The notes under the pieces: model-generated
What the model was told of the DNA's origin: nothing
Database searches by the model: none
What the model saw: the letters and a program-made list of their open reading frames with translations, nothing else
Shown here: one piece after another, positions 1 to 64,000 of the stretch
Layout: every line of letters begins with the position of its first letter
How positions within the stretch are numbered: the stretch's first letter is position 1
Source of the DNA: Halostagnicola larsenii XH-48
Lineage (GTDB): Archaea; Halobacteriota; Halobacteria; Halobacteriales; Natrialbaceae
Length of the DNA: 64,000 nt
Assembly: GCF_000517625.1 (NCBI RefSeq)
Contig: NZ_CP007055.1
Location: 2,294,001 to 2,358,000, forward strand
Reading direction: 5' to 3'
Position numbers and translations under genes: made by a program

Positions 1-121
1 GATCCTCGGTCGCCAGCGCGACGGCGGCCTCTTCGACCGGCTCGCGGCCGATCACTGGCGTCGAAAAGCCGGTCTTGCGGCCGAGATCGTCGTCGAGATC
101 GACACACAGGACCAACAGCAT
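1..121 (-). CDS. DUF373 family membrane protein, N-terminal fragment (cut by window edge)
   Basis: Only the first 40 codons lie in the window. Reading leftwards from the ATG at 121, the protein begins MLLVLCVDLDDDLGRKTG and continues TPVIGREPVEEAAVALATED, which I recognise as the conserved start of the archaeal DUF373 family. These are integral membrane proteins of unknown function whose soluble N-terminal domain opens with this VDLDDDLG segment. The membrane helices would lie outside the window. The gene is divergent from the hydrolase at 275, with about 150 nt between the two starts. The family call comes from recall of the N-terminal motif. The function is unknown. Confidence 0.75.
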   Translation of the reverse strand, partial: MLLVLCVDLDDDLGRKTGFSTPVIGREPVEEAAVALATED

Positions 122-274
122 CGCCTCGAGGTACGGGTGCGTGGTACTTCCATCTTCTGGGGTCGAACCGAACGCTAGATCGCTGTCGAACGAGCGGCGG
201 CCGAACGTCGACAGAGTGTCAACCGACCGAACGCCGGTCGAAGCGTTCAACTCGACGCTCCGAGAACGGTGCGT

Positions 275-835
275 ATGGCACCGTTCGCGAGCGACGATCC
301 GGTCGCGCTCCTCCTCATCGACGTCCAGCGCGGGTTCGACGATCCGGTCTACGGCGAGCGAAACAATCCGGAAGCGGAGACGCGGATCGGCGAGTTACTC
401 TCGCGGTGGCGCGAGACCGAACGGCCGATCGTTCACGTCAAACACTGCTCGAGCGAACCCGATTCACCGCTTCGGCCGGACAAACCCGGGAACGCGTTCA
501 AATCCGTCGGCGAGCCACGCGAGGGGGAGCAGGTCGTCGAAAAACGGGTCAACGGCGCGTTCGTCGGGACGAATCTCGAGTCGTGGTTACGGGAGCGATC
601 GATCGAGACGATCGTGTGCTGTGGATTCACGACCGATCATTGCGTGTCGACGACGACCCGAATGGCCGAGAACCGCGGCTTCGATCCGTTCGTCGTCGCC
701 GACGCCACGGCGACGTTCGAACGCGAGGGGTACGACGGCCGGGCCTTCGACGCGGAGGCGACCCACCAGCACGCGCTGGCGCACCTTCGAGAGGAGTTCG
801 CGACGATCCTCGAGACCGATGCGCTCCTCGACTGA
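275..835 (+). CDS. Isochorismatase-family cysteine hydrolase (nicotinamidase-like)
   Basis: The 186-residue protein has the alpha/beta fold of the isochorismatase/nicotinamidase family. The expected catalytic triad is visible: Asp in LLIDVQRGFDD near the N-terminus, Lys in VVEKRVNGAF in the middle, and the nucleophilic Cys in TDHCVSTTTRMA. Members hydrolyse amide or vinyl-ether bonds (nicotinamide, N-carbamoylsarcosine, isochorismate); the substrate cannot be told from sequence. The ATG at 275 is preferred over an in-frame GTG at 269 because it puts the start at MAPFASDDPVALLLIDVQ, the usual short lead-in for the family. It is followed after 111 nt by a co-oriented radical-SAM gene. Confidence 0.85.
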   Translation: MAPFASDDPVALLLIDVQRGFDDPVYGERNNPEAETRIGELLSRWRETERPIVHVKHCSSEPDSPLRPDKPGNAFKSVGEPREGEQVVEKRVNGAFVGTNLESWLRERSIETIVCCGFTTDHCVSTTTRMAENRGFDPFVVADATATFEREGYDGRAFDAEATHQHALAHLREEFATILETDALLD

Positions 836-946
836 CGCGGCTCCGAGGGCCAAACGAGAGTGCGAGTCAGCTATATCTCCCGATCTTCGTGGGTGTGACA
901 CACAATCCACCGATGATTCCGCACGGCTTTTGCCCCTCGAGACGGT

Positions 947-1954
947 ATGCAGAGTCGAATGATTTCGAAGGGCTGTGAGCAGTGTGCGAAAGGCGGCAAG
1001 ATGGTGCTGTTCGTCTACGGTTACTGCGACCAGCGCGACTGCTTTTACTGCCCGCTCGGCGAGTCTCGCAAGAACGTCACGGACGTCTACGCGAACGAAC
1101 GACTCGTCGAGGACGACGAGGACGTCCTCACGGAAGCCCATCGGATGGACGCGCTCGGAACGTCGATCACGGGCGGAGAACCCCAGGAGGCCCTCGAACG
1201 AACCTGTCACTACCTCGAACTACTCAAAGACGAGTTCGGCGAGGACCACCACACCCACCTCTATACCGGCATCACGGGTGGACGGGAGAACATGCGTCGG
1301 CTCTCAGAGGCCGGCCTCGACGAAATTCGGTTCCACCCGCCGCTCGAGCAGTGGGGCGACCTCCACGGAACCGAGTGGGAGGAGATTCTCTATATCGCAC
1401 GCGAAGAAGGACTGACGCCCGCCTTCGAAATTCCCGGCATCCGCCCCGAACCGGAGTTCCTCGAATTCCTCGACGAAGGGGCGGCGGAGTTCTGTAACAT
1501 AAACGAGTTCGAGATGAGCCACGGAAACTTTCGTCGAATGCAAGCGGAAGGCTACGAACTCAAAGAAGACCACATGAGCGCCGTCGACAACGACCGCGAG
1601 ACGATCCTCGAGGTGATGGGCGACCACGAGCGGACCTATTTCTGTACCTCCGTATTCAAAGACGCCGCACAACACCGGCGGCGACTCAAACGAGCCGCAC
1701 GGAACGTCCGCAGAGAGTTCGACGACATCACCGACGACGGAACGCTGGTCTACGGCAAGACCAAGACCGATCCGTCTCGGTTCGTCGACCTCGGCGTTCC
1801 CGAGGAGTTCTACACCGTCAAGACGAACCACGTCGAAGTCGCCTGGTGGCTACTCGAGGAGATGATCGACGAAGGGGATCTCGAGGACGGCGAAATCGTC
1901 GAACAGTATCCGACCTACGACGGGCAGGTCGTCGAGCGGACGCCGCTCGCGTAG
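947..1954 (+). CDS. Radical SAM protein, haloarchaeal COG2108-like family
   Basis: The 335-residue cytoplasmic protein is related to pyruvate-formate-lyase-activating enzymes. The cluster-binding region reads YGYCDQRDCFYCPLG: Cys27, Cys32 and Cys35, spacing C-X4-C-X2-C instead of the standard C-X3-C-X2-C. A further CEQC pair (Cys10, Cys13) lies just upstream. TSITGGEPQEA supplies the GGEP motif that holds the SAM amino group. The rest (THLYTGITGG, FEIPGIRPEPEF, KTNHVEVAWWLLEE) fits an uncharacterised haloarchaeal family. ATGs at 947 and 959 are both possible; the longer start is given. The gene converges on the regulator ending at 1977 with a 22-nt gap. The substrate is unknown. Confidence 0.85.
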   Translation: MQSRMISKGCEQCAKGGKMVLFVYGYCDQRDCFYCPLGESRKNVTDVYANERLVEDDEDVLTEAHRMDALGTSITGGEPQEALERTCHYLELLKDEFGEDHHTHLYTGITGGRENMRRLSEAGLDEIRFHPPLEQWGDLHGTEWEEILYIAREEGLTPAFEIPGIRPEPEFLEFLDEGAAEFCNINEFEMSHGNFRRMQAEGYELKEDHMSAVDNDRETILEVMGDHERTYFCTSVFKDAAQHRRRLKRAARNVRREFDDITDDGTLVYGKTKTDPSRFVDLGVPEEFYTVKTNHVEVAWWLLEEMIDEGDLEDGEIVEQYPTYDGQVVERTPLA

Positions 1955-1976
1955 GCGCGTTGAAATAGACGACAGT

Positions 1977-3221
1977 TCAGTCGATTTCTGTCGGGTCGAC
2001 TTCCGGATGCGTGATGAGGTTCTCGCGACCGATCCGAAGCTTCTCGATTTCGTCGTCGTCGTCCATCTTCGAGAGCAGTTGAGACACCTTCGCGTTCGAC
2101 CAGCCGGTCTCTTTGACGATCGTCGCCTGTTTCATCCGACCACCGTTTTTGCTGAGCATCCTGTGAACGCGTTCTTCGTCGCTCAAAAGCGACGGGTCGA
2201 CTTCCTCGTCCTCGGTGAACTCGAGTTCGGCATCGCGGGATTCAGAAGCTGCCAACCTGTCACCCCCCGACTGGGCGGAGCCAGCCGCAGTGAACGAGTC
2301 ACCGTCAGTGACGTGACCGGAGTCACGATTCGAGTCGACTCCAGGCACGGAAATATCCGGAATGCGATCGATCAACGGCTCGAGATCCGAACGCCGCTGG
2401 GCGAGCAAATACCCGCTAACACCGAACGCGACTGCAAGTACGGCGAGTATGCCTCCAACCCACCCCAGAGTCGGGAATGGAGCCGATCCGCCCGACGACA
2501 GGAAGACGAGATCTGGCTCGTCAGTTAACTCGACGGGGCCGTCCCAGACGTAGGTGCCGTCCTCACTGCCGGGCGTCACTCCCTCGTATTCGGGGGGAGT
2601 CTGGATAACGAGTTGCTGATTACTGTTGAGAAATGGTAACAAATCACCGTGCTCGCTCTCGAAAACGTCGTTGACGTAGATCCGATCGCCATCTACGTAG
2701 CCGAAATTCGTCCACGTGAACGAATACGAAATGACGCCGATCGACGCGTTGTCGGTCTCTATGTCGTCGTCGCTTTCGATCATCTCGAGTTCGTCATCGT
2801 TCGGTGCTTCAGTTCGGGGCTCGTCCCAGCGTTCGTCCTTGATCGCCATCTCTCGATCGATCGACTCATCGGCGTTCGCGTTAGCCTGCTCGAACGCCTC
2901 GATCGGGAATTCGTTACTGGCGGTGTACTCGGTCGCGAACTCTTCGAACTGTTCGACTTCACTGTCGTCCGTGAGGAGGAATCGGCTCTCGACCGTCCAC
3001 TCTGCATCCCCTGACTCTGTTATATTGAGGCGAAAGGACTGTTTCGGGTCCGCAGCGTCGAATTGCATATCCGAATCCTGAAAGGTTGTCGCGACGGTGT
3101 ACTGTGCGGGAGAGCGGTCCGCTCCGGTCGACGAAGAGATCGGGGAAGCGGCCACCGATCCGAACGTTGACGCAACGAGGAGGGCGACGAGGGCAAGCGT
3201 GAGGGCGGTCGATAACCGCAT
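1977..3221 (-). CDS. Membrane-anchored winged-helix regulator with an extracytoplasmic domain (DUF7343/DUF7345-like)
   Basis: The 414-residue protein runs: signal peptide (about 1-25, MRLSTALTLALVALLVAS), an acidic extracytoplasmic domain of roughly 220 residues, one membrane helix (about 252-275, GWVGGILAVLAVAFGVSGYL), an acidic cytoplasmic linker, and a C-terminal winged helix (about 345-410) containing LSDEERVHRMLSKNGGRMKQ and KVSQLLSKMDDDDEIEKL. The order predicts an outside sensor joined directly to an inside DNA-binding domain. It is divergent from the secreted protein at 3378 across about 157 nt, the usual arrangement when a regulator controls its neighbour and itself. The signal sensed is unknown. 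The DUF numbers are from recall. Confidence 0.8.
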   Translation of the reverse strand: MRLSTALTLALVALLVASTFGSVAASPISSSTGADRSPAQYTVATTFQDSDMQFDAADPKQSFRLNITESGDAEWTVESRFLLTDDSEVEQFEEFATEYTASNEFPIEAFEQANANADESIDREMAIKDERWDEPRTEAPNDDELEMIESDDDIETDNASIGVISYSFTWTNFGYVDGDRIYVNDVFESEHGDLLPFLNSNQQLVIQTPPEYEGVTPGSEDGTYVWDGPVELTDEPDLVFLSSGGSAPFPTLGWVGGILAVLAVAFGVSGYLLAQRRSDLEPLIDRIPDISVPGVDSNRDSGHVTDGDSFTAAGSAQSGGDRLAASESRDAELEFTEDEEVDPSLLSDEERVHRMLSKNGGRMKQATIVKETGWSNAKVSQLLSKMDDDDEIEKLRIGRENLITHPEVDPTEID

Positions 3222-3377
3222 ACGTACAGCGGTGGTTTCCCAGGGGAAAAAACACTTTCCATAGAAAAATCGATTATTACTTTACCCGTCGTGTGAGGGG
3301 TCTGATGGTAGTCCGTCCTTACCTTCGGCCAGCAGGTGTCGACCAATTTTTGTACCAGAGAGTTCTACGGGTATTCA
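3222..3377. promoter_or_regulatory. Divergent promoter region between membrane regulator and secreted protein
   Basis: This is the 156-nt space between two start codons facing away from each other. Its left half is AT-rich (the run ggaaaaaacactttcc at 3243-3258 and cgattattactttaccc at about 3271-3287), in contrast to the GC-rich coding sequence on both sides, so core promoters are probably there. ggaaaaaacactttcc has imperfect dyad symmetry and could be an operator. No binding site can be assigned from sequence alone. Confidence 0.45.
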
Positions 3378-4619
3378 ATGACGAAGGCGATGCCAGCCCT
3401 CCTCGCGTTGTTTCTCGTCGTCTCCCTTCCGGCGATGACTGTCGCCGCGGCGACACCCACAGCCACAGAAAGGTCGGTCGAAGGGAGCTACGAACCGGTG
3501 GCCATCCAATCGGTCGAACCGGTCGCCGTTCAGGACACGACGAACCGTCTGACGCTGACGGACCCAGCGCGCAACGAAACCATCGAGTACGGACAAGACC
3601 TCGGCACAATCCTCGCGCTCAGTGACGATGATCTCCGCAACGAGTACGAGTGGGACATCCTCTTCGACGAGGAGTTCGAAGACGTGAGCGACCGAGAACG
3701 CGACGAGATGATCAACGCGTCTCTCGAGAACGTTCGCGACCGAACGGACGAACTCGAGCAGCGAGAGAAGGATGCGGTAAGAGCCCACGCTGATGGAGAG
3801 ATATCGACTAATCAACTACTGCAAATCCTCATACGAAACTACAACGACGCGAGCGCGCTCGAACAGCGAACCGACGAAATAGCCGAACGATCGGACGACG
3901 TCGTCGGCTATAGTATGGATACAGATGTCCAGAGCGACCTGCAATCCGATCAAGAACGGCTCACAGTACAGCAGGGGACCGTCCGAGCATTAGCAGCGTC
4001 GAGCGAACAGGGAACAGGAACGACCGGCGGATTACCGGTTCAGATCCAGACGTCCGACGCGGGATACCGTCTCGAGACAATGGTCGACGATACGTACGTC
4101 GTCGAGACGACTCGGATCGACAACCGTGATATCGACGGCTACAGTGAGTACGACGACCAGAGTCAAGCTTTCGATCGATTCGAGGAGTTGTACCCGTGGG
4201 CGACAGAAGATGGAACGACGAGTTTTAGTAACGACAACGGAGATCCTTGGAACTTGTATCGGGCGGAGATCCCACACAGCCAAGGAATCCTCACCTCGTT
4301 CCTCGATAGCAACTCCGGGGAAATCTTCCACGAGGTACAGGAACTAAACGTCGAAAGGTTGCCGATATCCGAAACGACGACGGAGACGGACAACGGTCTC
4401 GAGGTAACTCACAACGAGACGCCCGCGGACGGCCCGGTCAAAATACTGGTACACGACACTGAAACCGGCGAACCCGCCGAAGGAGCCACCATCTCTATCG
4501 ACGGGACCGAAGTCGGAGAAACCAACAGCGACGGGTCCCTCTGGTACCTCCCCTCGAGTGACGAATACGAGGTCGAGGCCGAGTCGGGTGGTGAAACCGT
4601 CACCCTGGAGATATCGTAG
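3378..4619 (+). CDS. Secreted coiled-coil protein with C-terminal beta-sandwich domain (DUF7094/7096-like)
   Basis: The 413-residue protein starts with a Sec signal peptide (MTKAMPALLALFLVVSLP... up to about residue 24). The ATG at 3378 is chosen over one at 3336 because it puts the signal peptide at the N-terminus. Residues about 95-180 are charged and helix-forming (ASLENVRDRTDELEQREKDA), consistent with coiled coil. The last 75 residues (VKILVHDTETGEPAEGATIS) resemble a carboxypeptidase-regulatory-like beta-sandwich, often found in cell-surface proteins. No catalytic motif was seen. Its position opposite a membrane-tethered regulator and before a pilin gene suggests a surface or envelope role. 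The exact family name is uncertain. Confidence 0.7.
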   Translation: MTKAMPALLALFLVVSLPAMTVAAATPTATERSVEGSYEPVAIQSVEPVAVQDTTNRLTLTDPARNETIEYGQDLGTILALSDDDLRNEYEWDILFDEEFEDVSDRERDEMINASLENVRDRTDELEQREKDAVRAHADGEISTNQLLQILIRNYNDASALEQRTDEIAERSDDVVGYSMDTDVQSDLQSDQERLTVQQGTVRALAASSEQGTGTTGGLPVQIQTSDAGYRLETMVDDTYVVETTRIDNRDIDGYSEYDDQSQAFDRFEELYPWATEDGTTSFSNDNGDPWNLYRAEIPHSQGILTSFLDSNSGEIFHEVQELNVERLPISETTTETDNGLEVTHNETPADGPVKILVHDTETGEPAEGATISIDGTEVGETNSDGSLWYLPSSDEYEVEAESGGETVTLEIS

Positions 4620-4661
4620 CGACGCGAGAGTTTATCCCTCATTACGGGTCCATCGGTCCGT

Positions 4662-5186
4662 GTGAAACCGAACGGAAGGCCGTTTCGTCAACGCACCGAA
4701 CACGGTTGGCTTTCGACCGACCGCACCGCTCGAGCGGTTAGCCCGCTCATCGGAATCCTCGCGATGATCGCCATTACCGTCGTCCTTGCAGCCGTCCTCG
4801 CAGCCGGTGTCAACGCACTGGGGACGGGAACGTCACCACCGACGGCTTCGTTCGACCTCGCCGTCGACGCAGATCAATCGACGATCGAACTCGAACACGC
4901 GGGCGGAGATGCAATTGACGTTCGCGAACTCACAATGAACGTCGAAATAGACGGCGTTGCACTCGCGGCACAGCCGCCGATTCCGTTCGTCGGCGCAGAA
5001 GGGTTCGCCGAGGCGCCGACGGGCCCGTTCAACGCCAGAAGCGACCCAATCTGGCGGGGAGGCGAGTCCGGCCGCGTCGAACTCGCCTCAACGAACGAGC
5101 CACAGTTGCGCCCCGGCGAGTCGGTTACCGTGACGCTGACCGTAGACGGCCACCGGATCGCGTCGCTCGAGGAAACAGCGAAGTGA
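4662..5186 (+). CDS. Type IV pilin-like protein (archaeal Pilin_N type)
   Basis: The 174-residue protein has a positively charged leader of about 27 residues followed by RAVSPLIGILAMIAITVVLA, the hydrophobic helix typical of archaeal type IV pilins and other class III signal peptide proteins. The PibD/FlaK prepilin peptidase would cut just before this helix. The remainder is a small beta-rich extracellular domain (FDLAVDADQSTIELEHAGGD). The only reasonable start is the GTG at 4662. It lies 42 nt after the secreted protein gene in the same direction and could be cotranscribed with it. It could contribute to an adhesion pilus or sit in the envelope as a minor pilin. Confidence 0.8.
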   Translation: MKPNGRPFRQRTEHGWLSTDRTARAVSPLIGILAMIAITVVLAAVLAAGVNALGTGTSPPTASFDLAVDADQSTIELEHAGGDAIDVRELTMNVEIDGVALAAQPPIPFVGAEGFAEAPTGPFNARSDPIWRGGESGRVELASTNEPQLRPGESVTVTLTVDGHRIASLEETAK

Positions 5187-5236
5187 TGCTCGAGAACGAA
5201 GCCGACGGTCGGAATGTTTCAAAGCGGAGTGATAGA

Positions 5237-5863
5237 TTAGCGATCGGGAGCCCGACCGATCGTGGTGATAGCGACATCTGGTTCGTAGGATGGGCCCATG
5301 AACTTGTGTTTGACATCCTCGAATCCCGCCCGCTTGAACATTCGATCCGCCTCGTACTCGTCGTAAAAGAGCATCATCGCGTCGGCGAATTTTTGCGTGA
5401 TGAGTCTATCGGGGTAGTTCGGGCCAACGACGAGGACCTGTCCGCCCGGCTTCAACACGCGGCGGAACTCCCGAAGCGCGAGGATCGGGTTCGGCCAGTA
5501 CTCGATCGAACCCGACGACCAGACGACGTCGAACGTGTCCGTCGCGAACGGAAGACGCTCGGCGTCTCCGCGATGAAATTGCACCGACGGATTCCGTTTG
5601 CCGAACTTGCCGTAGGCCTTCTCGAGTTGGTGTTCGCTCTGATCGAGCGCGTAGACGTGGTCGACCTCCTCGAGCAGGCCCTCGGTCCCGAACCCGGTTC
5701 CACAGCCGACGTCCAGTACCGTCATGTCCTCCTCGAACTCGAGGAGGTCGAGCGCTTCGGTTCGCATCTCTTCGTTCCAGATGAACGGGTTGATCCAGTC
5801 GTAGACTGTCGAGAGATACTTATAAAAGAGCCGGGCCCTGGCTTTGTTCTCGAGGATTCCCAT
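5237..5863 (-). CDS. SAM-dependent methyltransferase, MPBQ/UbiE-like (quinone methylation)
   Basis: The 208-residue class I methyltransferase shows motif I VLDVGCGTGFGTEG, an acidic motif II (HVYALDQSE), DAERLPFATDTFDVVWSSGS and the post-motif RRVLKPGGQVLVVGP. The region beginning KYLSTVYDWINPFIWNEEMR resembles 2-methyl-6-phytylbenzoquinol/ubiquinone-menaquinone C-methyltransferases, so a role in menaquinone or methylated menaquinone synthesis at the membrane is likely but inferred. The ATG at 5863 starts MGILENKARARLFYKYLS; longer in-frame starts add a Cys/Pro-rich stretch that does not look coding. It converges on the pilin gene and is divergent from the ATP synthase operon. Confidence 0.8.
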   Translation of the reverse strand: MGILENKARARLFYKYLSTVYDWINPFIWNEEMRTEALDLLEFEEDMTVLDVGCGTGFGTEGLLEEVDHVYALDQSEHQLEKAYGKFGKRNPSVQFHRGDAERLPFATDTFDVVWSSGSIEYWPNPILALREFRRVLKPGGQVLVVGPNYPDRLITQKFADAMMLFYDEYEADRMFKRAGFEDVKHKFMGPSYEPDVAITTIGRAPDR

Positions 5864-6040
5864 TGGGTGAGCAGTTCCAGTTCGAACACAATATGCTTGC
5901 TGTTCTCGGTTTGTGGCCGAATTCCGGGGCGAGTGGGTTGGGCAACCACACCACAATCAAACCGTGCTTTCGGCCCCAACGGCGGATCACTTTCGCAACT
6001 ACCATATACGCCCTTGAGCAAAGTTTCGCTTGCTTAGATT

Positions 6041-6373
6041 ATGCCGAGGCCAGAGGTTCTCGAACGACTTCAGTCGGCCGAACACGAGGCCGACGACATC
6101 GTCGCACAGGCAGAAGATGACCGCGACGAGCGAATAGCCGAGGCCCGGGAACGCGCCGAGGAGATTCGCACCGACGCTGAACAGCAAGCGCGCGAGCTCA
6201 AAGAACGCCGGCTCGAGCAAGCGCGCGAAGAAATAGATCAGGAATGCGAGCGCGTTCTCGAGGAAGGCGAGCAAGAGCGGGAGGAACTCGCCGAGCGCGC
6301 CCGCGACCGGGTCGACGAAGTGACAGCCCACGTCGTCGAACTGTTCCAGGAGGACGTCCATGCTCAGACCTGA
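6041..6373 (+). CDS. atpH: A-type ATP synthase subunit H
   Basis: The 110-residue protein is predicted to be almost entirely coiled coil, with repeated Arg/Glu/Ala heptads (LERLQSAEHEADDIVAQAED). Subunit H pairs with subunit E to form the peripheral stalks that hold the A3B3 head against the membrane motor. It opens the operon atpHIKECFAB. The stop codon lies 11 nt inside atpI (14-nt overlap), so translation of the two is probably coupled. Confidence 0.92.
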   Translation: MPRPEVLERLQSAEHEADDIVAQAEDDRDERIAEARERAEEIRTDAEQQARELKERRLEQAREEIDQECERVLEEGEQEREELAERARDRVDEVTAHVVELFQEDVHAQT

Positions 6374-8666
6374 ACGGATGAGCAAGGTCTCGGTGACCGG
6401 CTCGAGGGGCGTCATGTCCCCGGTTATCGAGACGATCCACGGACTAAATCTGGTTCACCTCTCGGACTACGACGGCTCCTGGGAGGGGTTCGACAACGGC
6501 GACCCGATTGAGGGAGCCGAGTCCGCCTCCGAAAAGCTCGTCACCGTCCGTGCCCTCGAGAGCACGCTGGATCTCTCAGTCGACGAGGTCGACCCGGATC
6601 CGGGAGCGCTCAAGGACGGATGGGAGGACCGACTCGAGTCCATTCGAACGCGAATCAACGAACTCGACGATCGGCGCAACGAGATCAACGACGAACTGCG
6701 CCAGGTCAACGAGCGGATCGACCGCGTTGCACCCTTCGCCACGCTCGGAATCGATCTCGACTTGCTGTCGGGCTTTAACTCGGTCGACATCCTCGTCGGC
6801 GAAGGATCGTTCGACGAAGTCGAGGCGGCCCTCGAGGCGGCCGACGAGATTCGGGCCTACGAGACGTTCACCGACGACGGCGTCGTTGCAATCGTCGCCG
6901 CACCTTCCGAATCAGCCGGCGACAACCCGATCGACGACGCGCTCGTCGGCGTCGAGTTCACCCGTCACGACGTTCCCGAGACCGACCAGAGTCCCGAGGC
7001 GTACGTGGCAGACCTCGAGTCCCGAAAAGCCGAACTCGAGTCCCAACTCGAGGAGATCGACGCCGAACTCGAGGAGATCAAACAGGCAGACGGTGACTTT
7101 CTCCTGCGAGCCGAAGAGGAACTGTCGATCGAAGTACAACAGGCGGAAGCGCCGCTGCAGTTCGCGACGACCGAGCACGCGTTCGTCGCGGAAGGCTGGC
7201 TTCCGACCGAGGAGTACGACCGACTCGTTTCCGGCCTGAACGATGTCGTCGGCGACAGCGTCGAAATCGAGGAACTCGTTCGAGCCGACTACAACGACGA
7301 GGGATATCCGACGCGAACGGAAGCCGTCGAACACGACGGCACTGCGGACTCGGACGAAACGGTCGCCAAAGAGGAAGAAGAGCGCGAAACTCGAGAGGCG
7401 CTTGCCGACGGCGGGTCGGCGACGGCGAGCGGTGCGGTGACGATGGTGGACGAACCACCGGTCATCCAGGACAACGTCGGTCCTGCAAAGCCGTTCGAGT
7501 TCTTGCTCCGACTGATCGACCGGCCAAAGTACAGCGAACTCGATCCGACCATCGTGTTGCTGTTGACGTTCCCGGCGTTCTACGGGTTCATGCTCGGCGA
7601 CCTCGGGTACGGACTGTTGTATACCGGCGTCGGCTACCTGCTGTACAGTCAGTTCGACCAAGACATCGTTCGGAGTCTCGGTGCGATCGGCATGTGGGCC
7701 GGCGGCTTCACGATGTTGTTCGGGATTCTGTACGGCGAAGTGTTCGGGCTGCACGTTCTCGGCGAAGTCCTGTTTAGCGACGGCCCACCGTTGCGAAAGG
7801 GAATCCAGCCCGCGTTCTCCCAGTTTAGCCAGGCGTGGTTGCTGGCGAGCGTCTTCATCGGACTGGGCCACCTTACCATCGGGTACATCTTCGGCTTTAT
7901 CAACGACCTCGAACACGGCGTCGCAGATGCCTACTTCGAGAACGGCTCGTGGGCGCTGCTCATGATCGGCCTCTGGATGTGGATCTTCAGTGTCCAGGGC
8001 GAGGGAGCGAAGCCTGCGTTCCTCTTCGAGACGTTCAGTAGCGAGGGGCCGATCCCGATCGGCTTCGACGGCTTCCCGGTCATGGAAGTGTTCTCGCTGC
8101 CCGAGGCCGCCCCGGCAGTTTTGGGTGGCCTTGCGGTCGGCGTCCCGATGCTGATCGCACTGTTCGGCTTCGTGACGATGGTCTACGGCGAGGTCAGACA
8201 CTACGGTGCCCTCGGGATCATCATCGGTGGCCTCGAGAGTTTCAACGTCTTCGGTGACGTGCTCTCGTACCTCCGGATGGCGGCGGTCATCCTCGCGAAA
8301 GCAGGGATGGCGTTCGTCGTCAACATGCTGTTCTTCGGGGTCTACGTCGTCGAGGGCGATTCGGGTGCTGAATGGCACTTCGGGACCAGCCACGCACCCC
8401 AGTACATGCTCGAGCAGGGCACCTACCACGGACACGAAGTGAGCGAAGTCATGTTCGGCGGTCTGCTCCACGGCGGCATCCTGATGGCGATCATCGGCGT
8501 GTTCGTCCTCGTACTCGGTCACGTCGTCGTCCTGTTGCTCGGCATCACCAGCGCTGGCCTTCAGGGAATTCGTCTCGAGTACGTCGAGTTCTTCAATCGG
8601 TTCTACGAAGGCGGTGGACGAAAGTTCGAACCGTTCGGTCGTGAACGGATCGACGACGACAACTGA
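6360..8666 (+). CDS. atpI: A-type ATP synthase subunit I (a-subunit homologue)
   Basis: The 768-residue protein has a cytoplasmic half (about 1-385) with two coiled-coil arms (ESIRTRINELDDRRNEINDE; ESRKAELESQLEEIDAELEE) and a C-terminal membrane half (about 395-745) with seven or eight helices. LSYLRMAAVILAKAGMAFVV carries the conserved Arg that faces the proteolipid ring and drives ion transfer. The segment at about residues 318-358 is an acidic low-complexity linker, common in halophiles. MLRPERMSKVSVTG at 6360 is the usual haloarchaeal start and overlaps atpH. An unusual gap with a T-rich stretch separates it from atpK. Confidence 0.93.
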   Translation: MLRPERMSKVSVTGSRGVMSPVIETIHGLNLVHLSDYDGSWEGFDNGDPIEGAESASEKLVTVRALESTLDLSVDEVDPDPGALKDGWEDRLESIRTRINELDDRRNEINDELRQVNERIDRVAPFATLGIDLDLLSGFNSVDILVGEGSFDEVEAALEAADEIRAYETFTDDGVVAIVAAPSESAGDNPIDDALVGVEFTRHDVPETDQSPEAYVADLESRKAELESQLEEIDAELEEIKQADGDFLLRAEEELSIEVQQAEAPLQFATTEHAFVAEGWLPTEEYDRLVSGLNDVVGDSVEIEELVRADYNDEGYPTRTEAVEHDGTADSDETVAKEEEERETREALADGGSATASGAVTMVDEPPVIQDNVGPAKPFEFLLRLIDRPKYSELDPTIVLLLTFPAFYGFMLGDLGYGLLYTGVGYLLYSQFDQDIVRSLGAIGMWAGGFTMLFGILYGEVFGLHVLGEVLFSDGPPLRKGIQPAFSQFSQAWLLASVFIGLGHLTIGYIFGFINDLEHGVADAYFENGSWALLMIGLWMWIFSVQGEGAKPAFLFETFSSEGPIPIGFDGFPVMEVFSLPEAAPAVLGGLAVGVPMLIALFGFVTMVYGEVRHYGALGIIIGGLESFNVFGDVLSYLRMAAVILAKAGMAFVVNMLFFGVYVVEGDSGAEWHFGTSHAPQYMLEQGTYHGHEVSEVMFGGLLHGGILMAIIGVFVLVLGHVVVLLLGITSAGLQGIRLEYVEFFNRFYEGGGRKFEPFGRERIDDDN

Positions 8667-8688
8667 TTCGGCAGTCGTTTCGAGCTCA

Positions 8689-8715
8689 GTTTGGGTTCGT
8701 TTTCATTTGTTTTCG
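8689..8715 (+). terminator. T-rich termination-like tract after atpI
   Basis: A run of clustered thymines (gtttgggttcg, ttttcatttg, ttttcg) begins 22 nt after the atpI stop. Haloarchaeal transcription commonly ends at such U-rich tracts without a strong hairpin. Partial termination here would separate the HI transcript from the rest of the operon. This is inferred from base composition only. Confidence 0.4.
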
Positions 8716-8807
8716 TCTCCTATCCGGTAGCTATAAACTCGCGAGAGAGCGTCTCGGGCCCGCGTGTCAGGGGTTAGCAGGCCAGAATCGGCGGTTTGGT
8801 TTGGGAA

Positions 8808-8815
8808 GTTTTAAG
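8808..8815 (+). promoter_or_regulatory. Possible internal promoter (TATA-like box) before atpK
   Basis: gttttaag sits about 60 nt before the atpK ATG inside the 207-nt atpI-atpK gap, the longest gap in the operon. With TBP-style spacing it would start a transcript with a leader of roughly 33 nt. A separate promoter would allow extra production of the proteolipid, which is needed in many copies per complex. This is a pattern match, not proof. Confidence 0.35.
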
Positions 8816-8873
8816 AAGACACTGCGGAGTAGTACTACCTGTCCGGTTGCAAAACCACGAGAAAACTACAATC

Positions 8874-9170
8874 ATGATCGAAGCTCCACTCGAACTTGGA
8901 CTCGCGCTGAACAGTTTCGCTGAGAACGCGGTCGTGTTGCAGGAAGAAGCCGCAGGCGGTGGCGGTCCGATGATCGAACGAGGCGCAGCGGCGGCCCTCG
9001 GTATCGGTCTCGCAGCCATCGGCGCAGGATACGCAGAGCGAGCGATCGGCGCGTCGGTCGTCGGTGCACTCGCCGAGGACTCCATCTCGCCCGGTATCGG
9101 AATTCTCCTGACAGTCCTCCCCGAGACGCTCGTGATCTTCGCACTGGTCGCGCTCTTCGTCGGACCTTAA
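8874..9170 (+). CDS. atpK: A-type ATP synthase subunit K (proteolipid c ring)
   Basis: The 98-residue protein has a short amphipathic start, a Gly/Ala-rich first helix (GAAAALGIGLAAIGAGYAE) and a second helix (GIGILLTVLPETLVIFALVA). The Glu in LPETLVIF is the ion-carrying carboxylate of the rotating ring. This is the two-helix size, not the duplicated four-helix form. The ATG at 8874 starts MIEAPLELGLALNSF. An upstream in-frame ATG at 8796 would add a segment unlike a proteolipid and lies before the putative TATA box. Confidence 0.92.
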   Translation: MIEAPLELGLALNSFAENAVVLQEEAAGGGGPMIERGAAAALGIGLAAIGAGYAERAIGASVVGALAEDSISPGIGILLTVLPETLVIFALVALFVGP

Positions 9171-9196
9171 AGCGTCCCTCTTCGAACCTTCTTACA

Positions 9197-9778
9197 ATGA
9201 GTTTGGACACAGTCGTTGAGGACATCCGAGAAGAGGCTCACGCGCGTGCGGAGGATATCCGCTCACAGGGCGAAACGCGCGCCGAAGAGATCGAGTCAGC
9301 CGCCCGCGAAGACGCAGACGAAATCGTCGCCGACGCCGAAGACGAAGTCGAGCGCGAGATCGAGCAGTTGCGCGAACAGCGACTCTCCAGTGCGAAACTG
9401 GAGGCGAAACAAAAACGCCTGGAGGCACGCCGCGACGTTCTCACGGACGTACGTGAGTCCGTCGAGGACGAACTCACCTCGCTCGAGGGCGACACCCGCG
9501 AGGAACTCACTCGCGAACTCCTCGAGGCCGCGACGGTCGAGTTCGACGAGGACGACACAGTCACCGTCTACGGTCGCGAATCCGACGAGGAACTGATCGA
9601 ATCGATCCTCGAGGAGTACGACGGCTACGAGTACGACGGCGAATACGACTGTCTCGGCGGTGTCGTCGTCGAGAGCGAGGCGTCCCGACTGCGAGTCAAC
9701 AACACGTTCGACTCGGTGCTCGAGGACGTCTGGGAAGACAACCTCCAGGAGATCAGTAACCGACTCTTCGAGCAATGA
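9197..9778 (+). CDS. atpE: A-type ATP synthase subunit E
   Basis: The 193-residue protein has an N-terminal coiled-coil half (EEAHARAEDIRSQGETRAEE and following Glu/Ala/Arg heptads to about residue 100) and a globular C-terminal half ending GGVVVESEASRLRVNNTFDS, the recognisable E-subunit signature. It pairs with subunit H in the peripheral stalks. It begins 26 nt after atpK and its stop overlaps the atpC start (ATGA). Confidence 0.92.
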   Translation: MSLDTVVEDIREEAHARAEDIRSQGETRAEEIESAAREDADEIVADAEDEVEREIEQLREQRLSSAKLEAKQKRLEARRDVLTDVRESVEDELTSLEGDTREELTRELLEAATVEFDEDDTVTVYGRESDEELIESILEEYDGYEYDGEYDCLGGVVVESEASRLRVNNTFDSVLEDVWEDNLQEISNRLFEQ

Positions 9779-10827
9779 GCACAGGTGCCTCGAATCCGGA
9801 GTACGTGAACGCCCGTGTTCGCTCGCGCCGAGCGGCGATGCTGTCCGACGAGGACTACCGCAAACTGATCCGGATGGGGCCGAGCGAGATCGCGCGGTTC
9901 ATGGAAGAGACGGAGTACGAAACCGAGATCAACGCGCTCGGGACCCGATTTTCCGGCGTCGATCTGATCGAGTACGCACTGAACCGAAACCTCGCGAAGC
10001 ACTTCGACGATCTGCTCGAGTGGTCCGAGGGCGAACTCTACGATCGAATCGTTCGATATCTCCGAAAGTTCGACGTCTGGAACCTGAAAACGATCGTTCG
10101 CGGGATCTACACGGACAGCGATCCCGAGGAGATCCAGACAGACCTCATTCGAGCCGGCGAACTCGACGACGGAACGCTCGATCGGCTGGTCGAAGTCGAT
10201 TCGATCGAAGACGTCATCGAGATTATCGAGGGGACGATTTTCGCCGACCAGCTCGAAGACGCCTACGAGGCCTACGAGGAAAGCGGTGCTCTCGTTCCGC
10301 TAGAAAACGCGTTGGATCGAGCGTTTTACGAGAATTTACTCGAGGATCTTGGCCGACCCCGAGAGGGGCCCCAGGCGAAGTACGTCGAGTTCCTCGAGGC
10401 GGAGATCGACTTCCGAAACGCACGGAACGCGTTGCGTCTCGCACGGAGCGGGGCGGACCTCGATCCAGCCGCCTACTACATCGAGGGTGGCGTACTGTTC
10501 GAAGAGTCCGACCTGAACCGACTGATCGGCGACTACGACACGCTCGTCGATCACATCGCGGAGAACAAACGCTACGGCGACCGCCTGTCGGGGGCGCTGG
10601 ATCAACTGCGCGATGCTGACAGCCTTATCCAGTTCGAGCACGCACTAGACGCCGCGTTGCTCGAGTACGCTGATACGCTCTCGAGCGTGTATCCGACCTC
10701 GATATCACCGGTGCTGTCGTTCGTTCTCGCGAAAGAGCGCGAGGTCGAGAATATCCGTGCGATCGCGCGCGGCCGCGAGGTCGGACTCGACGAGAACGAG
10801 ATTGAAGAAGAGCTGGTGATCCTATGA
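9775..10827 (+). CDS. atpC: A-type ATP synthase subunit C
   Basis: The 350-residue, mostly helical protein starts NPEYVNARVRSRRAAMLSDE and carries RFMEETEYETEINALGTRFS and LKTIVRGIYTDSDPEE, matching archaeal subunit C (homologue of eukaryotic subunit d). It forms the central socket that joins the rotor stalk D/F to the proteolipid ring. Its ends overlap atpE and atpF by 4 nt each, showing a tightly packed operon. Confidence 0.92.
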   Translation: MSTGASNPEYVNARVRSRRAAMLSDEDYRKLIRMGPSEIARFMEETEYETEINALGTRFSGVDLIEYALNRNLAKHFDDLLEWSEGELYDRIVRYLRKFDVWNLKTIVRGIYTDSDPEEIQTDLIRAGELDDGTLDRLVEVDSIEDVIEIIEGTIFADQLEDAYEAYEESGALVPLENALDRAFYENLLEDLGRPREGPQAKYVEFLEAEIDFRNARNALRLARSGADLDPAAYYIEGGVLFEESDLNRLIGDYDTLVDHIAENKRYGDRLSGALDQLRDADSLIQFEHALDAALLEYADTLSSVYPTSISPVLSFVLAKEREVENIRAIARGREVGLDENEIEEELVIL

Positions 10828-11156
10828 GCCAGGAAATCGCAGTCGTCGGCAGTCCGGAGTTTACAACCGGCTTCCGCCTCGCGGGAGTCAGTCGATTCGA
10901 GAACGTTCCGGACGACGAAAAAGACGAACGGTTAGACGACGCAGCGACGGCCGCCCTCGAAGACGATGGCGTCGGTATCGTCGTCATGCACGACGACGAT
11001 CTCGAGTACCTGTCACGAAACGTTCGACAGGAAGTCGAGACGAGCGTCGAGCCGGTCGTCGTCACGATCGGAAGCGGAACCGGTGGTGGCGGGCTGCGCG
11101 AACAGATAAAACGCGCGATCGGGATCGACCTGATGGACGAGGACGAAGACAGCTAA
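10824..11156 (+). CDS. atpF: A-type ATP synthase subunit F
   Basis: The 110-residue protein reads EIAVVGSPEFTTGFRLAGVS, then DGVGIVVMHDDDLEYLS and EPVVVTIGSGTGGGGLREQI, the Rossmann-like N-terminal fold plus C-terminal helix of subunit F. It binds subunit D in the central rotor stalk and can modulate ATPase activity. It overlaps atpC by 4 nt and ends 3 nt before atpA. Confidence 0.92.
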   Translation: MSQEIAVVGSPEFTTGFRLAGVSRFENVPDDEKDERLDDAATAALEDDGVGIVVMHDDDLEYLSRNVRQEVETSVEPVVVTIGSGTGGGGLREQIKRAIGIDLMDEDEDS

Positions 11157-11159
11157 ACT

Positions 11160-12923
11160 ATGAGCCAGGCAGAACAAACCGAGACCGTCGACGAAGACGG
11201 TGTAATCGAAAGCGTGAGCGGTCCGGTCGTGACCGCCGCGGACCTCGACGCCCGGATGAACGACGTCGTTTACGTCGGCGACGAAGGGCTGATGGGCGAG
11301 GTCATCGAGATCGAAGGGAACCTGACCACGATTCAGGTGTACGAAGAAACCTCCGGCGTCGGCCCGGGCGAACCCGTCGAAAACACGGGCGAACCGCTCA
11401 GCGTCGACCTCGGACCCGGCATGCTGGACTCCATCTACGACGGCGTCCAGCGTCCACTCGACGTTCTCGAGGACAAGATGGGAACGGCGTTTCTCGACCG
11501 CGGGGTCGACGCTCCCGGTATCGACCTCGAGAAGGAGTGGGAGTTCGAACCCGAAGTCACAGAAGGCGACGTAGTCGAACCCGGCGACGTCGTCGGTGTC
11601 GTCCCGGAGACGGTCACCATCGAACACAAAGTGATGGTCCCACCGGACTACGAGGGTGGGGAAGTTACCAGCGTCGAAAGCGGCGAGTTCACCGTCGAAG
11701 AGACGGTCGTCGAACTCGACAGCGGCGAGGAGATCCAGATGCACCAGGAGTGGCCGGTCCGAGAGGCCCGTCCCGCCGGTGACAAGGAGACGCCAACCGA
11801 ACCGCTCGTCACGGGACAGCGCGTACAGGATGGCCTCTTCCCGCTCGCGAAGGGCGGAACGGCGGCGATTCCCGGTCCGTTCGGATCCGGAAAGACCGTT
11901 ACCCAGCAGCAACTCGCCAAGTGGTCCGACGCGGACATCGTCGTCTACATCGGCTGTGGCGAGCGCGGTAACGAGATGACCGAGGTCATCGAGGACTTCC
12001 CGGAACTGCCGGACCCACAGACCGGAAACCCGCTGATGGCCCGGACGTGTCTCATCGCGAATACGTCGAACATGCCCGTCGCAGCGCGTGAATCCTGCAT
12101 TTACACGGGAATCACGATCGCGGAGTACTACCGCGACATGGGCTACGACGTCGCACTGATGGCCGACTCCACCTCGCGGTGGGCAGAGGCCATGCGCGAA
12201 ATCTCGAGCCGACTCGAGGAGATGCCCGGCGAAGAAGGGTATCCCGCGTATCTCGCCGCCTCGCTCTCGGAGTTCTACGAGCGCGCCGGCAAGTTCCAGC
12301 TGATTAACGGCGACGAAGGGTCGATTTCGGTCGTCGGTGCGGTCTCGCCGCCGGGCGGGGACTTCTCCGAGCCGGTCACCCAGAACACGCTCCGTATCGT
12401 CAAGACGTTCTGGGCACTGGACGCCGACCTCGCGGAACGTCGGCACTTCCCGTCGATCGACTGGAACGAATCGTACTCGCTGTACAAGGACCAGCTCGAT
12501 CCGTGGTGGGAGGACAACATCGCGGGCGACTGGTCGGACACCCGCCAGTGGGCGGTCGACGTGCTCGACGAGGAAGACGAACTGCAGGAGATCGTCCAGC
12601 TCGTCGGTAAGGACGCGCTGCCGGAAGACCAGCAGCTGACCTTAGAAATCGCACGCTATCTGCGTGAGGCCTGGCTCCAGCAGAACGCGCTCCACGACGT
12701 CGACACCTACTGCGAACCCGAGAAGACCTACCGAATGCTCAAAGCGATCGAGACGTTCAACGACGAAGCGTTCGAAGCGCTCGAGGCAGGGGTTCCGGTC
12801 GAAGAGATTCAAAACGTCGACGCCGCACCCCGGCTCAACCGCATGGGTACAGCCGAGGAGTGGAACGAATTCATCGACGAGATCCAAGACGACCTCAAAG
12901 AACAACTGCGAGCACTGTACTAA
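11160..12923 (+). CDS. atpA: A-type ATP synthase catalytic subunit A
   Basis: The 587-residue catalytic subunit has an N-terminal beta barrel ([17 protein letters not shown]), the bulge or non-homologous region typical of A/V-type A subunits (about 110-195), the P-loop [37 protein letters not shown] (Walker B side and catalytic segment), and a helical C-terminal domain ([20 protein letters not shown]). It binds and converts ATP in the A3B3 head. No intein is present; the P-loop region, a common intein site in archaeal A subunits, is uninterrupted. Confidence 0.95.
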
Positions 12924-12925
12924 CA

Positions 12926-14350
12926 ATGAAAGAGTACCAGACTATCACGGAAATTAGCGGTCCGCTGGTGTTCGCCGAAGTCGACGAGCCGGTCGGGTAC
13001 GACGAAATCGTCGAAATCGAGACCGAAGACGGGCGGACCCTTCGCGGTCAGGTGCTGGAATCGAGCGAGGGTATCGTCTCGATCCAGGTGTTCGAAGGCA
13101 CGGGCGGTATCGACCGCAACGCCTCCGTTCGCTTCCTGGGCGAGACGATGAAGATGCCCGTCACCGAGGACCTCCTCGGACGGGTACTTGACGGTTCCGG
13201 GAATCCGATCGACGGCGGCCCGGAAATCGTCCCCGACGAACGACACGACATCGTCGGCGAAGCGATCAACCCGTACTCTCGAGAGTATCCCGAGGAGTTC
13301 ATCCAGACCGGTGTCTCGGCCATCGACGGCATGAACACGCTGGTCCGCGGTCAGAAGCTGCCGATCTTCTCCGGATCGGGGCTGCCACACAACGAACTCG
13401 CACTCCAGATCGCCCGACAGGCGACCGTTCCGGAAGAAGAAGACGGCGAGGACGATGACGGATCCGAGTTCGCAGTCATCTTCGGCGCGATGGGTATCAC
13501 CGCCGAGGAGGCAAACGAGTTCATGGAGGACTTCGAGCGAACGGGCGCACTCGAGCGCTCGGTCGTCTTCATGAATCTCGCGGACGACCCTGCGGTCGAA
13601 CGACAGGTTACGCCGCGGCTCGTCCTGACAACCGCGGAGTATCTAGCCTTCGAGAAGGATTACCACGTGCTGGTTATCCTGACGGACATGACCAACTACT
13701 GTGAGGCACTGCGAGAGATCGGTGCCGCGCGTGAGGAGGTTCCGGGCCGACGTGGCTATCCCGGATACATGTACACCGACCTGGCCCAGCTCTACGAGCG
13801 GGCGGGTCGAATCGAAGGGCGCGACGGATCGGTCACCCAGATTCCGATCCTCACGATGCCCGGCGACGACGACACCCACCCGATCCCTGACCTGACTGGC
13901 TACATTACGGAAGGCCAGATCATGATGGATCGGAACCTGAACAGTCAGGGTATCGAGCCGCCAGTCAACGTCCTTCCGAGCCTCTCGCGACTGATGGACG
14001 ACGGTATCGGCGAAGGGCTCACTCGAGCGGACCACGGCGACGTCTCCGACCAGATGTACGCCGCCTACGCGGAGGGTGAGGACCTGCGCGACCTCGTAAA
14101 CATCGTCGGTCGCGAAGCGCTGTCCGAACGGGACAACAAGTTCCTCGACTTCGCCGACCGCTTCGAGAAGGAGTTCGTCCAACAGGGCTACGACACCAAC
14201 CGCTCGATCGACGAAACGCTCGAGATCGGCTGGGACCTGCTGTCGATGCTGCCCAAGGACGCGCTCAATCGTATCGACGAAGACCTCATCGAAGAACACT
14301 ACCGTGAAGACGAAACCGGCGAAGAAGCCGAAGCCGTTTCGGCCGACTAA
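12926..14350 (+). CDS. atpB: A-type ATP synthase regulatory subunit B
   Basis: The 474-residue non-catalytic subunit begins [20 protein letters not shown] (ATG at 12926, 2 nt after the atpA stop). Where subunit A has a P-loop this protein has [18 protein letters not shown], which lacks the Lys-Thr needed for catalysis, as expected for [21 protein letters not shown] and the [20 protein letters not shown] region are typical. A Glu/Asp-rich stretch ([12 protein letters not shown], about 171-182) is a halophile insertion. It is the last contiguous gene of the operon; atpD lies 2.9 kb downstream. Confidence 0.95.
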
Positions 14351-14486
14351 CGAATCGACCGGTCGTTCGACTCGAGGCCGCGCTTGATTTTCGTCCGATT
14401 ACCCGTTCTTGCGTTGTCGGGACGCGCCGAGATGTAGGTCGAAACCTAGCAGAATCTAAGTGTGTCTCTGATAGAATATCCAACCT

Positions 14487-14783
14487 GTGAGTCTCACAGA
14501 TGTCGTGACGATTGCGTCGATGGCCGCGTTTTGTATCGGAATCGGGTGGGGGAGTATCGTGCTTAGGTACGTACTCTTCGTACGGACCGCCGCTGGATCG
14601 GGCGGGTTCGATGAGCGCTCGAGATGGTACGTGGTTGGAGAGGTATTCTTCATGGGCGGTGGGACAGGTATCATGCTGTATTTGACCGATACCGTTCTTG
14701 AATCGTTCGTATTCGGGCTTTCTGGGCTTTCATTCGTGGTCATCGCAGATACACTCGCCCACCGTCTGACCGCGTACCGCTAA
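14487..14783 (+). CDS. Small three-helix membrane protein, unknown function
   Basis: The 98-residue protein, which opens at a GTG (14487), has three predicted membrane helices (VVTIASMAAFCIGIGWGSIV; YVVGEVFFMGGGTGIMLYLT; VLESFVFGLSGLSFVVIADT). Base composition is more AT-rich and the codon choice less strict than in the flanking ATP synthase genes. I do not recognise the family. It is the first of four genes between atpB and atpD. A role in the ATP synthase cannot be excluded, but nothing in the sequence supports one. Confidence 0.6.
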   Translation: MSLTDVVTIASMAAFCIGIGWGSIVLRYVLFVRTAAGSGGFDERSRWYVVGEVFFMGGGTGIMLYLTDTVLESFVFGLSGLSFVVIADTLAHRLTAYR

Positions 14784-14912
14784 CCGCCACTCCCCCTCGA
14801 GCGGACGGTCGTTCTGTCCTCTCGCGAACGTTTTATGTCACCTAGAGACTGGTTCGTGCCAGTGAGTAGACTCGAGAAACCCATCTGACCGAAAAAACTG
14901 TAGCAATCGATA

Positions 14913-16541
14913 ATGACGTTACCATGTATGCACAAGCCATTGCTGGTCACGGAGTTTCTCGACAGGGCCCGAACGCACTACGGCGACGACGAGGCGGTCG
15001 TCGCCACCTCGGGCGAACGGTTCACGTACGACGAACTCGGCGAGCGCGCCGACCGCTTCGCCGCGGCGCTACAGGAGCGCGGGATCGAGAAGGGCGACCG
15101 CGTCGCCATCCTCGACCCGAATACGCACTACCATCTCGAGGCGGCCTACGGAATCATGCAGATCGGGGCAGTCCACACGCCGCTGAACTATCGGCTCACG
15201 CCCGACGACTTCGAGTATATCCTCTCGGACGCGGGCGTCGACGCGATTTACGCCGACTACGACTTCGCCGAGCGTATCGAAGCGATCCGCGACGAGGTGC
15301 CGACGGAGACGTTCATCACGAACGACGTGGATGCCGTCGAAGGGAATTGGGAAGCGTTCGACGACGTCCTCGAGTCGGCGGGCACCGAGTACGACCGACC
15401 GGAGATGGACGAAGACGAGATAATCACGATCAACTACACGTCGGGAACGACGGGCGATCCCAAAGGCGTCTGTCGCACCCACCGGTGTGAAACGCTCCAC
15501 GCGTATCTGGTGGTCGCCCACCAGGAACTGGCCGACGACGACACCTACCTCTGGACGCTCCCGATGTTCCACGCGAACGGGTGGGGTCACATCTTCGCCG
15601 TGACCGGGATCGGCGCGAAACACGTCTGCGCGCGAGGTGTCGACGCCGGAGACATCTTCGAAGCGGTTCGAGACGAGAACGTTTCCTACATGTGCGGCGC
15701 GCCGACGGTCCTGAACATGCTGGTCGACTACTACGACGAGTACGAACCCGAGACGACCGGCGATTCGCCGGTACGGCTCGCGACCGCGGGGAGCGCCCCG
15801 CCCGAAGCGACGATCCGAACCGTCGAGGAGGAGTTCGGCTGGTACTTAAAACACGTCTACGGGGCGACCGAGACGGGCCCGCTCATCACCACTTCCGACG
15901 CGCGTCGACACTTCGAGGCCGGTAGCGACGATCGATTCCGAATCAAGAAACGACAGGGACTCGCCTATCTCGGAACCGAGATCAGGGTCGTCGACGAGGA
16001 CGGGACGGACGTCCCCCGCGACGACGAGACGCTCGGCGAGGTCGTCGTCCGCGGGAACCAGATCATGGAGAAGTACTGGAACAAGCCCGAGGCGACCGAG
16101 GAAGCGTTCTCGGATCGAATCGAAGGCTACTATCACACCGGCGACCTCGCGACGATCGACGAGAACGGAATGATCGCGATTCAGGACCGCAAGAAGGACA
16201 TCATCATCTCTGGCGGCGAGAACATCTCGAGCATCGAACTCGAGGACGCGCTGTTCGACCACCCCGAGGTGTCGGACGTGGCGGTGATCCCGTCTCCCAG
16301 CGACGAGTGGGGCGAGACGCCGAAGGCGTTCGTCGTTCCCGCGAGCGGCGACCCCGACGAACCGGGAGTGACGACGGACGAACTGCTCGAGTTCACGAAG
16401 GAGAATCTGGCGGGCTACAAGGCGGTTCGCCGGACGGAGTTCGTCGAGCAGTTGCCGACGACGGCGACCGGCAAGATACAGAAGTACGAACTTCGACAGG
16501 AAGAGTGGGAAGGAGAAGAGCGGATGGTCGGACAGGGGTAG
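14913..16541 (+). CDS. Acyl-CoA synthetase (AMP-forming), medium/long-chain type
   Basis: The 542-residue ANL-superfamily enzyme shows the P-loop-like motif INYTSGTTGDPKGVCRTH, the A5 region LKHVYGATETGPLITT, the A7/A8 segment GYYHTGDLATIDENGMIAI then DRKKDIIISGGENISSIELE, and the C-terminal catalytic Lys in TATGKIQKYELR. It would join a carboxylic acid to CoA through an acyl-adenylate in the cytosol; the acid is not predictable (fatty, aryl or short-chain). An ATG at 14928 (MHKPLLVTEFLD) is an equally good start. It lies between atpB and atpD but has no evident link to ATP synthase. Confidence 0.88.
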   Translation: MTLPCMHKPLLVTEFLDRARTHYGDDEAVVATSGERFTYDELGERADRFAAALQERGIEKGDRVAILDPNTHYHLEAAYGIMQIGAVHTPLNYRLTPDDFEYILSDAGVDAIYADYDFAERIEAIRDEVPTETFITNDVDAVEGNWEAFDDVLESAGTEYDRPEMDEDEIITINYTSGTTGDPKGVCRTHRCETLHAYLVVAHQELADDDTYLWTLPMFHANGWGHIFAVTGIGAKHVCARGVDAGDIFEAVRDENVSYMCGAPTVLNMLVDYYDEYEPETTGDSPVRLATAGSAPPEATIRTVEEEFGWYLKHVYGATETGPLITTSDARRHFEAGSDDRFRIKKRQGLAYLGTEIRVVDEDGTDVPRDDETLGEVVVRGNQIMEKYWNKPEATEEAFSDRIEGYYHTGDLATIDENGMIAIQDRKKDIIISGGENISSIELEDALFDHPEVSDVAVIPSPSDEWGETPKAFVVPASGDPDEPGVTTDELLEFTKENLAGYKAVRRTEFVEQLPTTATGKIQKYELRQEEWEGEERMVGQG

Positions 16542-16850
16542 CTACCGCCACCGATCGTCGCCGTCGGAGTCGTCCTCGGGTTTTCCCCACGTCTCGTCGG
16601 CCTCAGTCCGCGAGCCCCACCCGAATTCGCTGGCACGATCATCCGTTTTCCTGCCGTCGTCGGATCGGTCGGTGCGATCCGGAGACGACTGCACGTCGTT
16701 CAGGCCGCCCTGTTCTCGCGCGCGTCGCTGCGCCTCGGTTCGATCGACGACCGTCGGATCCAACGTTTCCCGATCGATCGCGGCCCATATAGCGAGCGAA
16801 ACCACAGCGATGACCGAGAGGAACGCGACGAAGATGAACAACTCAACCAT
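16542..16850 (-). CDS. Single-span membrane protein with acidic tail, haloarchaeal hypothetical
   Basis: The 102-residue protein has one N-terminal helix (VELFIFVAFLSVIAVVSLAIW) and a disordered, Asp/Glu/Arg-rich cytoplasmic tail with SEFGWGSRTEADETWGKPED. The stop codon abuts the stop of the acyl-CoA synthetase (convergent, no gap), and it is the only minus-strand gene in the atpB-atpD interval. The function is unknown. The clean N-terminal hydrophobic segment and good codon use support it as real. Confidence 0.55.
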   Translation of the reverse strand: MVELFIFVAFLSVIAVVSLAIWAAIDRETLDPTVVDRTEAQRRAREQGGLNDVQSSPDRTDRSDDGRKTDDRASEFGWGSRTEADETWGKPEDDSDGDDRWR

Positions 16851-16912
16851 CGGTACGATACTTCTCGAGGCGCGAGCACAAATGTTTTGTTACGTTACAC
16901 GAATAGGAAGAT

Positions 16913-17116
16913 ATGAAAGACGACGATCACGGCTGTCCAAAGTGTGACCGCACGGAAACGGAAATCGACGAAATTTCGACGACTGGAACGGGCTTGTCGA
17001 AGTTCCTCGACATACAGAACCGGAAATTTATGGTCATCAGCTGTACCAACTGCGGCTACTCTGAACTCTATAAGGGACAGTCCTCGGGCGACATGGTCGA
17101 CCTGTTCCTCGGGTAA
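16913..17116 (+). CDS. Small nucleic-acid-binding zinc ribbon protein (YpzJ/COG3478-like)
   Basis: The 67-residue protein is built around two Cys pairs, HGCPKCDRTE and ISCTNCGYSELYKG, that form one zinc ribbon. GTGLSKFLDIQNRKFMVISC and the ending DMVDLFLG are hallmarks of the zinc_ribbon_13/YpzJ family, predicted to bind nucleic acid. The function is not established. It is divergent from the single-span membrane protein and lies 89 nt before atpD, in the same direction. Confidence 0.8.
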   Translation: MKDDDHGCPKCDRTETEIDEISTTGTGLSKFLDIQNRKFMVISCTNCGYSELYKGQSSGDMVDLFLG

Positions 17117-17161
17117 CCACTGACGAACCGTATCCGCTCCGAGCGCGCCGACCGCGAGCAA

Positions 17162-17175
17162 AACTGTAAACAGTT
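17162..17175. promoter_or_regulatory. Inverted repeat in the atpD promoter region
   Basis: aactgt-aa-acagtt is a perfect 6-bp inverted repeat with a 2-nt spacer, 31-44 nt before the atpD ATG. It overlaps the place where the TATA element of a separate atpD promoter would sit (taaacagttatcc). It could be a regulator site or chance dyad symmetry in an AT-rich promoter. Confidence 0.35.
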
Positions 17176-17205
17176 ATCCGACTGGGGGCGCAATCTCCGA
17201 CCAAC

Positions 17206-17928
17206 ATGGCCAAGGACGTCAAGCCGACCCGCAAGAACTTGATGGCGATCGAGGATCGCATCGAGCTCTCCGAACGCGGCCACGGTACGCTCGAGAAGAA
17301 ACGAGACGGTCTCATCATGGAGTTCATGGACATCCTGGACAAGGCACAGGACGTCCGCGGCGAACTCTCGGATGACTACAATGCGGCCCAGAAGAAGATC
17401 AACATGGCCCGAGCGATGGAAGGCGACGTCGCCGTTCGCGGCGCTGCTGCCGCTCTGCAAGAACACCCCGAGATTACCACCGAGTCCAAGAACATCATGG
17501 GAGTCGTCGTTCCGCAGATCGAATCCTCTCGCGTCTCGAAGAACTTAGACCAGCGCGGCTACGGGATCATGGGCACCTCCGCACGCATCGACGAGGCCGC
17601 CGAGGCCTACGAGGACCTCCTCGAGAGCATTATCCTCGCCGCCGAGGTCGAGACGGCGATGAAGAAGATGCTCCGAGAGATCGAAACGACCAAACGGCGC
17701 GTCAACGCCCTCGAGTTCAAGCTCCTTCCGGATCTCTACAGCAGTCAGGAGTACATCGAACAGAAACTCGAGGAGCAAGAACGCGAGGAGACCTTCCGGC
17801 TGAAAAAGATCAAAGAGAAGAAAGAACAGGAAGAAAAAGAACAGAAGGCTGCAGAAGAAGCCGAGAAAGCAGAGGACCTCGAAGGCGGCCAAACGCCGCC
17901 GATCGGGAGCGCGGCGGGCGGCGACTAA
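17206..17928 (+). CDS. atpD: A-type ATP synthase subunit D
   Basis: The 240-residue protein starts [20 protein letters not shown], has two long antiparallel helices with the conserved centre [11 protein letters not shown] and [20 protein letters not shown], and ends in a Lys/Glu-rich tail ([20 protein letters not shown]). Subunit D is the axle of the rotor that turns inside the A3B3 head. In many haloarchaea it directly follows atpB; here four genes and about 2.9 kb intervene, so it must rely on its own promoter. Confidence 0.93.
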
Positions 17929-18039
17929 CGACGCGTTGGCCTGCCAGCGGTGTGGGGGTGGGGGAAGCGAGGCGGTCCGAGCGCGCCCAGGTCCTGCTCG
18001 GACGACATTAAGTACCGAAACGGTTGCTACAGACGATCT

Positions 18040-18447
18040 ATGTACTGTTCTCACTGCGATTCGCCGCTTGTTCCGTTCGAGGTGCCAGAAGCATACGGAG
18101 AGTACGCACCGTCAGAAGCGCCGGTAGCGACGATCTGTTCGCGGTGCCTGCGTGTTACTGACCTCGAGGAATCCAACGAGGTTGCGGTAGCCGACTCTCC
18201 AGACTTCACTATCGTCAGCGAGGCGTTTCCGACTCGGGAGAAACCGGCCGCCGGGGTCGCACTCGCGCTCGGATTGTGTGCGTCGCTCGCTCGGAATCGG
18301 AACAATCTCGAGGCGCTGGTAGCCGACCTCGAGCGGGCGGGAACGGACCCGTTGTTGACACTCGAGCGAGTGTGTCAGGATCCGTCGGTCGAACCGACGA
18401 TGGATCTCGAGCGGCGATTGCACCAACTCGAGCAATTTGTATACTGA
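18040..18447 (+). CDS. DUF6276 family haloarchaeal protein with zinc-ribbon start
   Basis: The 135-residue protein begins MYCSHCDSPLVPFEVPEAYG and has a second Cys pair in ATICSRCLRVTDL, giving a zinc ribbon in the first 50 residues. The rest is helical (GVALALGLCASLARNRNNLE). I recognise the layout as the haloarchaea-specific DUF6276 family of unknown function. The ATG at 18040 fits: upstream in-frame sequence is unlike a protein, and acattaagtacc about 32 nt before could be the TATA element. It converges on the DUF5811 gene. Confidence 0.7.
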   Translation: MYCSHCDSPLVPFEVPEAYGEYAPSEAPVATICSRCLRVTDLEESNEVAVADSPDFTIVSEAFPTREKPAAGVALALGLCASLARNRNNLEALVADLERAGTDPLLTLERVCQDPSVEPTMDLERRLHQLEQFVY

Positions 18448-18477
18448 ACCCGTTATAAGCCGTTTCGTCGGACGAGG

Positions 18478-18882
18478 CTATCTCGCCGTCGGCGTGACGT
18501 TGTTGCTCAGTGCCTGTTTGACCTGCAAGGCGGCGCTTGCGGCCAGACCGCGGGCGACTTCGTCGCGCTCGTCGGCGTCGATCACTTCTTCGGCGGCATC
18601 CTCGAGATCCGCCTCGAGGTCGGGCGTGAACCCTGCGCTGACCGCGTGGCCGACGGGTGGTCGAACGGCGACGGTCACCTGCGGACCGGTCGATCCGTGG
18701 GAGATATCCGAATCGACGACGTACTCGTTGGGAAGGTACTCCCGCGTTCGAGCCGCGATCCGCGAAACATCGCGATGAAGCGTCCGCTTTTGCGTGTTCG
18801 TCAGATCGGGGATGTCCGCCGCTGCACGCTTTCCAGCCCCAGTAACACCCGGCAAGCCCGCGTACGGCGTATTTCCGTTCAT
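18478..18882 (-). CDS. DUF5811 family haloarchaeal protein
   Basis: The 134-residue soluble protein starts MNGNTPYAGLPGVTGAGKRA and contains DLTNTQKRTLHRDVSRIAAR and TGPQVTVAVRPPVGHAVSAG, consistent with DUF5811, a conserved haloarchaeal family of unknown function. Its start is 58 nt from the stop of pdaD on the same strand, so the two may be cotranscribed. No catalytic motif was identified. Confidence 0.7.
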   Translation of the reverse strand: MNGNTPYAGLPGVTGAGKRAAADIPDLTNTQKRTLHRDVSRIAARTREYLPNEYVVDSDISHGSTGPQVTVAVRPPVGHAVSAGFTPDLEADLEDAAEEVIDADERDEVARGLAASAALQVKQALSNNVTPTAR

Positions 18883-18940
18883 GAGAAGTCCTACCAGCCC
18901 AATAGGGACGGGCGGTCAAAAGGATTCGGCTTCCGACAAC

Positions 18941-19420
18941 TCACACGATTGGCTCGCCGTCGCCGTAGACCGCCAACACGACCGCGGTCGTATACGTTCC
19001 AGACGCCGCCTGCGCACTTTCGACGCGGACTCGAGGCTCGCTAAAGTCCCAGTCTCGAAGGTCCTGCCCACTTTCGATCCCTTCTCGTACGCGCGTTTCG
19101 ATATCATCGCTGTCGGTTTCACCCGCGGCTTCGTAGAACAGGCCCGGTCCATCCTCGACTGATTGGGACCACCCCAGTCCGGCGCTCACCCGCCCCGGAC
19201 CGGCGGTCGTGGCTCGAGCCTCGACGACCGTGAGCCGGTCGCCCGCGGGCCCGAGGTCGGGTGCAGTGCCGACGGCCTCGACGGTGGTATCGGCCGGAAT
19301 AACGGACGAGACGGCCACGAGGTTGTAGTTCTCGACGCCGGCCTCGGCGAGTGCGGCGTCGTAGGATGCCATCGCCGTGGGAGCCGAGGCGGTTCCCCAG
19401 ACGATTCGAATCGTGCTCAT
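18941..19420 (-). CDS. pdaD: Pyruvoyl-dependent arginine decarboxylase
   Basis: The 159-residue proenzyme starts TIRIVWGTASAPTAMASYDA and contains NLVAVSSVIPADTTV. Self-cleavage between Ser38 and Ser39 is expected to give a beta chain and an alpha chain capped by a pyruvoyl group. GPGLFYEAAGE and VLAVYGDGEPIV match the family. It converts arginine to agmatine, which archaea need for agmatidine at the wobble position of tRNA-Ile2 as well as for polyamines. The family is usually about 155-165 residues, so the gene looks intact. Confidence 0.88.
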   Translation of the reverse strand: MSTIRIVWGTASAPTAMASYDAALAEAGVENYNLVAVSSVIPADTTVEAVGTAPDLGPAGDRLTVVEARATTAGPGRVSAGLGWSQSVEDGPGLFYEAAGETDSDDIETRVREGIESGQDLRDWDFSEPRVRVESAQAASGTYTTAVVLAVYGDGEPIV

Positions 19421-19783
19421 TATCCGGTTTCAGGGATCGATAGCGTAAGGCGTTGCGATTCGGGGGAGCCTCGACTCGTGAAGACAAAGGGCGGTGGCCA
19501 CGAGCGGTCCCCGAAAAATTGAGGGGACCGCGAGGCGGGGAAGGGCAGGCGGTCACACCGATATGTACCGCGAGTGAGCGCAGCGAACGAGCGGGTCGAC
19601 GACTGACCCGAAGCGAGTGAAACGAGCAGCGGGGAAGGAGGAGCGCTTTTCATCAAAGCTAAGCGGGATCTTCGATCCCGCGAGGTCCGAGAGAGTTTCA
19701 CTCTCTCGAGATTTTGCCGAGGGACATCGCCTCCACGCCAGTGAGTCTGGCGTGGAGGCGATAGACCGCAGGGCAAAAGTTTG
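19421..19783. other. Non-coding interval with a multi-hairpin element
   Basis: This 363-nt gap between pdaD and pan holds no convincing gene. It contains four perfect short inverted repeats: 19592-19610 (6-bp arms), 19663-19681 (8-bp arms gcgggatc/gatcccgc, loop ttc), 19688-19708 (9-bp arms, loop ttc) and 19726-19762 (16-bp arms, loop tgagt). The last is enclosed by ttttgcc (19712-19718) and ggcaaaa (19772-19778). Left of these is degenerate GAGCGAA-type repetition (19570-19625). The series looks like a folded RNA or a palindromic intergenic repeat. Termination of pan transcripts is one possible role. Confidence 0.6.
19726..19762. repeat. 16-bp perfect inverted repeat (hairpin)
   Basis: The arms atcgcctccacgccag and ctggcgtggaggcgat are exact reverse complements around a 5-nt loop, tgagt. 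It is the strongest hairpin noticed in the non-coding sequence of the window. It lies 22 nt from the pan stop codon, on the 3' side of pan, with a further 7-bp outer pairing ttttgcc/ggcaaaa. Confidence 0.8.
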
Positions 19784-21016
19784 TTATTGATAAAAGTACC
19801 CGGCCGAGGAGATCACGTCGCTCGAGTCGTCGTTTTCGATCTTCTCGATGGCGTTGGTGAAGTCCTCGTGGTTCACCTCGGTGCGATCGTCGCGAACGGC
19901 GAACATGCCGGCTTCGGTCGCGAGACTCTCGATTTCAGCACCGGAGTAGCCCTCGGTTTCGGCCGCGAGGTCGGCGAAATCGATCTCGTCGGCGATCGCC
20001 ATCTCTCGAGTGTGGATCTCGAGGATCTGCTCGCGTCCGTCCTGGTTCGGTTCGGGGACTTCGATGAGTCGATCGAACCGGCCGGGCCGAAGGATGGCGC
20101 GGTCGAGCATGTCGAAGCGGTTCGTGGCGGCGATGATGCGGATCTCGCCGCGAGCCTCGAACCCGTCCATCTCGCTGAGGAGTTGCATCATCGTCCGCTG
20201 GACCTCGGCGTCGCCGGAAGTCTTGGACTCGGTTCGTTTGGCAGCGATGGCGTCGATTTCGTCGATGAAGATGATTGCCGGTTCGCGCTCGCGGGCCATC
20301 TCGAAGAGGTCCCGAACGAGTCGGGAGCCCTCGCCGATGAACTTGCGGACGAGTTCCGAGCCGGCCATCTTGATGAACGTCGCGTTGGTTTCGGTGGCGA
20401 CGGCTTTCGCGAGCATCGTCTTGCCGGTTCCCGGCGGGCCGTGCAAGAGAACCCCGCTCGGTGGTTCGATCCCCACGTCTTCGAACAGTTCGGGATCGTC
20501 GAGCGGCTGCTCGACCGCCTCGCGGACCTCCGTGACCTGCTCGTCGATTCCCCCGATCTCGTCGTAGGAGACGTCGGGTTTTTCGGCGATCTCCATGGCC
20601 TGTGCGCGGGCATCGGTTTCCGTGTCCAGAACCGTCTGGATCGAAAACGAGTCGTTGACGGCGACCCGATCGCCGCTTTCGACCGACTCTGCGATCCGCG
20701 GTGAGACGTCCGTGAGGACCTCCTGGTTGTTTCCGTGCTGTTTGACGACCACTTCGTCGTCCTCGAGCACGTCTTCGACGGTCGAGATGTACAACGAGGA
20801 GCTTTTGAGCGTCTCGTTTTCGCGTTCGACAGTATTGACTTTCTCCCGTAACCGTTCGCGGCGCTCGTCTGCAGCATCGAGCTGCTCGGACAGCTGATCT
20901 CGAACGTCGGTGAGATCTTCGAAGTGTCCACGGAGCGCCTCGAGCCGTTCGTCATCGGAAAGATCCGGATCGATCTCGCGATGTGGCCGCTCAGGAACAG
21001 ATGGGCTTCGAGACAT
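19784..21016 (-). CDS. pan: Proteasome-activating nucleotidase (PAN)
   Basis: The 410-residue AAA+ unfoldase feeds substrates into the archaeal 20S proteasome. In order: N-terminal coiled coil (about 28-72), OB domain (about 75-135), Walker A GPPGTGKTMLAKAVATE, Walker B PAIIFIDEIDAI, sensor 1 IIAATNRFDMLD, arginine fingers ILRPGRFDRLIEVP. The C-terminus YFYQ is the hydrophobic-Tyr-X motif that docks into the proteasome alpha ring. The ATG at 21016 gives MSRSPSVPERPHREID; an in-frame start at 21043 would add nine residues. No proteasome subunit gene is adjacent. Confidence 0.92.
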   Translation of the reverse strand: MSRSPSVPERPHREIDPDLSDDERLEALRGHFEDLTDVRDQLSEQLDAADERRERLREKVNTVERENETLKSSSLYISTVEDVLEDDEVVVKQHGNNQEVLTDVSPRIAESVESGDRVAVNDSFSIQTVLDTETDARAQAMEIAEKPDVSYDEIGGIDEQVTEVREAVEQPLDDPELFEDVGIEPPSGVLLHGPPGTGKTMLAKAVATETNATFIKMAGSELVRKFIGEGSRLVRDLFEMAREREPAIIFIDEIDAIAAKRTESKTSGDAEVQRTMMQLLSEMDGFEARGEIRIIAATNRFDMLDRAILRPGRFDRLIEVPEPNQDGREQILEIHTREMAIADEIDFADLAAETEGYSGAEIESLATEAGMFAVRDDRTEVNHEDFTNAIEKIENDDSSDVISSAGYFYQ

Positions 21017-21315
21017 CGTGATGTACGTCGATAAGATACCCACGATAAATGTGCCTTTGGGTCGCGGTTGGTTTTCGGGTGGCCGGAAACGTCGAGTTAT
21101 ATGGCCGTTCGCCGGATAACGGCGGCGAATAGCCGTTTATCGGCATATCGTACCACGGGAAATCACCGACAGTATCCACTCCGAACGAGGTGGGAACGTC
21201 CCGTCCTGCTAAATTTCGGGGTGTATAGATGGAAAATGGTAGTGACGATGCCAGTACCTCGGATACTCAACGAAAACAGAAACGCAAAGCAGCTGACCGA
21301 GAGGGTGGTTTCGGC

Positions 21316-23127
21316 CTACTCGAGCAGCGCTGCCATTTCGTCGAGGCGGTCGCCGTACGTCGAGAGCGCGCGGTCGATCGGATCGCTGGTGCTCATATCG
21401 ACGCCGGCGATCCGGAGGAGTTCGAGCGGGTATTCTCGCGAGCCGCGGCGCAGGAACTCGAGGTAGTCCTCGGCGGCGTCGCAATCGGACTCGCCGCCGG
21501 CCCCGTCCGGCAGGATTCCGTCGACGATCGCGAGCGCGGCGGAGATGCCGGTCGAGTACTGATAGACGTAGAACGCGCGATAGAAGTGCGGAATACGCAT
21601 CCACTCGCGGGCGATCCGTTCGTCGACGTGGGCGGGCTCGTAGTACGATTCTTTGAGCCCGTGATAGAGGTCGTCCAGCCGGTCTGCAGTGAGCGGCTCA
21701 CCGTTTTCCTCGAGGCGGTGAGCCTCGTGTTCGAACTCCGCGAATAGCGTCTGGCGGTACAGCGTCGAGCGGACGCGCTCTAAGAACTCGTTGAGGACGG
21801 CTTTTCGGAACGCGGGGTCGTCGACGGTCTCGAGCAGGTGATTCGTCAACAGCGCCTCGTTGACCGTGCTGGCGACTTCTGCCACGAAGATCTCGTAGCT
21901 CGAGTAGACGTAGGGCTGCTCGTCTTTCGTCAGTTCGGAGTGCATCGAGTGGCCGAGTTCGTGAGCCAGCGTGTACATCGAGGCGATGTCGTCCTGATAG
22001 TTCATCAGGATGAACGGCTGGGTGTCGTAGGTCCCCCCGGAGTACGCACCCGACTGTTTGCCCTCGTTTTCGTAGACGTCGACCCATCGCGACTCGAGGC
22101 CCTCAGCGACGCGGGACTGGTACTCCTCGCCCAGCGGTCCGACGGCGTCGACGACGTACTCGGTCGCCTCGTCGTAGTCGACGTCAGGCCCTTCACCGCC
22201 CGTCAGCGGCATGTAAAGGTCCCACATCCGTAGTTCGTCGACCTCGAGTGCCTCCCGTTTGAGCTCGGCGTGGCGGTGGAGTTTATCGAGGTTGTCGTTG
22301 ACGCTGTCGACCAGCGTGTCGTAGACCCCGACGGGCACGTTCGGTCCGTCGAGTGCAGCTTCGCGTGCGGTGTCGTAGTTGCGGGCCTGTGCGGTTTTGA
22401 TGTCCGCTTTGACGCTGTTTTTGTACGACGCCGCGACGGTGTTTCGCACCGCTGCCCACTCGTCGAAGTACCCCTCGTACACCCGTTCTCGGAACTCCCG
22501 GTCGGGGCGTTTGAGCAGGTTAGTGAAATTGCTCTGGGTGATTTCGACCGCGTCCCCCTCAGAATCCTCGACGGTCGGAAACGACATGTCCGCGTTCGAG
22601 AGCATGTTGTACACCTCGCCGGTCGCGCCCGTCACCTCGCTCAGGTCCGCGAGGAGCGCTTCGACTTCGGCCGAGCGCGTGTGCGGTTTCATCCGCAACA
22701 CGTCGTCGACGTAGTGGTCGTAGGTATCGAGTGCCGGTTGCTCGTCGGTCATCGACTCGAACTCCTCTCGAGTGAGCGTCTGGAGTTCGGGTTCGATGAA
22801 CGACGCCGCAGACTGAGCGTTCGCGGCCAGCGACTGCGATCTGGCGGTCAACGCCTGATACTCCTGGTTGGTGGTGTCCTCGTCGCGTCGCATTCTGGCG
22901 TAGGCGGCGACGGTCGACACTTCGCGCATGATCTCGTTTCGAAGCTCGAAAATGGCGAGCAGCGTTTCCGCGTCGTCGGTGGTCTGGCCTTCGTAAGCCG
23001 CAAGTTCCTCAATTCGGTCGTTTACCGCCGCGTACGCCTCCTCCCAATCGTCGTCGGTCGCGTAGATACTCTCGAGGTCCCAGGTATATTCCCGGTCGAT
23101 TTCGGAGCGGTCCGGAACAGAACTCAT
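21316..23127 (-). CDS. pepF: Oligoendopeptidase F (M3B metallopeptidase)
   Basis: The 603-residue zinc peptidase carries the HExxH motif in YTLAHELGHSMHSELT, followed by YEIFVAEVASTVNEALLTNH, whose Glu is the third metal ligand. WDLESIYATDDDWEEAYAAV at the start and YQYSTGISAALAIVDGIL near the C-terminus are typical of PepF. It degrades short peptides in the cytosol, a natural step downstream of the proteasome, and pan follows it on the same strand after 299 nt. The ATG at 23127 is used because upstream in-frame sequence is low-complexity Arg/Ser and not coding in character. Confidence 0.9.
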   Translation of the reverse strand: MSSVPDRSEIDREYTWDLESIYATDDDWEEAYAAVNDRIEELAAYEGQTTDDAETLLAIFELRNEIMREVSTVAAYARMRRDEDTTNQEYQALTARSQSLAANAQSAASFIEPELQTLTREEFESMTDEQPALDTYDHYVDDVLRMKPHTRSAEVEALLADLSEVTGATGEVYNMLSNADMSFPTVEDSEGDAVEITQSNFTNLLKRPDREFRERVYEGYFDEWAAVRNTVAASYKNSVKADIKTAQARNYDTAREAALDGPNVPVGVYDTLVDSVNDNLDKLHRHAELKREALEVDELRMWDLYMPLTGGEGPDVDYDEATEYVVDAVGPLGEEYQSRVAEGLESRWVDVYENEGKQSGAYSGGTYDTQPFILMNYQDDIASMYTLAHELGHSMHSELTKDEQPYVYSSYEIFVAEVASTVNEALLTNHLLETVDDPAFRKAVLNEFLERVRSTLYRQTLFAEFEHEAHRLEENGEPLTADRLDDLYHGLKESYYEPAHVDERIAREWMRIPHFYRAFYVYQYSTGISAALAIVDGILPDGAGGESDCDAAEDYLEFLRRGSREYPLELLRIAGVDMSTSDPIDRALSTYGDRLDEMAALLE

Positions 23128-23227
23128 ACGGAGTATATCGGAACGAAGCTGTGAAAATCTACCGAAGGCGATCAGCGGCGAGACGCGGACGATTCGTCTG
23201 TCGACCGACCACAGAACGCACGTGCAG

Positions 23228-23470
23228 CTACCCGCGCATCTCGGCGTCGACGGCGGTCCGAATCGTTCGAGCGAGACCGAGGACGACGAGATACGTTCCC
23301 GCAACGACGAGCGCGACGAGCAGGAAGATTCCGAACGCCGTTGGGCCCAGTTGCGAATACGCGAGAAGCGGTGCGGTGACGCGATAGCCGAGATAGGCGA
23401 CGAGTATCCCCGCGGAGACCAGCAGCGAGGCTCGCCAGTACGCGCCGTACTCCTCGGGCGACAGTTCCAT
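23228..23470 (-). CDS. Two-helix membrane protein, hypothetical
   Basis: The 80-residue protein has a charged start (MELSPEEYGAYWRA), two membrane helices (SLLVSAGILVAYLGYRV; AFGIFLLVALVVAGTYLVVL) and a short basic then acidic tail (ARTIRTAVDAEMRG). It sits between truA and pepF, all on the minus strand, with 65 and 100 nt gaps. The function is unknown. Hydrophobic profile and codon use support a real gene. Confidence 0.6.
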   Translation of the reverse strand: MELSPEEYGAYWRASLLVSAGILVAYLGYRVTAPLLAYSQLGPTAFGIFLLVALVVAGTYLVVLGLARTIRTAVDAEMRG

Positions 23471-23535
23471 GTCCCGTCGTCGTCACCCGAATCGTATAAA
23501 CCCACCCGCCATACGGGTTAGCTGTGTGAGTCGCT

Positions 23536-24399
23536 CTACAGCCCATCGCGGAGCTGTCTCGAGATCCGCGCGGCCGTTCGCTGTTCGACGCGCCGACGGT
23601 CGAAGAGCTCTCGCGCGCTCGTCGCCGCCGTCTCGTCGACGCTGAACTCGAGGTCGGGATAGTCGACCGCCGTGAGCACCAGTGGTTCCGGCGGCGCGGG
23701 GGCGATACCCTCGTGGCCCGCCAGCGGTTCGGACTCGAGCGCTCGATCGATCCGTGCGAGCGACGTCTCCTCCGAACCGACTTCGCGGGCGAGCGAGACG
23801 AGCCTGCGGACCAGTTCGCGCGAGAAGCCGCCCGCGGACACGGTGACGACGAGAAACGCACCGTCGCGGGTCGCCTCGAGCGTCGGTGAGCGCTCGGTGT
23901 TTCGGTCGTCCGGCGTCAGGTTGTGAAAATCGTGAGCGCCAGAGAGCGCTTCGAGTGCGGCGTGGAATCGTTCGTCGTCGACGCGAGCGGCGTTCCCAAA
24001 CGGAGTCGACGCAGACCGCCAATCGTCCGCGTCGACGGCAGTCGTGGCGGGCGCATAGAGATGGTAGGTGTACGTTCGTCTGCTCGCGTGGTGGATCGCG
24101 TGGAACGACGGCGGTGCGTCGGCGCTCGCCCACGCCCGAACGTCGGCTGGCAGTTCGCTGTTGATCGCTCGCGGCGTGAGCCATTCGGGCGCGTCGAACG
24201 CGATCGTTTGTGCGAGTGCAGATACGCCGGCATCTGTCCGACCGGCGGCGGCGTAGCCCTCGGGTTTGTCGGCGTCGGCGGCCAGCACCTCGAGCCTGCG
24301 CAGGGCATCGAAGATAGTATCCTCGACGGTGGTCACGTCGGGCTGGCGCTGGAAGCCGAAGTAGTCGGTGCCGTCGTAGGCGATCCGAAAGGCGCGCAT
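23536..24399 (-). CDS. truA: tRNA pseudouridine(38-40) synthase TruA
   Basis: The 287-residue enzyme begins MRAFRIAYDGTDYFGFQRQP and contains AAGRTDAGVSALAQ, where Asp56 is the catalytic nucleophile. ASRRTYTYHLYA and GGFSRELVRRLVSLAREVGS are the other family blocks. It isomerises uridine to pseudouridine in the anticodon arm of tRNAs. The ATG at 24399 is preferred over a GTG one codon upstream. Confidence 0.9.
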   Translation of the reverse strand: MRAFRIAYDGTDYFGFQRQPDVTTVEDTIFDALRRLEVLAADADKPEGYAAAGRTDAGVSALAQTIAFDAPEWLTPRAINSELPADVRAWASADAPPSFHAIHHASRRTYTYHLYAPATTAVDADDWRSASTPFGNAARVDDERFHAALEALSGAHDFHNLTPDDRNTERSPTLEATRDGAFLVVTVSAGGFSRELVRRLVSLAREVGSEETSLARIDRALESEPLAGHEGIAPAPPEPLVLTAVDYPDLEFSVDETAATSARELFDRRRVEQRTAARISRQLRDGL

Positions 24400-24577
24400 C
24401 ACGGTTCGGTTCGATCCAGGGCCTTCTTCGTGTTAGCTCCGTCGAGAACACCTCACGAAAGCCGGCACTCGCCGCCATCCCGACGAATATCGGGCGGAGA
24501 TAGTCGCGATATCGCTATGAGCGACCTGCATGCGCCGGGTCGGTGACCTTCCCCGAGGGAGGTGGAGGGTCCATACC

Positions 24578-26101
24578 ATGGAGCCACCAGCAGAGAGTGA
24601 TTCGGAGCCACATGAGAGCGCCCGAAACGTCGTTTTCGTCGTCCTCGACACCGCTCGGGCGACGAGCGTGAGCGATCGAACGATGCCCGCGCTGTCCCGG
24701 CTCGCGACGGAGGGGACGGCGTTCGAAAACGCGTTTGCAACGGCCCCGTGGACGCTGCCCTCCCACGCCTCGATGTTCACCGGTACGTATCCGTCGGAAC
24801 ACGGAACGCACGGAGAACACCCGTTTTTGGACGAATCGCTTCGAGCCCTCCCCGAGGTGTTCGCGGACGCTGGCTACGAAACCGTCGGCGTGTCGAACAA
24901 CACCTGGATCACCGAGGAGTTCGGCTTCGACCGCGGGTTCGACCATCTCCGGCGCGGCTGGCAGTATATCCAGTCCGAACACGACATGGGCGCCGTCGTT
25001 CGCGGCGAGGACCTCCGCGAAAAACTCGAGGCGACCCGCGAGAACCTCTTTCAGGGCAACCCGCTGGTCAACGCGACGAACGTCCTCTACAGCGAATTGC
25101 TCCAGCCGACAGGCGACGACGGAGCCGACCGAACGACGACGTGGGTGGAAAACTGGCTCGAGAACCGAGCGGGCGACCGGCCGTTTTTCCTGTTCTGCAA
25201 CTACATCGAACCCCACGTTACGTACGATCCGCCGCGGGAACTCGCTGAACGGCACCTCCCCGACGGCGCGGACTACGAGGAGGCGATGGCTGTTCGGCAG
25301 GACCCGCGAGCGTACGACTGTGGCGACTACGAGATCGACGACCGGGAGTTCGCCATGCTCCGGGGCCTGTACCGGGCCGAACTCGCCTACGTGGACCGAC
25401 AGATCGCGCGGCTGCGCCGCAGCCTCGAGGAAACCGGCGAGTGGGAGGAGACGCTTCTCGTCGTCTGTGGCGATCACGGCGAGCACGTCGGCGAACACGA
25501 TTTTTTCGGCCACCAGTACAATCTCTACGACACCCTGCTTCACGTCCCGCTGGTCGTCCACGGCGGCGAATTTACCGACGGCGGCACGCGACGCGACCTC
25601 GTCCAGTTGCTCGACCTCCCGGATACGCTCCTCGAGGCGACTGGCGTCAAGGATCGCGCATTCGCAGAGCAGAGCCAGGGGCTATCGATGCATCCGAGGC
25701 CGGACGCCGCCCCTCGAGACGCAATCTTCGCGGAGTACGTCGCGCCACAGCCCTCCATCGAGCGACTCGAGGCCCGGTTCGACCACGTTCCGGATCGGGT
25801 CCGAGCCTTCGACCGGCGGCTGCAGGCGATCCGAACACAGGACGCCAAGTACGTCCGGGGCGACGACGGCTTCGAGCGGTTTCACGACCTCGAGATGGAC
25901 CCACACGAGCACCGCAACCTCTGTAGCGAACTGGGTGATAAATCGAGTAACAGACAGCAACGCGATCGGCGCGAAGCGCTGGCCCGACGGCTCGACGAGC
26001 GACTCGGCGACCTCGAGTCGGCCGCGGCCGAGACGGGAGCGGAGAACGTCTCGATGCGCGCAGGCACGAAAGAGCGGTTGGCGGATCTCGGCTATCTGTA
26101 G
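24578..26101 (+). CDS. Sulfatase-fold hydrolase or transferase lacking the formylglycine Cys
   Basis: The 507-residue alkaline phosphatase superfamily protein has metal ligands in VVFVVLDTARATS (Asp24) and VVCGDHGEHVGEHDFFGHQ. Where sulfatases carry C-x-P-S-R this protein has PWTLPSHASMFTG, so Thr59 replaces Cys and His replaces Arg. Formylglycine cannot form. Thr nucleophiles occur in phospho- and phosphoglycerol/phosphoethanolamine transferases of the same fold, so phosphodiester chemistry is plausible, but the family is often annotated as sulfatase. No signal peptide is seen, so it is probably cytoplasmic. The ATG at 24578 follows a purine-rich gagggaggtggaggg that could bind the ribosome. 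Confidence 0.8.
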   Translation: MEPPAESDSEPHESARNVVFVVLDTARATSVSDRTMPALSRLATEGTAFENAFATAPWTLPSHASMFTGTYPSEHGTHGEHPFLDESLRALPEVFADAGYETVGVSNNTWITEEFGFDRGFDHLRRGWQYIQSEHDMGAVVRGEDLREKLEATRENLFQGNPLVNATNVLYSELLQPTGDDGADRTTTWVENWLENRAGDRPFFLFCNYIEPHVTYDPPRELAERHLPDGADYEEAMAVRQDPRAYDCGDYEIDDREFAMLRGLYRAELAYVDRQIARLRRSLEETGEWEETLLVVCGDHGEHVGEHDFFGHQYNLYDTLLHVPLVVHGGEFTDGGTRRDLVQLLDLPDTLLEATGVKDRAFAEQSQGLSMHPRPDAAPRDAIFAEYVAPQPSIERLEARFDHVPDRVRAFDRRLQAIRTQDAKYVRGDDGFERFHDLEMDPHEHRNLCSELGDKSSNRQQRDRREALARRLDERLGDLESAAAETGAENVSMRAGTKERLADLGYL

Positions 26102-26222
26102 TTCAATCGACAGCCGACTGGTTCTCCGCGAGAAAATCTGTTTCGCCGGTCCGCAACAAACGGCAGTGGAATTGAAAGCTGTTCGCAGGGATTTATGCGG
26201 GTCTCGAGAGTGAGTGTGTACT

Positions 26223-26996
26223 ATGACAACTATTCGAACGGAGATCGCCGAGGACGAACCGTATGCGACCGTCGTGATCTCGAACCCGGACCGGAAAAAC
26301 GCGGTGAGCGAGGCCGATACAGAGGAACTCGCAGCCGCGTTTCGCGAACTCGACGCGAACGACGAGGTTCGGTGTATCGTCCTGACCGGCGCGGGCGAGG
26401 CCTTCTGTGCGGGCGCGGATCTCTCGAGCGTCGGATCGACGCCGACGGCCGAATCCATCGATCGGGGCTTTCACGCTGCGGTCGGCGCGATCATGACCTG
26501 TTCGAAACCCGTAATCGCGAAGGTCGACGGACCGGCGATCGGTGCCGGGGCGTCGCTCGCGACGGCCTGCGATTTCGTCTACGCCGCCGAATCCGCCCGA
26601 ATCGGCTTTTCGTTCTCGAGCATCGGCCTGACCGCGGACACCGGCGCGACGTTTATCCTGCCGCGGCTGGTCGGCGTTCGCACCGCGACGGAGTTGCTGA
26701 TGAGCGGGGACATCCTCGCCGCGGGCGAGGCAGCCGATATCGGGCTCCTCACCGAAGTCGTGAGCGACGCGGACATCGACGAACGGGTGCGCGAACGGGC
26801 CACGGACCTCGCGAACGGCCCGACCCGCGTTCACGCCTCGATCCGGCGGCTCCTCCTCCGGTCGAACGCCAACACGCTCGAGGAGCAACTCGAACTCGAG
26901 GCCCGTGAGCAAGAGCGGATGTTCCACACGCAGGACATGATGGAGGGCGTCGCCGCGTTTACGGAAGACCGCGAACCGGAGTTCAGCGGGCAGTAG
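26223..26996 (+). CDS. Crotonase-family enoyl-CoA isomerase, PaaG-like
   Basis: The 257-residue crotonase has the oxyanion-hole segment EAFCAGADLSS and VDGPAIGAGASLATACDFVY. The two catalytic Glu residues of enoyl-CoA hydratase are absent: by alignment Ser111 (GASL) and Phe131 (FSFSS) occupy their places. SIGLTADTGATFILPRLVG has Asp139 where PaaG-type isomerases have their catalytic Asp (GL-x-x-D-x-G). A double-bond isomerase on CoA esters is therefore likelier than a hydratase. The residue comparison was done by eye. The ATG at 26223 is preferred over a GTG at 26214. Confidence 0.8.
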   Translation: MTTIRTEIAEDEPYATVVISNPDRKNAVSEADTEELAAAFRELDANDEVRCIVLTGAGEAFCAGADLSSVGSTPTAESIDRGFHAAVGAIMTCSKPVIAKVDGPAIGAGASLATACDFVYAAESARIGFSFSSIGLTADTGATFILPRLVGVRTATELLMSGDILAAGEAADIGLLTEVVSDADIDERVRERATDLANGPTRVHASIRRLLLRSNANTLEEQLELEAREQERMFHTQDMMEGVAAFTEDREPEFSGQ

Positions 26997-27038
26997 AGCG
27001 GCCGCCCGCACGCGAAATTCCGTTCGGCGGTGACGAGA

Positions 27039-27428
27039 TCACTCGAGGAGCCACCGGAAGCATCGTAGTTCGTCGTCCTCGACGGTCGCGACGATCCGAT
27101 CGTTTTCGTCGAGACACGGGTACTCTGCGGCGGGGACGACGATCTGATCGACGGTCTGAGTGCCGTCTTCGAGCAAGATGACGACGTGTTCGTCGTCGAC
27201 GATCCGATCGACGGTCGAAACGTACGAGTCGGGTGGGTTCGCCGCCGACTCGGGCACGGCGGGGATGTCGTCACACTCGACTTCGGTTTCTCGCGGTTCT
27301 TCGGTGTTCGACTCCGGGCGAGGGTCGTCGGTTGCGCTCACACTCGAGATCAGTGCGGCTCCAACAGCGGTACTCGAGCCGATCGTTCGCAGGACGGTTC
27401 GTCGGTCGACTGTCGGTCGGTCTACCAT
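27039..27428 (-). CDS. Tat-exported small protein with DUF3006-like domain
   Basis: The 129-residue protein has a twin-arginine-like leader (VDRRTVLRTIGSSTAVGAAL), an acidic linker, and a C-terminal domain VDRIVDDEHVVILLEDGTQT, VPAAEYPCLDENDRIVATV. That last part resembles DUF3006, short beta proteins in bacteria that start with a D-R-I-E/V-D-G-type repeat. The function is unknown. It converges on the crotonase gene with a 42-nt gap. The start is the ATG at 27428. Confidence 0.65.
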   Translation of the reverse strand: MVDRPTVDRRTVLRTIGSSTAVGAALISSVSATDDPRPESNTEEPRETEVECDDIPAVPESAANPPDSYVSTVDRIVDDEHVVILLEDGTQTVDQIVVPAAEYPCLDENDRIVATVEDDELRCFRWLLE

Positions 27429-27604
27429 GGACCCTCTGGCCGCGGTATGGTATATAAACGGTCGGAGCGGTGCGCGAACGGCACTCGAACGACTCGAGGG
27501 CGACGCCGCCCCGAATTTCGGCGGGGTCGACCTTGAGGCCGAAGGGGGGCCGGCACCGAACGCGAACTGTGCGTTTAAGCGCCAGAAGCACCTACGTGGC
27601 ATCG

Positions 27605-27769
27605 ATGTCCCGCACAACGTATCGATGCACGTGCGGTGCGCTTCTCGAGTACAACCAGAACCTCGTCTCGGACCGTGGCGCGACGAGTCGGACGTGGAAG
27701 TGCAAGGAGTGTGCGACGCCCGTCCCGGGGATGATCGCCGAGAAGATCGGTCACCAACATCCCTCCTGA
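27605..27769 (+). CDS. 54-residue zinc-ribbon microprotein
   Basis: The tiny protein MSRTTYRCTCGALLEYNQNL continues to WKCKECATPVPGMIAEKIG: CTC and CKEC pairs 26 residues apart fit a single zinc ribbon. The ATG at 27605 was chosen because the reading frame upstream is Arg/Ser-rich and unlike protein. Such zinc microproteins are frequent in haloarchaea and often needed for biofilm or stress responses, but this one cannot be assigned. It converges on the MATE gene. Confidence 0.6.
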   Translation: MSRTTYRCTCGALLEYNQNLVSDRGATSRTWKCKECATPVPGMIAEKIGHQHPS

Positions 27770-27831
27770 GACGTCCCGTTCGGTCTCGGTCGTCTCGAGG
27801 CCGGAATAACAGTGCCGTCGGCGAGGGCGGC

Positions 27832-29574
27832 TCAGTCTTCCATCGGTTTCGGTCTGGCTGCCGGCTCGGGATCGTCGATGTACCGGTTTCGCCAGGTTCC
27901 GCGGGCGAACCAGCCGGCACCGACGATCGCCCCCAGGACGTTCCCGACGGCCATCCCGATCCAGATACCGGTGGCACCCATATCGAAGACGAACACGAGG
28001 ACGAAGACGCTCGAGACGCGGCCGACCCAGAGGGTCAGAATAGAGAGGACCATGGCGGTCTTCGTGTTTCCGGCCCCCCGGAACGCGCCGAGAATCACCT
28101 GCGAGACGCCGATGAAGGCGAACTCCACCGACCGAATCCGGACGTATTCGACGCCAAGCGCGATGGTTTCGGGCGCGTCTTCGACGTCGCCGAGGAACGC
28201 GCTGACGATCGGTTCGGTAACCGAGACCGCGGCCACGGCGACGAGGAGCATCACCCCCGCACCGGTCGCGGCGGCCAGTCGCACGGCGCGGCCGGCTCGA
28301 TCCGCCCGGTCCGCGCCGAGGTTCTGGCCGACGACGGTATCGATGGCCCGTCCGAGTCCCATCGCCGGGAGAAAGACCAGCGAGATGAGTCGGTTTCCGA
28401 GGCCGTAGGCGGCGACGACTGGCGGCGAGAACGTGACGACCATCGCGGTCAGGGAGATCATCGCCAGCGCGCTCGTCGACTGTTCGACCATGCTCGGGAC
28501 GCCCAGACGGACGATATCCTCGATGAACCCGAGGTCCGGTCGGAGGTGCTCAAGCGAGACTGCCGGGCCGCGAGTCGTCGCGAACAGGATCCAGAGGCCG
28601 ACGACTGTCGCCGCGCCGCGAGCCGCGATCGTCGCGATGGCGGCACCCTCGATACCCCAACCCGAAAAGCCGGTCGCGGCGTAGACCGCAGCTTCGATGC
28701 CCGCGAAATCCAGCGCGCCGATGAGGGGCGTGGCCTCGAGCCAGCCGATCAACGGGTTGTTCTCGAAGCCGAAGATGAAGATCGGATCGAGGACGACGTT
28801 GACGGCGACGGAGATGACCATCACGAGCATCGGCGTTCGCGTGTCGCCGTAGCCCCGCATGAGCGCCGAAAAGACGAAAAACCCGAACATCAACGGCATG
28901 CCGAGGAAGATGATCTCCATGTAGTCTGCGGCCAGTGGCACGACCGAGGCCGCCGTCTCGGGATCGCTGGGCAGGACCTCGAGGGCCGGTCGCGTGTAGA
29001 AGTAGCCGGCGATCCCGATCGCAACCGAGAGGATGGCGACGAACGAGACCGTCTGGCCCGCGACCAGCCCCGCCGACCGATCCCCTTTCGCACCGATGTA
29101 CTGGGCGACGAGGATCGCTCCCGCGGTCGTAAACCCGCCGGCGACCGCGATCAGGAGGAAGATCAGCGGGAACGCGAGGCTGATCGCACCGACCGCGTCC
29201 GCAGAGAGCCGGCCCAGATAGAGCGTGTCGACGACGTTGTAGGTGACCTGCAACAACTGGATGACGACGATCGGCCAGGCCAGGTGAAACAGCGGTCCGA
29301 TGAGCGATCCCTCCGTAATCGAACTCGAGGGCGCAAACGGGTCGCTCGAGTCGCCGTCCTCTCGGTCCGGATCCGGTTTGCCCGCATCTCGCTCTGCATC
29401 CGTTTCGCTTTCCTCTCGCTCCGCGTCCAGTTCGTCTTCCGGTGAACCAGCAGGCGAGTCGGAGTCCGGCGACGAACCCTCTACGGGCGTGTCGTCTTCC
29501 GGTGGAGCGTCGTCCGCTCGTCGAGACGGACTGTCGTCTGAGTCGCGGGGATCGTCGGGCACTGACCCGACCAA
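27832..29574 (-). CDS. MATE-family efflux transporter with long acidic N-terminal extension
   Basis: The 580-residue protein has an N-terminal 95 residues that are disordered and Asp/Glu/Ser/Pro-rich, then about 12 membrane helices in two halves: LFHLAWPIVVIQLLQVTYNV with VDTLYLGRLSADAVGAIS in the first and GVPSMVEQSTSALAMISLTA with VAAYGLGNRLISLVFLPAMG in the second. This is the MATE/NorM fold, a cation-coupled exporter of drugs or metabolites. The extension is not part of the usual family length (about 450-480) and would lie in the cytoplasm. An ATG nearer the first helix could give a shorter form. Confidence 0.87.
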   Translation of the reverse strand: MVGSVPDDPRDSDDSPSRRADDAPPEDDTPVEGSSPDSDSPAGSPEDELDAEREESETDAERDAGKPDPDREDGDSSDPFAPSSSITEGSLIGPLFHLAWPIVVIQLLQVTYNVVDTLYLGRLSADAVGAISLAFPLIFLLIAVAGGFTTAGAILVAQYIGAKGDRSAGLVAGQTVSFVAILSVAIGIAGYFYTRPALEVLPSDPETAASVVPLAADYMEIIFLGMPLMFGFFVFSALMRGYGDTRTPMLVMVISVAVNVVLDPIFIFGFENNPLIGWLEATPLIGALDFAGIEAAVYAATGFSGWGIEGAAIATIAARGAATVVGLWILFATTRGPAVSLEHLRPDLGFIEDIVRLGVPSMVEQSTSALAMISLTAMVVTFSPPVVAAYGLGNRLISLVFLPAMGLGRAIDTVVGQNLGADRADRAGRAVRLAAATGAGVMLLVAVAAVSVTEPIVSAFLGDVEDAPETIALGVEYVRIRSVEFAFIGVSQVILGAFRGAGNTKTAMVLSILTLWVGRVSSVFVLVFVFDMGATGIWIGMAVGNVLGAIVGAGWFARGTWRNRYIDDPEPAARPKPMED

Positions 29575-29631
29575 TGACCGGCGCGGTGATCAATATTTTG
29601 AAGCGTCGTCGACGCGTGCAGTGGTCGACGG

Positions 29632-30531
29632 TTACTCCCGGCGCGGAACCTCGTGGCGACCGAAGCCATAGCGGAGCCGGTTTGCAAGGCGTCGCGAGAA
29701 CCGACCGTCGTCCGCCCGCGATCCGAATCGTTCGGACAGCGCCGTGTAGATCAGCGGCACGGGAACCTCCTGCTCGAGCCCCTCCTGAACCGTCCACGTG
29801 CCGGTCGAACCGCCTTCGACGCGGTCTGCAACGTCGACCAGATCCGTCCCTTCCTCGCGGAACGCCTCCTCGCAGAGTTCGAGCAGCCACGAGCGGATTA
29901 CCGCGCCGTTGTTCCACACTCGAGAGACGTCCTCGAGGTCGAGGTCGTAGCGACCCTCGTAGAGGAGTTCGAACCCTTCGCCGTAGGCCTGCATCAGCGC
30001 GTACTCGACGCCGTTGTGGACCATCTTCACGTAGTGACCCGATCCCGCGGGGCCCATGTGGCCGTGTCCGTCGGGGCCGGTCGCGACCGCGTCGAAGATC
30101 GGCTCGAGTTCCGCGTAGGCCGCTTCCGGTCCGCCGACCATCAGCGAGAATCCGAGGTCCGCGCCTGCGGGGCCGCCGGAGGTACCACAATCGAGATACG
30201 CGGCGGGACAGGACTCGGCGCGGCGAACCGAATCCTGAAACTTCGAGTTGCCGCCGTCGACGACGATATCGTCATCCTCGAGGTGTGGTTCGAGTTCCTC
30301 GAGCGTCGCGTCGACGGCCGCGCCGGCGGGAACCATCAGCCAGATTCGTTTTGCTCCCTCGAGTTGCTCGAGGAAGTCAGCGATCGAGTCCGCGGGGTCG
30401 GCACCCACTTCGGCGGCCGCCGCCACTGCCGCTTCGTCGAGGTCGAACGCGACGACATCGTGTCCGGCCGCGAGAACCCGATCGACGACGATCTGTCCCA
30501 TCCGTCCGAGTCCGATTACGCCCAGTTGCAT
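29632..30531 (-). CDS. gnd: 6-phosphogluconate dehydrogenase, decarboxylating (short type)
   Basis: The 299-residue enzyme has the dinucleotide fold MQLGVIGLGRMGQIVVDRVL, then IVVDGGNSKFQDSVRRAE, the substrate block DCGTSGGPAGADLGFSLMVGG, and HYVKMVHNGVEYALMQAYGE with the catalytic Lys. This is the short tetrameric GndA/YqeC form, known in Haloferax as the second oxidative step of its pentose phosphate pathway. It yields ribulose 5-phosphate, CO2 and reduced cofactor. The start is the ATG at 30531. Confidence 0.9.
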   Translation of the reverse strand: MQLGVIGLGRMGQIVVDRVLAAGHDVVAFDLDEAAVAAAAEVGADPADSIADFLEQLEGAKRIWLMVPAGAAVDATLEELEPHLEDDDIVVDGGNSKFQDSVRRAESCPAAYLDCGTSGGPAGADLGFSLMVGGPEAAYAELEPIFDAVATGPDGHGHMGPAGSGHYVKMVHNGVEYALMQAYGEGFELLYEGRYDLDLEDVSRVWNNGAVIRSWLLELCEEAFREEGTDLVDVADRVEGGSTGTWTVQEGLEQEVPVPLIYTALSERFGSRADDGRFSRRLANRLRYGFGRHEVPRRE

Positions 30532-30652
30532 ACCGGTGGCTGGACGGGCAGGGGAGGTAGTGGTTGTGATTCGTCCGCGACGCTGATGGGTGCGATCGGT
30601 CGCCAAAACGAATTCCGAAACCGCTCGAGCGGTAAGACGTGGTGTCGACTCG

Positions 30653-31081
30653 CTACTGCATCGGCGTCTCGAGACGCGCCCAGCCGATGGCGTCGAGGAC
30701 GACGACCTGTCCGTCGTACCAGACGTAGACGCCGTTGTATCCGCCGCGTCGCCCCTCGTGGTACGGCAGCGAACCGCGGATCGCGTCGACGATCGACCAG
30801 GCACCGTCCCGTTCGATCGTGACGTGTTCCCACTCCTCGCTGGCATCGTTTCGAATCGCGCGGCGGATCGCTTTTTTCGCGCCCGGAATGTCGTGGAGCG
30901 AGCGGCTCGAAGCGTCGATGACGGTTGCATCGGCAGGTACGTCAGTGACGACGCGCGCGCCGAGGTCGGCCTTCGAGCGCGCGGTGGTTGTGCTGGATCG
31001 ACCCGACCGCAGCACGTAGCCGGCGACCGCGGCGGAGCCGACGACGAGCGCGGAAAGTGCGACGTCTTTCCCCCTGATCAT
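30653..31081 (-). CDS. Haloarchaeal hypothetical protein with one membrane anchor
   Basis: The 142-residue protein has an N-terminal helix (MIRGKDVALSALVVGSAAVAG) and an alpha/beta domain beginning TDVPADATVIDASSRSLHDI, with EWEHVTIERDGAWSIVDAIR and GVYVWYDGQVVVLDAIGWAR. I do not recognise the family. The ATG at 31081 is chosen; two further in-frame codons upstream overlap a perfect 12-bp palindrome (31084-31095) that is better seen as promoter or operator. Confidence 0.6.
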   Translation of the reverse strand: MIRGKDVALSALVVGSAAVAGYVLRSGRSSTTTARSKADLGARVVTDVPADATVIDASSRSLHDIPGAKKAIRRAIRNDASEEWEHVTIERDGAWSIVDAIRGSLPYHEGRRGGYNGVYVWYDGQVVVLDAIGWARLETPMQ

Positions 31082-31083
31082 TG

Positions 31084-31095
31084 TACAGTACTGTA
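31084..31095. promoter_or_regulatory. 12-bp perfect palindrome TACAGTACTGTA at a start codon
   Basis: The palindrome lies 3-14 nt before the ATG of the gene at 30653-31081 and within an AT-rich stretch (gctatacagtactg on the coding strand). Its position between promoter and start codon is typical of a repressor operator in haloarchaea. No regulator of known specificity can be named. Confidence 0.4.
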
Positions 31096-31215
31096 TAGCA
31101 ATCAACTAAGTATCTTTCGTCGGAATATGTCCGATTGATAATTCTTCGGGCCGGAAAGCAGACATGCGTCAGACGACATTCAGCAAAACAGATAATTATT
31201 GGAGAGAGAAATGAC

Positions 31216-31680
31216 TCATACGAGACGGGCGATATCTGCTGAGAGCGCGCCCGCGACGATGAGCAATCCGATACCGACGACTGCGGCCGCACGGAACAAC
31301 GGAAGCGCGTCTCGAGCCGGTTCGCGGAGTTTCTTGCCGTTGAGCCCCGATTCGAACCGCTTGGCGGCGATCTCGACCAGCGCGGTCAACACGAGCCAGA
31401 GCCCGACCATCAGGAGGACGAGTTGCCCCTCGAGCATCGAGAAGAGGGAGTTGGAGGTGTAGGTGGTCCCCGCGAGGTGACTGCCCGTCAGAAAGAGTAC
31501 GACAGAACTGGTTCGCGAAATCGTCGTGAGTTTTCCCGAGATGGTCTCGAGCGGTGCCGTGGAGTTGAACGCGCCGTCTCGAGCCAGCGGAAGGACGACG
31601 AACGCGACGAAAAAGACGCTGCCGGTCCACAGTGCGGCGAAGACCAGATGCGCCGTTCGCCCGATGAGTTGGTCGACCAT
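31216..31680 (-). CDS. Four-helix membrane protein, CopD-like
   Basis: The 154-residue protein has four predicted helices: HLVFAALWTGSVFFVAFVVL, ISRTSSVVLFLTGSHLAGTT, EGQLVLLMVGLWLVLTALVE and LFRAAAVVGIGLLIVAGALS. An early His-containing helix followed by W-x-G-S-V-F resembles the CopD/DUF2269-like membrane domain seen in putative copper or haem-related proteins, but the match is loose. It is 26 nt downstream of the AI-2E-type transporter on the same strand and may be cotranscribed with it. The ATG at 31680 is chosen. Confidence 0.6.
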   Translation of the reverse strand: MVDQLIGRTAHLVFAALWTGSVFFVAFVVLPLARDGAFNSTAPLETISGKLTTISRTSSVVLFLTGSHLAGTTYTSNSLFSMLEGQLVLLMVGLWLVLTALVEIAAKRFESGLNGKKLREPARDALPLFRAAAVVGIGLLIVAGALSADIARLV

Positions 31681-31706
31681 ACGCAACTGGTTAGACAGCG
31701 AGCGTA

Positions 31707-32855
31707 TCAGCGTTCCGACTCGCGCTCGCCCGTCGTCGAACGCTCGGAGAGCGAGGATCGATCAGCATACTCCCGTAACCGAGACTGTCTCGTGACGAGG
31801 TCGTCGCCCGAAAGCACGTACGGGACGAGGACGTGCGTTGCATTGATAACGAGGATGAGAACGATCGGGAGCAAGAACAGCCCGTAAAATCCGAAGACGA
31901 CCGGACCGACGACGTACGACACCAGCAACATCCCGGTGTGGGTCTGGTCACCGCTGATGTGGGCTCTGATGAAGAAGTCGGGGATGAAATCGACGATGAC
32001 GGCGCTGACGACGAGCAACACGCCGACCGGAACGAACAGCGAAAAATCTCCGGAAACCCACGCGTTCATCGCCAGTAAGGCGGTAATCGGAACGTAGACG
32101 AGCTTAATGCCGACGACCGGAATGAGACTGCCGACGCCGGCCAGCGCCCCCATCAGTTCCGGAAACGGCACCGCAACGGCTGCCGGCGCGAAGAAGTTGT
32201 ACACGTAAAACGTCGCGATGCCGACGATAGCGGTGACGAACACGTTGACGATGTTGCCAAAGAGCGTCATCGAGAGCTCCGGATCGACCGCACGAACGTA
32301 CTCGCCCATCACACCGGACTCGTCGAAGCGCTCGAGAAGCCACGAAACGAATTTGGGCCCGTCGACGAGCATGTAGTATGTGAGTACGACGAGGATTAGT
32401 AACTGGACGAAGGCGCTGCTCAGGACACTAATCGCGCCGAGGAAGCTCACTCCAACCACGCTGAGGGACGCCTGTGAGATTGCTCCGGAGAGAATCGCCT
32501 GTAGTTCCTCGACATCGCCGATACCGACCTGCTGGAGCGTCTGGGCGAACGCCTCCCCCTGCACGTCGTAGGTTTCGAGAATCGTCTGGGCTTCGAGGGC
32601 GATGATCGCAACCGTATACCCGACCAGAAGGACGAACGGCACGCCGAAGAGCACCAGCGCGAGCCCCGCTCTGGGACGACGCGGAAGGCCGAAGCGCTCG
32701 AGCGACCGGAAAATCGGGCGAACGGCGTAGTACAGAAAAATCGCGAAAACGATCACCGCGATGAATCGGACGGCGACGTAGGCCACAACCGCAAAGAGCG
32801 TGAGAACGAGCAATCCGACTGCGACCCGGCGGGCGAAGATTCGGTCGAACTCCAT
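31707..32855 (-). CDS. AI-2E/PerM family membrane transporter
   Basis: The 382-residue protein has seven to eight membrane helices in the AI-2E exporter (UPF0118/PerM) layout: two N-terminal helices (VGLLVLTLFAVVAYVAVRFI), a central soluble segment (ETYDVQGEAFAQTLQQVGIG), and the conserved C-terminal half with SLIPVVGIKLVYVPITALLA and GPVVFGFYGLFLLPIVLIL. Members export small molecules or act in Na+/H+ exchange; the substrate here is unknown. The start is the ATG at 32855. Confidence 0.85.
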   Translation of the reverse strand: MEFDRIFARRVAVGLLVLTLFAVVAYVAVRFIAVIVFAIFLYYAVRPIFRSLERFGLPRRPRAGLALVLFGVPFVLLVGYTVAIIALEAQTILETYDVQGEAFAQTLQQVGIGDVEELQAILSGAISQASLSVVGVSFLGAISVLSSAFVQLLILVVLTYYMLVDGPKFVSWLLERFDESGVMGEYVRAVDPELSMTLFGNIVNVFVTAIVGIATFYVYNFFAPAAVAVPFPELMGALAGVGSLIPVVGIKLVYVPITALLAMNAWVSGDFSLFVPVGVLLVVSAVIVDFIPDFFIRAHISGDQTHTGMLLVSYVVGPVVFGFYGLFLLPIVLILVINATHVLVPYVLSGDDLVTRQSRLREYADRSSLSERSTTGERESER

Positions 32856-32933
32856 ATACACACTGCTAGACAGGTGAAGTATTTCACTCCCCCGACTAGT
32901 CAGCGATCGCATCGAATTACGCTCCGAGGGGAC

Positions 32934-33641
32934 TCAGTACTCGGCGCGAACCCGCTCGAGATCGAGGCGGCCGTAGTGCCAGAGCACACCCGTCAGACCC
33001 ACGTCGGCGATTCGCCGTCCCGAACTCTCGACGAGCACTCGAGGGCAGTAGCCCGTATCGTACGAGCGGCCCAGTCGCCGACTGAACGCCGTATCCTCGT
33101 TGGGGACGTTCGGAAACCCGCCGACGTCGTCGTAGGCCGCTCGGTGAACGAAGCAGTTGAATCCGGGAAGGATCGGCAACTCGAGGCGCGGAAAGACGTG
33201 GTTGATCGTCGCTTCCATCAGCTTCGCCCGGTAGGGGCCCGTAATCCGACACGCGGAACTGGCCCCGACCACACCCTCGGCTTCGACGAACCCGAGCATT
33301 GCCGTCAGGTAGTTCGCGCGAACCTGCGTATCGGCGTCGACGAAGGCGAGCCACTCGCCAGCGGCGTGTTCCGCGCCGAGTGCCCGCGCAGGGCCGATTC
33401 CGGCCCCGTCGTCCGAGACGATACGCACGTCGTACTCGCGTGCGATGTCGATCGTTCCGTCGGTCGAGCCGCCGTCGACGACGATCACCTCGTACTCGTA
33501 GGCGGTATCTAGCCCCCCGATACTCGAGAGGGTGCCACGGATGTACTCGGCCTCGTTTCGCGCGGGGACGACGAAACTGGCGACCGGGTCGGCGGATTCG
33601 CCTCGTGAATCCCCCTCGACGGTCGTCTCGCTCGCACTCAT
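32934..33641 (-). CDS. Family 2 glycosyltransferase
   Basis: The 235-residue GT-A fold enzyme has ASFVVPARNEAEYIRGTLSS, EVIVVDGGSTDGTIDIAREY (nucleotide-binding Asp), WLAFVDADTQVRANYLTAML (the D-x-D metal motif as DAD), and GGFPNVPNEDTAFSRRLGRS with the ED base region. No C-terminal membrane helices are present, so it probably acts as a soluble or peripheral enzyme on dolichol-linked or lipid-linked sugars. The donor and acceptor are unknown. The ATG at 33641 is preferred over a longer start. Confidence 0.87.
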   Translation of the reverse strand: MSASETTVEGDSRGESADPVASFVVPARNEAEYIRGTLSSIGGLDTAYEYEVIVVDGGSTDGTIDIAREYDVRIVSDDGAGIGPARALGAEHAAGEWLAFVDADTQVRANYLTAMLGFVEAEGVVGASSACRITGPYRAKLMEATINHVFPRLELPILPGFNCFVHRAAYDDVGGFPNVPNEDTAFSRRLGRSYDTGYCPRVLVESSGRRIADVGLTGVLWHYGRLDLERVRAEY

Positions 33642-33729
33642 CGTGGATACTCCCTTTGCAGGCGTTGTAATTGTGTCTATGCGATCGTTGGGTGACACCG
33701 AAACGCATCCACGAGCGAATTAACATCAT

Positions 33730-33795
33730 GAACTTTTATAATTGTCGGGGCAAAAGGGAGGAGTACAGATGTCGGTCGTACACGTACCACGGTGA
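33730..33795 (+). promoter_or_regulatory. Promoter, ribosome-binding site and 8-codon leader ORF
   Basis: acttttataattg (33732-33744) is a strong TATA-like element. It is followed by gggaggag (33757-33764) and, 4 nt on, an ATG at 33769 that reads MSVVHVPR before a TGA at 33793-33795. The stop overlaps a GTG (33792) that opens a longer frame running to 34106. The spacing of the three elements is unusually good for non-coding sequence and suggests that the downstream small ORF is expressed. Confidence 0.4.
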
Positions 33796-33899
33796 CGAAC
33801 TCCTCTTCGACGGTCCTCGACCAGTCCAGTACCACGATGGCTTCCCGATCCGACCGAAGCCGTCCGCACCGCCGAATCACACCTCACCACCCGACCGAC

Positions 33900-34106
33900 A
33901 TGAGCACACAAAACCTGCAGACACAGACGACCCGAATTCCGAATCGAACACCGACCGCACCCGGCCGCCGACCGCCTCGAGATCGAACCAACCCGACTGA
34001 ACGCGTCCAACGGACGTTCTCCACGCGGAACACGAACCGTCTCGAGAACCTGATCGACGACTGTAACTCCGCGTTCGTCACGCCCTCGAGCGGGTCGTCC
34101 GACTGA
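33900..34106 (+). CDS. Small basic hypothetical protein
   Basis: The 68-residue product MSTQNLQTQTTRIPNRTPTA ends NRLENLIDDCNSAFVTPSSG plus four residues. The middle is Arg/Pro/Thr-rich and basic, unusual for a haloarchaeal protein; the end has normal codon use. In-frame starts also exist at 33792 (GTG, coupled to an 8-codon leader) and 33837. No known domain is seen. It could be a small nucleic-acid-binding protein or a chance ORF. Confidence 0.35.
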   Translation: MSTQNLQTQTTRIPNRTPTAPGRRPPRDRTNPTERVQRTFSTRNTNRLENLIDDCNSAFVTPSSGSSD

Positions 34107-34265
34107 GTCGCCGCTATCCGTTTCGCTGTGGATCCGAACTGATTTTTCGACGGACGCTGTAGACTCGAGCGGCCGATGACGATGGGTCCGCTCCGAACCG
34201 GTCTCGGCAACCGGTCGTGACGAGCCCTATGAGTGCCGAGGCCATCGATTTACGGATAATAGATA

Positions 34266-34307
34266 GACTCGAGTGGTAGTATACCGACCCACTGAACACA
34301 CCACTCG
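34266..34307. repeat. 10-bp inverted repeat upstream of DUF2085 gene
   Basis: ctcgagtggt (34266-34275) and accactcgag (34298-34307) are exact reverse complements separated by 22 nt. They lie 53-94 nt before the ATG at 34360. CTCGAG is common in this genome, but 10 matching bases are more than that motif alone explains. It could be an operator pair or a hairpin ending transcripts from the left. Confidence 0.45.
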
Positions 34308-34359
34308 AGCCATACCTGAGGAACATACGTTTTAGGTGTCACAGCAACCGAAAGACAGT

Positions 34360-34830
34360 ATGGGGATCGATCGGTCGGAGTTACGGGCGGGACTGGCGAG
34401 GACGTGGCCATACCTGCTTTCTCATCACCTGCCGTCAGAGCGCCACCGGTGTTACGCCCCGGTGATCTTCGGGAGGCGGATTCACATTTGTGCGCGATGC
34501 CTGGGGATCTATCCGGGGATACTCGCGGCTCTAGTCGTCGCGCTGCTCGGGGGCGGTCTCCTAGCGTCACCGGTCGCCACCCTGGCCGTCGCCCTCGTCT
34601 TTCCGTTGCCGGCGCTCGTCGACTGGACGCTAACCACGTTCACCGAGCGCCGCGGATACAACCTCGTTCGGACGGCCACAGGGTTCCTACTGGGATGCGG
34701 CTACGGAACGGGACTCGTCCACCTGTTGCTTGCGGGTGATCTTCGCGTCCTCGCCGTCGGAATCGCCTACGCCCTCGCCGCGGGGTCGCTCCTTTATCTC
34801 TCGACGATCGACGGAGAAACGGAGAGATGA
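34360..34830 (+). CDS. DUF2085 family membrane protein
   Basis: The 156-residue protein has a short soluble start with HHLPSERHRCYAPVIFGRRI and HICARCLGIYPGI, whose Cys/His cluster (C-Y, C-A-R-C-L-G) is the signature of DUF2085, followed by four membrane helices (GILAALVVALLGGGLLASPV; LAVALVFPLPALVDWTLTTF; RTATGFLLGCGYGTGLVHLL; LAVGIAYALAAGSLLYLSTI). The function is unknown; the Cys pattern hints at metal or redox chemistry. The TM2 protein follows 39 nt later in the same direction. Confidence 0.78.
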   Translation: MGIDRSELRAGLARTWPYLLSHHLPSERHRCYAPVIFGRRIHICARCLGIYPGILAALVVALLGGGLLASPVATLAVALVFPLPALVDWTLTTFTERRGYNLVRTATGFLLGCGYGTGLVHLLLAGDLRVLAVGIAYALAAGSLLYLSTIDGETER

Positions 34831-34869
34831 TGTTTTATGAGCACTGTTCCAACCAGCACGTGAGATCGA

Positions 34870-35304
34870 ATGACCTACTGTATTAGCTGCGGCGAACAGA
34901 TCCGCGACGATGCCGAACTGTGTCCGAACTGCGGGGTCAACCAGACCACCCCCATCGAAGAAACCGACGAGACTCGAGCGGGAGACGAGAAGTACTGCTT
35001 CGAGTGTGGCGAATCGATCAAGAAACAGGCGGAGATCTGTCCGGAATGCGGCGTGCGACAGCGCTCACGCAGTGGAACGAATTCGGATAAGGTCGTCGCC
35101 GGTGTGCTGGCGATCGTACTCGGCACGTTCGGTGTGCACAAGTTTTATCAGGGTAATATCAAATACGGCGTCCTCTATCTGTGTTTCTGCTGGACGGGAA
35201 TTCCCTCCCTACTCGGGCTGGCTGAGGGGATTTTGATGCTCGTCGCGGACGACGCGGAGTACGAGCGGAAGTACGCGGACGGGAGCATTGTCGGTGAGTT
35301 CTGA
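34870..35304 (+). CDS. TM2-domain protein with two zinc ribbons
   Basis: The 144-residue protein begins with two tandem double-C-x2-C zinc ribbons (YCISCGEQIRDDAELCPNCG and YCFECGESIKKQAEICPECG), followed by a TM2 domain with two helices: VVAGVLAIVLGTFGVHKFYQ and GVLYLCFCWTGIPSLLGLAE. The GTFGVHKFYQGN turn is the TM2 hallmark. Such proteins are widespread and mostly uncharacterised; the ribbons may bind partners at the membrane. Confidence 0.82.
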   Translation: MTYCISCGEQIRDDAELCPNCGVNQTTPIEETDETRAGDEKYCFECGESIKKQAEICPECGVRQRSRSGTNSDKVVAGVLAIVLGTFGVHKFYQGNIKYGVLYLCFCWTGIPSLLGLAEGILMLVADDAEYERKYADGSIVGEF

Positions 35305-35451
35305 GAACCGCTGGGCCACGGCAGATCCCACCAATCAGTCCGACACAGCGCATCGACGCTCATCAGAACCAAAATGAGAATGTTTTGTATCTAATAAGAT
35401 AGGGTGCTAAAATTCCGGAACGAACGCCCACTCCGTCGATAAGAGATTCGA

Positions 35452-35472
35452 CAATCGACGTAATGTCGATTG
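35452..35472. promoter_or_regulatory. Inverted repeat upstream of mqo
   Basis: caatcgac and gtcgattg are exact 8-bp arms around gtaat, 58-78 nt before the mqo ATG and just before the AT-rich gaatatgagttatcc (35477-35491) that could serve as TATA element. The place, next to the BRE/TATA region, suits an operator. Confidence 0.4.
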
Positions 35473-35529
35473 AAAGAATATGAGTTATCCGTGTGGAGTG
35501 CAGTCACGAAACTAGCTACTCAACAAACC

Positions 35530-36921
35530 ATGTCTGGCAAATACGACCTCGTCATCGTGGGCGGCGGTATCAGTGGTGCATCCTTGCTGTACACGACAGC
35601 GAAGTTCACTGATATCGAGTCCATCGCACTGATCGAGAAAGAGTCGGAGATTGCCGCGATCAACTCACACGTCACGAACAACTCCCAGACGCTGCACTTC
35701 GGTGATATCGAGACGAACTACACGCTCGAGAAGGCCGAGGACGTAAAGGAAGGTGCGGAACTGCTCGCTGGCTACCTCGAGAATCACGACCCCGACCGCG
35801 AGATGCACTCGAAGCGGTCCAAGATGGTCCTCGGCGTCGGGGACGAAGAGGTCGCACAACTCGAGCAGCGCTACGAGGACGAAGGGTTCGGCGAACTCTT
35901 CCCGAAACTTCGGGCGATCGACCGCGAGGAGATCGCAGAAATCGAACCGAAGGTCGTCGAGGGGCGAGACCCGTCGACGGAAATGCTCGCGCTCCAGACG
36001 CCGGACGGTTACGTCGTCGACTACGGGGAAGCGACGAAGTCGTTCGTCGAACAGGCCGAAAAAGAGGCGAACGTCGACGTCTACACCGGAACGGAGGTCG
36101 AAGACATCACGGAGACGCTGGATGGGTACACCATCGGGACGACCAACGGCCGATTCGACTGTGAGGCGACCGTCGTCGCCGCCGGTTCACACAGCCTCCA
36201 GATAGCCAAGGAACTCGGCTACGGCCAGGACAAGGTGTTGCTCCCGATCGCGGGGAGTTTCTTCCTTGCTGATGACTTCCTGAACGGAAAGGTCTACACC
36301 CTCCAGATGAAGAAGTTGCCCTTCGCCGCGGTCCACGGCGACGCGGACGTTCACGACGACTCTATCACCCGATTTGGCCCGACCGCGAAACTCGTCCCGA
36401 CGCTCGAGCGGGGCCGCATCTCGACGGTGAAAGACTTCCTCGACGTATTCGGCCTGAACGCTGCGGCGTTTCTCAGTTACGCCAACATCCTGTCGGATCG
36501 GATCCTCCTCCCGTACGTGCTCCGGAACCTCGTCTACGACCTCCCCGAGGTCGGACCGCGCCAGTTCCTCCCGCACGTCCAGAAGGTCGTCCCGAGCGCC
36601 GAACTCGAGGATATCGAGCGCGCGAAGGGCTACGGCGGCGTTCGACCGCAGATCGTCGACACGAAAAACAAGTCCCTGGACATGGGCGAAGCCAAGATTG
36701 TTGGCGACGACATCATCTTCAACATCACGCCCTCGCCCGGCGCGTCGACGTGTCTGAAAAACGCCGTTCAGGACACCGAGCGCGTCCTCGAGTTCCTCGA
36801 GGGCGACTACGAGTTCGACGAAGCGGCGCTTCGCGAGGCGACGATCGACAACTTCCCGCGAATCGACGACGAAACGGAAGATACACAGACCGTGGCCAGT
36901 CCGGCCACCGACGACGACTGA
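35530..36921 (+). CDS. mqo: Malate:quinone oxidoreductase, Campylobacter/Helicobacter type
   Basis: The 463-residue FAD enzyme starts with the dinucleotide fold YDLVIVGGGISGASLLYTTA. NNSQTLHFGDIETNYTLEKA, then GSFFLADDFLNGKVYTLQ, KKLPFAAVHGDADVH and the C-terminal NITPSPGASTCLKNA closely match, from memory, the malate:quinone oxidoreductase of Campylobacter and Helicobacter. The enzyme oxidises malate to oxaloacetate at the inner membrane face and passes electrons to menaquinone. No membrane helix is expected. The ATG at 35530 is used since it places the FAD motif at the N-terminus. A bat-type regulator follows 290 nt downstream. Confidence 0.85.
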   Translation: MSGKYDLVIVGGGISGASLLYTTAKFTDIESIALIEKESEIAAINSHVTNNSQTLHFGDIETNYTLEKAEDVKEGAELLAGYLENHDPDREMHSKRSKMVLGVGDEEVAQLEQRYEDEGFGELFPKLRAIDREEIAEIEPKVVEGRDPSTEMLALQTPDGYVVDYGEATKSFVEQAEKEANVDVYTGTEVEDITETLDGYTIGTTNGRFDCEATVVAAGSHSLQIAKELGYGQDKVLLPIAGSFFLADDFLNGKVYTLQMKKLPFAAVHGDADVHDDSITRFGPTAKLVPTLERGRISTVKDFLDVFGLNAAAFLSYANILSDRILLPYVLRNLVYDLPEVGPRQFLPHVQKVVPSAELEDIERAKGYGGVRPQIVDTKNKSLDMGEAKIVGDDIIFNITPSPGASTCLKNAVQDTERVLEFLEGDYEFDEAALREATIDNFPRIDDETEDTQTVASPATDDD

Positions 36922-37182
36922 ACGAGCGAATTTATCGCGAGTAGCGGACACGTAGCCGATCCGAGGCCCCGATTATCCGGTTACAAACCGTATGTGACGC
37001 TCTCGGTGTTTGTTCACCAGGATCGATCAGTCCGTCTCCCGGCCGGCAGCAAGACACCTGTCGTGCTTCGCTGCACCCTCCAGGTCACAGTTCGCGTCGT
37101 GTTGGATGGGACATATCGACGAGATGTACAGATCGGCCCATCGAACCGTCTCAAACGACTGAAACCGTCGTAAATCTCGGTA

Positions 37183-37190
37183 CTTATATC
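37183..37190 (+). promoter_or_regulatory. TATA box of leaderless HTH_10 regulator
   Basis: cttatatc lies 22-29 nt before the ATG at 37212, the distance expected when transcription begins at the start codon. Confidence 0.5.
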
Positions 37191-37211
37191 GGAGACATCC
37201 GAATCAATCGT

Positions 37212-37880
37212 ATGAGTGTATTCGGCGAATTTTACGTCCCGTCGAACGCGTTCGCGCTGCACGAAACCCTAAATTCGGTGTCGGACACGGTAATCGAGAT
37301 CGAGCGGGTGGTTGCAACCGACGAAATTCTCACTCCGTACTTCTGGATCTCGGGGAGCCATCCAGCCACGTTCGAAGGCGCCGTCGCGGACGATCCATCG
37401 ATCCGAAACTTAGAGCAACTCGACGAGTTTCAGGACACGGCGCTGTATCGAGCGGAGTGGACCAGTCACATCGAATCGATCGTCTACATCTACACCAAGA
37501 TCAAAGCGGTCGTCCTCGAGGCGACGGGAACGAACGAACGCTGGGAACTGCGCATTCGGTTCGACGACCGCGACCAACTGGACGCGTTCCAGGAGTACTG
37601 CCACGAGAACAATATTGCGTTCAACCTACAACAACTGTACGACCTGTCCCAACCGAAAACGGGCGGACAGTACGGGTTGACGTCGAAACAGCAGACGGCG
37701 CTGGTACAAGCGTGGGAAGCGGGATACTTCGACACGCCTCGAGAGGCGTCGCTCGAGGACGTTGCCGAGAAACTCGACATCACACAACAGTCCCTGTCGA
37801 AACGACTCCATCGTGCCCACAAGTCACTGATCGAGAACACGCTCAAAGTAAGCTCGAGCGAGACGAACCCTCGAATATAG
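37212..37880 (+). CDS. Bacterio-opsin-activator-type HTH regulator
   Basis: The 222-residue protein has an N-terminal 150-residue sensor-like domain of the Bat type (EFYVPSNAFALHETLNSVSD; ERWELRIRFDDRDQLDAFQE) and a C-terminal HTH_10 domain: YGLTSKQQTALVQAWEAGYF, then EASLEDVAEKLDITQQSLSK and RLHRAHKSLIENTL. Such haloarchaeal regulators act as transcription factors with mostly unknown ligands. mqo is its upstream neighbour in the same orientation, so it may regulate respiratory carbon metabolism, but this is only positional. Confidence 0.85.
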   Translation: MSVFGEFYVPSNAFALHETLNSVSDTVIEIERVVATDEILTPYFWISGSHPATFEGAVADDPSIRNLEQLDEFQDTALYRAEWTSHIESIVYIYTKIKAVVLEATGTNERWELRIRFDDRDQLDAFQEYCHENNIAFNLQQLYDLSQPKTGGQYGLTSKQQTALVQAWEAGYFDTPREASLEDVAEKLDITQQSLSKRLHRAHKSLIENTLKVSSSETNPRI

Positions 37881-38023
37881 CCGCCGTCGATACTGACGGA
37901 AATCGTCGACACCAGACGAGATAGTCAACACTAGACGGATAGCCGCCCCCAGATAAGAGGCTGATAATACAGTCCTGATCTTTCTCCCCCGCTAGTCACT
38001 ATCTATATATGCCCGTCTTATTC

Positions 38024-38362
38024 ATGAATTCACGAAACTCTTCGTTGGACCTTTCGTATACCGATGTTGCGAACAGGTATCGCCGACAGACGCTATCGAT
38101 TCTGGCCGACGAACGACCGCTTTCTGTTTCCGAACTCGCATCCCGAATCGTCGCGCACCCGTCGAACGACGCCACGAACGAGTCGACTGAGACGCAGGTT
38201 CGGAAGGCTCGCCTCGCGCTCTATCACGTCCACCTGCCGAAACTCGACGAGTCGGGGCTGGTCTCGTACACTCACGAAACGGGTGAGGTAACCGTACCGG
38301 AGGGCGTTGCCGACGATCTCGCAGAGATTGCCGAGACGTTTCGTTCGCAAATGGACGAATAG
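38024..38362 (+). CDS. DUF7344-type winged-helix protein
   Basis: The 112-residue protein reads LDLSYTDVANRYRRQTLSIL, ADERPLSVSELASRIVAHPS, LALYHVHLPKLDESGLVSYT: a small winged helix of the haloarchaeal DUF7344 type, probably DNA-binding. The ATG at 38024 is preferred to the one at 38009 because the latter lies inside the likely TATA box (atctatatat, 38001-38010), so a leaderless transcript would begin after it. The ligand and targets are unknown. Confidence 0.75.
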   Translation: MNSRNSSLDLSYTDVANRYRRQTLSILADERPLSVSELASRIVAHPSNDATNESTETQVRKARLALYHVHLPKLDESGLVSYTHETGEVTVPEGVADDLAEIAETFRSQMDE

Positions 38363-38445
38363 ACGCCTTCGGCGAACGATCGTAGGAATCGTCGCCACCC
38401 GATCTCGAGGGCCGGGTCTCGAGTGGGGACGAATTTGATCGTTTA

Positions 38446-38712
38446 TTACCAGTCCGATTCTGTCGCTATTTCACCGTCAGCGCTAATCTGGTACCGGTCC
38501 GGCGTGATCCGGATCTGGAGGTCTTCGTACTCGAAGGTCAGTTCAAAATCCGTTCCGGAATCGTTTATCAACGCCGCAATCGGTTCGGGATCGATCGTAT
38601 CGTAAATCGGGGGAAGCTGACTGGGCTCGACTTCCTTCACCTCTGCAATCGCGTCGATGAGATCCCAGATACAGTGTGACTCCGTTAGTTCGTTGGAGCG
38701 TATCAAATCCAT
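38446..38712 (-). CDS. HalOD1 output-domain protein
   Basis: The 88-residue protein fits the stand-alone halobacterial output domain 1: SHCIWDLIDAIAEVKEVEPS, QLPPIYDTIDPEPIAALIND, then FEYEDLQIRITPDRYQIS. HalOD1 is found fused to response regulators or alone, with unknown mechanism. It is convergent with the DUF7344 gene. On the coding strand, gttttagac about 30 nt before the start may be the TATA element. Confidence 0.82.
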   Translation of the reverse strand: MDLIRSNELTESHCIWDLIDAIAEVKEVEPSQLPPIYDTIDPEPIAALINDSGTDFELTFEYEDLQIRITPDRYQISADGEIATESDW

Positions 38713-39059
38713 CTACCTACCGCACTCGTGGCCATCGGTCTAAAACTGTCGGAAGTTTGTATCACCGAGCGGAAACCAGTGTGGCGACTACCCGGAACGG
38801 TCCTCCGTAGAGACCGGGAACCGGCCCGTCGCTGGTGACCAGTCGGAAACCGGGTCGGCCGGTAGACCGCAGTCGGGTCCTCGCCGAATCACGCCTCTCA
38901 CCGATCGCTCGAGATGGATTCGACCGACCAGCCGTCTACTCAAACGAGACACTCGACGTCGACACCCCGAACCGGCAGTGTGCTCGCCCTCGCGGACGGG
39001 ACCGGACGAACTCCTCGAGAGGGGCGTTCGTATTTGTATCCGGTCACCGTACCGGCCGT
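38713..39059. other. Non-coding interval with promoter of ABC exporter
   Basis: This 347-nt divergent gap between the HalOD1 gene and the ABC ATPase shows no convincing ORF; the frame continuous with the ATPase is Arg/Ser-rich. tatttgtatc at 39031-39040 lies 20-29 nt before the ATG at 39060, a good TATA element for a leaderless exporter transcript. cggtcaccgtaccggccg after it has imperfect dyad symmetry. Confidence 0.5.
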
Positions 39060-40136
39060 ATGTCGGACGAACAGTCGACGACGGACGGCGAACCCGACCG
39101 CGAGCGGACAGCGAACGCGGATCGACGGCGGTCGTCGGGACGTGCGTCCATCGAGATAGCGGACCTGGAACTGACGTACGGGGACGGAACGACGGCCGTC
39201 GACGGCATCGATATGACCGTCGCCGACGGCGAGTTCTTCGGCTTTCTGGGTCCGAACGGCGCGGGGAAGACGACGGCGATCAAGGTCCTCGCGACGTTGC
39301 TCTCGCCGACCGACGGCGAGGTTCACGTGAACGGGTTCGACGTCCGAACGCAAGCCCAGCAGATCCGCGAGACGATCGGGTACATGGCACAGGAGACGAG
39401 CATCGACCCCGAACTGACGGCCGAAGAGAACGTTCGGTTCGCGTGCGAGGCCTACGGCGTTCCGCGGGGCGAACGCGAGGACCGGACCGCCGAGTTGCTC
39501 GAGCTCGTCGACCTCGAGTCGGTCGCGGACAAGCGCTCGGAGGAGTTTTCCGGCGGTATGAAAAAACGCCTCGACGCGGCGACCGCGCTCGTTCACCGAC
39601 CGCCGCTCGTCTTTCTCGACGAGCCGACAACCGGCCTCGATCCGACGGCCCGAAACCGGCTCTGGACGTACTTCGAACGGATCAACGAACGGGGCACGAC
39701 GATCTTTTTGACGACGCAGTACCTCGACGAGGCCGACACGCTCTGTGAACGACTCGCGGTGATTCGCGGCGGCCGGATCGTTGCCAACGGCTCGCCCGCG
39801 GCGTTGAAACGGCAGGTCGGCGGCGACGTACTCGACATCGAGGTAGAAGCGGACGGGGCCGCTCGAACGCGAGCCGCCGAGATCGCTCGAGCGTTCGAGG
39901 AGTTCAACGGCGCGCTGGTCGAGGAGACCGAGACCGGGATCAGCGTCACCGCCGAACGGGCGCGTCGCGTCGGCCCCGACCTGCTCGTCGCGCTGCGGGA
40001 CTCGGGCGTCACCGTCACGGGATTTAACGTTCGCGCGCCGTCGCTGGACGACGTGTTCCTCGCGGTCACCGGCGAGCGGGTCGAAACCGAATCCACGGAC
40101 TCGTCCGTGGCCGCCGACTCGGAGGGACCCACATGA
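39060..40136 (+). CDS. ABC transporter ATP-binding protein, DrrA/daunorubicin-resistance type
   Basis: The 358-residue ATPase has an N-terminal acidic extension of about 30 residues, Walker A LGPNGAGKTTAIKVLATLL, Q-loop IGYMAQETSIDPELTAEE, signature FSGGMKKRLDAATALVHRPP, Walker B PLVFLDEPTTGLDP and the H-loop replaced by TTIFLTTQYLDEADTLCE (Gln at the usual His place, as in DrrA). The C-terminal 110 residues form the DrrA-type extension (DVFLAVTGERVE). It energises export through the permease at 40133, which it overlaps by 4 nt (ATGA). Confidence 0.88.
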   Translation: MSDEQSTTDGEPDRERTANADRRRSSGRASIEIADLELTYGDGTTAVDGIDMTVADGEFFGFLGPNGAGKTTAIKVLATLLSPTDGEVHVNGFDVRTQAQQIRETIGYMAQETSIDPELTAEENVRFACEAYGVPRGEREDRTAELLELVDLESVADKRSEEFSGGMKKRLDAATALVHRPPLVFLDEPTTGLDPTARNRLWTYFERINERGTTIFLTTQYLDEADTLCERLAVIRGGRIVANGSPAALKRQVGGDVLDIEVEADGAARTRAAEIARAFEEFNGALVEETETGISVTAERARRVGPDLLVALRDSGVTVTGFNVRAPSLDDVFLAVTGERVETESTDSSVAADSEGPT

Positions 40137-41047
40137 GCCCATCAACGTCCGACCGCATCGGCGGCGGTGAGGGCACAGGCGACGATGACGCGACCGACGG
40201 CGACGCCATCGGGCGCTCGAGGAACACCTTCGCCGGCGACGTCTGGGTGAACTTCAAGCGCTGGAATCGCAAGGCGGTCCGAAACCCCTTCGTCCTGGTC
40301 GTCTCGCTCGCACAGCCGTTTATCTTCCTCGTGTTGTTCACCGAGGTGTTCGGAAACGTCGCCGGCGGCGCCGTCGACCAGGGGCTCCCGGGCGTCGACT
40401 ACACGACGTTTCTCGTGCCGGCGATCGCGATTCAGGTCGCGCTCGCGTCGGCGGTGACCTCGGGGATCGGACTGGTCAACGACATCGAGAACGGGATGTT
40501 CGAGAAGGTACTCGTCACCCCGATGAACAGAACGGCCGTCTTCGTCGGGAAGACCGCCGCCGAAGTGTTTCGCATCGCCATCCAGATCGCGATCATCCTC
40601 GGGGCGGGCGTCCTGCTCGGGGCAGAACTCGCGACCGGCGTCCTCGGCGGCGCGGCGATCGTCGCCGTCGGCGTCCTCTTTTCGCTGTGGTTCATCGCGT
40701 TCTCGAACACCCTCGCGGTACTGACGCGGGATCAGGAGTCGACGATCATCGGCGCAAACCTGCTCCAGTTTCCGCTCTTGTTCCTCTCGAGTGCGTTCCT
40801 TCCGATCGAGGTCCTTCCGAACTGGATTCAGGTGTTCGCCCGGCTGAATCCCGTCACCTACGGGGTCGACACCACGCGGGCGATCATGCTCGACGAAGAC
40901 GTGATGACGGTACTCGACGTGACGGCGTTCGGCGGCGTACTCGATACGATCGTTCCCGGCGTCGTCGTGCTCGCGGGCCTGGCGATCGGCTTCGGCGCAA
41001 CGGCCGTCTATCTCCTCTCGAGGGCCTCGAGTTCGGACGTTCGATGA
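40133..41047 (+). CDS. ABC-2 type transporter permease (DrrB-like)
   Basis: The 304-residue protein has six predicted helices after an acidic leader of about 45 residues: PFVLVVSLAQPFIFLVLFTE, FLVPAIAIQVALASAVTSGI, FRIAIQIAIILGAGVLLGAE, AAIVAVGVLFSLWFIAFSN, LLQFPLLFLSSAFLPIEVLP and TIVPGVVVLAGLAIGFGATA. NGMFEKVLVTPMNRTAVFVGK is the family's cytoplasmic loop, and LNPVTYGVDTTRAIM is the conserved block. It forms a homodimeric exporter with the preceding ATPase. The substrate may be a drug or lipid-like compound; this is unproven. Confidence 0.88.
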   Translation: MSPSTSDRIGGGEGTGDDDATDGDAIGRSRNTFAGDVWVNFKRWNRKAVRNPFVLVVSLAQPFIFLVLFTEVFGNVAGGAVDQGLPGVDYTTFLVPAIAIQVALASAVTSGIGLVNDIENGMFEKVLVTPMNRTAVFVGKTAAEVFRIAIQIAIILGAGVLLGAELATGVLGGAAIVAVGVLFSLWFIAFSNTLAVLTRDQESTIIGANLLQFPLLFLSSAFLPIEVLPNWIQVFARLNPVTYGVDTTRAIMLDEDVMTVLDVTAFGGVLDTIVPGVVVLAGLAIGFGATAVYLLSRASSSDVR

Positions 41048-41162
41048 CGCCGGATCGCACTCGGTTCGGCCGACGCTCAAGGGCGGACGCCGCGCTCGGC
41101 GCGATAGCGGGTGAGAACGGACCTGCGGGACCCCGCCTCGAGAAACCGGGTCCCGACTCGAG

Positions 41163-41357
41163 TCAGTTGTTTTGCGTCATGAGCCAGAACGAGAGCGGAA
41201 CGCTCGCTGCGACGAGTCCGTACACGCCGCCCATGATCGGCTCGAGGCCGAGCGACGGTGCGAGCAGGTATCCCGCGGCGAACCCGATCGGATCACAGAT
41301 CATCGCGATGATCAGTATCTGTTGTCCGAAGGGTCGCGATCGGAGCCAGTAGAACAT
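41163..41357 (-). CDS. Two-helix membrane protein, hypothetical
   Basis: The 64-residue protein has a short basic start (MFYWLRSRPFGQ) and two helices, QILIIAMICDPIGFAAGYLL and IMGGVYGLVAASVPLSFWLM. No family was recognised. It is convergent with the ABC permease gene. The hydrophobic pattern and ATG support it as a real small membrane protein. Confidence 0.5.
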   Translation of the reverse strand: MFYWLRSRPFGQQILIIAMICDPIGFAAGYLLAPSLGLEPIMGGVYGLVAASVPLSFWLMTQNN

Positions 41358-41471
41358 CGTTGATACGAGTTGGGTCTATTCCGATAAGTAATATGTTTTG
41401 TGAACTAACGAGACTCTATCTCGAGCGAGGACGCTAGCTCCTCGAGCGACCGCCTCGACACTGACGTGCCG

Positions 41472-41618
41472 ATGCTCGTCGACGGCGGGGGCGGCGTTAC
41501 GACCGTCCACGGTCCCGATCCGATCGCCTACCAGCGCTGGAGCGAGCGGGACGAATCCACCGAAAAACGCGAACGAACCGCTGCCGACGAACTCGAACGA
41601 ACCGCCGCCGACGAGTAG
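41472..41618 (+). CDS. Short ORF, possible gene remnant
   Basis: Forty-eight codons read MLVDGGGGVTTVHGPDPIAY and end ESTEKRERTAADELERTAADE in spirit of a C-terminal tail; the frame is open back to 41409 without another ATG. Codon use is typical of the genome and the tail contains a duplicated ERTAADE-like unit. It stops 12 nt before the convergent E1 alpha gene. It could be the end of a lost gene or a small protein; no family was recognised. Confidence 0.25.
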   Translation: MLVDGGGGVTTVHGPDPIAYQRWSERDESTEKRERTAADELERTAADE

Positions 41619-41630
41619 AACCCCAAACCG

Positions 41631-42785
41631 CTACTCGTCCTCGAGCAGCGCGTCGTCGCCGTGGGTCGAGCGCAGCGACTCGAGGTGGGCCCGCTGGTCC
41701 TCGAGTCGCTCGGTCGGCTCCTCGTAGGTGTACTCGAACATCTCCCGCGGGTCGGGTTCGTACGCCGCGGTTCGGTCGAGCAGGTCCTCGAGAGTCTCCT
41801 CGACCTCCGCCTCGACGGCCTCGATGTGGCCGTTGTCGATGAGTCCCCGATTCCGGAGAAAGAGTTCGAACCGGTCGATCGGATCCCGCTCGCGCCACTG
41901 TTTGACCTCCTCGTCGTCCCGGTAGACGCTCGGATCGTCGGCCGTCGTGTGAGCCCCGAAGCGGTACTGGACCGCCTCGATGAGCGTGGGCCGCAACCGG
42001 TCGCTCGCGTCGGAGTCGGCGTTTGTGCCGTCCGCCGGCGCGTCCTCGAGCGAACCGAGCGCTCTCTCTCGAGCGGCCTTCGTCACGACGTAGGTCGCCA
42101 GCGGGTCCATCCCGTCGACTTGCACGCCCGTGAACCCGTAGGCGTCTGCCTTCTGGGCGATGGTGGCACTCGCGGTCTGGCGCTCGCGGGGGACCGAGAT
42201 CGCCCACTGGTTGTTGTTACAGAAAAAGACCGTCGGGGTGTCGAAGACGCCCGCGAAGTTCAGCCCCTCGTGGAAGTCGCCCTCGCTCGTCGAGCCGTCG
42301 CCGAAGTGGACGACGCCGACGCGCTCGTCGCCCCGGAGTTTGGCCGCCCACGACCAGCCGACGGCGTGGGGGATGTGCCCGGCGATGGAGATGTTAAGCG
42401 GGAAGACGTTCACGTCTGCCAGCGCGGCGTTGCCGTCTTCGTGGCCCATCCAGTACAGCAGGTACTCCCAGGGGAGGTCCCGCGAGACGACCGCCCCGTG
42501 TTCGCGGTACTGAAAGGAGAGCATATCCGCCTCGGAGAGCGCGTAGGTCGATCCGATCTGGGAGCCCTCCTGGCCCGCGAGCGAGGCGTAGGTTCCCAAC
42601 CGGCCCTGACGCTGGAGACTGATCATCCGCTCGTCGAACCGCCGGCAGAACTTCATATCCCGGTACATCGCGTGCAGCGTCGCTTCCTCGAGATCGGGCA
42701 GGAGGTCCGGGGCGACGACCTCGCCCGTCGGGTCGAGAATCTGCACGCGGTCGTCGGGTGCCCGGTCGAGTACGTCGCGTGACAT
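41631..42785 (-). CDS. 2-oxoacid dehydrogenase E1 alpha subunit (pyruvate or branched-chain type)
   Basis: The 384-residue ThDP-binding protein has YRDMKFCRRFDERMISLQRQ, LSFQYREHGAVVSRDLPW and the ThDP motif GDGSTSEGDFHEGLNFAG...NNNQWAIS, then RYRFGAHTTADDPSVYRDD with the phosphorylation-loop region. It would decarboxylate a 2-oxo acid together with a beta subunit. No E1 beta, E2 or E3 gene lies nearby, so this is an orphan alpha subunit. Haloarchaea carry several such sets and their substrates are often undefined. The start is the ATG at 42785. Confidence 0.88.
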   Translation of the reverse strand: MSRDVLDRAPDDRVQILDPTGEVVAPDLLPDLEEATLHAMYRDMKFCRRFDERMISLQRQGRLGTYASLAGQEGSQIGSTYALSEADMLSFQYREHGAVVSRDLPWEYLLYWMGHEDGNAALADVNVFPLNISIAGHIPHAVGWSWAAKLRGDERVGVVHFGDGSTSEGDFHEGLNFAGVFDTPTVFFCNNNQWAISVPRERQTASATIAQKADAYGFTGVQVDGMDPLATYVVTKAARERALGSLEDAPADGTNADSDASDRLRPTLIEAVQYRFGAHTTADDPSVYRDDEEVKQWRERDPIDRFELFLRNRGLIDNGHIEAVEAEVEETLEDLLDRTAAYEPDPREMFEYTYEEPTERLEDQRAHLESLRSTHGDDALLEDE

Positions 42786-42980
42786 CAGATACTCCCACGG
42801 AGGGAGTCGACCACCTTAAAATCGAGTGCGCGAGCGTGACCGTCGCCGTATCGAACAGGTTCGCTCGAACGCGGCGGACTCGAACGCGTCGGGCCTGAAC
42901 GCGCTGGGCCCGGGTGCGGTGGCTCGGACTGCCGTTTGGGCCACAGGTATACGGATGGCACCCGTAGGTCGAACCGAACG

Positions 42981-43592
42981 ATGACCGACGAACCCGAAAT
43001 CACCGCGACGCCGCCGGACAGTCCGATCAGCGTCACCGGCACCGACCACATCACGCTCATCGGCAGCAACGAGGAAGACACCATCGAGTACTACCGGGAC
43101 CTGCTTGGCATGCCGCTGGTGCTCAGACAGCCGAACCTCGACGATCCGAACTCCACGCACCTCTTTTTCGATACGGGCGACGGCCGGATCATCACCTTCT
43201 TCGTGACCGACGATCGCCAGTCGGACCACCGCCCGCTGCGCAATCAGGTCGGCTCGGTCCACCACCTCTCGTTTTCGATCGACGCCGAGGAGTTCGTCGA
43301 GATCCGCGACGCGCTCGAGGAGTCTCGATACGGCTACAACGAGTTCGATCGGGGCATCTTCCACTCGCTGTACACCCGCGATCACAACGGCCTCACCATC
43401 GAACTCTCGGCGGACAAGTACGACATTCCGGACGACCGCCGCGGCGAAGTGCTCGCGACGACCCAGCGGATCCGCGAGGAAGATGGCTCCGAATTCGCCG
43501 AGGACGAACACCTCGCGGCCGCACTCGAGGAACTGGGTCTCGACGCCGAGCCCGCGGACCTGCCGGACGCGCCGACGGGCGCGGGGATCTGA
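42981..43592 (+). CDS. VOC-family metalloprotein (glyoxalase/extradiol dioxygenase type)
   Basis: The 203-residue protein has one VOC module pair: TGTDHITLIGSNEEDTIEYY (His23), NQVGSVHHLSFSIDAEEF (His94 or His95) and NGLTIELSADKYDIP (Glu141). These provide a 2-His-1-carboxylate metal site as in ring-cleaving dioxygenases and glyoxalase I. The C-terminal 50 residues are an acidic helical tail. The substrate is unknown. The SDR gene follows 115 nt later in the same direction. Confidence 0.85.
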   Translation: MTDEPEITATPPDSPISVTGTDHITLIGSNEEDTIEYYRDLLGMPLVLRQPNLDDPNSTHLFFDTGDGRIITFFVTDDRQSDHRPLRNQVGSVHHLSFSIDAEEFVEIRDALEESRYGYNEFDRGIFHSLYTRDHNGLTIELSADKYDIPDDRRGEVLATTQRIREEDGSEFAEDEHLAAALEELGLDAEPADLPDAPTGAGI

Positions 43593-43707
43593 GTCGACGG
43601 CCTGGCACGCAGCGCCGATCACCCCGGCCGGTTCGGAAGTACCGCCCGCGACGGGACAATTTTCCACCGGGTTGAAGTTTTATTGCTGCGGGGCCGAATA
43701 GTCGGCC

Positions 43708-44571
43708 ATGGCACTCACACGACCGGACCTCTCCGGGCAGACGGCGTTTATCACGGGAACGACGCGCGGAATCGGCAAAGCGATCGCGCTCGCGCTCGCC
43801 GAGCAGGGGTGTAACATCGTCTCGACCGGCAAGACGAGCGAGGAAGACGACGACGCGAACGGCCGCGACCTCGAGGGGACCATCGAACAAACCGCCCGCG
43901 AGGCCCGCGATCGCGGCGTCGACGCCCTGCCGATTCAGGTGAACGTCCGCGAGGAACGCGAGGTCGAGGCCGCCGCCGAGCGCGCCATCGAGGAGTTCGG
44001 CGAGGTCAACATCGTCATCAACAACGCGAGCGCGATCCAGATCGCGAACGTCGAAGACCTCCCCGCGAACCGCTTCGACCTGCTGACCGACGTGAACGTG
44101 CGCGGAACGCATCTCACCTCCCGAGCGTTCCTCGAGCACCTCAAAGACGTCGAGGATTCGTGGCTTCTGACCAACGCGCCGCCGGTTACGGTCGACCGAG
44201 CGCCCGGCGAGGCCCCCTACGCCTGGTCGAAACTCGGCATGACGTTCCTGACGCTCTCGCTCGCGAGCGAACTCGGGAACCACGACGTCGGCTGTAACGC
44301 CTTCTGGCCGGTCACAGCGATCGACACCCGAGCGACGCGGTACTTCGGACTCGGCACCGAAGACGACTGGCGGACGCCCGACATCGTCGCCGATACCGTC
44401 CTCGAGATCCTCAGCCGGGATCCCGCCGAATACACCGGCAACGCTGTCTACGACGAGGAACTGCTTCGGGAGGCCGGCCTCGAGGACTTTTCGGAATACA
44501 ACCTCACCGAGGGTGATCCAGCGCCGATGTCGGCGCAGATGTTCGACCCCGAGTTCACCCGATCGGCGTGA
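43708..44571 (+). CDS. SDR-family oxidoreductase (HSDL2-like)
   Basis: The 287-residue short-chain dehydrogenase has TAFITGTTRGIGKAIALALA (cofactor motif), VNIVINNASAIQ (NNAS), and APYAWSKLGMTFLTLSLASE, which supplies the Y-x-x-x-K catalytic pair. The usual catalytic Ser block is TNAPPVTVD, with Pro-Pro like the HSDL2 group. It would oxidise or reduce a hydroxyacyl or steroid-like substrate with NAD(P). A TATA-like gttttattgc lies about 31 nt before the ATG. A 22-bp tandem repeat overlaps its 3' end. Confidence 0.87.
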   Translation: MALTRPDLSGQTAFITGTTRGIGKAIALALAEQGCNIVSTGKTSEEDDDANGRDLEGTIEQTAREARDRGVDALPIQVNVREEREVEAAAERAIEEFGEVNIVINNASAIQIANVEDLPANRFDLLTDVNVRGTHLTSRAFLEHLKDVEDSWLLTNAPPVTVDRAPGEAPYAWSKLGMTFLTLSLASELGNHDVGCNAFWPVTAIDTRATRYFGLGTEDDWRTPDIVADTVLEILSRDPAEYTGNAVYDEELLREAGLEDFSEYNLTEGDPAPMSAQMFDPEFTRSA

Positions 44572-44625
44572 TCACATCACTCGACCGGCGCAATCATATC
44601 AGTCGACCGGCGTGATCACACCGCG
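44560..44625. repeat. 22-bp tandem repeat, three units
   Basis: Three consecutive 22-nt units (44560-44581, 44582-44603, 44604-44625) share the core cga(t/c)cggcg followed by (t/c)(g/a)atca(c/t). The second has a few substitutions. The first unit includes the last four codons and the stop of the SDR gene, so the array probably grew from the gene end outwards. Confidence 0.65.
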
Positions 44626-44670
44626 GACTCTTCGGCCAAGACGACGATGCGAAGCGAACGCAGACGCCGT

Positions 44671-46314
44671 TCACGTTTGTCGGTGTCGGTACCCGAATGC
44701 CGCCAAAAATGCGAGTAATCCGACTGCCCCGAACAAGAGTGGCGTTACGGTCCCCGTCGTTTCACCCGTCGCTCCGGCAAAATCGAGCGCCGGAACCTGA
44801 TTCAACGGGCCGACGTACCAACACAGAAGGAAGGTTACCTCGAACAGTCGTCGCGTTCGACTCCAGAAACCCATCGCCTGCGCGAGCGACGGAACGAAGA
44901 GGATCCCACCGAGGAGGACGACGAGTCCACCCGTTCCCGTATCGAGCACCGCGGACCAGAGTGCGACTCCGAGAAACGCCGCGGTCACGATCGTCCCGGC
45001 GGTCCACTCCGCGAGAAGTTGTCCGTACGGGTGTCTCGAGGAGACGATAAACGGCGTCATTCGGCGTCGAAGCGTACGGACACCCATCGACGACAACAGG
45101 AAGATGGGCCACACCGCGGCGGCCGAGGCGATCGCTTCGGTGGGAGCCGACCCGGTGAGTCCGACGAAGCCGATCAGAAGCGCACCGACGTACCACCACC
45201 ACGGCTGCCCGCGGACGAGCAATCGAAGCTCCTGACGGACGAGTCTCCCGAACCCGCCGGCGGATCGATCCGTCACCGGCGTCAGGGTCGTTTCGTCGGG
45301 GTTCTCACCGGCAGCGTTCACCTCGGCAGGAGTCGAGCGCAGAAACGGTACCGCGCTACCGAATCGATCGAAGAGACCCCTCGAATCCGACACATTGGAT
45401 GCCGAAAAACGATCGTACGGAAGCGTCGCGGCGAGTGCGATAGCGATTCCGAGCAGAACCAACCCGAGCCGGTTCGCGTAGAACCAGAGCGGCCACGAGT
45501 CGCCGGTCCAGTGGAACCTGACGATTTCCGCGCCGGCCGAACCCGCCCCGAAGTTCGCCACCCCCGGTCCGTCGTACCCCGGACCGACCTCGAGCACCGC
45601 GTCGTAGGTCAGGTCGCCAAGTGCGAACAGGCCGATCGTATCGGTCATCCGAGCCCAGAGGGGAATCTCCGCCGGCGATTGATCTCCCATCGCCGGGACC
45701 GCAGCGACTATGAGCATCAGTGCGGCGAAGAAATACACCACGTTGCCCAGCGTTCCGCGCAACCGGTGGGTCGACTGAAACAGGAGCGTAACGCCGGCGA
45801 CCAAACAACCGACCGGAAGGCCGAGCAAGAAGACCGGGCCGAGGATCCAGAACGGGTCGGTGGACCCGGTCCCGTGAACGAGGTGATTGAGCAGGGCGGC
45901 CGTCCCGAGCGTCCCCAGCAGGACGACGACGAGGCCGACGTGGCTGCACCATTTACCGAGCAGCAGTTCTCGAGCGGTGGTCGACGTACTGCCGACGAGG
46001 CGCTCGACGCCGGTCGCTCGGTCGCGCTCGAGCGAGCCGCTGAGGACGTAGTAACCGGCGAGAAACAGGATCGCTGCGCCGGTGACGCCGGCGGTGAGAC
46101 CGATGTACGCCGACGTCGGTTCGCCGGCGTACTGGTAGAGTTGTTCGTTGCTCGAGTCCTGGTAGAAGATTTCGACGGTGCCGACGTTGACCAGGTAGCC
46201 GAGGTACGCGATCACGGCCAACACGGCGAGCAATCGGCGGGATCGGATCCGCTGGAGAAAGTCCGCGCGAGCGACGTGGGACACTCGGCGGGTCGACGGA
46301 TTCCCCGAGCGCAT
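44671..46314 (-). CDS. ABC transporter permease, two-fold six-helix type
   Basis: The 547-residue membrane protein has about 12 predicted helices in two halves. The first half begins RIRSRRLLAVLAVIAYLGYL and contains ERDRATGVERLVGSTSTTAR, a loop typical of ABC-2 permeases of the NosY/copper or Na+ export group. The second half has RQELRLLVRGQPWWWYVGAL. It overlaps no gene and lies 1 nt from the ATPase at 46316. Together they form an exporter of unknown substrate. The haloarchaeal family is often annotated only as ABC permease. Confidence 0.82.
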   Translation of the reverse strand: MRSGNPSTRRVSHVARADFLQRIRSRRLLAVLAVIAYLGYLVNVGTVEIFYQDSSNEQLYQYAGEPTSAYIGLTAGVTGAAILFLAGYYVLSGSLERDRATGVERLVGSTSTTARELLLGKWCSHVGLVVVLLGTLGTAALLNHLVHGTGSTDPFWILGPVFLLGLPVGCLVAGVTLLFQSTHRLRGTLGNVVYFFAALMLIVAAVPAMGDQSPAEIPLWARMTDTIGLFALGDLTYDAVLEVGPGYDGPGVANFGAGSAGAEIVRFHWTGDSWPLWFYANRLGLVLLGIAIALAATLPYDRFSASNVSDSRGLFDRFGSAVPFLRSTPAEVNAAGENPDETTLTPVTDRSAGGFGRLVRQELRLLVRGQPWWWYVGALLIGFVGLTGSAPTEAIASAAAVWPIFLLSSMGVRTLRRRMTPFIVSSRHPYGQLLAEWTAGTIVTAAFLGVALWSAVLDTGTGGLVVLLGGILFVPSLAQAMGFWSRTRRLFEVTFLLCWYVGPLNQVPALDFAGATGETTGTVTPLLFGAVGLLAFLAAFGYRHRQT

Positions 46315-46315
46315 A

Positions 46316-47191
46316 TCAGGCCGCCCCTCGCCGTTCGATCCGATCGAGGTAGGCGTCCTCGAGCGTCGGCGTCACGGGCGTCGCCTCGGGGACCGGTCGC
46401 TCGTCGGCGATCACCCGCACGCTGACCCCGTCCGCTCGCTGGACGGTGCCCGAGACCTGGTACTCGCGTCGAACGGCTTCGAGGTCGTCGCGCGGCGCAA
46501 CGTATTCGTATACCTTTCCGTCGGTCGCCTCGACGAGCGACTCCGGATCCGCGTGCGTAACGAGTTCCCCCTCCTCGAGCAGCGCGACCGTCTTCGCTGT
46601 CGCTTCGATGTCCGGAACGATGTGCGTCGAGAGGAGAACGACGCGATCGCTCGCCGTCGAGGAGAGGACGTTTCGAAAGCGAACTCGCTCCTCCGGATCG
46701 AGTCCGACCGTCGGCTCGTCGACGACCAGTAGGTCGGGATCGTTTACGAGCGCCTGCGCGATGCCGACGCGCTGGTGCATCCCGCCCGAGAACGTCCGGA
46801 GTTTCCGGTCTCGAGCCTGCTGGAGGTTCGTCAGCGAGAGCAGTTCGTCGATACGGGCGTCGGCGGTTTCTCGGTCCAGTCCGCGGAGGGCGGCGATATA
46901 CTCGAGGAACTCCGTTGCGGTGAGATCCGGATAGACGCCGAACTGCTGTGGCAGGTAGCCGAGCACGTCTCGGACGGCCGAGGGCGTCTCGACGGTGTCG
47001 GTCCCGTTCCAGTAGGCGCTTCCGGTGGTCGGCTCGGAGACGGTCGTAATGATCCGCATCAGCGTCGATTTACCGGCACCGTTGGGTCCGAGCAGGCCGT
47101 GAATTCCCTGCTCCAACTCGAGGTCGACTCCGCGAACGCCCCACACGTCCTCGGCGTATCGTTTGCCGACGTTTGCTAATCGCAGGTTCAT
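46316..47191 (-). CDS. ABC transporter ATP-binding protein
   Basis: The 291-residue ATPase has Walker A LLGPNGAGKSTLMRIITTVS, Q-loop LGYLPQQFGVYPDLTATEFL, signature TFSGGMHQRVGIAQALVNDP, Walker B LLVVDEPTVGLDPEERVRFR and H-loop VVLLSTHIVPDIE. It lies immediately upstream of its permease in the same transcript. On the coding strand cttatttatg at 47212-47221 is 21-30 nt before the ATG, indicating a leaderless promoter. Confidence 0.88.
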   Translation of the reverse strand: MNLRLANVGKRYAEDVWGVRGVDLELEQGIHGLLGPNGAGKSTLMRIITTVSEPTTGSAYWNGTDTVETPSAVRDVLGYLPQQFGVYPDLTATEFLEYIAALRGLDRETADARIDELLSLTNLQQARDRKLRTFSGGMHQRVGIAQALVNDPDLLVVDEPTVGLDPEERVRFRNVLSSTASDRVVLLSTHIVPDIEATAKTVALLEEGELVTHADPESLVEATDGKVYEYVAPRDDLEAVRREYQVSGTVQRADGVSVRVIADERPVPEATPVTPTLEDAYLDRIERRGAA

Positions 47192-47211
47192 TATTCGAGT
47201 TAGATAGCAAA

Positions 47212-47221
47212 CATAAATAAG
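47212..47221 (-). promoter_or_regulatory. TATA box of the second ABC exporter
   Basis: cttatttatg (minus strand) sits 21-30 nt before the ATG at 47191, consistent with a leaderless transcript. The whole 47192-47260 stretch is AT-rich compared with the genes on both sides. Confidence 0.5.
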
Positions 47222-47334
47222 TTCTATGAAATGTTATACATCAGACATTCTGTGACGACGTGTCCTGCTATCGACGGTGACTTCGAGCGCCGAATCGAGT
47301 CGGATACAGGCCAATCCAGAAAAGGAACCGCCGA

Positions 47335-50300
47335 TCAGTCGTCGCTCGCCGCGTAGCCCGGCGACTCCGCTTCGACCGGGCTCTCGGGCGTGGCCGGGAG
47401 TTCGGCACGAACGTCGTCGCGGCCGTCCTCGGTGATCGCCTCGTGGTAGGCGTCGGGCATGACCTTCACGAACGACTCGAGGGAGCGCTCCCAGTTGTCG
47501 AGCAGGTCCTGCCCGCGCTCGGAGCCGGTGTAGGCGACGTGGTTCTCGACGAGTCGGCGGAGCATGGTTTCGTCTTCCTCCTCGAGACTGTCGTGGAGGG
47601 TCACCATGCCGGTGTTCGCGCGGTCGTCGAAGTCTCCATCCGGATCGTAGACGTAGGCAACGCCGCCGGACATCCCCGCGGCGAAGTTCGTCCCCGTCTC
47701 GCCCAGCACGGCGACGACGCCACCAGTCATGTACTCACAGCCGTGGTCGCCGACGCCTTCGACGACCGCCTTGGCTGCGGAGTTGCGAACGGCGAATCGC
47801 TCGCCCGCGACGCCGTTGACGTACAGTTCGCCGCCGGTCGCGCCGTAGAGCGCGACGTTGCCGATGGCGACGTTCTCGGCCGGATCGTAGGCCGCGGATT
47901 CGGGCGTCCGGATCGTCAGCTTCCCGCCGGAGAGCCCCTTGCCGACGTAGTCGTTCGCACTGCCGTTCAGGTGCATCGAGACGCCGCTGGCGAGGAACGC
48001 GCCGAAGCTCTGTCCGGCGGTCCCCTCGAGGTCGACCGTCAGCGTGTCCTCGGGCAGTCCCGCCTCGCCGTAGCGGTCGGTGACCCGGTTCGAGAGCATC
48101 GCGCCGACGGCGCGGTCGACGTTCGACACGTCAGTCGCGAGCGTGACTGGCGTCTGCTCTTCGATCGCTTTCTCGCCTGCGTCGATGAGTTTGCGATCGA
48201 GTTGCTCCTCGAGTTCGTGGTCCTGCTCGCGGATCTTCCGGCGGACGTCCCCGCCGGGGCTGGCCAGCAGTCCCGAGAGGTCGAGGGTGCGAGCCTTCGG
48301 ATGCTCGACGTCGGTTCGCTGGGAGAGCACCTCGACGCGGCCGATCATCTCGTCGACCGTCTCGAAGCCGAGTTCGGCCATGATCTCGCGCAGTTCCTGG
48401 GCGATGAACGTCATGTAGTTGATGACGTGTTCGGGTTCGCCGGGGAAGCGCTTCCGGAGGTCCTCGCGCTGGGTGGCGACGCCGACCGGACAGGTGTTCT
48501 TGTGACACTGTCGGGCCATCACGCAGCCGCCGGTGACCAGCGAGGCGGTGCCGAAGATGTACTCCTCGGCGCCGAGCAACGCGGCGACGGCGACGTCGCG
48601 GCCGGTCTTCATCCCGCCGTCTGTCGAGACGCGAATCCGGTCGCGCAGGCCCGTCTCTCGGAGCATCTGGTTGGCTTCGGCGAGGCCGAGCTCCCAGGGG
48701 AGGCCCGCGCTCTTGATCGAGGTTCGGGGCGACGCCCCGGTACCGCCGGAGTGGCCCGAGATGTGGACAACGTCGGCGTTCGCCTTCGCGACGCCGGCGG
48801 CAACCGTGCCGATGCCGGCCTCGCTGACGAGTTTGACGTTGATATCCGCGTCCTCGTTGGCGGCTTTCAGATCGAAGATTAGCTGTTTGAGGTCCTCGAT
48901 GGAGTAGATGTCGTGCAGCGGCGGCGGAGAGATGAGTCCGACGCCGGGCGTCGACTTGCGGACGTGGGCGATCATCTCGTTGACCTTCGCGCCGGGGAGG
49001 TGTCCGCCCTCGCCGGGTTTCGAGCCCTGTGCCATCTTGATCTGGAGTTCGTCCGCACTCGAGAGGTACGTCGAGGTGACGCCGAATCGGCCGGAAGCGA
49101 CCTGCTTGACGTTGCACTCGCGTTCGGTGTCGAACCGTTCCGGCGGTTCACCGCCCTCGCCGGAGTTCGACTTGCCGCCCAGGCGATTCATCGCGATGGA
49201 GTTGTTCTCGTGAGCTTCCGGCGAGAGGCTACCGAGACTCATCGCGGCCGTCGAGAACCGCTCGACGATGTCTTTGATCGGTTCGACGTCTTCGATCGGG
49301 ACGGGGTCGCGATCGGAGTCGAACTCGAGCAAGCCACGGAGCGTCTGGAGTTCCGTCTGCTGGTCGTTGATCAGTCCGGCAAACTCCTGGTAGCGCTCGT
49401 AGTCGTTCGAGCGGACCGACTGCTGGAGCGCGCCGACGGTTTCTGGGTTCCACTGGTGGTGGATGCCGTTCGAGCGGTGTTCGAACTCGCCCTGCCGACT
49501 CAGCTTCGATTCCTCGTCGTCGCCGAACGCCGCCTCGTGGCGTTCGCGAACGTCGTCCTCGATTTCGGCGAGGCCGATCCCTTCTGTGCGATTCTCGGTA
49601 CCCGCGAAGTACTCCTCGACGAGGTCCGAATCGAGTCCGACCGCCTCGAAGATCTGGGCACCCTGGTAGCTCTCGACGGTCGAGATACCCATCTTGGCCA
49701 TGATCTTCAACAGTCCGTCCTCGACCGCGCCGACGTAGGCGTCGATCGCGACTTCGGTATCCGCGCCGTCGGGGCCGGCGGTGATGTCCTCGATGGTCTG
49801 GTAGGCGAGATACGGGTTGACCGCACCCGCGCCGTAGCCGACCAGCGTCGCGAAGTGGTGGACGGTCCGCGGATCCGCGGACTCGACGACGAGTCCGACG
49901 TGATTTCGCAGGCCGTTGCGAACGAGGTGGTGGTGGACCGCACCCGTCGCAAGCAGGCTCGGAATTGCGGCCGAATCGGCGTCGACGCCGCGGTCGGAGA
50001 GGACGACGATGTCAGCGCCGCCTTCGATCGCTTCGACGGTGTCCGCGCGAACGCGCTCGATCGCAGCCTCGAGAGACGAACCCAGTTCGTCGCCGTCGGG
50101 TTCGTAGGTGATGTCGATCGTCGCCGCCGAGAGGCCGTTCGTCTCGCAGTTGCGAACCGACTCGAGTTCCGCGTCGGTCAGAATCGGCGAATCGAGCACG
50201 AGCTGGCGGGCGTGCTCGGGAGACTCCTCGAGGAGGTTCCGCTGGAAGCCCAGGCGGCTCTCGAGGCTCGTCACGAGTTCCTCGCGGATGTAATCGAGCG

Positions 50301-51888
50301 GCGGGTTCGTGACCTGGGCGAAAAGCTGTTTGAAGTACGAAAACAGCGGCCGATTGAACTCGGTGAGCACCGACAGCGGCGTGTCGTCGCCCATCGACCC
50401 GACCGGGTCCTTGCCCTTCTTGGTCATCGGCTCGATCAGGTTCTCGAGTTCGTCGTGGGTGTAGCCGAAGGTCGCCTGGAAATCCCGCAGGTCGGCGACC
50501 TCGTGTTGTGGGGTCCGATCGTTCGTCGAGACGATGTCCTCGAGTGCGACCTGTTCCTGTTCGACCCACTCGCCGTAGCGGTCGTCGACGAGGTCGTCAA
50601 AGACTTCCTCGTCGGGGATGACCCGACCTTCCTCGGGATCGGCGAGGAATAGCTGTCCGGGCTGGAGACGGCCGCGTTCCGCAATGTTTTCCGGGTTCGT
50701 CTCGAGCGCGCCGGCCTCGCTGGCCATGATCAGTCGGTTGTCGGTGGTCACGTCGTACCGGCACGGACGGAGCCCGTTTCGGTCGAGGACCGCGCCGACG
50801 CGTTCGCCGTCGGTCGCCGCGACGAGGGCGGGACCGTCCCAGGGTTCGACGAGCGAGGCGTGGAAGTCGTAGAAGTCCTTGCGGTCCTGGTCCATCGAGT
50901 CGTCGCCGCGCCAGGCTTCGGGCACGAGCATCCGAAGCGCGTGTTCGAGGTCGCGACCGTCCTGCATGAGCAGTTCCAGCGCGTTGTCGACGCTCGCGGT
51001 GTCGGATTGCTCGGGGTCGTCGATGATCGGTTTGACGGCGTCGATATCGGAGATGACGTCGCTCTCGATGTCCGTCTCTCGGGCGCGCATCCAGTTGATG
51101 TTGCCCTGAATGGTGTTGAACTCGCCGTTGTGGATGATGTTCCGGTAGGGATGGGCCAGGTGCCATGCACCGAGCGTGTTCGTCGAGAACCGCTCGTGGA
51201 CCATCGCGAAGTTCGATTCGACGCGCTCGTCGCCGAGATCCGGGTAGTACGATTCGACCTGTTCGCCCTTTAACAGCCCCTTGTAGACGATGGTCTTCGA
51301 ATCGAGCGAGCAGACGTAGAAGCGCTCTTTGTTCGCGATTTCGGCCGCTTCAACCGCATTCTCGAGGGCGCGTCGCGCGACGTAGAGTCGACGATCCAAG
51401 GCTTCGTCGGAGATGTCGTCCTCAGGGGCGACGGCGACCTGCCGGACGTCCGGTTCCGATTCGACGGCCGTCTCGCCGAGTCCGTCGTTGTTCGTCGGAA
51501 CGTCGCGCCACTCGAGGACCTTGAGGTCGTAGTCGGCGAACGTCGATTCGGCGACATCGACCAGGGACGCTCGAGCGTCGTCGTCCTGGGGGAAAAAGAG
51601 CGAGCCGACGGCGTAGGTATCTGGGAGATCTGCATCCAGAACGGCCGCAAAGAACGCATCCGGTCGCTGCAGCATGATTCCGGCCCCGTCGCCGGTGTTT
51701 TCCTCGGCACCGGTGGTTCCGCGATGTTCGAGATTGACGAGTAGTTCGAGTCCATCGGCGACGACGTCGTGGTCGACCGTCCCGTCGAGATCCATTACGA
51801 CGCCGACACCGCAGTTCGACCGCTCGTCCGCAGGGTCCGCGAGGCCCCGTGAACGGTCGGTGGATGATGCTCTGTGTGGCTGTGGCAT
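47335..51888 (-). CDS. gltB: Glutamate synthase large subunit
   Basis: The 1517-residue enzyme has an N-terminal class II glutaminase domain whose nucleophile is Cys26 (DERSNCGVGVVMDLDG) after a 25-residue propeptide, a central domain, the FMN/synthase domain (PPPLHDIYSIEDLKQLIFDL; ISGHSGGTGASPRTSIKSAG), the 3Fe-4S cluster block VTGGCVMARQCHKNTCPVGV (C-X5-C-X4-C), and the C-terminal beta-helix (VYGATGG-like GNVALYGATGGELYVNGVAG). It makes glutamate from glutamine and 2-oxoglutarate. No small subunit gene is adjacent, so ferredoxin or a distant partner may be the electron source. On the coding strand, cttatgg 28 nt before the ATG may be the TATA box. Confidence 0.93.
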   Translation of the reverse strand: MPQPHRASSTDRSRGLADPADERSNCGVGVVMDLDGTVDHDVVADGLELLVNLEHRGTTGAEENTGDGAGIMLQRPDAFFAAVLDADLPDTYAVGSLFFPQDDDARASLVDVAESTFADYDLKVLEWRDVPTNNDGLGETAVESEPDVRQVAVAPEDDISDEALDRRLYVARRALENAVEAAEIANKERFYVCSLDSKTIVYKGLLKGEQVESYYPDLGDERVESNFAMVHERFSTNTLGAWHLAHPYRNIIHNGEFNTIQGNINWMRARETDIESDVISDIDAVKPIIDDPEQSDTASVDNALELLMQDGRDLEHALRMLVPEAWRGDDSMDQDRKDFYDFHASLVEPWDGPALVAATDGERVGAVLDRNGLRPCRYDVTTDNRLIMASEAGALETNPENIAERGRLQPGQLFLADPEEGRVIPDEEVFDDLVDDRYGEWVEQEQVALEDIVSTNDRTPQHEVADLRDFQATFGYTHDELENLIEPMTKKGKDPVGSMGDDTPLSVLTEFNRPLFSYFKQLFAQVTNPPLDYIREELVTSLESRLGFQRNLLEESPEHARQLVLDSPILTDAELESVRNCETNGLSAATIDITYEPDGDELGSSLEAAIERVRADTVEAIEGGADIVVLSDRGVDADSAAIPSLLATGAVHHHLVRNGLRNHVGLVVESADPRTVHHFATLVGYGAGAVNPYLAYQTIEDITAGPDGADTEVAIDAYVGAVEDGLLKIMAKMGISTVESYQGAQIFEAVGLDSDLVEEYFAGTENRTEGIGLAEIEDDVRERHEAAFGDDEESKLSRQGEFEHRSNGIHHQWNPETVGALQQSVRSNDYERYQEFAGLINDQQTELQTLRGLLEFDSDRDPVPIEDVEPIKDIVERFSTAAMSLGSLSPEAHENNSIAMNRLGGKSNSGEGGEPPERFDTERECNVKQVASGRFGVTSTYLSSADELQIKMAQGSKPGEGGHLPGAKVNEMIAHVRKSTPGVGLISPPPLHDIYSIEDLKQLIFDLKAANEDADINVKLVSEAGIGTVAAGVAKANADVVHISGHSGGTGASPRTSIKSAGLPWELGLAEANQMLRETGLRDRIRVSTDGGMKTGRDVAVAALLGAEEYIFGTASLVTGGCVMARQCHKNTCPVGVATQREDLRKRFPGEPEHVINYMTFIAQELREIMAELGFETVDEMIGRVEVLSQRTDVEHPKARTLDLSGLLASPGGDVRRKIREQDHELEEQLDRKLIDAGEKAIEEQTPVTLATDVSNVDRAVGAMLSNRVTDRYGEAGLPEDTLTVDLEGTAGQSFGAFLASGVSMHLNGSANDYVGKGLSGGKLTIRTPESAAYDPAENVAIGNVALYGATGGELYVNGVAGERFAVRNSAAKAVVEGVGDHGCEYMTGGVVAVLGETGTNFAAGMSGGVAYVYDPDGDFDDRANTGMVTLHDSLEEEDETMLRRLVENHVAYTGSERGQDLLDNWERSLESFVKVMPDAYHEAITEDGRDDVRAELPATPESPVEAESPGYAASDD

Positions 51889-52218
51889 ACCACCTCTTGT
51901 GAGCGTCGACCATAAGAGGTTGACCCATAATGACTAAATGTATTCTAGACACATGCAAGGGAATATAAGGTATTATTTTCTAGCGATTCATCACGGCAAC
52001 GAGTGATCATGGCATCGAGTCATCCCAGCAGCGAGGCGACAAGAGTGTCAGAGGCACGTAGTGATCGCTCGCGTAAGCGAACACCACAGTACGTGATTCG
52101 TTTCTACTGATAAGGGTATGCGGGCTAATTGATTAGGCTCGGTAATTTGTTCTTGTTAGTGATTACCGGTAGTTAGTAGGAGTCGAGTCCGAAAAAGTCG
52201 CTGTTTCGCTGTGTGCAG
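51889..52218. other. AT-rich intergenic region upstream of gltB
   Basis: This 330-nt gap between the gltB start and the proS stop has no convincing ORF. Near gltB it holds cctcttatgg (TATA candidate) and gaggtgg just before the ATG. Between 52055 and 52095 a nested fold is possible: cacgta (52055-52060) with tacgtg (52090-52095), gtg/cac next to it, and tcgc/gcga inside. The sequence 51925-51985 is notably AT-rich. A small RNA or a proS terminator could lie here, but nothing decisive was seen. Confidence 0.35.
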
Positions 52219-53706
52219 TCAGTACGATTTCGCGAAGTACGCGATCTGATCGGCGGATTCGCCACAGACCGCACATTCGGCGTCATCGTCGTCTGGCGCT
52301 TCCGGAGCGCCCGTCGTCGCTTCGCCCTCCTCGGCTAACGGTTGCATGACGATTTCCGCCGAAACCTTCTCCTTGATCGCCTCCTCGCAGGCCTGATCGC
52401 CACACCACGGTACTCGGACGTAGCCGCCGTGTTTGCCGATCGTCCCCATGATCTCCTCGGGGCTGTCGGCCTCGCGAACGTTGTCCTCGAGCCTTTCCTC
52501 GGCGGCCGCGTAGAGTTTGTCGTAGATCGTCTCGAGGTTGGATTCGACCGTCTCGACCAGCCCTGAGCGGTCCGCGACGACGTTCTCGTTGTCGGGGCGG
52601 TGAACCAGCGTAACCTCCTCGTCGTCGACTTCGTTCGGGCCGATCTCGAGGCGCAGCGGAACGCCGTTGAGTTCGTGTTCGTTGAACTTGAAGCCGGGAT
52701 TGCGTTCGTCCCGGTCGTCGAGTTCGACGCGGACGCCCGCCGCCTCGAGGTCCGCGGCGATCGCCTCAGAGTACTCGAGCACGTTCTCTTTCGTGTCCTC
52801 CTGCCAGATCGGGACGATGACGACTTGCGTCGGTGCGACCGTCGGCGGAAGCACGAGCCCCTGATCGTCCGAGTGAGTCATGATGAGCGCGCCGAGCGCC
52901 CGCCAGGAGAGACCCCACGACGTGGTGTAAGCCGTCTGTTCGTCCTCGTCCTCGTCGACGAAGGTGATGTCGAACGCCTCCGCGAACGACTGGCCGAGGT
53001 GGTGGCTGGTGCCGCCCTGGACCGACTTGCCGTCGGGCATCAGCGCCTCGACGGTCGTCGTCGTGTCCGCGCCGGGGAACTTGTCGTGTTCGGGTTTTTT
53101 GCCGCGAAGCACGGGAATCGCGAGAACGTCCTCGTAGAGTTCTTCGTACTGTCCGAGTCGGGTCCAGACTTCGTCCCACGCGCCCTCGTCGCTTGCGTGT
53201 GCCGTGTGGCCCTCCTGCCACATGAACTCCTTCGTCCGGAAGAACGGCTTCGTCTCCGTCGCCTCCCACCGAACGACCGAACACCACTGATTGAGCCGCA
53301 GCGGCAGGTCGCGGTGACTGCGCGTCCAGTCGGCCATGAACGGCGCGATGATGGACTCGCTGGTCGGTCGGACCGCCAGGCGCTCCTCGAGTTCGTCGTG
53401 ACCGCCGTGGGTGACCCACGCGACCTCCGGGTCGAACCCTTCGACGATGTCTTTCTCCCGCTCCAAGAACGACTCGGGGATGAACATCGGGAAGTAGACG
53501 TTGTCGACGCCGGTTTCTTTGAACCGGCCGTCGAGTTCGTCCTGTAGGCGTTCCCAGAGGGCGTAGCCCCGCGGTTTCGTGACGATAAAGCCGCCCATCG
53601 GCGCGTAGTCTGCGATTCCCGCCTTCTGGACGACCTCGGCGTACCACTCGCCGGGCTTGTGCGATTTCGACTCGGTGATCCCGAGTTCCTGACTCTCGTC
53701 GCTCAT
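52219..53706 (-). CDS. proS: Prolyl-tRNA synthetase
   Basis: The 495-residue class II synthetase of the archaeal/eukaryotic type has ADYAPMGGFIVTKPRGYALW (motif 1 side), LAVRPTSESIIAPFMADW, VVRWEATETKPFFRTKEFMW (motif 2), EALMPDGKSVQGGTSHHLGQ, the anticodon-binding domain (DVRVELDDRDERNPGFKF-like), and a C-terminal zinc-like domain with WCGDQACEEAI and ECAVCG. The chain ends AYFAKSY, the conserved archaeal terminus whose Tyr reaches the active site. It charges tRNA-Pro. The start is the ATG at 53706. Confidence 0.93.
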   Translation of the reverse strand: MSDESQELGITESKSHKPGEWYAEVVQKAGIADYAPMGGFIVTKPRGYALWERLQDELDGRFKETGVDNVYFPMFIPESFLEREKDIVEGFDPEVAWVTHGGHDELEERLAVRPTSESIIAPFMADWTRSHRDLPLRLNQWCSVVRWEATETKPFFRTKEFMWQEGHTAHASDEGAWDEVWTRLGQYEELYEDVLAIPVLRGKKPEHDKFPGADTTTTVEALMPDGKSVQGGTSHHLGQSFAEAFDITFVDEDEDEQTAYTTSWGLSWRALGALIMTHSDDQGLVLPPTVAPTQVVIVPIWQEDTKENVLEYSEAIAADLEAAGVRVELDDRDERNPGFKFNEHELNGVPLRLEIGPNEVDDEEVTLVHRPDNENVVADRSGLVETVESNLETIYDKLYAAAEERLEDNVREADSPEEIMGTIGKHGGYVRVPWCGDQACEEAIKEKVSAEIVMQPLAEEGEATTGAPEAPDDDDAECAVCGESADQIAYFAKSY

Positions 53707-53811
53707 TGGTTCAACACTCAGCCAGCGCGGGCTTAAACCATGCGAAGGCCGGACGCCGATTCGCGACTCGCCACGGATTGAGCGATACGAGCATCCGGCA
53801 GCGGCCGGTAG

Positions 53812-54204
53812 TCAACTCGCGTTGTGGTCGAGTCGCTCGCCGCGGGTGTACTTCCCGTGGAAGGCGAGCATGTCGATCCCCATCGCCGCCAGCGAAACCC
53901 CGCCGACGGCAGTCAGGAGAAAGAAAAAGAGGCTGCCGCTCCCGGCGAGCCCAAGCGGGAGCGATAGTCCGAGCAGGACGTTTCCAGCGCCGCTCCACCG
54001 ATACCACGCCCAGCGGTCGGTCAGGCCCGTATCGGTCGCTGCAACGATGTCGAACACACCGGCCAGCCCGATCAACGTGACCTGCACGAGAAACGTTGAT
54101 ACCTCGAGACCACCGGTCCCCAGCAAAGCGATGCCACCGCCGCTGACGAGAAGCAAAAACGCGCCGACGACGCCACTGAGTCGACGGTTACGGCGTTCGT
54201 TCAT
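53812..54204 (-). CDS. Four-helix membrane protein, haloarchaeal hypothetical
   Basis: The 130-residue protein has a basic start (MNERRNRRLSG) and four helices: VVGAFLLLVSGGGIALLGTG, TFLVQVTLIGLAGVFDIVAA, GAGNVLLGLSLPLGLAGSGS and FFFLLTAVGGVSLAAMGIDM. It ends in a soluble, charged tail. No family was recognised. It lies upstream of proS on the same strand with a 105-nt gap. Confidence 0.6.
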   Translation of the reverse strand: MNERRNRRLSGVVGAFLLLVSGGGIALLGTGGLEVSTFLVQVTLIGLAGVFDIVAATDTGLTDRWAWYRWSGAGNVLLGLSLPLGLAGSGSLFFFLLTAVGGVSLAAMGIDMLAFHGKYTRGERLDHNAS

Positions 54205-54537
54205 TCGATTTCTGGTGCTGCGTTGGAAAATTGCTTTCGTGCGTGGAGGAACATGGACACGGATTCGGACTATCGATACTTAATCATTTGTTAGATGTGT
54301 GTACGTTCGCCCCGCAAAACATACACTAGAAAATATCTTCCCGGTTCTCGCGCCCTTATGCGACTGTATGACAAACGAAACCGTATGCGAGCTATCGGAG
54401 TCCCAGCGTACGATGATACTGACACGCTCGAGGATTCGATTCGACCGCGCCGTGTCAAGCGCTAGAATGATGGTATTTCGAACTGTCGTTAAAATCATTA
54501 TGTATTATTACTTCCCGCGTTATAGACTTATATTGCC
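54205..54537. other. Intergenic region containing the qor relic and amylase promoter
   Basis: This 333-nt stretch is more AT-rich than its neighbours. It contains a 98-bp block (54336-54433) homologous to the 5' end of the qor gene at 56730, described separately. Its last 60 nt (tgtattatta at 54501-54510, ttatagac at about 54520) probably form the alpha-amylase promoter with a short leader. Confidence 0.6.
54336..54465 (+). pseudogene. Decayed duplicate of the qor promoter and first codons
   Basis: Positions 54336-54433 align without gaps to 56681-56778, with about 83 of 98 bases identical by hand count. The shared block spans the TATA element (cccttatg here, cttttatg at the intact copy), the start codon at the same distance, and 16 codons: MRAIGVPAYDDTDTLE here against MRAIEVPTYGESDTLE in qor. 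The frame then departs and stops at 54463-54465 after 26 codons. It is a truncated relic and not a gene. The promoter looks intact and points into the amylase gene. Confidence 0.8.
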
Positions 54538-56565
54538 ATGGGAAATAACCAAAGTCACAGCAGATTGACGCAGGAATCCAGTATCGACCGGCGAACGGTC
54601 ATGAAAGCGAGCGCAGCGCTCGGAACGCTCGCGCTCTCGGGAGCCACGCTCGGGGCGACGGGCGTGCAGGCGCTGCCCGACGGACCCGAAGCCGACGAGG
54701 ACACCGTCGCCTTGCAGATGTTTCACCGCGAGTGGACCGAAATCGAATCCCGAATCCCCGACGTCGCCGACTCGGGATTCGACGCCATCTGGGTCCAGCA
54801 GCCGGCCGAAATGAAACTGGACTGGGACGACCTCACCTACGACGGGACGATGGGATTCTACGACGAGGTCGGCCCCTACGGGCACCGCGACCCGCATCCG
54901 CCGATCGGCTACCAGCCGATCGACCTGCGAAACTTCGACTCCTCGCTCGGAACGGAAGGCGAACTCGAGTCGCTGATCGAGACCGCTCACGAGCACGATA
55001 TCGAGGTCATCGTCGACACCGTACTCAACCACATGGCCAATCCTGACGGGCCCGACGGGCGGATCGACTGGCCCCAGTTCGAGGCGGACAAACACTTCCA
55101 CAACAACGGAACGCTCGGCGACGACTGTCAGGTAGACGGCGAGGCGGCAAACTACGAGTGCGATCTGCTCGGCCTCCCCTCGCTGGACGTCGAGCATCCC
55201 GAGGTCCAGTCAGCCCACGAGGCGTATATCGAGAAGATCGCCGGGCTGGGTGCCGACGGACTCCGCTACGACGCGGCCGCGCACGTCTGGCCGTGGTACA
55301 TGGAAGAGAACATCAACCCGCTCGCGGACGACCTCGGCCTCTGGCGCGTCGCGGAGGTCTGGGACGAAGGCGACGTCGACGGCCTGCTCGAGTGGGCCGA
55401 CACCGGCATGACAGTCTTCGACTTTCCGTTCTACTCGGCCATCTCGGACGCGTTCGAGAACGGCAGCATGGAGAACCTCTCTCAAAACGCCGCACCCGGC
55501 GTCGTCCACCGAGATCCGAGCGTCGCGGTCACGTTCGTCCAGAACCACGACGCCGTCGGTCCGGGGGTCCAGCCGACCGACGACGCCCAGACCGTCCCCG
55601 AAGGTCGCGCGGTCGAGCTGGCCGAAGCGTTCATCCTGGCGTACGCCGGTATGCCGATGCTCTACCGATCGGGTCCCGAGGAGTACCACGAACTCGAAGA
55701 CGACGAGCTGTCGACACTCGTCGCGGTCTCGAACGAGTTCGCGCAGGGCGAGGTCATCGACCGCGACGTGGGAATCGACCACTACGTCTTCGAACGGGAC
55801 GGAAACCTCCTCGCGGGGATCAACAAAGGCGGCCAGACCGAGTCGGTCACGGTCGAGTCGGGGTGGAGCGACACCGTCCTCGTCGACGCCACCGGCAACG
55901 GCGACGACCTCGAGGTCGGCGCGACCGGCGAGGTCACCGTCGAGATTCCCGCCGAAGGGTACGTCATGTACGTCGACGACGCCGATTCGATTCCGGCAGA
56001 ACGCGGTATCTCGTTCGAATCCACCGAGTACGCGATCGATGGCGGCGAAAGCGTCGACATCGACGTCACAGCCAGCGCCGGCAAGGAGGCTCTCGCCGCG
56101 GACGTGACACTCGCAGTCGACGGCACCGACGCGGCGACCGAGAGCGTCGACATCGATGCCGGATCGTCGGTCTCGGTGAGCTTCGACGTGGAGACGGCCG
56201 ACCTCGCGGACGGCGAGTACGACCTCGAGGTCACCATCCCCGACGATTCCGACACCGCCACGCTCGTCGTTGGAGGCGAAGCCGACGACGGCGAACTAAC
56301 GCTTCGGACGACGGTCGACGTCGGATACGGTCAATCCGTCTACTTCAGCGGCAGCGCCGACGAGCTCACCGACTGGGGCGGCGGGATCGAAGGGACCTGG
56401 TCTGCGGGCAACGTCTGGGAGGTCACCATCGACGACCCCGGCGAGTTCGAGTGGAAGACCCGCCGCGGCCCGTCGGACGCCACCGGCGACGTCTGGGAGC
56501 GCGGCGACAATCACAATCACACGGACCTCGAGGTCGACCATCAGGGCTGGACGGACGACGCCTGA
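54538..56565 (+). CDS. Tat-exported alpha-amylase (GH13) with C-terminal starch-binding-like domain
   Basis: The 675-residue protein has a twin-arginine signal (SIDRRTVMKASAALGTLAL), so it is exported folded. The GH13 barrel shows IVDTVLNHM (region I), ADGLRYDAAAHVW (region II, Asp nucleophile), RVAEVWDEGD (region III, Glu acid) and TFVQNHDAVG (region IV, Asp). After the barrel and a beta domain come a segment of about 95 residues (ISFESTEYAIDGGESVDIDV) that may be Ig-like, and a CBM20-like end (VDVGYGQSVYFSGSADELTD). It degrades starch or related alpha-glucans outside the cell. The closeness of the two qor copies suggests the gene entered this site. Confidence 0.88.
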   Translation: MGNNQSHSRLTQESSIDRRTVMKASAALGTLALSGATLGATGVQALPDGPEADEDTVALQMFHREWTEIESRIPDVADSGFDAIWVQQPAEMKLDWDDLTYDGTMGFYDEVGPYGHRDPHPPIGYQPIDLRNFDSSLGTEGELESLIETAHEHDIEVIVDTVLNHMANPDGPDGRIDWPQFEADKHFHNNGTLGDDCQVDGEAANYECDLLGLPSLDVEHPEVQSAHEAYIEKIAGLGADGLRYDAAAHVWPWYMEENINPLADDLGLWRVAEVWDEGDVDGLLEWADTGMTVFDFPFYSAISDAFENGSMENLSQNAAPGVVHRDPSVAVTFVQNHDAVGPGVQPTDDAQTVPEGRAVELAEAFILAYAGMPMLYRSGPEEYHELEDDELSTLVAVSNEFAQGEVIDRDVGIDHYVFERDGNLLAGINKGGQTESVTVESGWSDTVLVDATGNGDDLEVGATGEVTVEIPAEGYVMYVDDADSIPAERGISFESTEYAIDGGESVDIDVTASAGKEALAADVTLAVDGTDAATESVDIDAGSSVSVSFDVETADLADGEYDLEVTIPDDSDTATLVVGGEADDGELTLRTTVDVGYGQSVYFSGSADELTDWGGGIEGTWSAGNVWEVTIDDPGEFEWKTRRGPSDATGDVWERGDNHNHTDLEVDHQGWTDDA

Positions 56566-56697
56566 TCGACCGTACCGATCGCCTACGGAAGGGGCTGCTG
56601 GTGTCGCTCGAGGACGACCGACCGGCCGGAGGCCGCGCTGGTGACCGCCCGGAAACGATTCTCGGAAACGGCTGGCCGGTTCTTCCCGGTTCTCGCG

Positions 56698-56705
56698 CTT
56701 TTATG
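56698..56705 (+). promoter_or_regulatory. TATA box of leaderless qor
   Basis: cttttatg lies 25-32 nt before the qor ATG. The same spacing and nearly the same bases are retained in the relic at 54353-54360, which supports its importance. Confidence 0.55.
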
Positions 56706-56729
56706 CAACTGTGTGACGAACGGAAACGT

Positions 56730-57701
56730 ATGCGAGCTATCGAAGTGCCAACGTACGGAGAGAGCGACACGCTCGAGGTCGTCGACTCGGAGAAACCCGA
56801 TCCAGAACCGGGCGAGGTTCGAATCGAGATCGAAGCCGCCGGGATCAACTTCGCGGACATCATGCAACGCCGCGGCGCGTATCCCGGCGGTCCCGACGCG
56901 CCGTATACGCCCGGCATGGAAGCCGCGGGGACGGTCGATGAGACTGGCAAAGGTGTCGACCTCGAGGAGGGCGACCGCGTCGTCGCGATGCTCAACACCG
57001 GCGGATACGCCGAGTACGCGACTGCGAACGCCCAGATGCTGTTCCCGATTCCCGACGGGATGAGCTTCGAGGAAGCCGCCGGATTCCCCGTTCAGTTTCT
57101 CACCGCCCACGCCTGTCTGTTCGAGTGGGGCGGCTTAGCGGAGGGTGAATCGGTCCTGATACAGGCCGCGGCGGGCGGCGTCGGCACCGCCGCGGTGCAA
57201 CTCGCCGCCCAGGCCGGTGCCGAGGTCTTCGGAACCGCGAGCACGCAGGAAAAACTCGACCTCGCCGCGGAACTGGGTTGTGACCACCCGATCCAGTACA
57301 CGGAGGTCGACTTCCGGGAGCCGATCGCGGAAGAAACCGACGGCGAGGGCGTCGACCTCGTCCTCGAGAGCGTCGGCGACGACGTGTTCGACCGCAGTCT
57401 CGACGCCCTCGCACACTTCGGTCGGCTCGTCACCTACGGCGTGGCAAGCGGCGTCCCGGCCGAGGCGGAGAACCGACGGCTCCTCTTCGAGAACAAGAGC
57501 GTCTCCGGATTCCACCTCGGACAGGCGTCAGTCCACGACCCGAGCAAGATCATGAAGGCCGTTCCGGAACTCACCGAGGGGCTCACGTCGGGCGATCTCG
57601 AGGTTATCGTCGGCGAGTCGTTCGCACTCGAGGACGCGGCCGAGGCCCACCAGTACATCGAAGACCGGAAGAGTTCGGGAAAAGTCGTGCTGAAACCGTA
57701 A
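56730..57701 (+). CDS. NADPH:quinone oxidoreductase (zinc-independent MDR family)
   Basis: The 323-residue MDR protein has VRIEIEAAGINFADIMQRRG, PYTPGMEAAGTV, the cofactor motif VLIQAAAGGVGTAAVQLAAQ and VDLVLESVGDDVFDRSLDAL, and ends AHQYIEDRKSSGKVVLKP. No zinc-binding Cys residues are present, as in quinone oxidoreductase/zeta-crystallin. It would reduce quinones or enones with NADPH in the cytosol. The ATG at 56730 is supported by the TATA box 25-32 nt upstream and by the matching start in the relic. A longer in-frame ORF to 55158 runs through the amylase gene and is not real. Confidence 0.9.
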   Translation: MRAIEVPTYGESDTLEVVDSEKPDPEPGEVRIEIEAAGINFADIMQRRGAYPGGPDAPYTPGMEAAGTVDETGKGVDLEEGDRVVAMLNTGGYAEYATANAQMLFPIPDGMSFEEAAGFPVQFLTAHACLFEWGGLAEGESVLIQAAAGGVGTAAVQLAAQAGAEVFGTASTQEKLDLAAELGCDHPIQYTEVDFREPIAEETDGEGVDLVLESVGDDVFDRSLDALAHFGRLVTYGVASGVPAEAENRRLLFENKSVSGFHLGQASVHDPSKIMKAVPELTEGLTSGDLEVIVGESFALEDAAEAHQYIEDRKSSGKVVLKP

Positions 57702-57760
57702 GCGGGTCGAGCGGCGACTCGAGGGAATTTTCGTCGTGAGAACGCAAATCCACTGTCGGC

Positions 57761-60700
57761 TCACTGCCCAGTTCGCCCGCCGTCAGCTTCGATCGACGGC
57801 GAGCCCTCGGCCTCCGCGGACGCGTCTCCGTCGGGCCCACACCCGAGCGACCGATGGGGGCAATATCGGCAATGGGGACCCGGCGTCGTCTCCACGAACG
57901 TCGGCTCGTCGATGGACGCGAGCGACTCGCGAACCGCCGACCAGTCGGGCAGTTCCCCCGGCTCGAGGAGTTCGACCCGCGACCCCTCGACGTCGCCGAC
58001 GTAGACGTATCCGACCCCTGCGATCGGTTCGTCGAACGCCTGCTCGCAGGCTCGAGCGTACACCGAGAGCTGGACGGCCTCGCCCGGATCGATCCGTTCG
58101 GCGGTCGCTTTGTAATCGAGCACGACCAGCCCGCCCGCGGGGGTTCGCTGGACCGAATCGACGTAACCGACGACATCCCCAGTGACTCCGGAGACGTCCT
58201 CGAGGACGAACGGCAGTTCGGCCGCGACGGTCTCCCAGTCGGCGACGGGAGCGTCGAACGCCTCGGCTTCGGCCTCGAAATACCGATCGATACACGCCAG
58301 AACCGCCTCGCGGTGCTCGAGGGAATCACGCGCTGCGAGCTGTCTGCTGGCCGCGTCGTGCCACGCACCACGGGTGTCGTAGCCGCGGTGGAACGCCTCC
58401 TCGGCGACGGCGTGGAAGATCGACCCGACGAGACGGCTGTCGGCTCGATCCCGTGTTGACCGCCGCGAGTCCGGCGACAGATTCTCGCGGTCACTCTCGG
58501 CCGGTCGAACGGAATCGCCGGGTGCCTGCACGACGTGATCGAGGTAGTGCTTTCGGGCGCAGGTCTCGTGGGTCGCCAGCGCGGAGTAACTGTGACGCAT
58601 CGTCGCCTCGAGTTCGGAGATGGTCGAGAGCGTCTCGACCGGGAACCGAACCGTCTCCGTCGTTAGCGCACTCGCCTGCCGCGCCATCGGTACGTCGAAG
58701 TCGTCGACGAGTCCGGCACTGCTCGCGGCGTCGGCGGCCGGGAGCAACTGCCCGTTGCGGAGCAATCGACCGAGCTGGTGGACCGTCTCGATCGCCTCCC
58801 GCGTCTCGAGCGGTTCGATCCGCCGGTCGTCGTAGTCCTGGTAATACGTGATCGTTCCCGGGTTCGTGCGTGCTGTCGACGAAAGTGCGTCCGTCCAGTC
58901 GACGACGGTCTTCGGATACTGCTCGCGAACGGTCTCGAAGCTCTCGGAGACCGTCGACCAGAGGTCCATCCGTTTGCCCGCCACGGACCACTCGATGTCG
59001 TCGGCGAGACAGGACTCGGCGGTCGAGACGGACAACTGCGTCTCGTCGCCGTCGTAGTCGTACTCCGAGCCGAACACGAGGAGGTGGTTCTCGGCTCGAG
59101 TCAGTGCGACGTGGAGCACGCGCCACTCCTCGCCGAGGGGGTCGGCCGCGAGGTTCGCGAGCAGCGGCGAGTCGACATCGTCGTCGAGCGTCGCCTCGAG
59201 GAGTCGGTACCGGTCGCGGCGAGCGTAATCGCCGTCGACGCACCATTCCTCGTCCGAGAGGAATGGTGCGAGGACGGTATCGAACTGCAGCCCCTTCGCC
59301 TGGTGGACCGTCATCACGTCGATACGGTCGCTCGAGCGAGCGCCACGGTCGCCCGAGGACTCGCTCGCGCGGAGGGTTCGTTCGAGCGCGTCGACGAACC
59401 GCGGCGTGAGCGCCGTCAGTACCGAATCGCCGTCGTATCCCTCGACGAATCGATCGATTCGCTCGAGTTCGGCGCGTTCCTCGGCGGTCAGGAACCACTC
59501 GAGATTCGTTCGTTCCCGGAAGCGCCGGACGAACTCCGAGAGCGGGTAGACGTCCCGGATCGACTCGAGCGCTTCGAGGTGATCTCGGGCCCGCGAGAGC
59601 CTGTCGAGGGCCTCGACCGACGGCTGATCGTCGCCAGATGAGGGGCGCTTCGTACCGCTCTCGAGGTCGGAAGCGGACTCGGGGAAACAGTCGATATCGA
59701 ACAGCGCCTCGTACAACGAGTCGCCTCGCCGGGCGAGCGCCGCGAGGTCCGATTCCGGAATGCGATACCGATAGAGCAACACCCGCCGGAGGTGGGCATC
59801 GGCGTCCGGGTCGACAAGTACGCGAAGATACGAGAGGACGGTCTGGACGCCCGGCGAGATTTTGCCCCTCGGCGAGCCGGAGACGGCAAAGGGGATCCGG
59901 CGACTCTCGAGCTCGTCGGCGACCGCCTGCGCCTGCCGGTTCGTTCGAACGATGATCGCGATATCCTCGAGCGAGCGCCGCGGGACGTTCTCGACCCGGC
60001 CGTTGAGCAGTCGAGCGGTCGCTCTGGCCACCTGCTCGGGCGTCGACCAGGGCAGTTCGTCGCTCTCGACTTTCAGCAGTCGGTGGGGCGGATCCGCCTC
60101 GTCGTACTCGCCGGGGGTTCGGTCGTTCTCCCGCAGCGTCTTCGACTCCTGGGGCCCGTACGAACAGTGGTTCGTCAGATCGAGGATCTCCTGTCGCGAC
60201 CGGAAGTTCAACTCGAGTTCGATCGACTCGTGTTCGTCGTCGGTGTCGGCGAGTCGGTCGAGCCCCTCGCGGTCGGTTCCTCGCCAGCCGTAGATCGCCT
60301 GATCCTTGTCGCCGATCGCGAGTAGATCCGGCCGGGTTTCGCCCTCGGTGAGCGCCCGAATGAGTCGAAACTGCGTCTCGTCGGTGTCCTGAAACTCGTC
60401 GCAGTAGACGTGGTCCCAGCGGTTCGCGATTTCGTCGGCGACGGAACCGGCTCCGGTGAGCAACCCCGTCGCCGTCCGAACGAGTTCGTCGAAGTCGACG
60501 GCGTCGTCGCGCGCTAACGTCTCCCGATAATCCGCGTAGACGTCGGTATAGTGGCGGGCGAGCCGCAGGAACTCGACGTAGTGTTTCAACCGACCGAACG
60601 GCGTTTGCTCGAGTCGGCCCGTCGACTCGCCCCAGATCTCGTTTCCGAACAGCGCTCTCGGCAGGTGTTTCGTCGTCGGCTCCTCGAGCGAGAGTTCCTC

Positions 60701-61513
60701 GAGTGTATTGGTCACGCACGTCTGTAGCGCCCGAAGGTATCGATCGATCGTGCCGACGACCGGATCCGACCGAAACTCGCTCGGCGCTTCCGCGATCTTC
60801 TCGCGACAGAAGCCGACCAGCTTGCCGTACTCGATCAGCGACTCGCGTGCGGCCTCGAGGTGATCGGGGTCGTTGAAGTACCGAAACGCCTCCTTGTCGA
60901 AGGAGAGTTCCTCGGTCGCGGTCTCCTCGAGCCAGAGGACGAACTCGGTACACAACTCGAGTGTCCGGACCGACGGCAGTCGCGACTCGAGGGTTTCGGG
61001 GCCGATGTCCTCCTGGCTCATCGTCGCGATGAACCCGTCGATGGCGTCTGCGAGGTCCGCCGGTGAGCTGTCGCCGCGAGCGGGGGCCGCCGCGAAGTCG
61101 TACTCGGTTTCGGCGAGCAGTCGGCCGACGATCCGCCGTCGCTTGCGTTCGGTCACGACCTCGAACTCCGGCGAGAGTCCGAGGTAGTAGGCGTACTCGC
61201 GAACGAGCTGATAACAGAACGAGTGGTAGGTGTAGACGTCGATGGCCGCGGCGGCCTCCGGATCGAGCCGTTCTGTTACCGCCTCGCGAATGCTCGAGGC
61301 GGCCTCGTTCGCGAAGGTGAGTACCAGCACGTCCTCGGGGTCGACCGCCCCGCTGTCGATCGCCCGCTCGATCCGCATGAGCATCGTCGTCGTCTTCCCG
61401 GTCCCGGCACCCGCGTCGACGGCCGTCGACACGCTCTCGCTCTCGATGACCCGCCGCTGGTTTCCCTTCGGCTCGAGCGGACCGGTTCCCGCCGGTTCCG
61501 ACCGGTCACCCAT
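57761..61513 (-). CDS. UvrD/AddA-type helicase-nuclease
   Basis: The 1250-residue protein has all superfamily 1A helicase motifs: Walker A TAVDAGAGTGKTTTMLMRIE (about 31-45), Walker B DHVYCDEFQDTDETQF, motif III LAIGDKDQAIYGWRG, motif V VMTVHQAKGLQFDTV and motif VI HVALTRAENHLLVFG. The C-terminal nuclease has GSIFHAVAEEAFH (His1034), VGYVDSVQ (Asp1119) and LVVLDYKAT (Asp1133, Lys1135), an intact PD-(D/E)xK site. Cys985 and Cys1215, Cys1218, Cys1225 form a four-Cys cluster staple as in AddB/Cas4. The start (ATG 61513) overlaps the upstream gene by 8 nt. It likely unwinds and degrades DNA ends. Confidence 0.9.
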   Translation of the reverse strand: MGDRSEPAGTGPLEPKGNQRRVIESESVSTAVDAGAGTGKTTTMLMRIERAIDSGAVDPEDVLVLTFANEAASSIREAVTERLDPEAAAAIDVYTYHSFCYQLVREYAYYLGLSPEFEVVTERKRRRIVGRLLAETEYDFAAAPARGDSSPADLADAIDGFIATMSQEDIGPETLESRLPSVRTLELCTEFVLWLEETATEELSFDKEAFRYFNDPDHLEAARESLIEYGKLVGFCREKIAEAPSEFRSDPVVGTIDRYLRALQTCVTNTLEELSLEEPTTKHLPRALFGNEIWGESTGRLEQTPFGRLKHYVEFLRLARHYTDVYADYRETLARDDAVDFDELVRTATGLLTGAGSVADEIANRWDHVYCDEFQDTDETQFRLIRALTEGETRPDLLAIGDKDQAIYGWRGTDREGLDRLADTDDEHESIELELNFRSRQEILDLTNHCSYGPQESKTLRENDRTPGEYDEADPPHRLLKVESDELPWSTPEQVARATARLLNGRVENVPRRSLEDIAIIVRTNRQAQAVADELESRRIPFAVSGSPRGKISPGVQTVLSYLRVLVDPDADAHLRRVLLYRYRIPESDLAALARRGDSLYEALFDIDCFPESASDLESGTKRPSSGDDQPSVEALDRLSRARDHLEALESIRDVYPLSEFVRRFRERTNLEWFLTAEERAELERIDRFVEGYDGDSVLTALTPRFVDALERTLRASESSGDRGARSSDRIDVMTVHQAKGLQFDTVLAPFLSDEEWCVDGDYARRDRYRLLEATLDDDVDSPLLANLAADPLGEEWRVLHVALTRAENHLLVFGSEYDYDGDETQLSVSTAESCLADDIEWSVAGKRMDLWSTVSESFETVREQYPKTVVDWTDALSSTARTNPGTITYYQDYDDRRIEPLETREAIETVHQLGRLLRNGQLLPAADAASSAGLVDDFDVPMARQASALTTETVRFPVETLSTISELEATMRHSYSALATHETCARKHYLDHVVQAPGDSVRPAESDRENLSPDSRRSTRDRADSRLVGSIFHAVAEEAFHRGYDTRGAWHDAASRQLAARDSLEHREAVLACIDRYFEAEAEAFDAPVADWETVAAELPFVLEDVSGVTGDVVGYVDSVQRTPAGGLVVLDYKATAERIDPGEAVQLSVYARACEQAFDEPIAGVGYVYVGDVEGSRVELLEPGELPDWSAVRESLASIDEPTFVETTPGPHCRYCPHRSLGCGPDGDASAEAEGSPSIEADGGRTGQ

Positions 61514-62531
61514 CGAAACGCACCTCCCGTGAGAGGTAGTCCGGACAGCAGACCGCATAGCCACAGTCCGGACACGACTCGTCTGCGATCCGATCCCATC
61601 CTCCCGGAGGATTGAACCGCTTGGAGACGAGGTCGTCGACGATAGTTGCGAGTCGGTCTTCGACCGTTCCGTTCCGGTGTTCGTGTGTCATGCCAAACGT
61701 GTGGTGATCGATGAAGACGTCGGTCAGGTCGGTCCCTTCGACGCTCGTTTCGACGGTTTCGCTCACCCAGTTGACCGAGTTCCGGGATCGATCCGCCAGC
61801 GGGATCACGACGTATCGGCAGGTCCGATCCTCGAGCCCGAGCCGATCGCACAACCCCCGGAGGCCGTCGAGAACGACGGCCGTCTCCAGTAACGTGGCGA
61901 CCGTGCCCGGTTCGAAGGTCGACTCGTCCGGATCGAAGTGGTCCGTAAACAGCGCCTGAACGTCGCCTTCCCAGTCGGACCGATAGCGGAGCAGTCCGAG
62001 CGAGTCGACCGTGGGAACGAACCGAACGCCGACGAGCGAGGAGCCGTCGCCGACGACGTAATCGACCGACGACTCGAGGGCGACGGATCGACTCGTCGAC
62101 GGCTCGTCCGCTGGAATCGATATCGTCGACGACAGCGCGAGCGCCGGCCCGACCAGTTCGCCAGCGGTGCTCGTCGATCGAAGGTCGTCGATGCCCGCGG
62201 CGTGAGCAGCCCCGACCGCCTCGACGTACGCCCGTGCGGTTGCCTCGAGCACCCGGCGTTCGAACTCGCGTTGTGCTCGTGAGTGAAACCGCTCGTCGTG
62301 CTCGTGCCAGCGCGTCGACAATCGCTCGAGGATTGCTTCTTCGAGGGGTTTCTGATCGGTCTCGCCAGTTCGAAGGCCGTCACAGAGCGCTCGTCGAAGC
62401 AGATCGACGCGGTCGGCCGACGGCGAATCCGGTTCGTCCCGTCTGAGTTCCTGTACGTGAGCGAACTCGTAGCGTCGCGGACAGCGGAGATACGTCTCGA
62501 GCGCGTCGACCGAGAGCGTTCGATCACTCAC
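61506..62531 (-). CDS. Iron-sulfur-staple protein related to Cas4/AddB nuclease, active site degenerate
   Basis: The 341-residue protein starts LSVDALETYLRCPRRYEFAH (Cys17) and ends ESCPDCGYAVCCPDYLSREV (Cys320, Cys323, Cys329). The pattern C ... C-x2-C-x5-C is the iron-sulfur staple of AddB, Cas4 and Dna2. The nuclease core reads SSVDYVVGDGSSLVGVRFVP; an Asp is kept in VDY but the following D/E-x-K is replaced by V-R-F, so it is probably inactive as a nuclease. It overlaps its neighbours by 8 nt on each side, implying translational coupling and a shared complex. It may correspond to the C-terminal part of AddB as a separate chain. Confidence 0.75.
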   Translation of the reverse strand: MSDRTLSVDALETYLRCPRRYEFAHVQELRRDEPDSPSADRVDLLRRALCDGLRTGETDQKPLEEAILERLSTRWHEHDERFHSRAQREFERRVLEATARAYVEAVGAAHAAGIDDLRSTSTAGELVGPALALSSTISIPADEPSTSRSVALESSVDYVVGDGSSLVGVRFVPTVDSLGLLRYRSDWEGDVQALFTDHFDPDESTFEPGTVATLLETAVVLDGLRGLCDRLGLEDRTCRYVVIPLADRSRNSVNWVSETVETSVEGTDLTDVFIDHHTFGMTHEHRNGTVEDRLATIVDDLVSKRFNPPGGWDRIADESCPDCGYAVCCPDYLSREVRFDG

Positions 62532-64000
62532 GCCGACTCACCTCCCCCGCGGCGAACTCGAACTGAGAGACGACCGCGTTGGCGAGTTCCTCGTCGATGT
62601 CGCCCTCCTCGAGGAGAACGGCGATTTCTTCGAACAGGGCCTCGGTTTCGGCGAGATCCGCATCGCCGCCGGTACTGGCCTCGCGGAGGATGCGATCGAG
62701 TTCGCCACGAGGTTGCTCGAGGAGCGCCTCGAGCGCGCTGGACTCGCCGTAAATTTCCGCTTTTCGACCCGTTAGGTCGACGTCCTCGAGCGAACAGTCG
62801 GGAGCCTGCTCGAGGAGTTTCAGATAACGAGATTCCTCGTGGGTTCGGCGGAGTCCGCCCGAGCCGCGCTCGTACGAACAGCAGTAGAGGCGTTCGGTCG
62901 CCGCGCGGGTACCGATCGCCAGCCGTCTCCGGGCGCGCTGGGCGTGGTAGGTCTCGAAGGGGTCCGAAACGGATTCGCCGTCGGATATCGGCTCGAAGGT
63001 TCGCTCGAGAGCCGCCGGACTGGGATCCGTGACGGCGGGGTAGTTGGGCATGTCGCGGAGCCAGGCCGTCGGAAACAGCTGCGTGAGCGAGGGGTCGCCG
63101 GGATAGTTCGCTTCGATCAGATCGAGCACGAAGACGACGGCGTGTGGATCGTACGCCAACTCGTCGATCGAACAGACCGTCACTCCGCCGGTGGGGGCCT
63201 GCGCGTCGACCGTGTGGACGTGTGGCGCGTCGTACCTGATAGTCCGCTCGAGCATTCGGCGCAGACCCTCCCAATCGGGCCCGACGAGGTCGGTCTCCTC
63301 GACGAAGCGGGCGATCTCGAGCACTCGTCGAACGCCCGCGAACTGCTCTCTGGCGTCGACCCACTCCTCGTCGCGTGAAATTCGGCCTTTCAGATCCGTT
63401 CGAGTGAGCCAGCGTTCGACCGACTGGGCGACGCTCGGGCCATCACATTCCTCGAGCAGTGTGGTGGAAAAATCCTCGACTCGAACCGCAAGGCGGTTGT
63501 AGGCGACCGTTTGGGGATCGTCCGCTCGAGCACCAGTACGGGAGCGGGTCGATTCTGGAGCGAGGAGATCGTCGGAAAGCGTCTCTACGTCGCGGGCGCA
63601 CTGGAGGGTAACGAACGCGTAGAGTTCGTTGACCGCCGGATCCTCCGCGAGCGAGGGAACGCCGATCGTGGCGGTCGGGATGGACGCGTCGCGGAGTCGC
63701 GTTCGGGTTTCTGGCACCCGTTCGACTCGAGGGACGGCGACCGCGATGTCGTCGTAGCGAATGTCGTCGCGCCGATCGCGAAGGGACTGGATCTCGGTCA
63801 CGACCGTATCGACCTGCTCGCGACGCGTACGGGCCCGAATGCGTCGAGCAGTGCCGGGTTGGGCGTCGGTCGCAGCCGACTCCGTCATCCGTCCCGTCGC
63901 GAGGAACTCCGTTATCTGTCGGTGCGGGGGGTGCGAGTCAGAAGTGCCCCGAGTATCAGACAGCGAGTCGCGGTCAGGATCGACATCGGCTCCCTGCTCG
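62524..64000 (-). CDS. AddB/UvrD-like helicase C-terminal domains, truncated by window edge
   Basis: The visible 491 codons end with the stop at 62524. Reading from an ATG at 63888 gives 454 residues, but the frame is open without a stop to the window edge, so the gene probably continues. The part seen matches the second half of an AddB or UvrD-like helicase: IRARTRREQVDTVVTEIQSL (motif IV side), a degenerate motif V region (VCSIDELAYDPHAVVFVLDL) and a motif VI-like RRRLAIGTRAATERLYCCSY. No Walker A is visible. It would be the AddB-like partner of the helicase-nuclease downstream. It overlaps the next gene by 8 nt. Confidence 0.7.
   Translation of the reverse strand, partial: EQGADVDPDRDSLSDTRGTSDSHPPHRQITEFLATGRMTESAATDAQPGTARRIRARTRREQVDTVVTEIQSLRDRRDDIRYDDIAVAVPRVERVPETRTRLRDASIPTATIGVPSLAEDPAVNELYAFVTLQCARDVETLSDDLLAPESTRSRTGARADDPQTVAYNRLAVRVEDFSTTLLEECDGPSVAQSVERWLTRTDLKGRISRDEEWVDAREQFAGVRRVLEIARFVEETDLVGPDWEGLRRMLERTIRYDAPHVHTVDAQAPTGGVTVCSIDELAYDPHAVVFVLDLIEANYPGDPSLTQLFPTAWLRDMPNYPAVTDPSPAALERTFEPISDGESVSDPFETYHAQRARRRLAIGTRAATERLYCCSYERGSGGLRRTHEESRYLKLLEQAPDCSLEDVDLTGRKAEIYGESSALEALLEQPRGELDRILREASTGGDADLAETEALFEEIAVLLEEGDIDEELANAVVSQFEFAAGEVSRRE

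What the first reader, a model, noticed from the sequence alone, without database searches (positions are those of the whole stretch)
57761..64000. Three-gene AddAB-like helicase-nuclease operon with AddB split in two
Three minus-strand genes overlap by exactly 8 nt at both junctions. The last encodes a full UvrD/AddA helicase with an intact PD-(D/E)xK nuclease and a four-Cys cluster (Cys985, 1215, 1218, 1225). The middle gene is a stand-alone protein with the AddB/Cas4 staple (Cys17, 320, 323, 329). The first has the degenerate motif V/VI of AddB. In bacteria the AddB functions sit on one chain. Established knowledge: AddAB/RecBCD process DNA ends for recombination; most archaea use HerA-NurA with Mre11-Rad50. 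Inference: haloarchaea of this group may use a three-subunit AddAB-like machine, or the operon may be a defence system against foreign DNA.
Basis: partly seen in the sequence, partly recalled or inferred. Interest (0 to 1): 0.8.

Follow-up and report, generated by a model that had tools for sequence, protein, structure and literature searches.

The report
Split AddAB-like helicase-nuclease in haloarchaea
Three tightly linked genes in this salt-loving archaeon encode what looks like a DNA-end-unwinding and cutting machine (AddAB type) whose second subunit is made as two separate proteins, one of which has lost its cutting site; close relatives on mobile DNA keep that site and often sit beside Argonaute and other defence genes.

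Summary
Three minus-strand genes overlap by exactly 8 nt at both junctions; the first runs 866 bp past the window end. All 80 related loci from named genomes keep the order, and the middle gene is never found without the first (24 of 24 genomes). Predicted folds of genes 1 and 2 tile one B. subtilis AddB chain: residues 2-769 and 785-1138. Gene 1 lacks a Walker A motif in 81 of 81 sequences. Gene 3 is an intact UvrD-type motor with an intact Fe-S nuclease, but forms its own clade outside AddA, so this is AddAB-like and not canonical AddAB.

In the window's lineage the middle nuclease has lost its catalytic residues (single loss) while its four Cys stay invariant and it remains under purifying selection. 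A sister, often plasmid-borne lineage keeps the catalytic site and often lies beside Argonaute-PLD, BREX, restriction or Mre11/Rad50-like genes; the chromosomal window form does not.

The HerA-NurA replacement idea fails: all 59 haloarchaea sampled have NurA.

Best reading: a three-chain DNA-end-processing helicase-nuclease; the Natrialbaceae form works with one nuclease, RecBCD-like. No activity has been shown.

The parts
62524..64000 (-). Gene 1 (3' part; whole gene reaches 64866, 780 aa): AddB/UvrD-type helicase fold without Walker A
   Evidence: no significant Pfam family; fold and profile matches to AddB and UvrD; no Walker A in 81 sequences
61506..62531 (-). Gene 2 (341 aa): stand-alone AddB/Cas4-type Fe-S nuclease domain, catalytic residues lost
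   Evidence: Pfam PDDEXK_1 8.5e-8; fold match to AddB 785-1138 and AdnA 791-1039; motif loss
57761..61513 (-). Gene 3 (1250 aa): UvrD-type SF1A helicase fused to an intact PD-(D/E)xK nuclease with four Cys
62524..62531 (-). 8-nt overlap of genes 1 and 2 (GTGAGTGA)
   Evidence: 4 or 8 nt in 80 of 80 related loci
61506..61513 (-). 8-nt overlap of genes 2 and 3 (ATGGGTGA)
   Evidence: 1-11 nt overlap in 78 of 79 loci
61391..61411 (-). Gene 3 Walker A, GAGTGKT (residues 35-41)
58058..58414 (-). Gene 3 nuclease active-site span (H1034 to Y1152)
   Evidence: conserved in nearly all filled rows
57839..57871 (-). Gene 3 Fe-S Cys 1215, 1218, 1225 (fourth Cys 985 at 58559-58561)
61545..61574 (-). Gene 2 Fe-S Cys 320, 323, 329 (fourth Cys 17 at 62481-62483)
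62016..62063 (-). Gene 2 degenerate nuclease motif: D157 kept, D/K pair lost (GVRFV in place of .DYK.)

Best explanation
The operon encodes one three-chain DNA-end-processing helicase-nuclease of the AddAB/AdnAB/RecBCD kind. Gene 3 would be the only motor, a 3'-to-5' UvrD-type translocase with its own Fe-S nuclease. Gene 1 would be an ATPase-dead helicase-fold partner and gene 2 an Fe-S nuclease-fold partner; together they take the place of the single AddB (or AdnA) chain at the DNA fork. In the window's lineage, mainly chromosomal in Natrialbaceae, gene 2 has lost its catalytic residues but keeps its Fe-S Cys and fold, so it probably only guides or separates the 5' strand and all cutting is done by gene 3, a one-nuclease arrangement as in RecBCD. 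In the sister lineage, often on plasmids, gene 2 keeps a full active site, so two nucleases could cut both strands as in AddAB. The most likely job of the window's form is processing broken or stalled DNA ends in repair, in addition to HerA-NurA. SHOWN here: gene content, order, coupling, co-occurrence, motif states, fold matches, phylogeny, contexts. INFERRED: that the proteins form one complex, the strand assignments, the Fe-S clusters themselves, and the repair role.
For: Order 1-2-3 in 26 of 26 and 80 of 80 loci with mostly 4- or 8-nt overlaps. Middle gene found only in the 24 genomes that carry gene 1. Gene 1 model (pLDDT 82.5, homologue about 84% identical) aligns 601-625 residues to AddB 2-769, Z about 20.5; gene 2 model (pLDDT 86) aligns to AddB 785-1138, Z about 14, and AdnA 791-1039, Z 15. 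Gene 1 profile matches AddB in PDB, E 7e-6, and methanogen single-chain AddB, E 7e-8. Gene 3 motor and nuclease motifs conserved. Nuclease loss in gene 2: lost in all 52 window-type sequences, intact HEDDKQY in 29 of 29 sister sequences, one change on the tree. Gene 2 dN/dS 0.18-0.38 in the lineage that lost the site. Window lineage: 40 of 51 loci keep the same divergent CBS-domain neighbour, several keep gltB or folC nearby, none has Argonaute; 89 of 101 Natrialbaceae carry gene 1. A plasmid relative sits beside Mre11/Rad50-like genes.
Against: No complex was modelled and no activity is known. Gene 1 also matches UvrD well (Z 24.4 on fewer residues). Gene 3 does not group with AddA, AdnB or UvrD-Cas4, so AddAB-like behaviour rests on analogy. 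Twelve of 101 Natrialbaceae lack the set, so it is dispensable. This genome also has HerA-NurA and a second, two-gene AddAB-like pair, so its own job may be narrower than general end resection.
Confidence: 0.68

Rival explanations
1. The operon is primarily an antiviral or anti-plasmid defence system in this lineage too, degrading foreign linear DNA or clearing Argonaute-cut DNA.
For: Sister lineage: 8 of 29 loci lie directly after an Argonaute and a PLD gene, others with Mrr, methylase, STAND-ATPase genes; 16 plasmid records, incl. one in a BREX/restriction island. Haloarchaeal Argonaute-PLD (APAP) defends against plasmids and virus (PMC11442185).
Against: 0 of 51 window-type loci have Argonaute nearby; 40 of 51 share one CBS-domain neighbour; present in most Natrialbaceae; gene 2 nuclease lost once and stably.
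Confidence: 0.25
2. It replaces HerA-NurA as the main end-resection machine.
For: AddAB-like architecture; a review states H. volcanii lacks HerA-NurA (PMC7776575).
Against: NurA family above cut-off in 59 of 59 haloarchaea, H. volcanii control included, and NurA plus HerA near each other in this genome; the three-gene set is missing from most haloarchaea.
Confidence: 0.03
3. The three proteins do not form one machine; gene 3 works alone as a UvrD-Cas4-type helicase-nuclease and genes 1-2 have a separate job.
For: Stand-alone UvrD-Cas4 fusions are known (PMC5704561); gene 3 scores better with them than with methanogen AddA.
Against: Strict order and coupling in all loci, no middle gene without gene 1; genes 1 and 2 tile AddB. 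A gene 3-like gene without genes 1-2 was seen once, next to a transposase.
Confidence: 0.1

Closest known systems
Bacterial AddAB (B. subtilis 3U44/4CEJ) and canonical two-gene AddAB on haloarchaeal plasmids
   Same: Helicase-nuclease pair in one operon; genes 1 and 2 cover the AddB fold end to end; four-Cys staple in the AddB nuclease
   Different: AddB is two chains; gene 1 has no Walker A; gene 2 nuclease is degenerate in this lineage; gene 3 has its own four-Cys cluster and lies outside the AddA clade
AdnAB (mycobacteria)
   Same: Gene 2 fold matches the AdnA Fe-S nuclease best (Z 15); gene 3 resembles AdnB by sequence
   Different: AdnA and AdnB each carry motor and nuclease on one chain
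RecBCD
   Same: In the window's lineage only the main-motor chain keeps a nuclease; gene 1 is RecC-like in having a dead helicase fold
   Different: No RecD; RecC's dead nuclease domain is on the RecC chain and has no Cys staple (from memory)
UvrD-Cas4 fusion helicase-nucleases (PMC5704561)
   Same: Architecture of gene 3: SF1A motor plus Fe-S Cas4-like nuclease
   Different: Those are described as single fused proteins without a gene 1/gene 2 partner, and the two sampled fall outside the gene 3 clade in the tree
APAP: haloarchaeal Argonaute plus PLD protein (PMC11442185)
   Same: Sister three-gene sets directly follow such pairs; the paper notes a helicase gene beside some
   Different: The window's locus has no Argonaute or PLD gene

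Membership tests
AddAB | AddB helicase-like and nuclease domains on one chain | tested here: not met
   Two genes in all 80 loci; single chain in methanogens and H. salinarum
AddAB | AddB fold | tested here: met
   AddB 2-769 by gene 1, 785-1138 by gene 2
AddAB | Motor chain groups with AddA | tested here: not met
   Gene 3 its own clade (support 100), AddA clade 99 (quick tree, few references)
AddAB | Active AddB nuclease with four Cys | tested here: not met
   Cys kept, catalytic residues lost in window lineage; both kept in sister lineage
AddAB | ATP-dependent end degradation and Chi response | not testable with these tools
   Needs biochemistry
AdnAB | Two chains, each with UvrD motor and nuclease | tested here: not met
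   Genes 1 and 2 are separate; gene 1 has no Walker A
RecBCD | RecD 5'-3' motor subunit in the set | tested here: not met
   None of the three proteins matches a RecD model
UvrD-Cas4 fusions | SF1A motor fused to Fe-S Cas4-like nuclease, in that clade | tested here: inconclusive
   Architecture met; two references group elsewhere
APAP (Argonaute-PLD) defence | ago and agaP genes in the operon | tested here: not met
   0 of 51 window-type loci; 8 of 29 sister loci
HerA-NurA | HerA ATPase and NurA nuclease | tested here: not met
   The three proteins match other families; HerA-NurA present elsewhere in the genome

The most novel reading that the evidence does not exclude
A separate, haloarchaeal third line of AddAB/RecBCD-type machines with a three-chain layout, which serves Argonaute-based defence on mobile DNA as its unwinding and degrading partner, and of which Natrialbaceae domesticated a chromosomal, single-nuclease version that evolved a RecC-like dead subunit independently of RecBCD.
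Probability: 0.35. Interest if true: 0.8.

Novelty: new variant of a known kind. Interest (0 to 1): 0.62.

Why it matters
AddAB, AdnAB and RecBCD are taught as bacterial. A three-chain relative carried by most of one haloarchaeal family makes the open question of how haloarchaea process DNA ends directly testable, and offers a natural comparison between a two-nuclease (mobile) and a one-nuclease (chromosomal) form of the same machine. The Argonaute-linked form suggests a dedicated helicase for Argonautes that cannot open duplex DNA by themselves.

Tried and rejected
Pfam, NCBIfam and PADLOC give nothing significant for gene 1; GajB hits of gene 3 are generic UvrD matches. HerA-NurA replacement rejected. 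Middle gene alone: not found. Gene 1 in other classes of the phylum: only weak, partial matches to single-chain AddB or UvrD-Cas4 proteins of about 1000-1090 aa. The gene 2 profile against PDB sequences gave only spurious hits; only the fold comparison was informative. A Rad50 zinc-hook search of the own genome found nothing but also misses H. volcanii, so it says nothing. Literature searches found no description of this three-gene set, but the library is open-access only.

Full report
OBSERVATION. With the ATG start of gene 3 at 61513 and the GTG start of gene 2 at 62531, both junctions overlap by exactly 8 nt. Gene 1 runs off the window; the genome gives its full length, 780 aa, up to position 64866.

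FAMILY AND CONSERVATION. A first search found gene 1 in 24 of 59 haloarchaeal genomes; a profile found it in 141 of 391, including 89 of 101 of the window's own family (my count). The middle gene occurs in exactly the same 24 of 59 genomes. In 26 loci and in 80 named loci the order is always 1-2-3 (gene 3 is cut off by a contig end in some and broken in L056 and L129), with overlaps of 4 or 8 nt at almost every junction. The named loci are all haloarchaea; the nearest are Halostagnicola.

WHAT THE PROTEINS ARE. Gene 1 has no significant Pfam match, but its profile finds UvrD1 and AddB in the PDB. The model of a close homologue (the window's own copy runs off the window; pLDDT 82.5) aligns 601-625 residues to AddB 2-769 with Z about 20.5. 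UvrD gives a higher Z (24.4) over fewer residues and does not cover the last 70. None of 81 sequences has a Walker A. The gene 2 model (window protein, pLDDT 86) aligns to AddB 785-1138 (Z 14.3), AdnA 791-1039 (Z 15.0) and an Argonaute-associated Cas4 protein, ACE1 (Z 13.8). Genes 1 and 2 thus tile one AddB chain with the boundary at the domain border. Gene 3 is an intact SF1A motor plus PD-(D/E)xK nuclease with a four-Cys cluster. In a motor-chain tree it forms its own clade (100) beside AddA (99), AdnA/AdnB, UvrD-Cas4 and PcrA/Rep (quick method, few references).

TWO LINEAGES. In the window's lineage gene 2 has lost the catalytic residues; in the sister lineage all seven RecB-family residues are present in 29 of 29. 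The change maps to one branch, and gene 2 stays under purifying selection (dN/dS 0.18-0.38, against 0.08-0.13 in three sister pairs). So the dead subunit is kept for something other than cutting. A divergent member outside Natrialbaceae (L045) also has the dead form.

CONTEXT. Window-type loci share a divergent CBS-domain gene (40 of 51), and several have gltB or folC nearby; none has Argonaute. Sister loci are variable: 8 of 29 follow an Argonaute and a PLD-domain gene directly (the Argonaute scores 1081 bits to a PADLOC pAgo model), with spacings such as 54 and 5 bp in L055; others lie with Mrr, adenine methylase or STAND-type ATPase genes. In the 59-genome sample all four genomes with this Argonaute have the three genes right after it. 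Sixteen plasmid records carry gene 1 relatives; none is of the close window type (all about 31-33% identical to the window's gene in the rows listed). One lies by BREX and restriction genes, one by Mre11/Rad50-like genes. The Argonaute-PLD pair is the published APAP system, whose authors note a helicase gene near some operons (PMC11442185).

ALTERNATIVES. HerA-NurA is not replaced: NurA is in 59 of 59 genomes and near HerA in this one, against a review's statement about H. volcanii (PMC7776575). This genome also holds a second, two-gene AddAB-like pair, and other haloarchaea carry a canonical two-gene AddAB on plasmids, so single-chain AddB exists in the same class.

CONCLUSION. An AddAB-like three-chain machine is the best reading; membership in AddAB proper is not met on three tested features. 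Function in repair for the window's form is inference.

Noticed in passing
L195:2201-9318 (own genome C1 about 201200-208318): The window's genome carries a second AddAB-like pair: a 1164-aa single-chain AddB-like gene and a 1207-aa UvrD-nuclease, whose C-terminus also has a four-Cys pattern.
   Followed up: partly
L181:2931-9615 (Halobacterium salinarum R1 plasmid PHS3); L192: Canonical two-gene AddAB on haloarchaeal plasmids, also with an 8-nt overlap; no Cys cluster seen in their AddA.
   Followed up: partly
L178:6198-14088: NurA-family and HerA-family genes lie within 8 kb of each other; NurA family is in all 59 haloarchaea searched, contrary to a review's statement for H. volcanii.
   Followed up: yes
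L193:1-12462 (archaeon DL31 plasmid): Metallophosphoesterase, SMC, NurA, HerA-like genes followed by a transposase and a lone gene 3 relative without genes 1-2.
   Followed up: partly
L052:12378-13505, L055:1109-3796: A small exonuclease-like protein shares its N-terminal, OB-like domain with the haloarchaeal Argonaute and sits beside three-gene sets that lack the Argonaute.
   Followed up: no
L191:1411-6868 (Halorhabdus tiamatea plasmid): A short, very divergent nuclease plus UvrD pair (860 + 960 aa), perhaps another AddAB offshoot.
   Followed up: no
L056:9466-11055; L129:12936-16384: Gene 3 is interrupted in two sister-lineage loci, consistent with decay of an accessory system.
   Followed up: no
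window 47335-57701: Neighbours on the other side are glutamate synthase, a prolyl-tRNA-synthetase-like gene, an alpha-amylase-like gene and a quinone-oxidoreductase-like gene (read from sequence).
   Followed up: no
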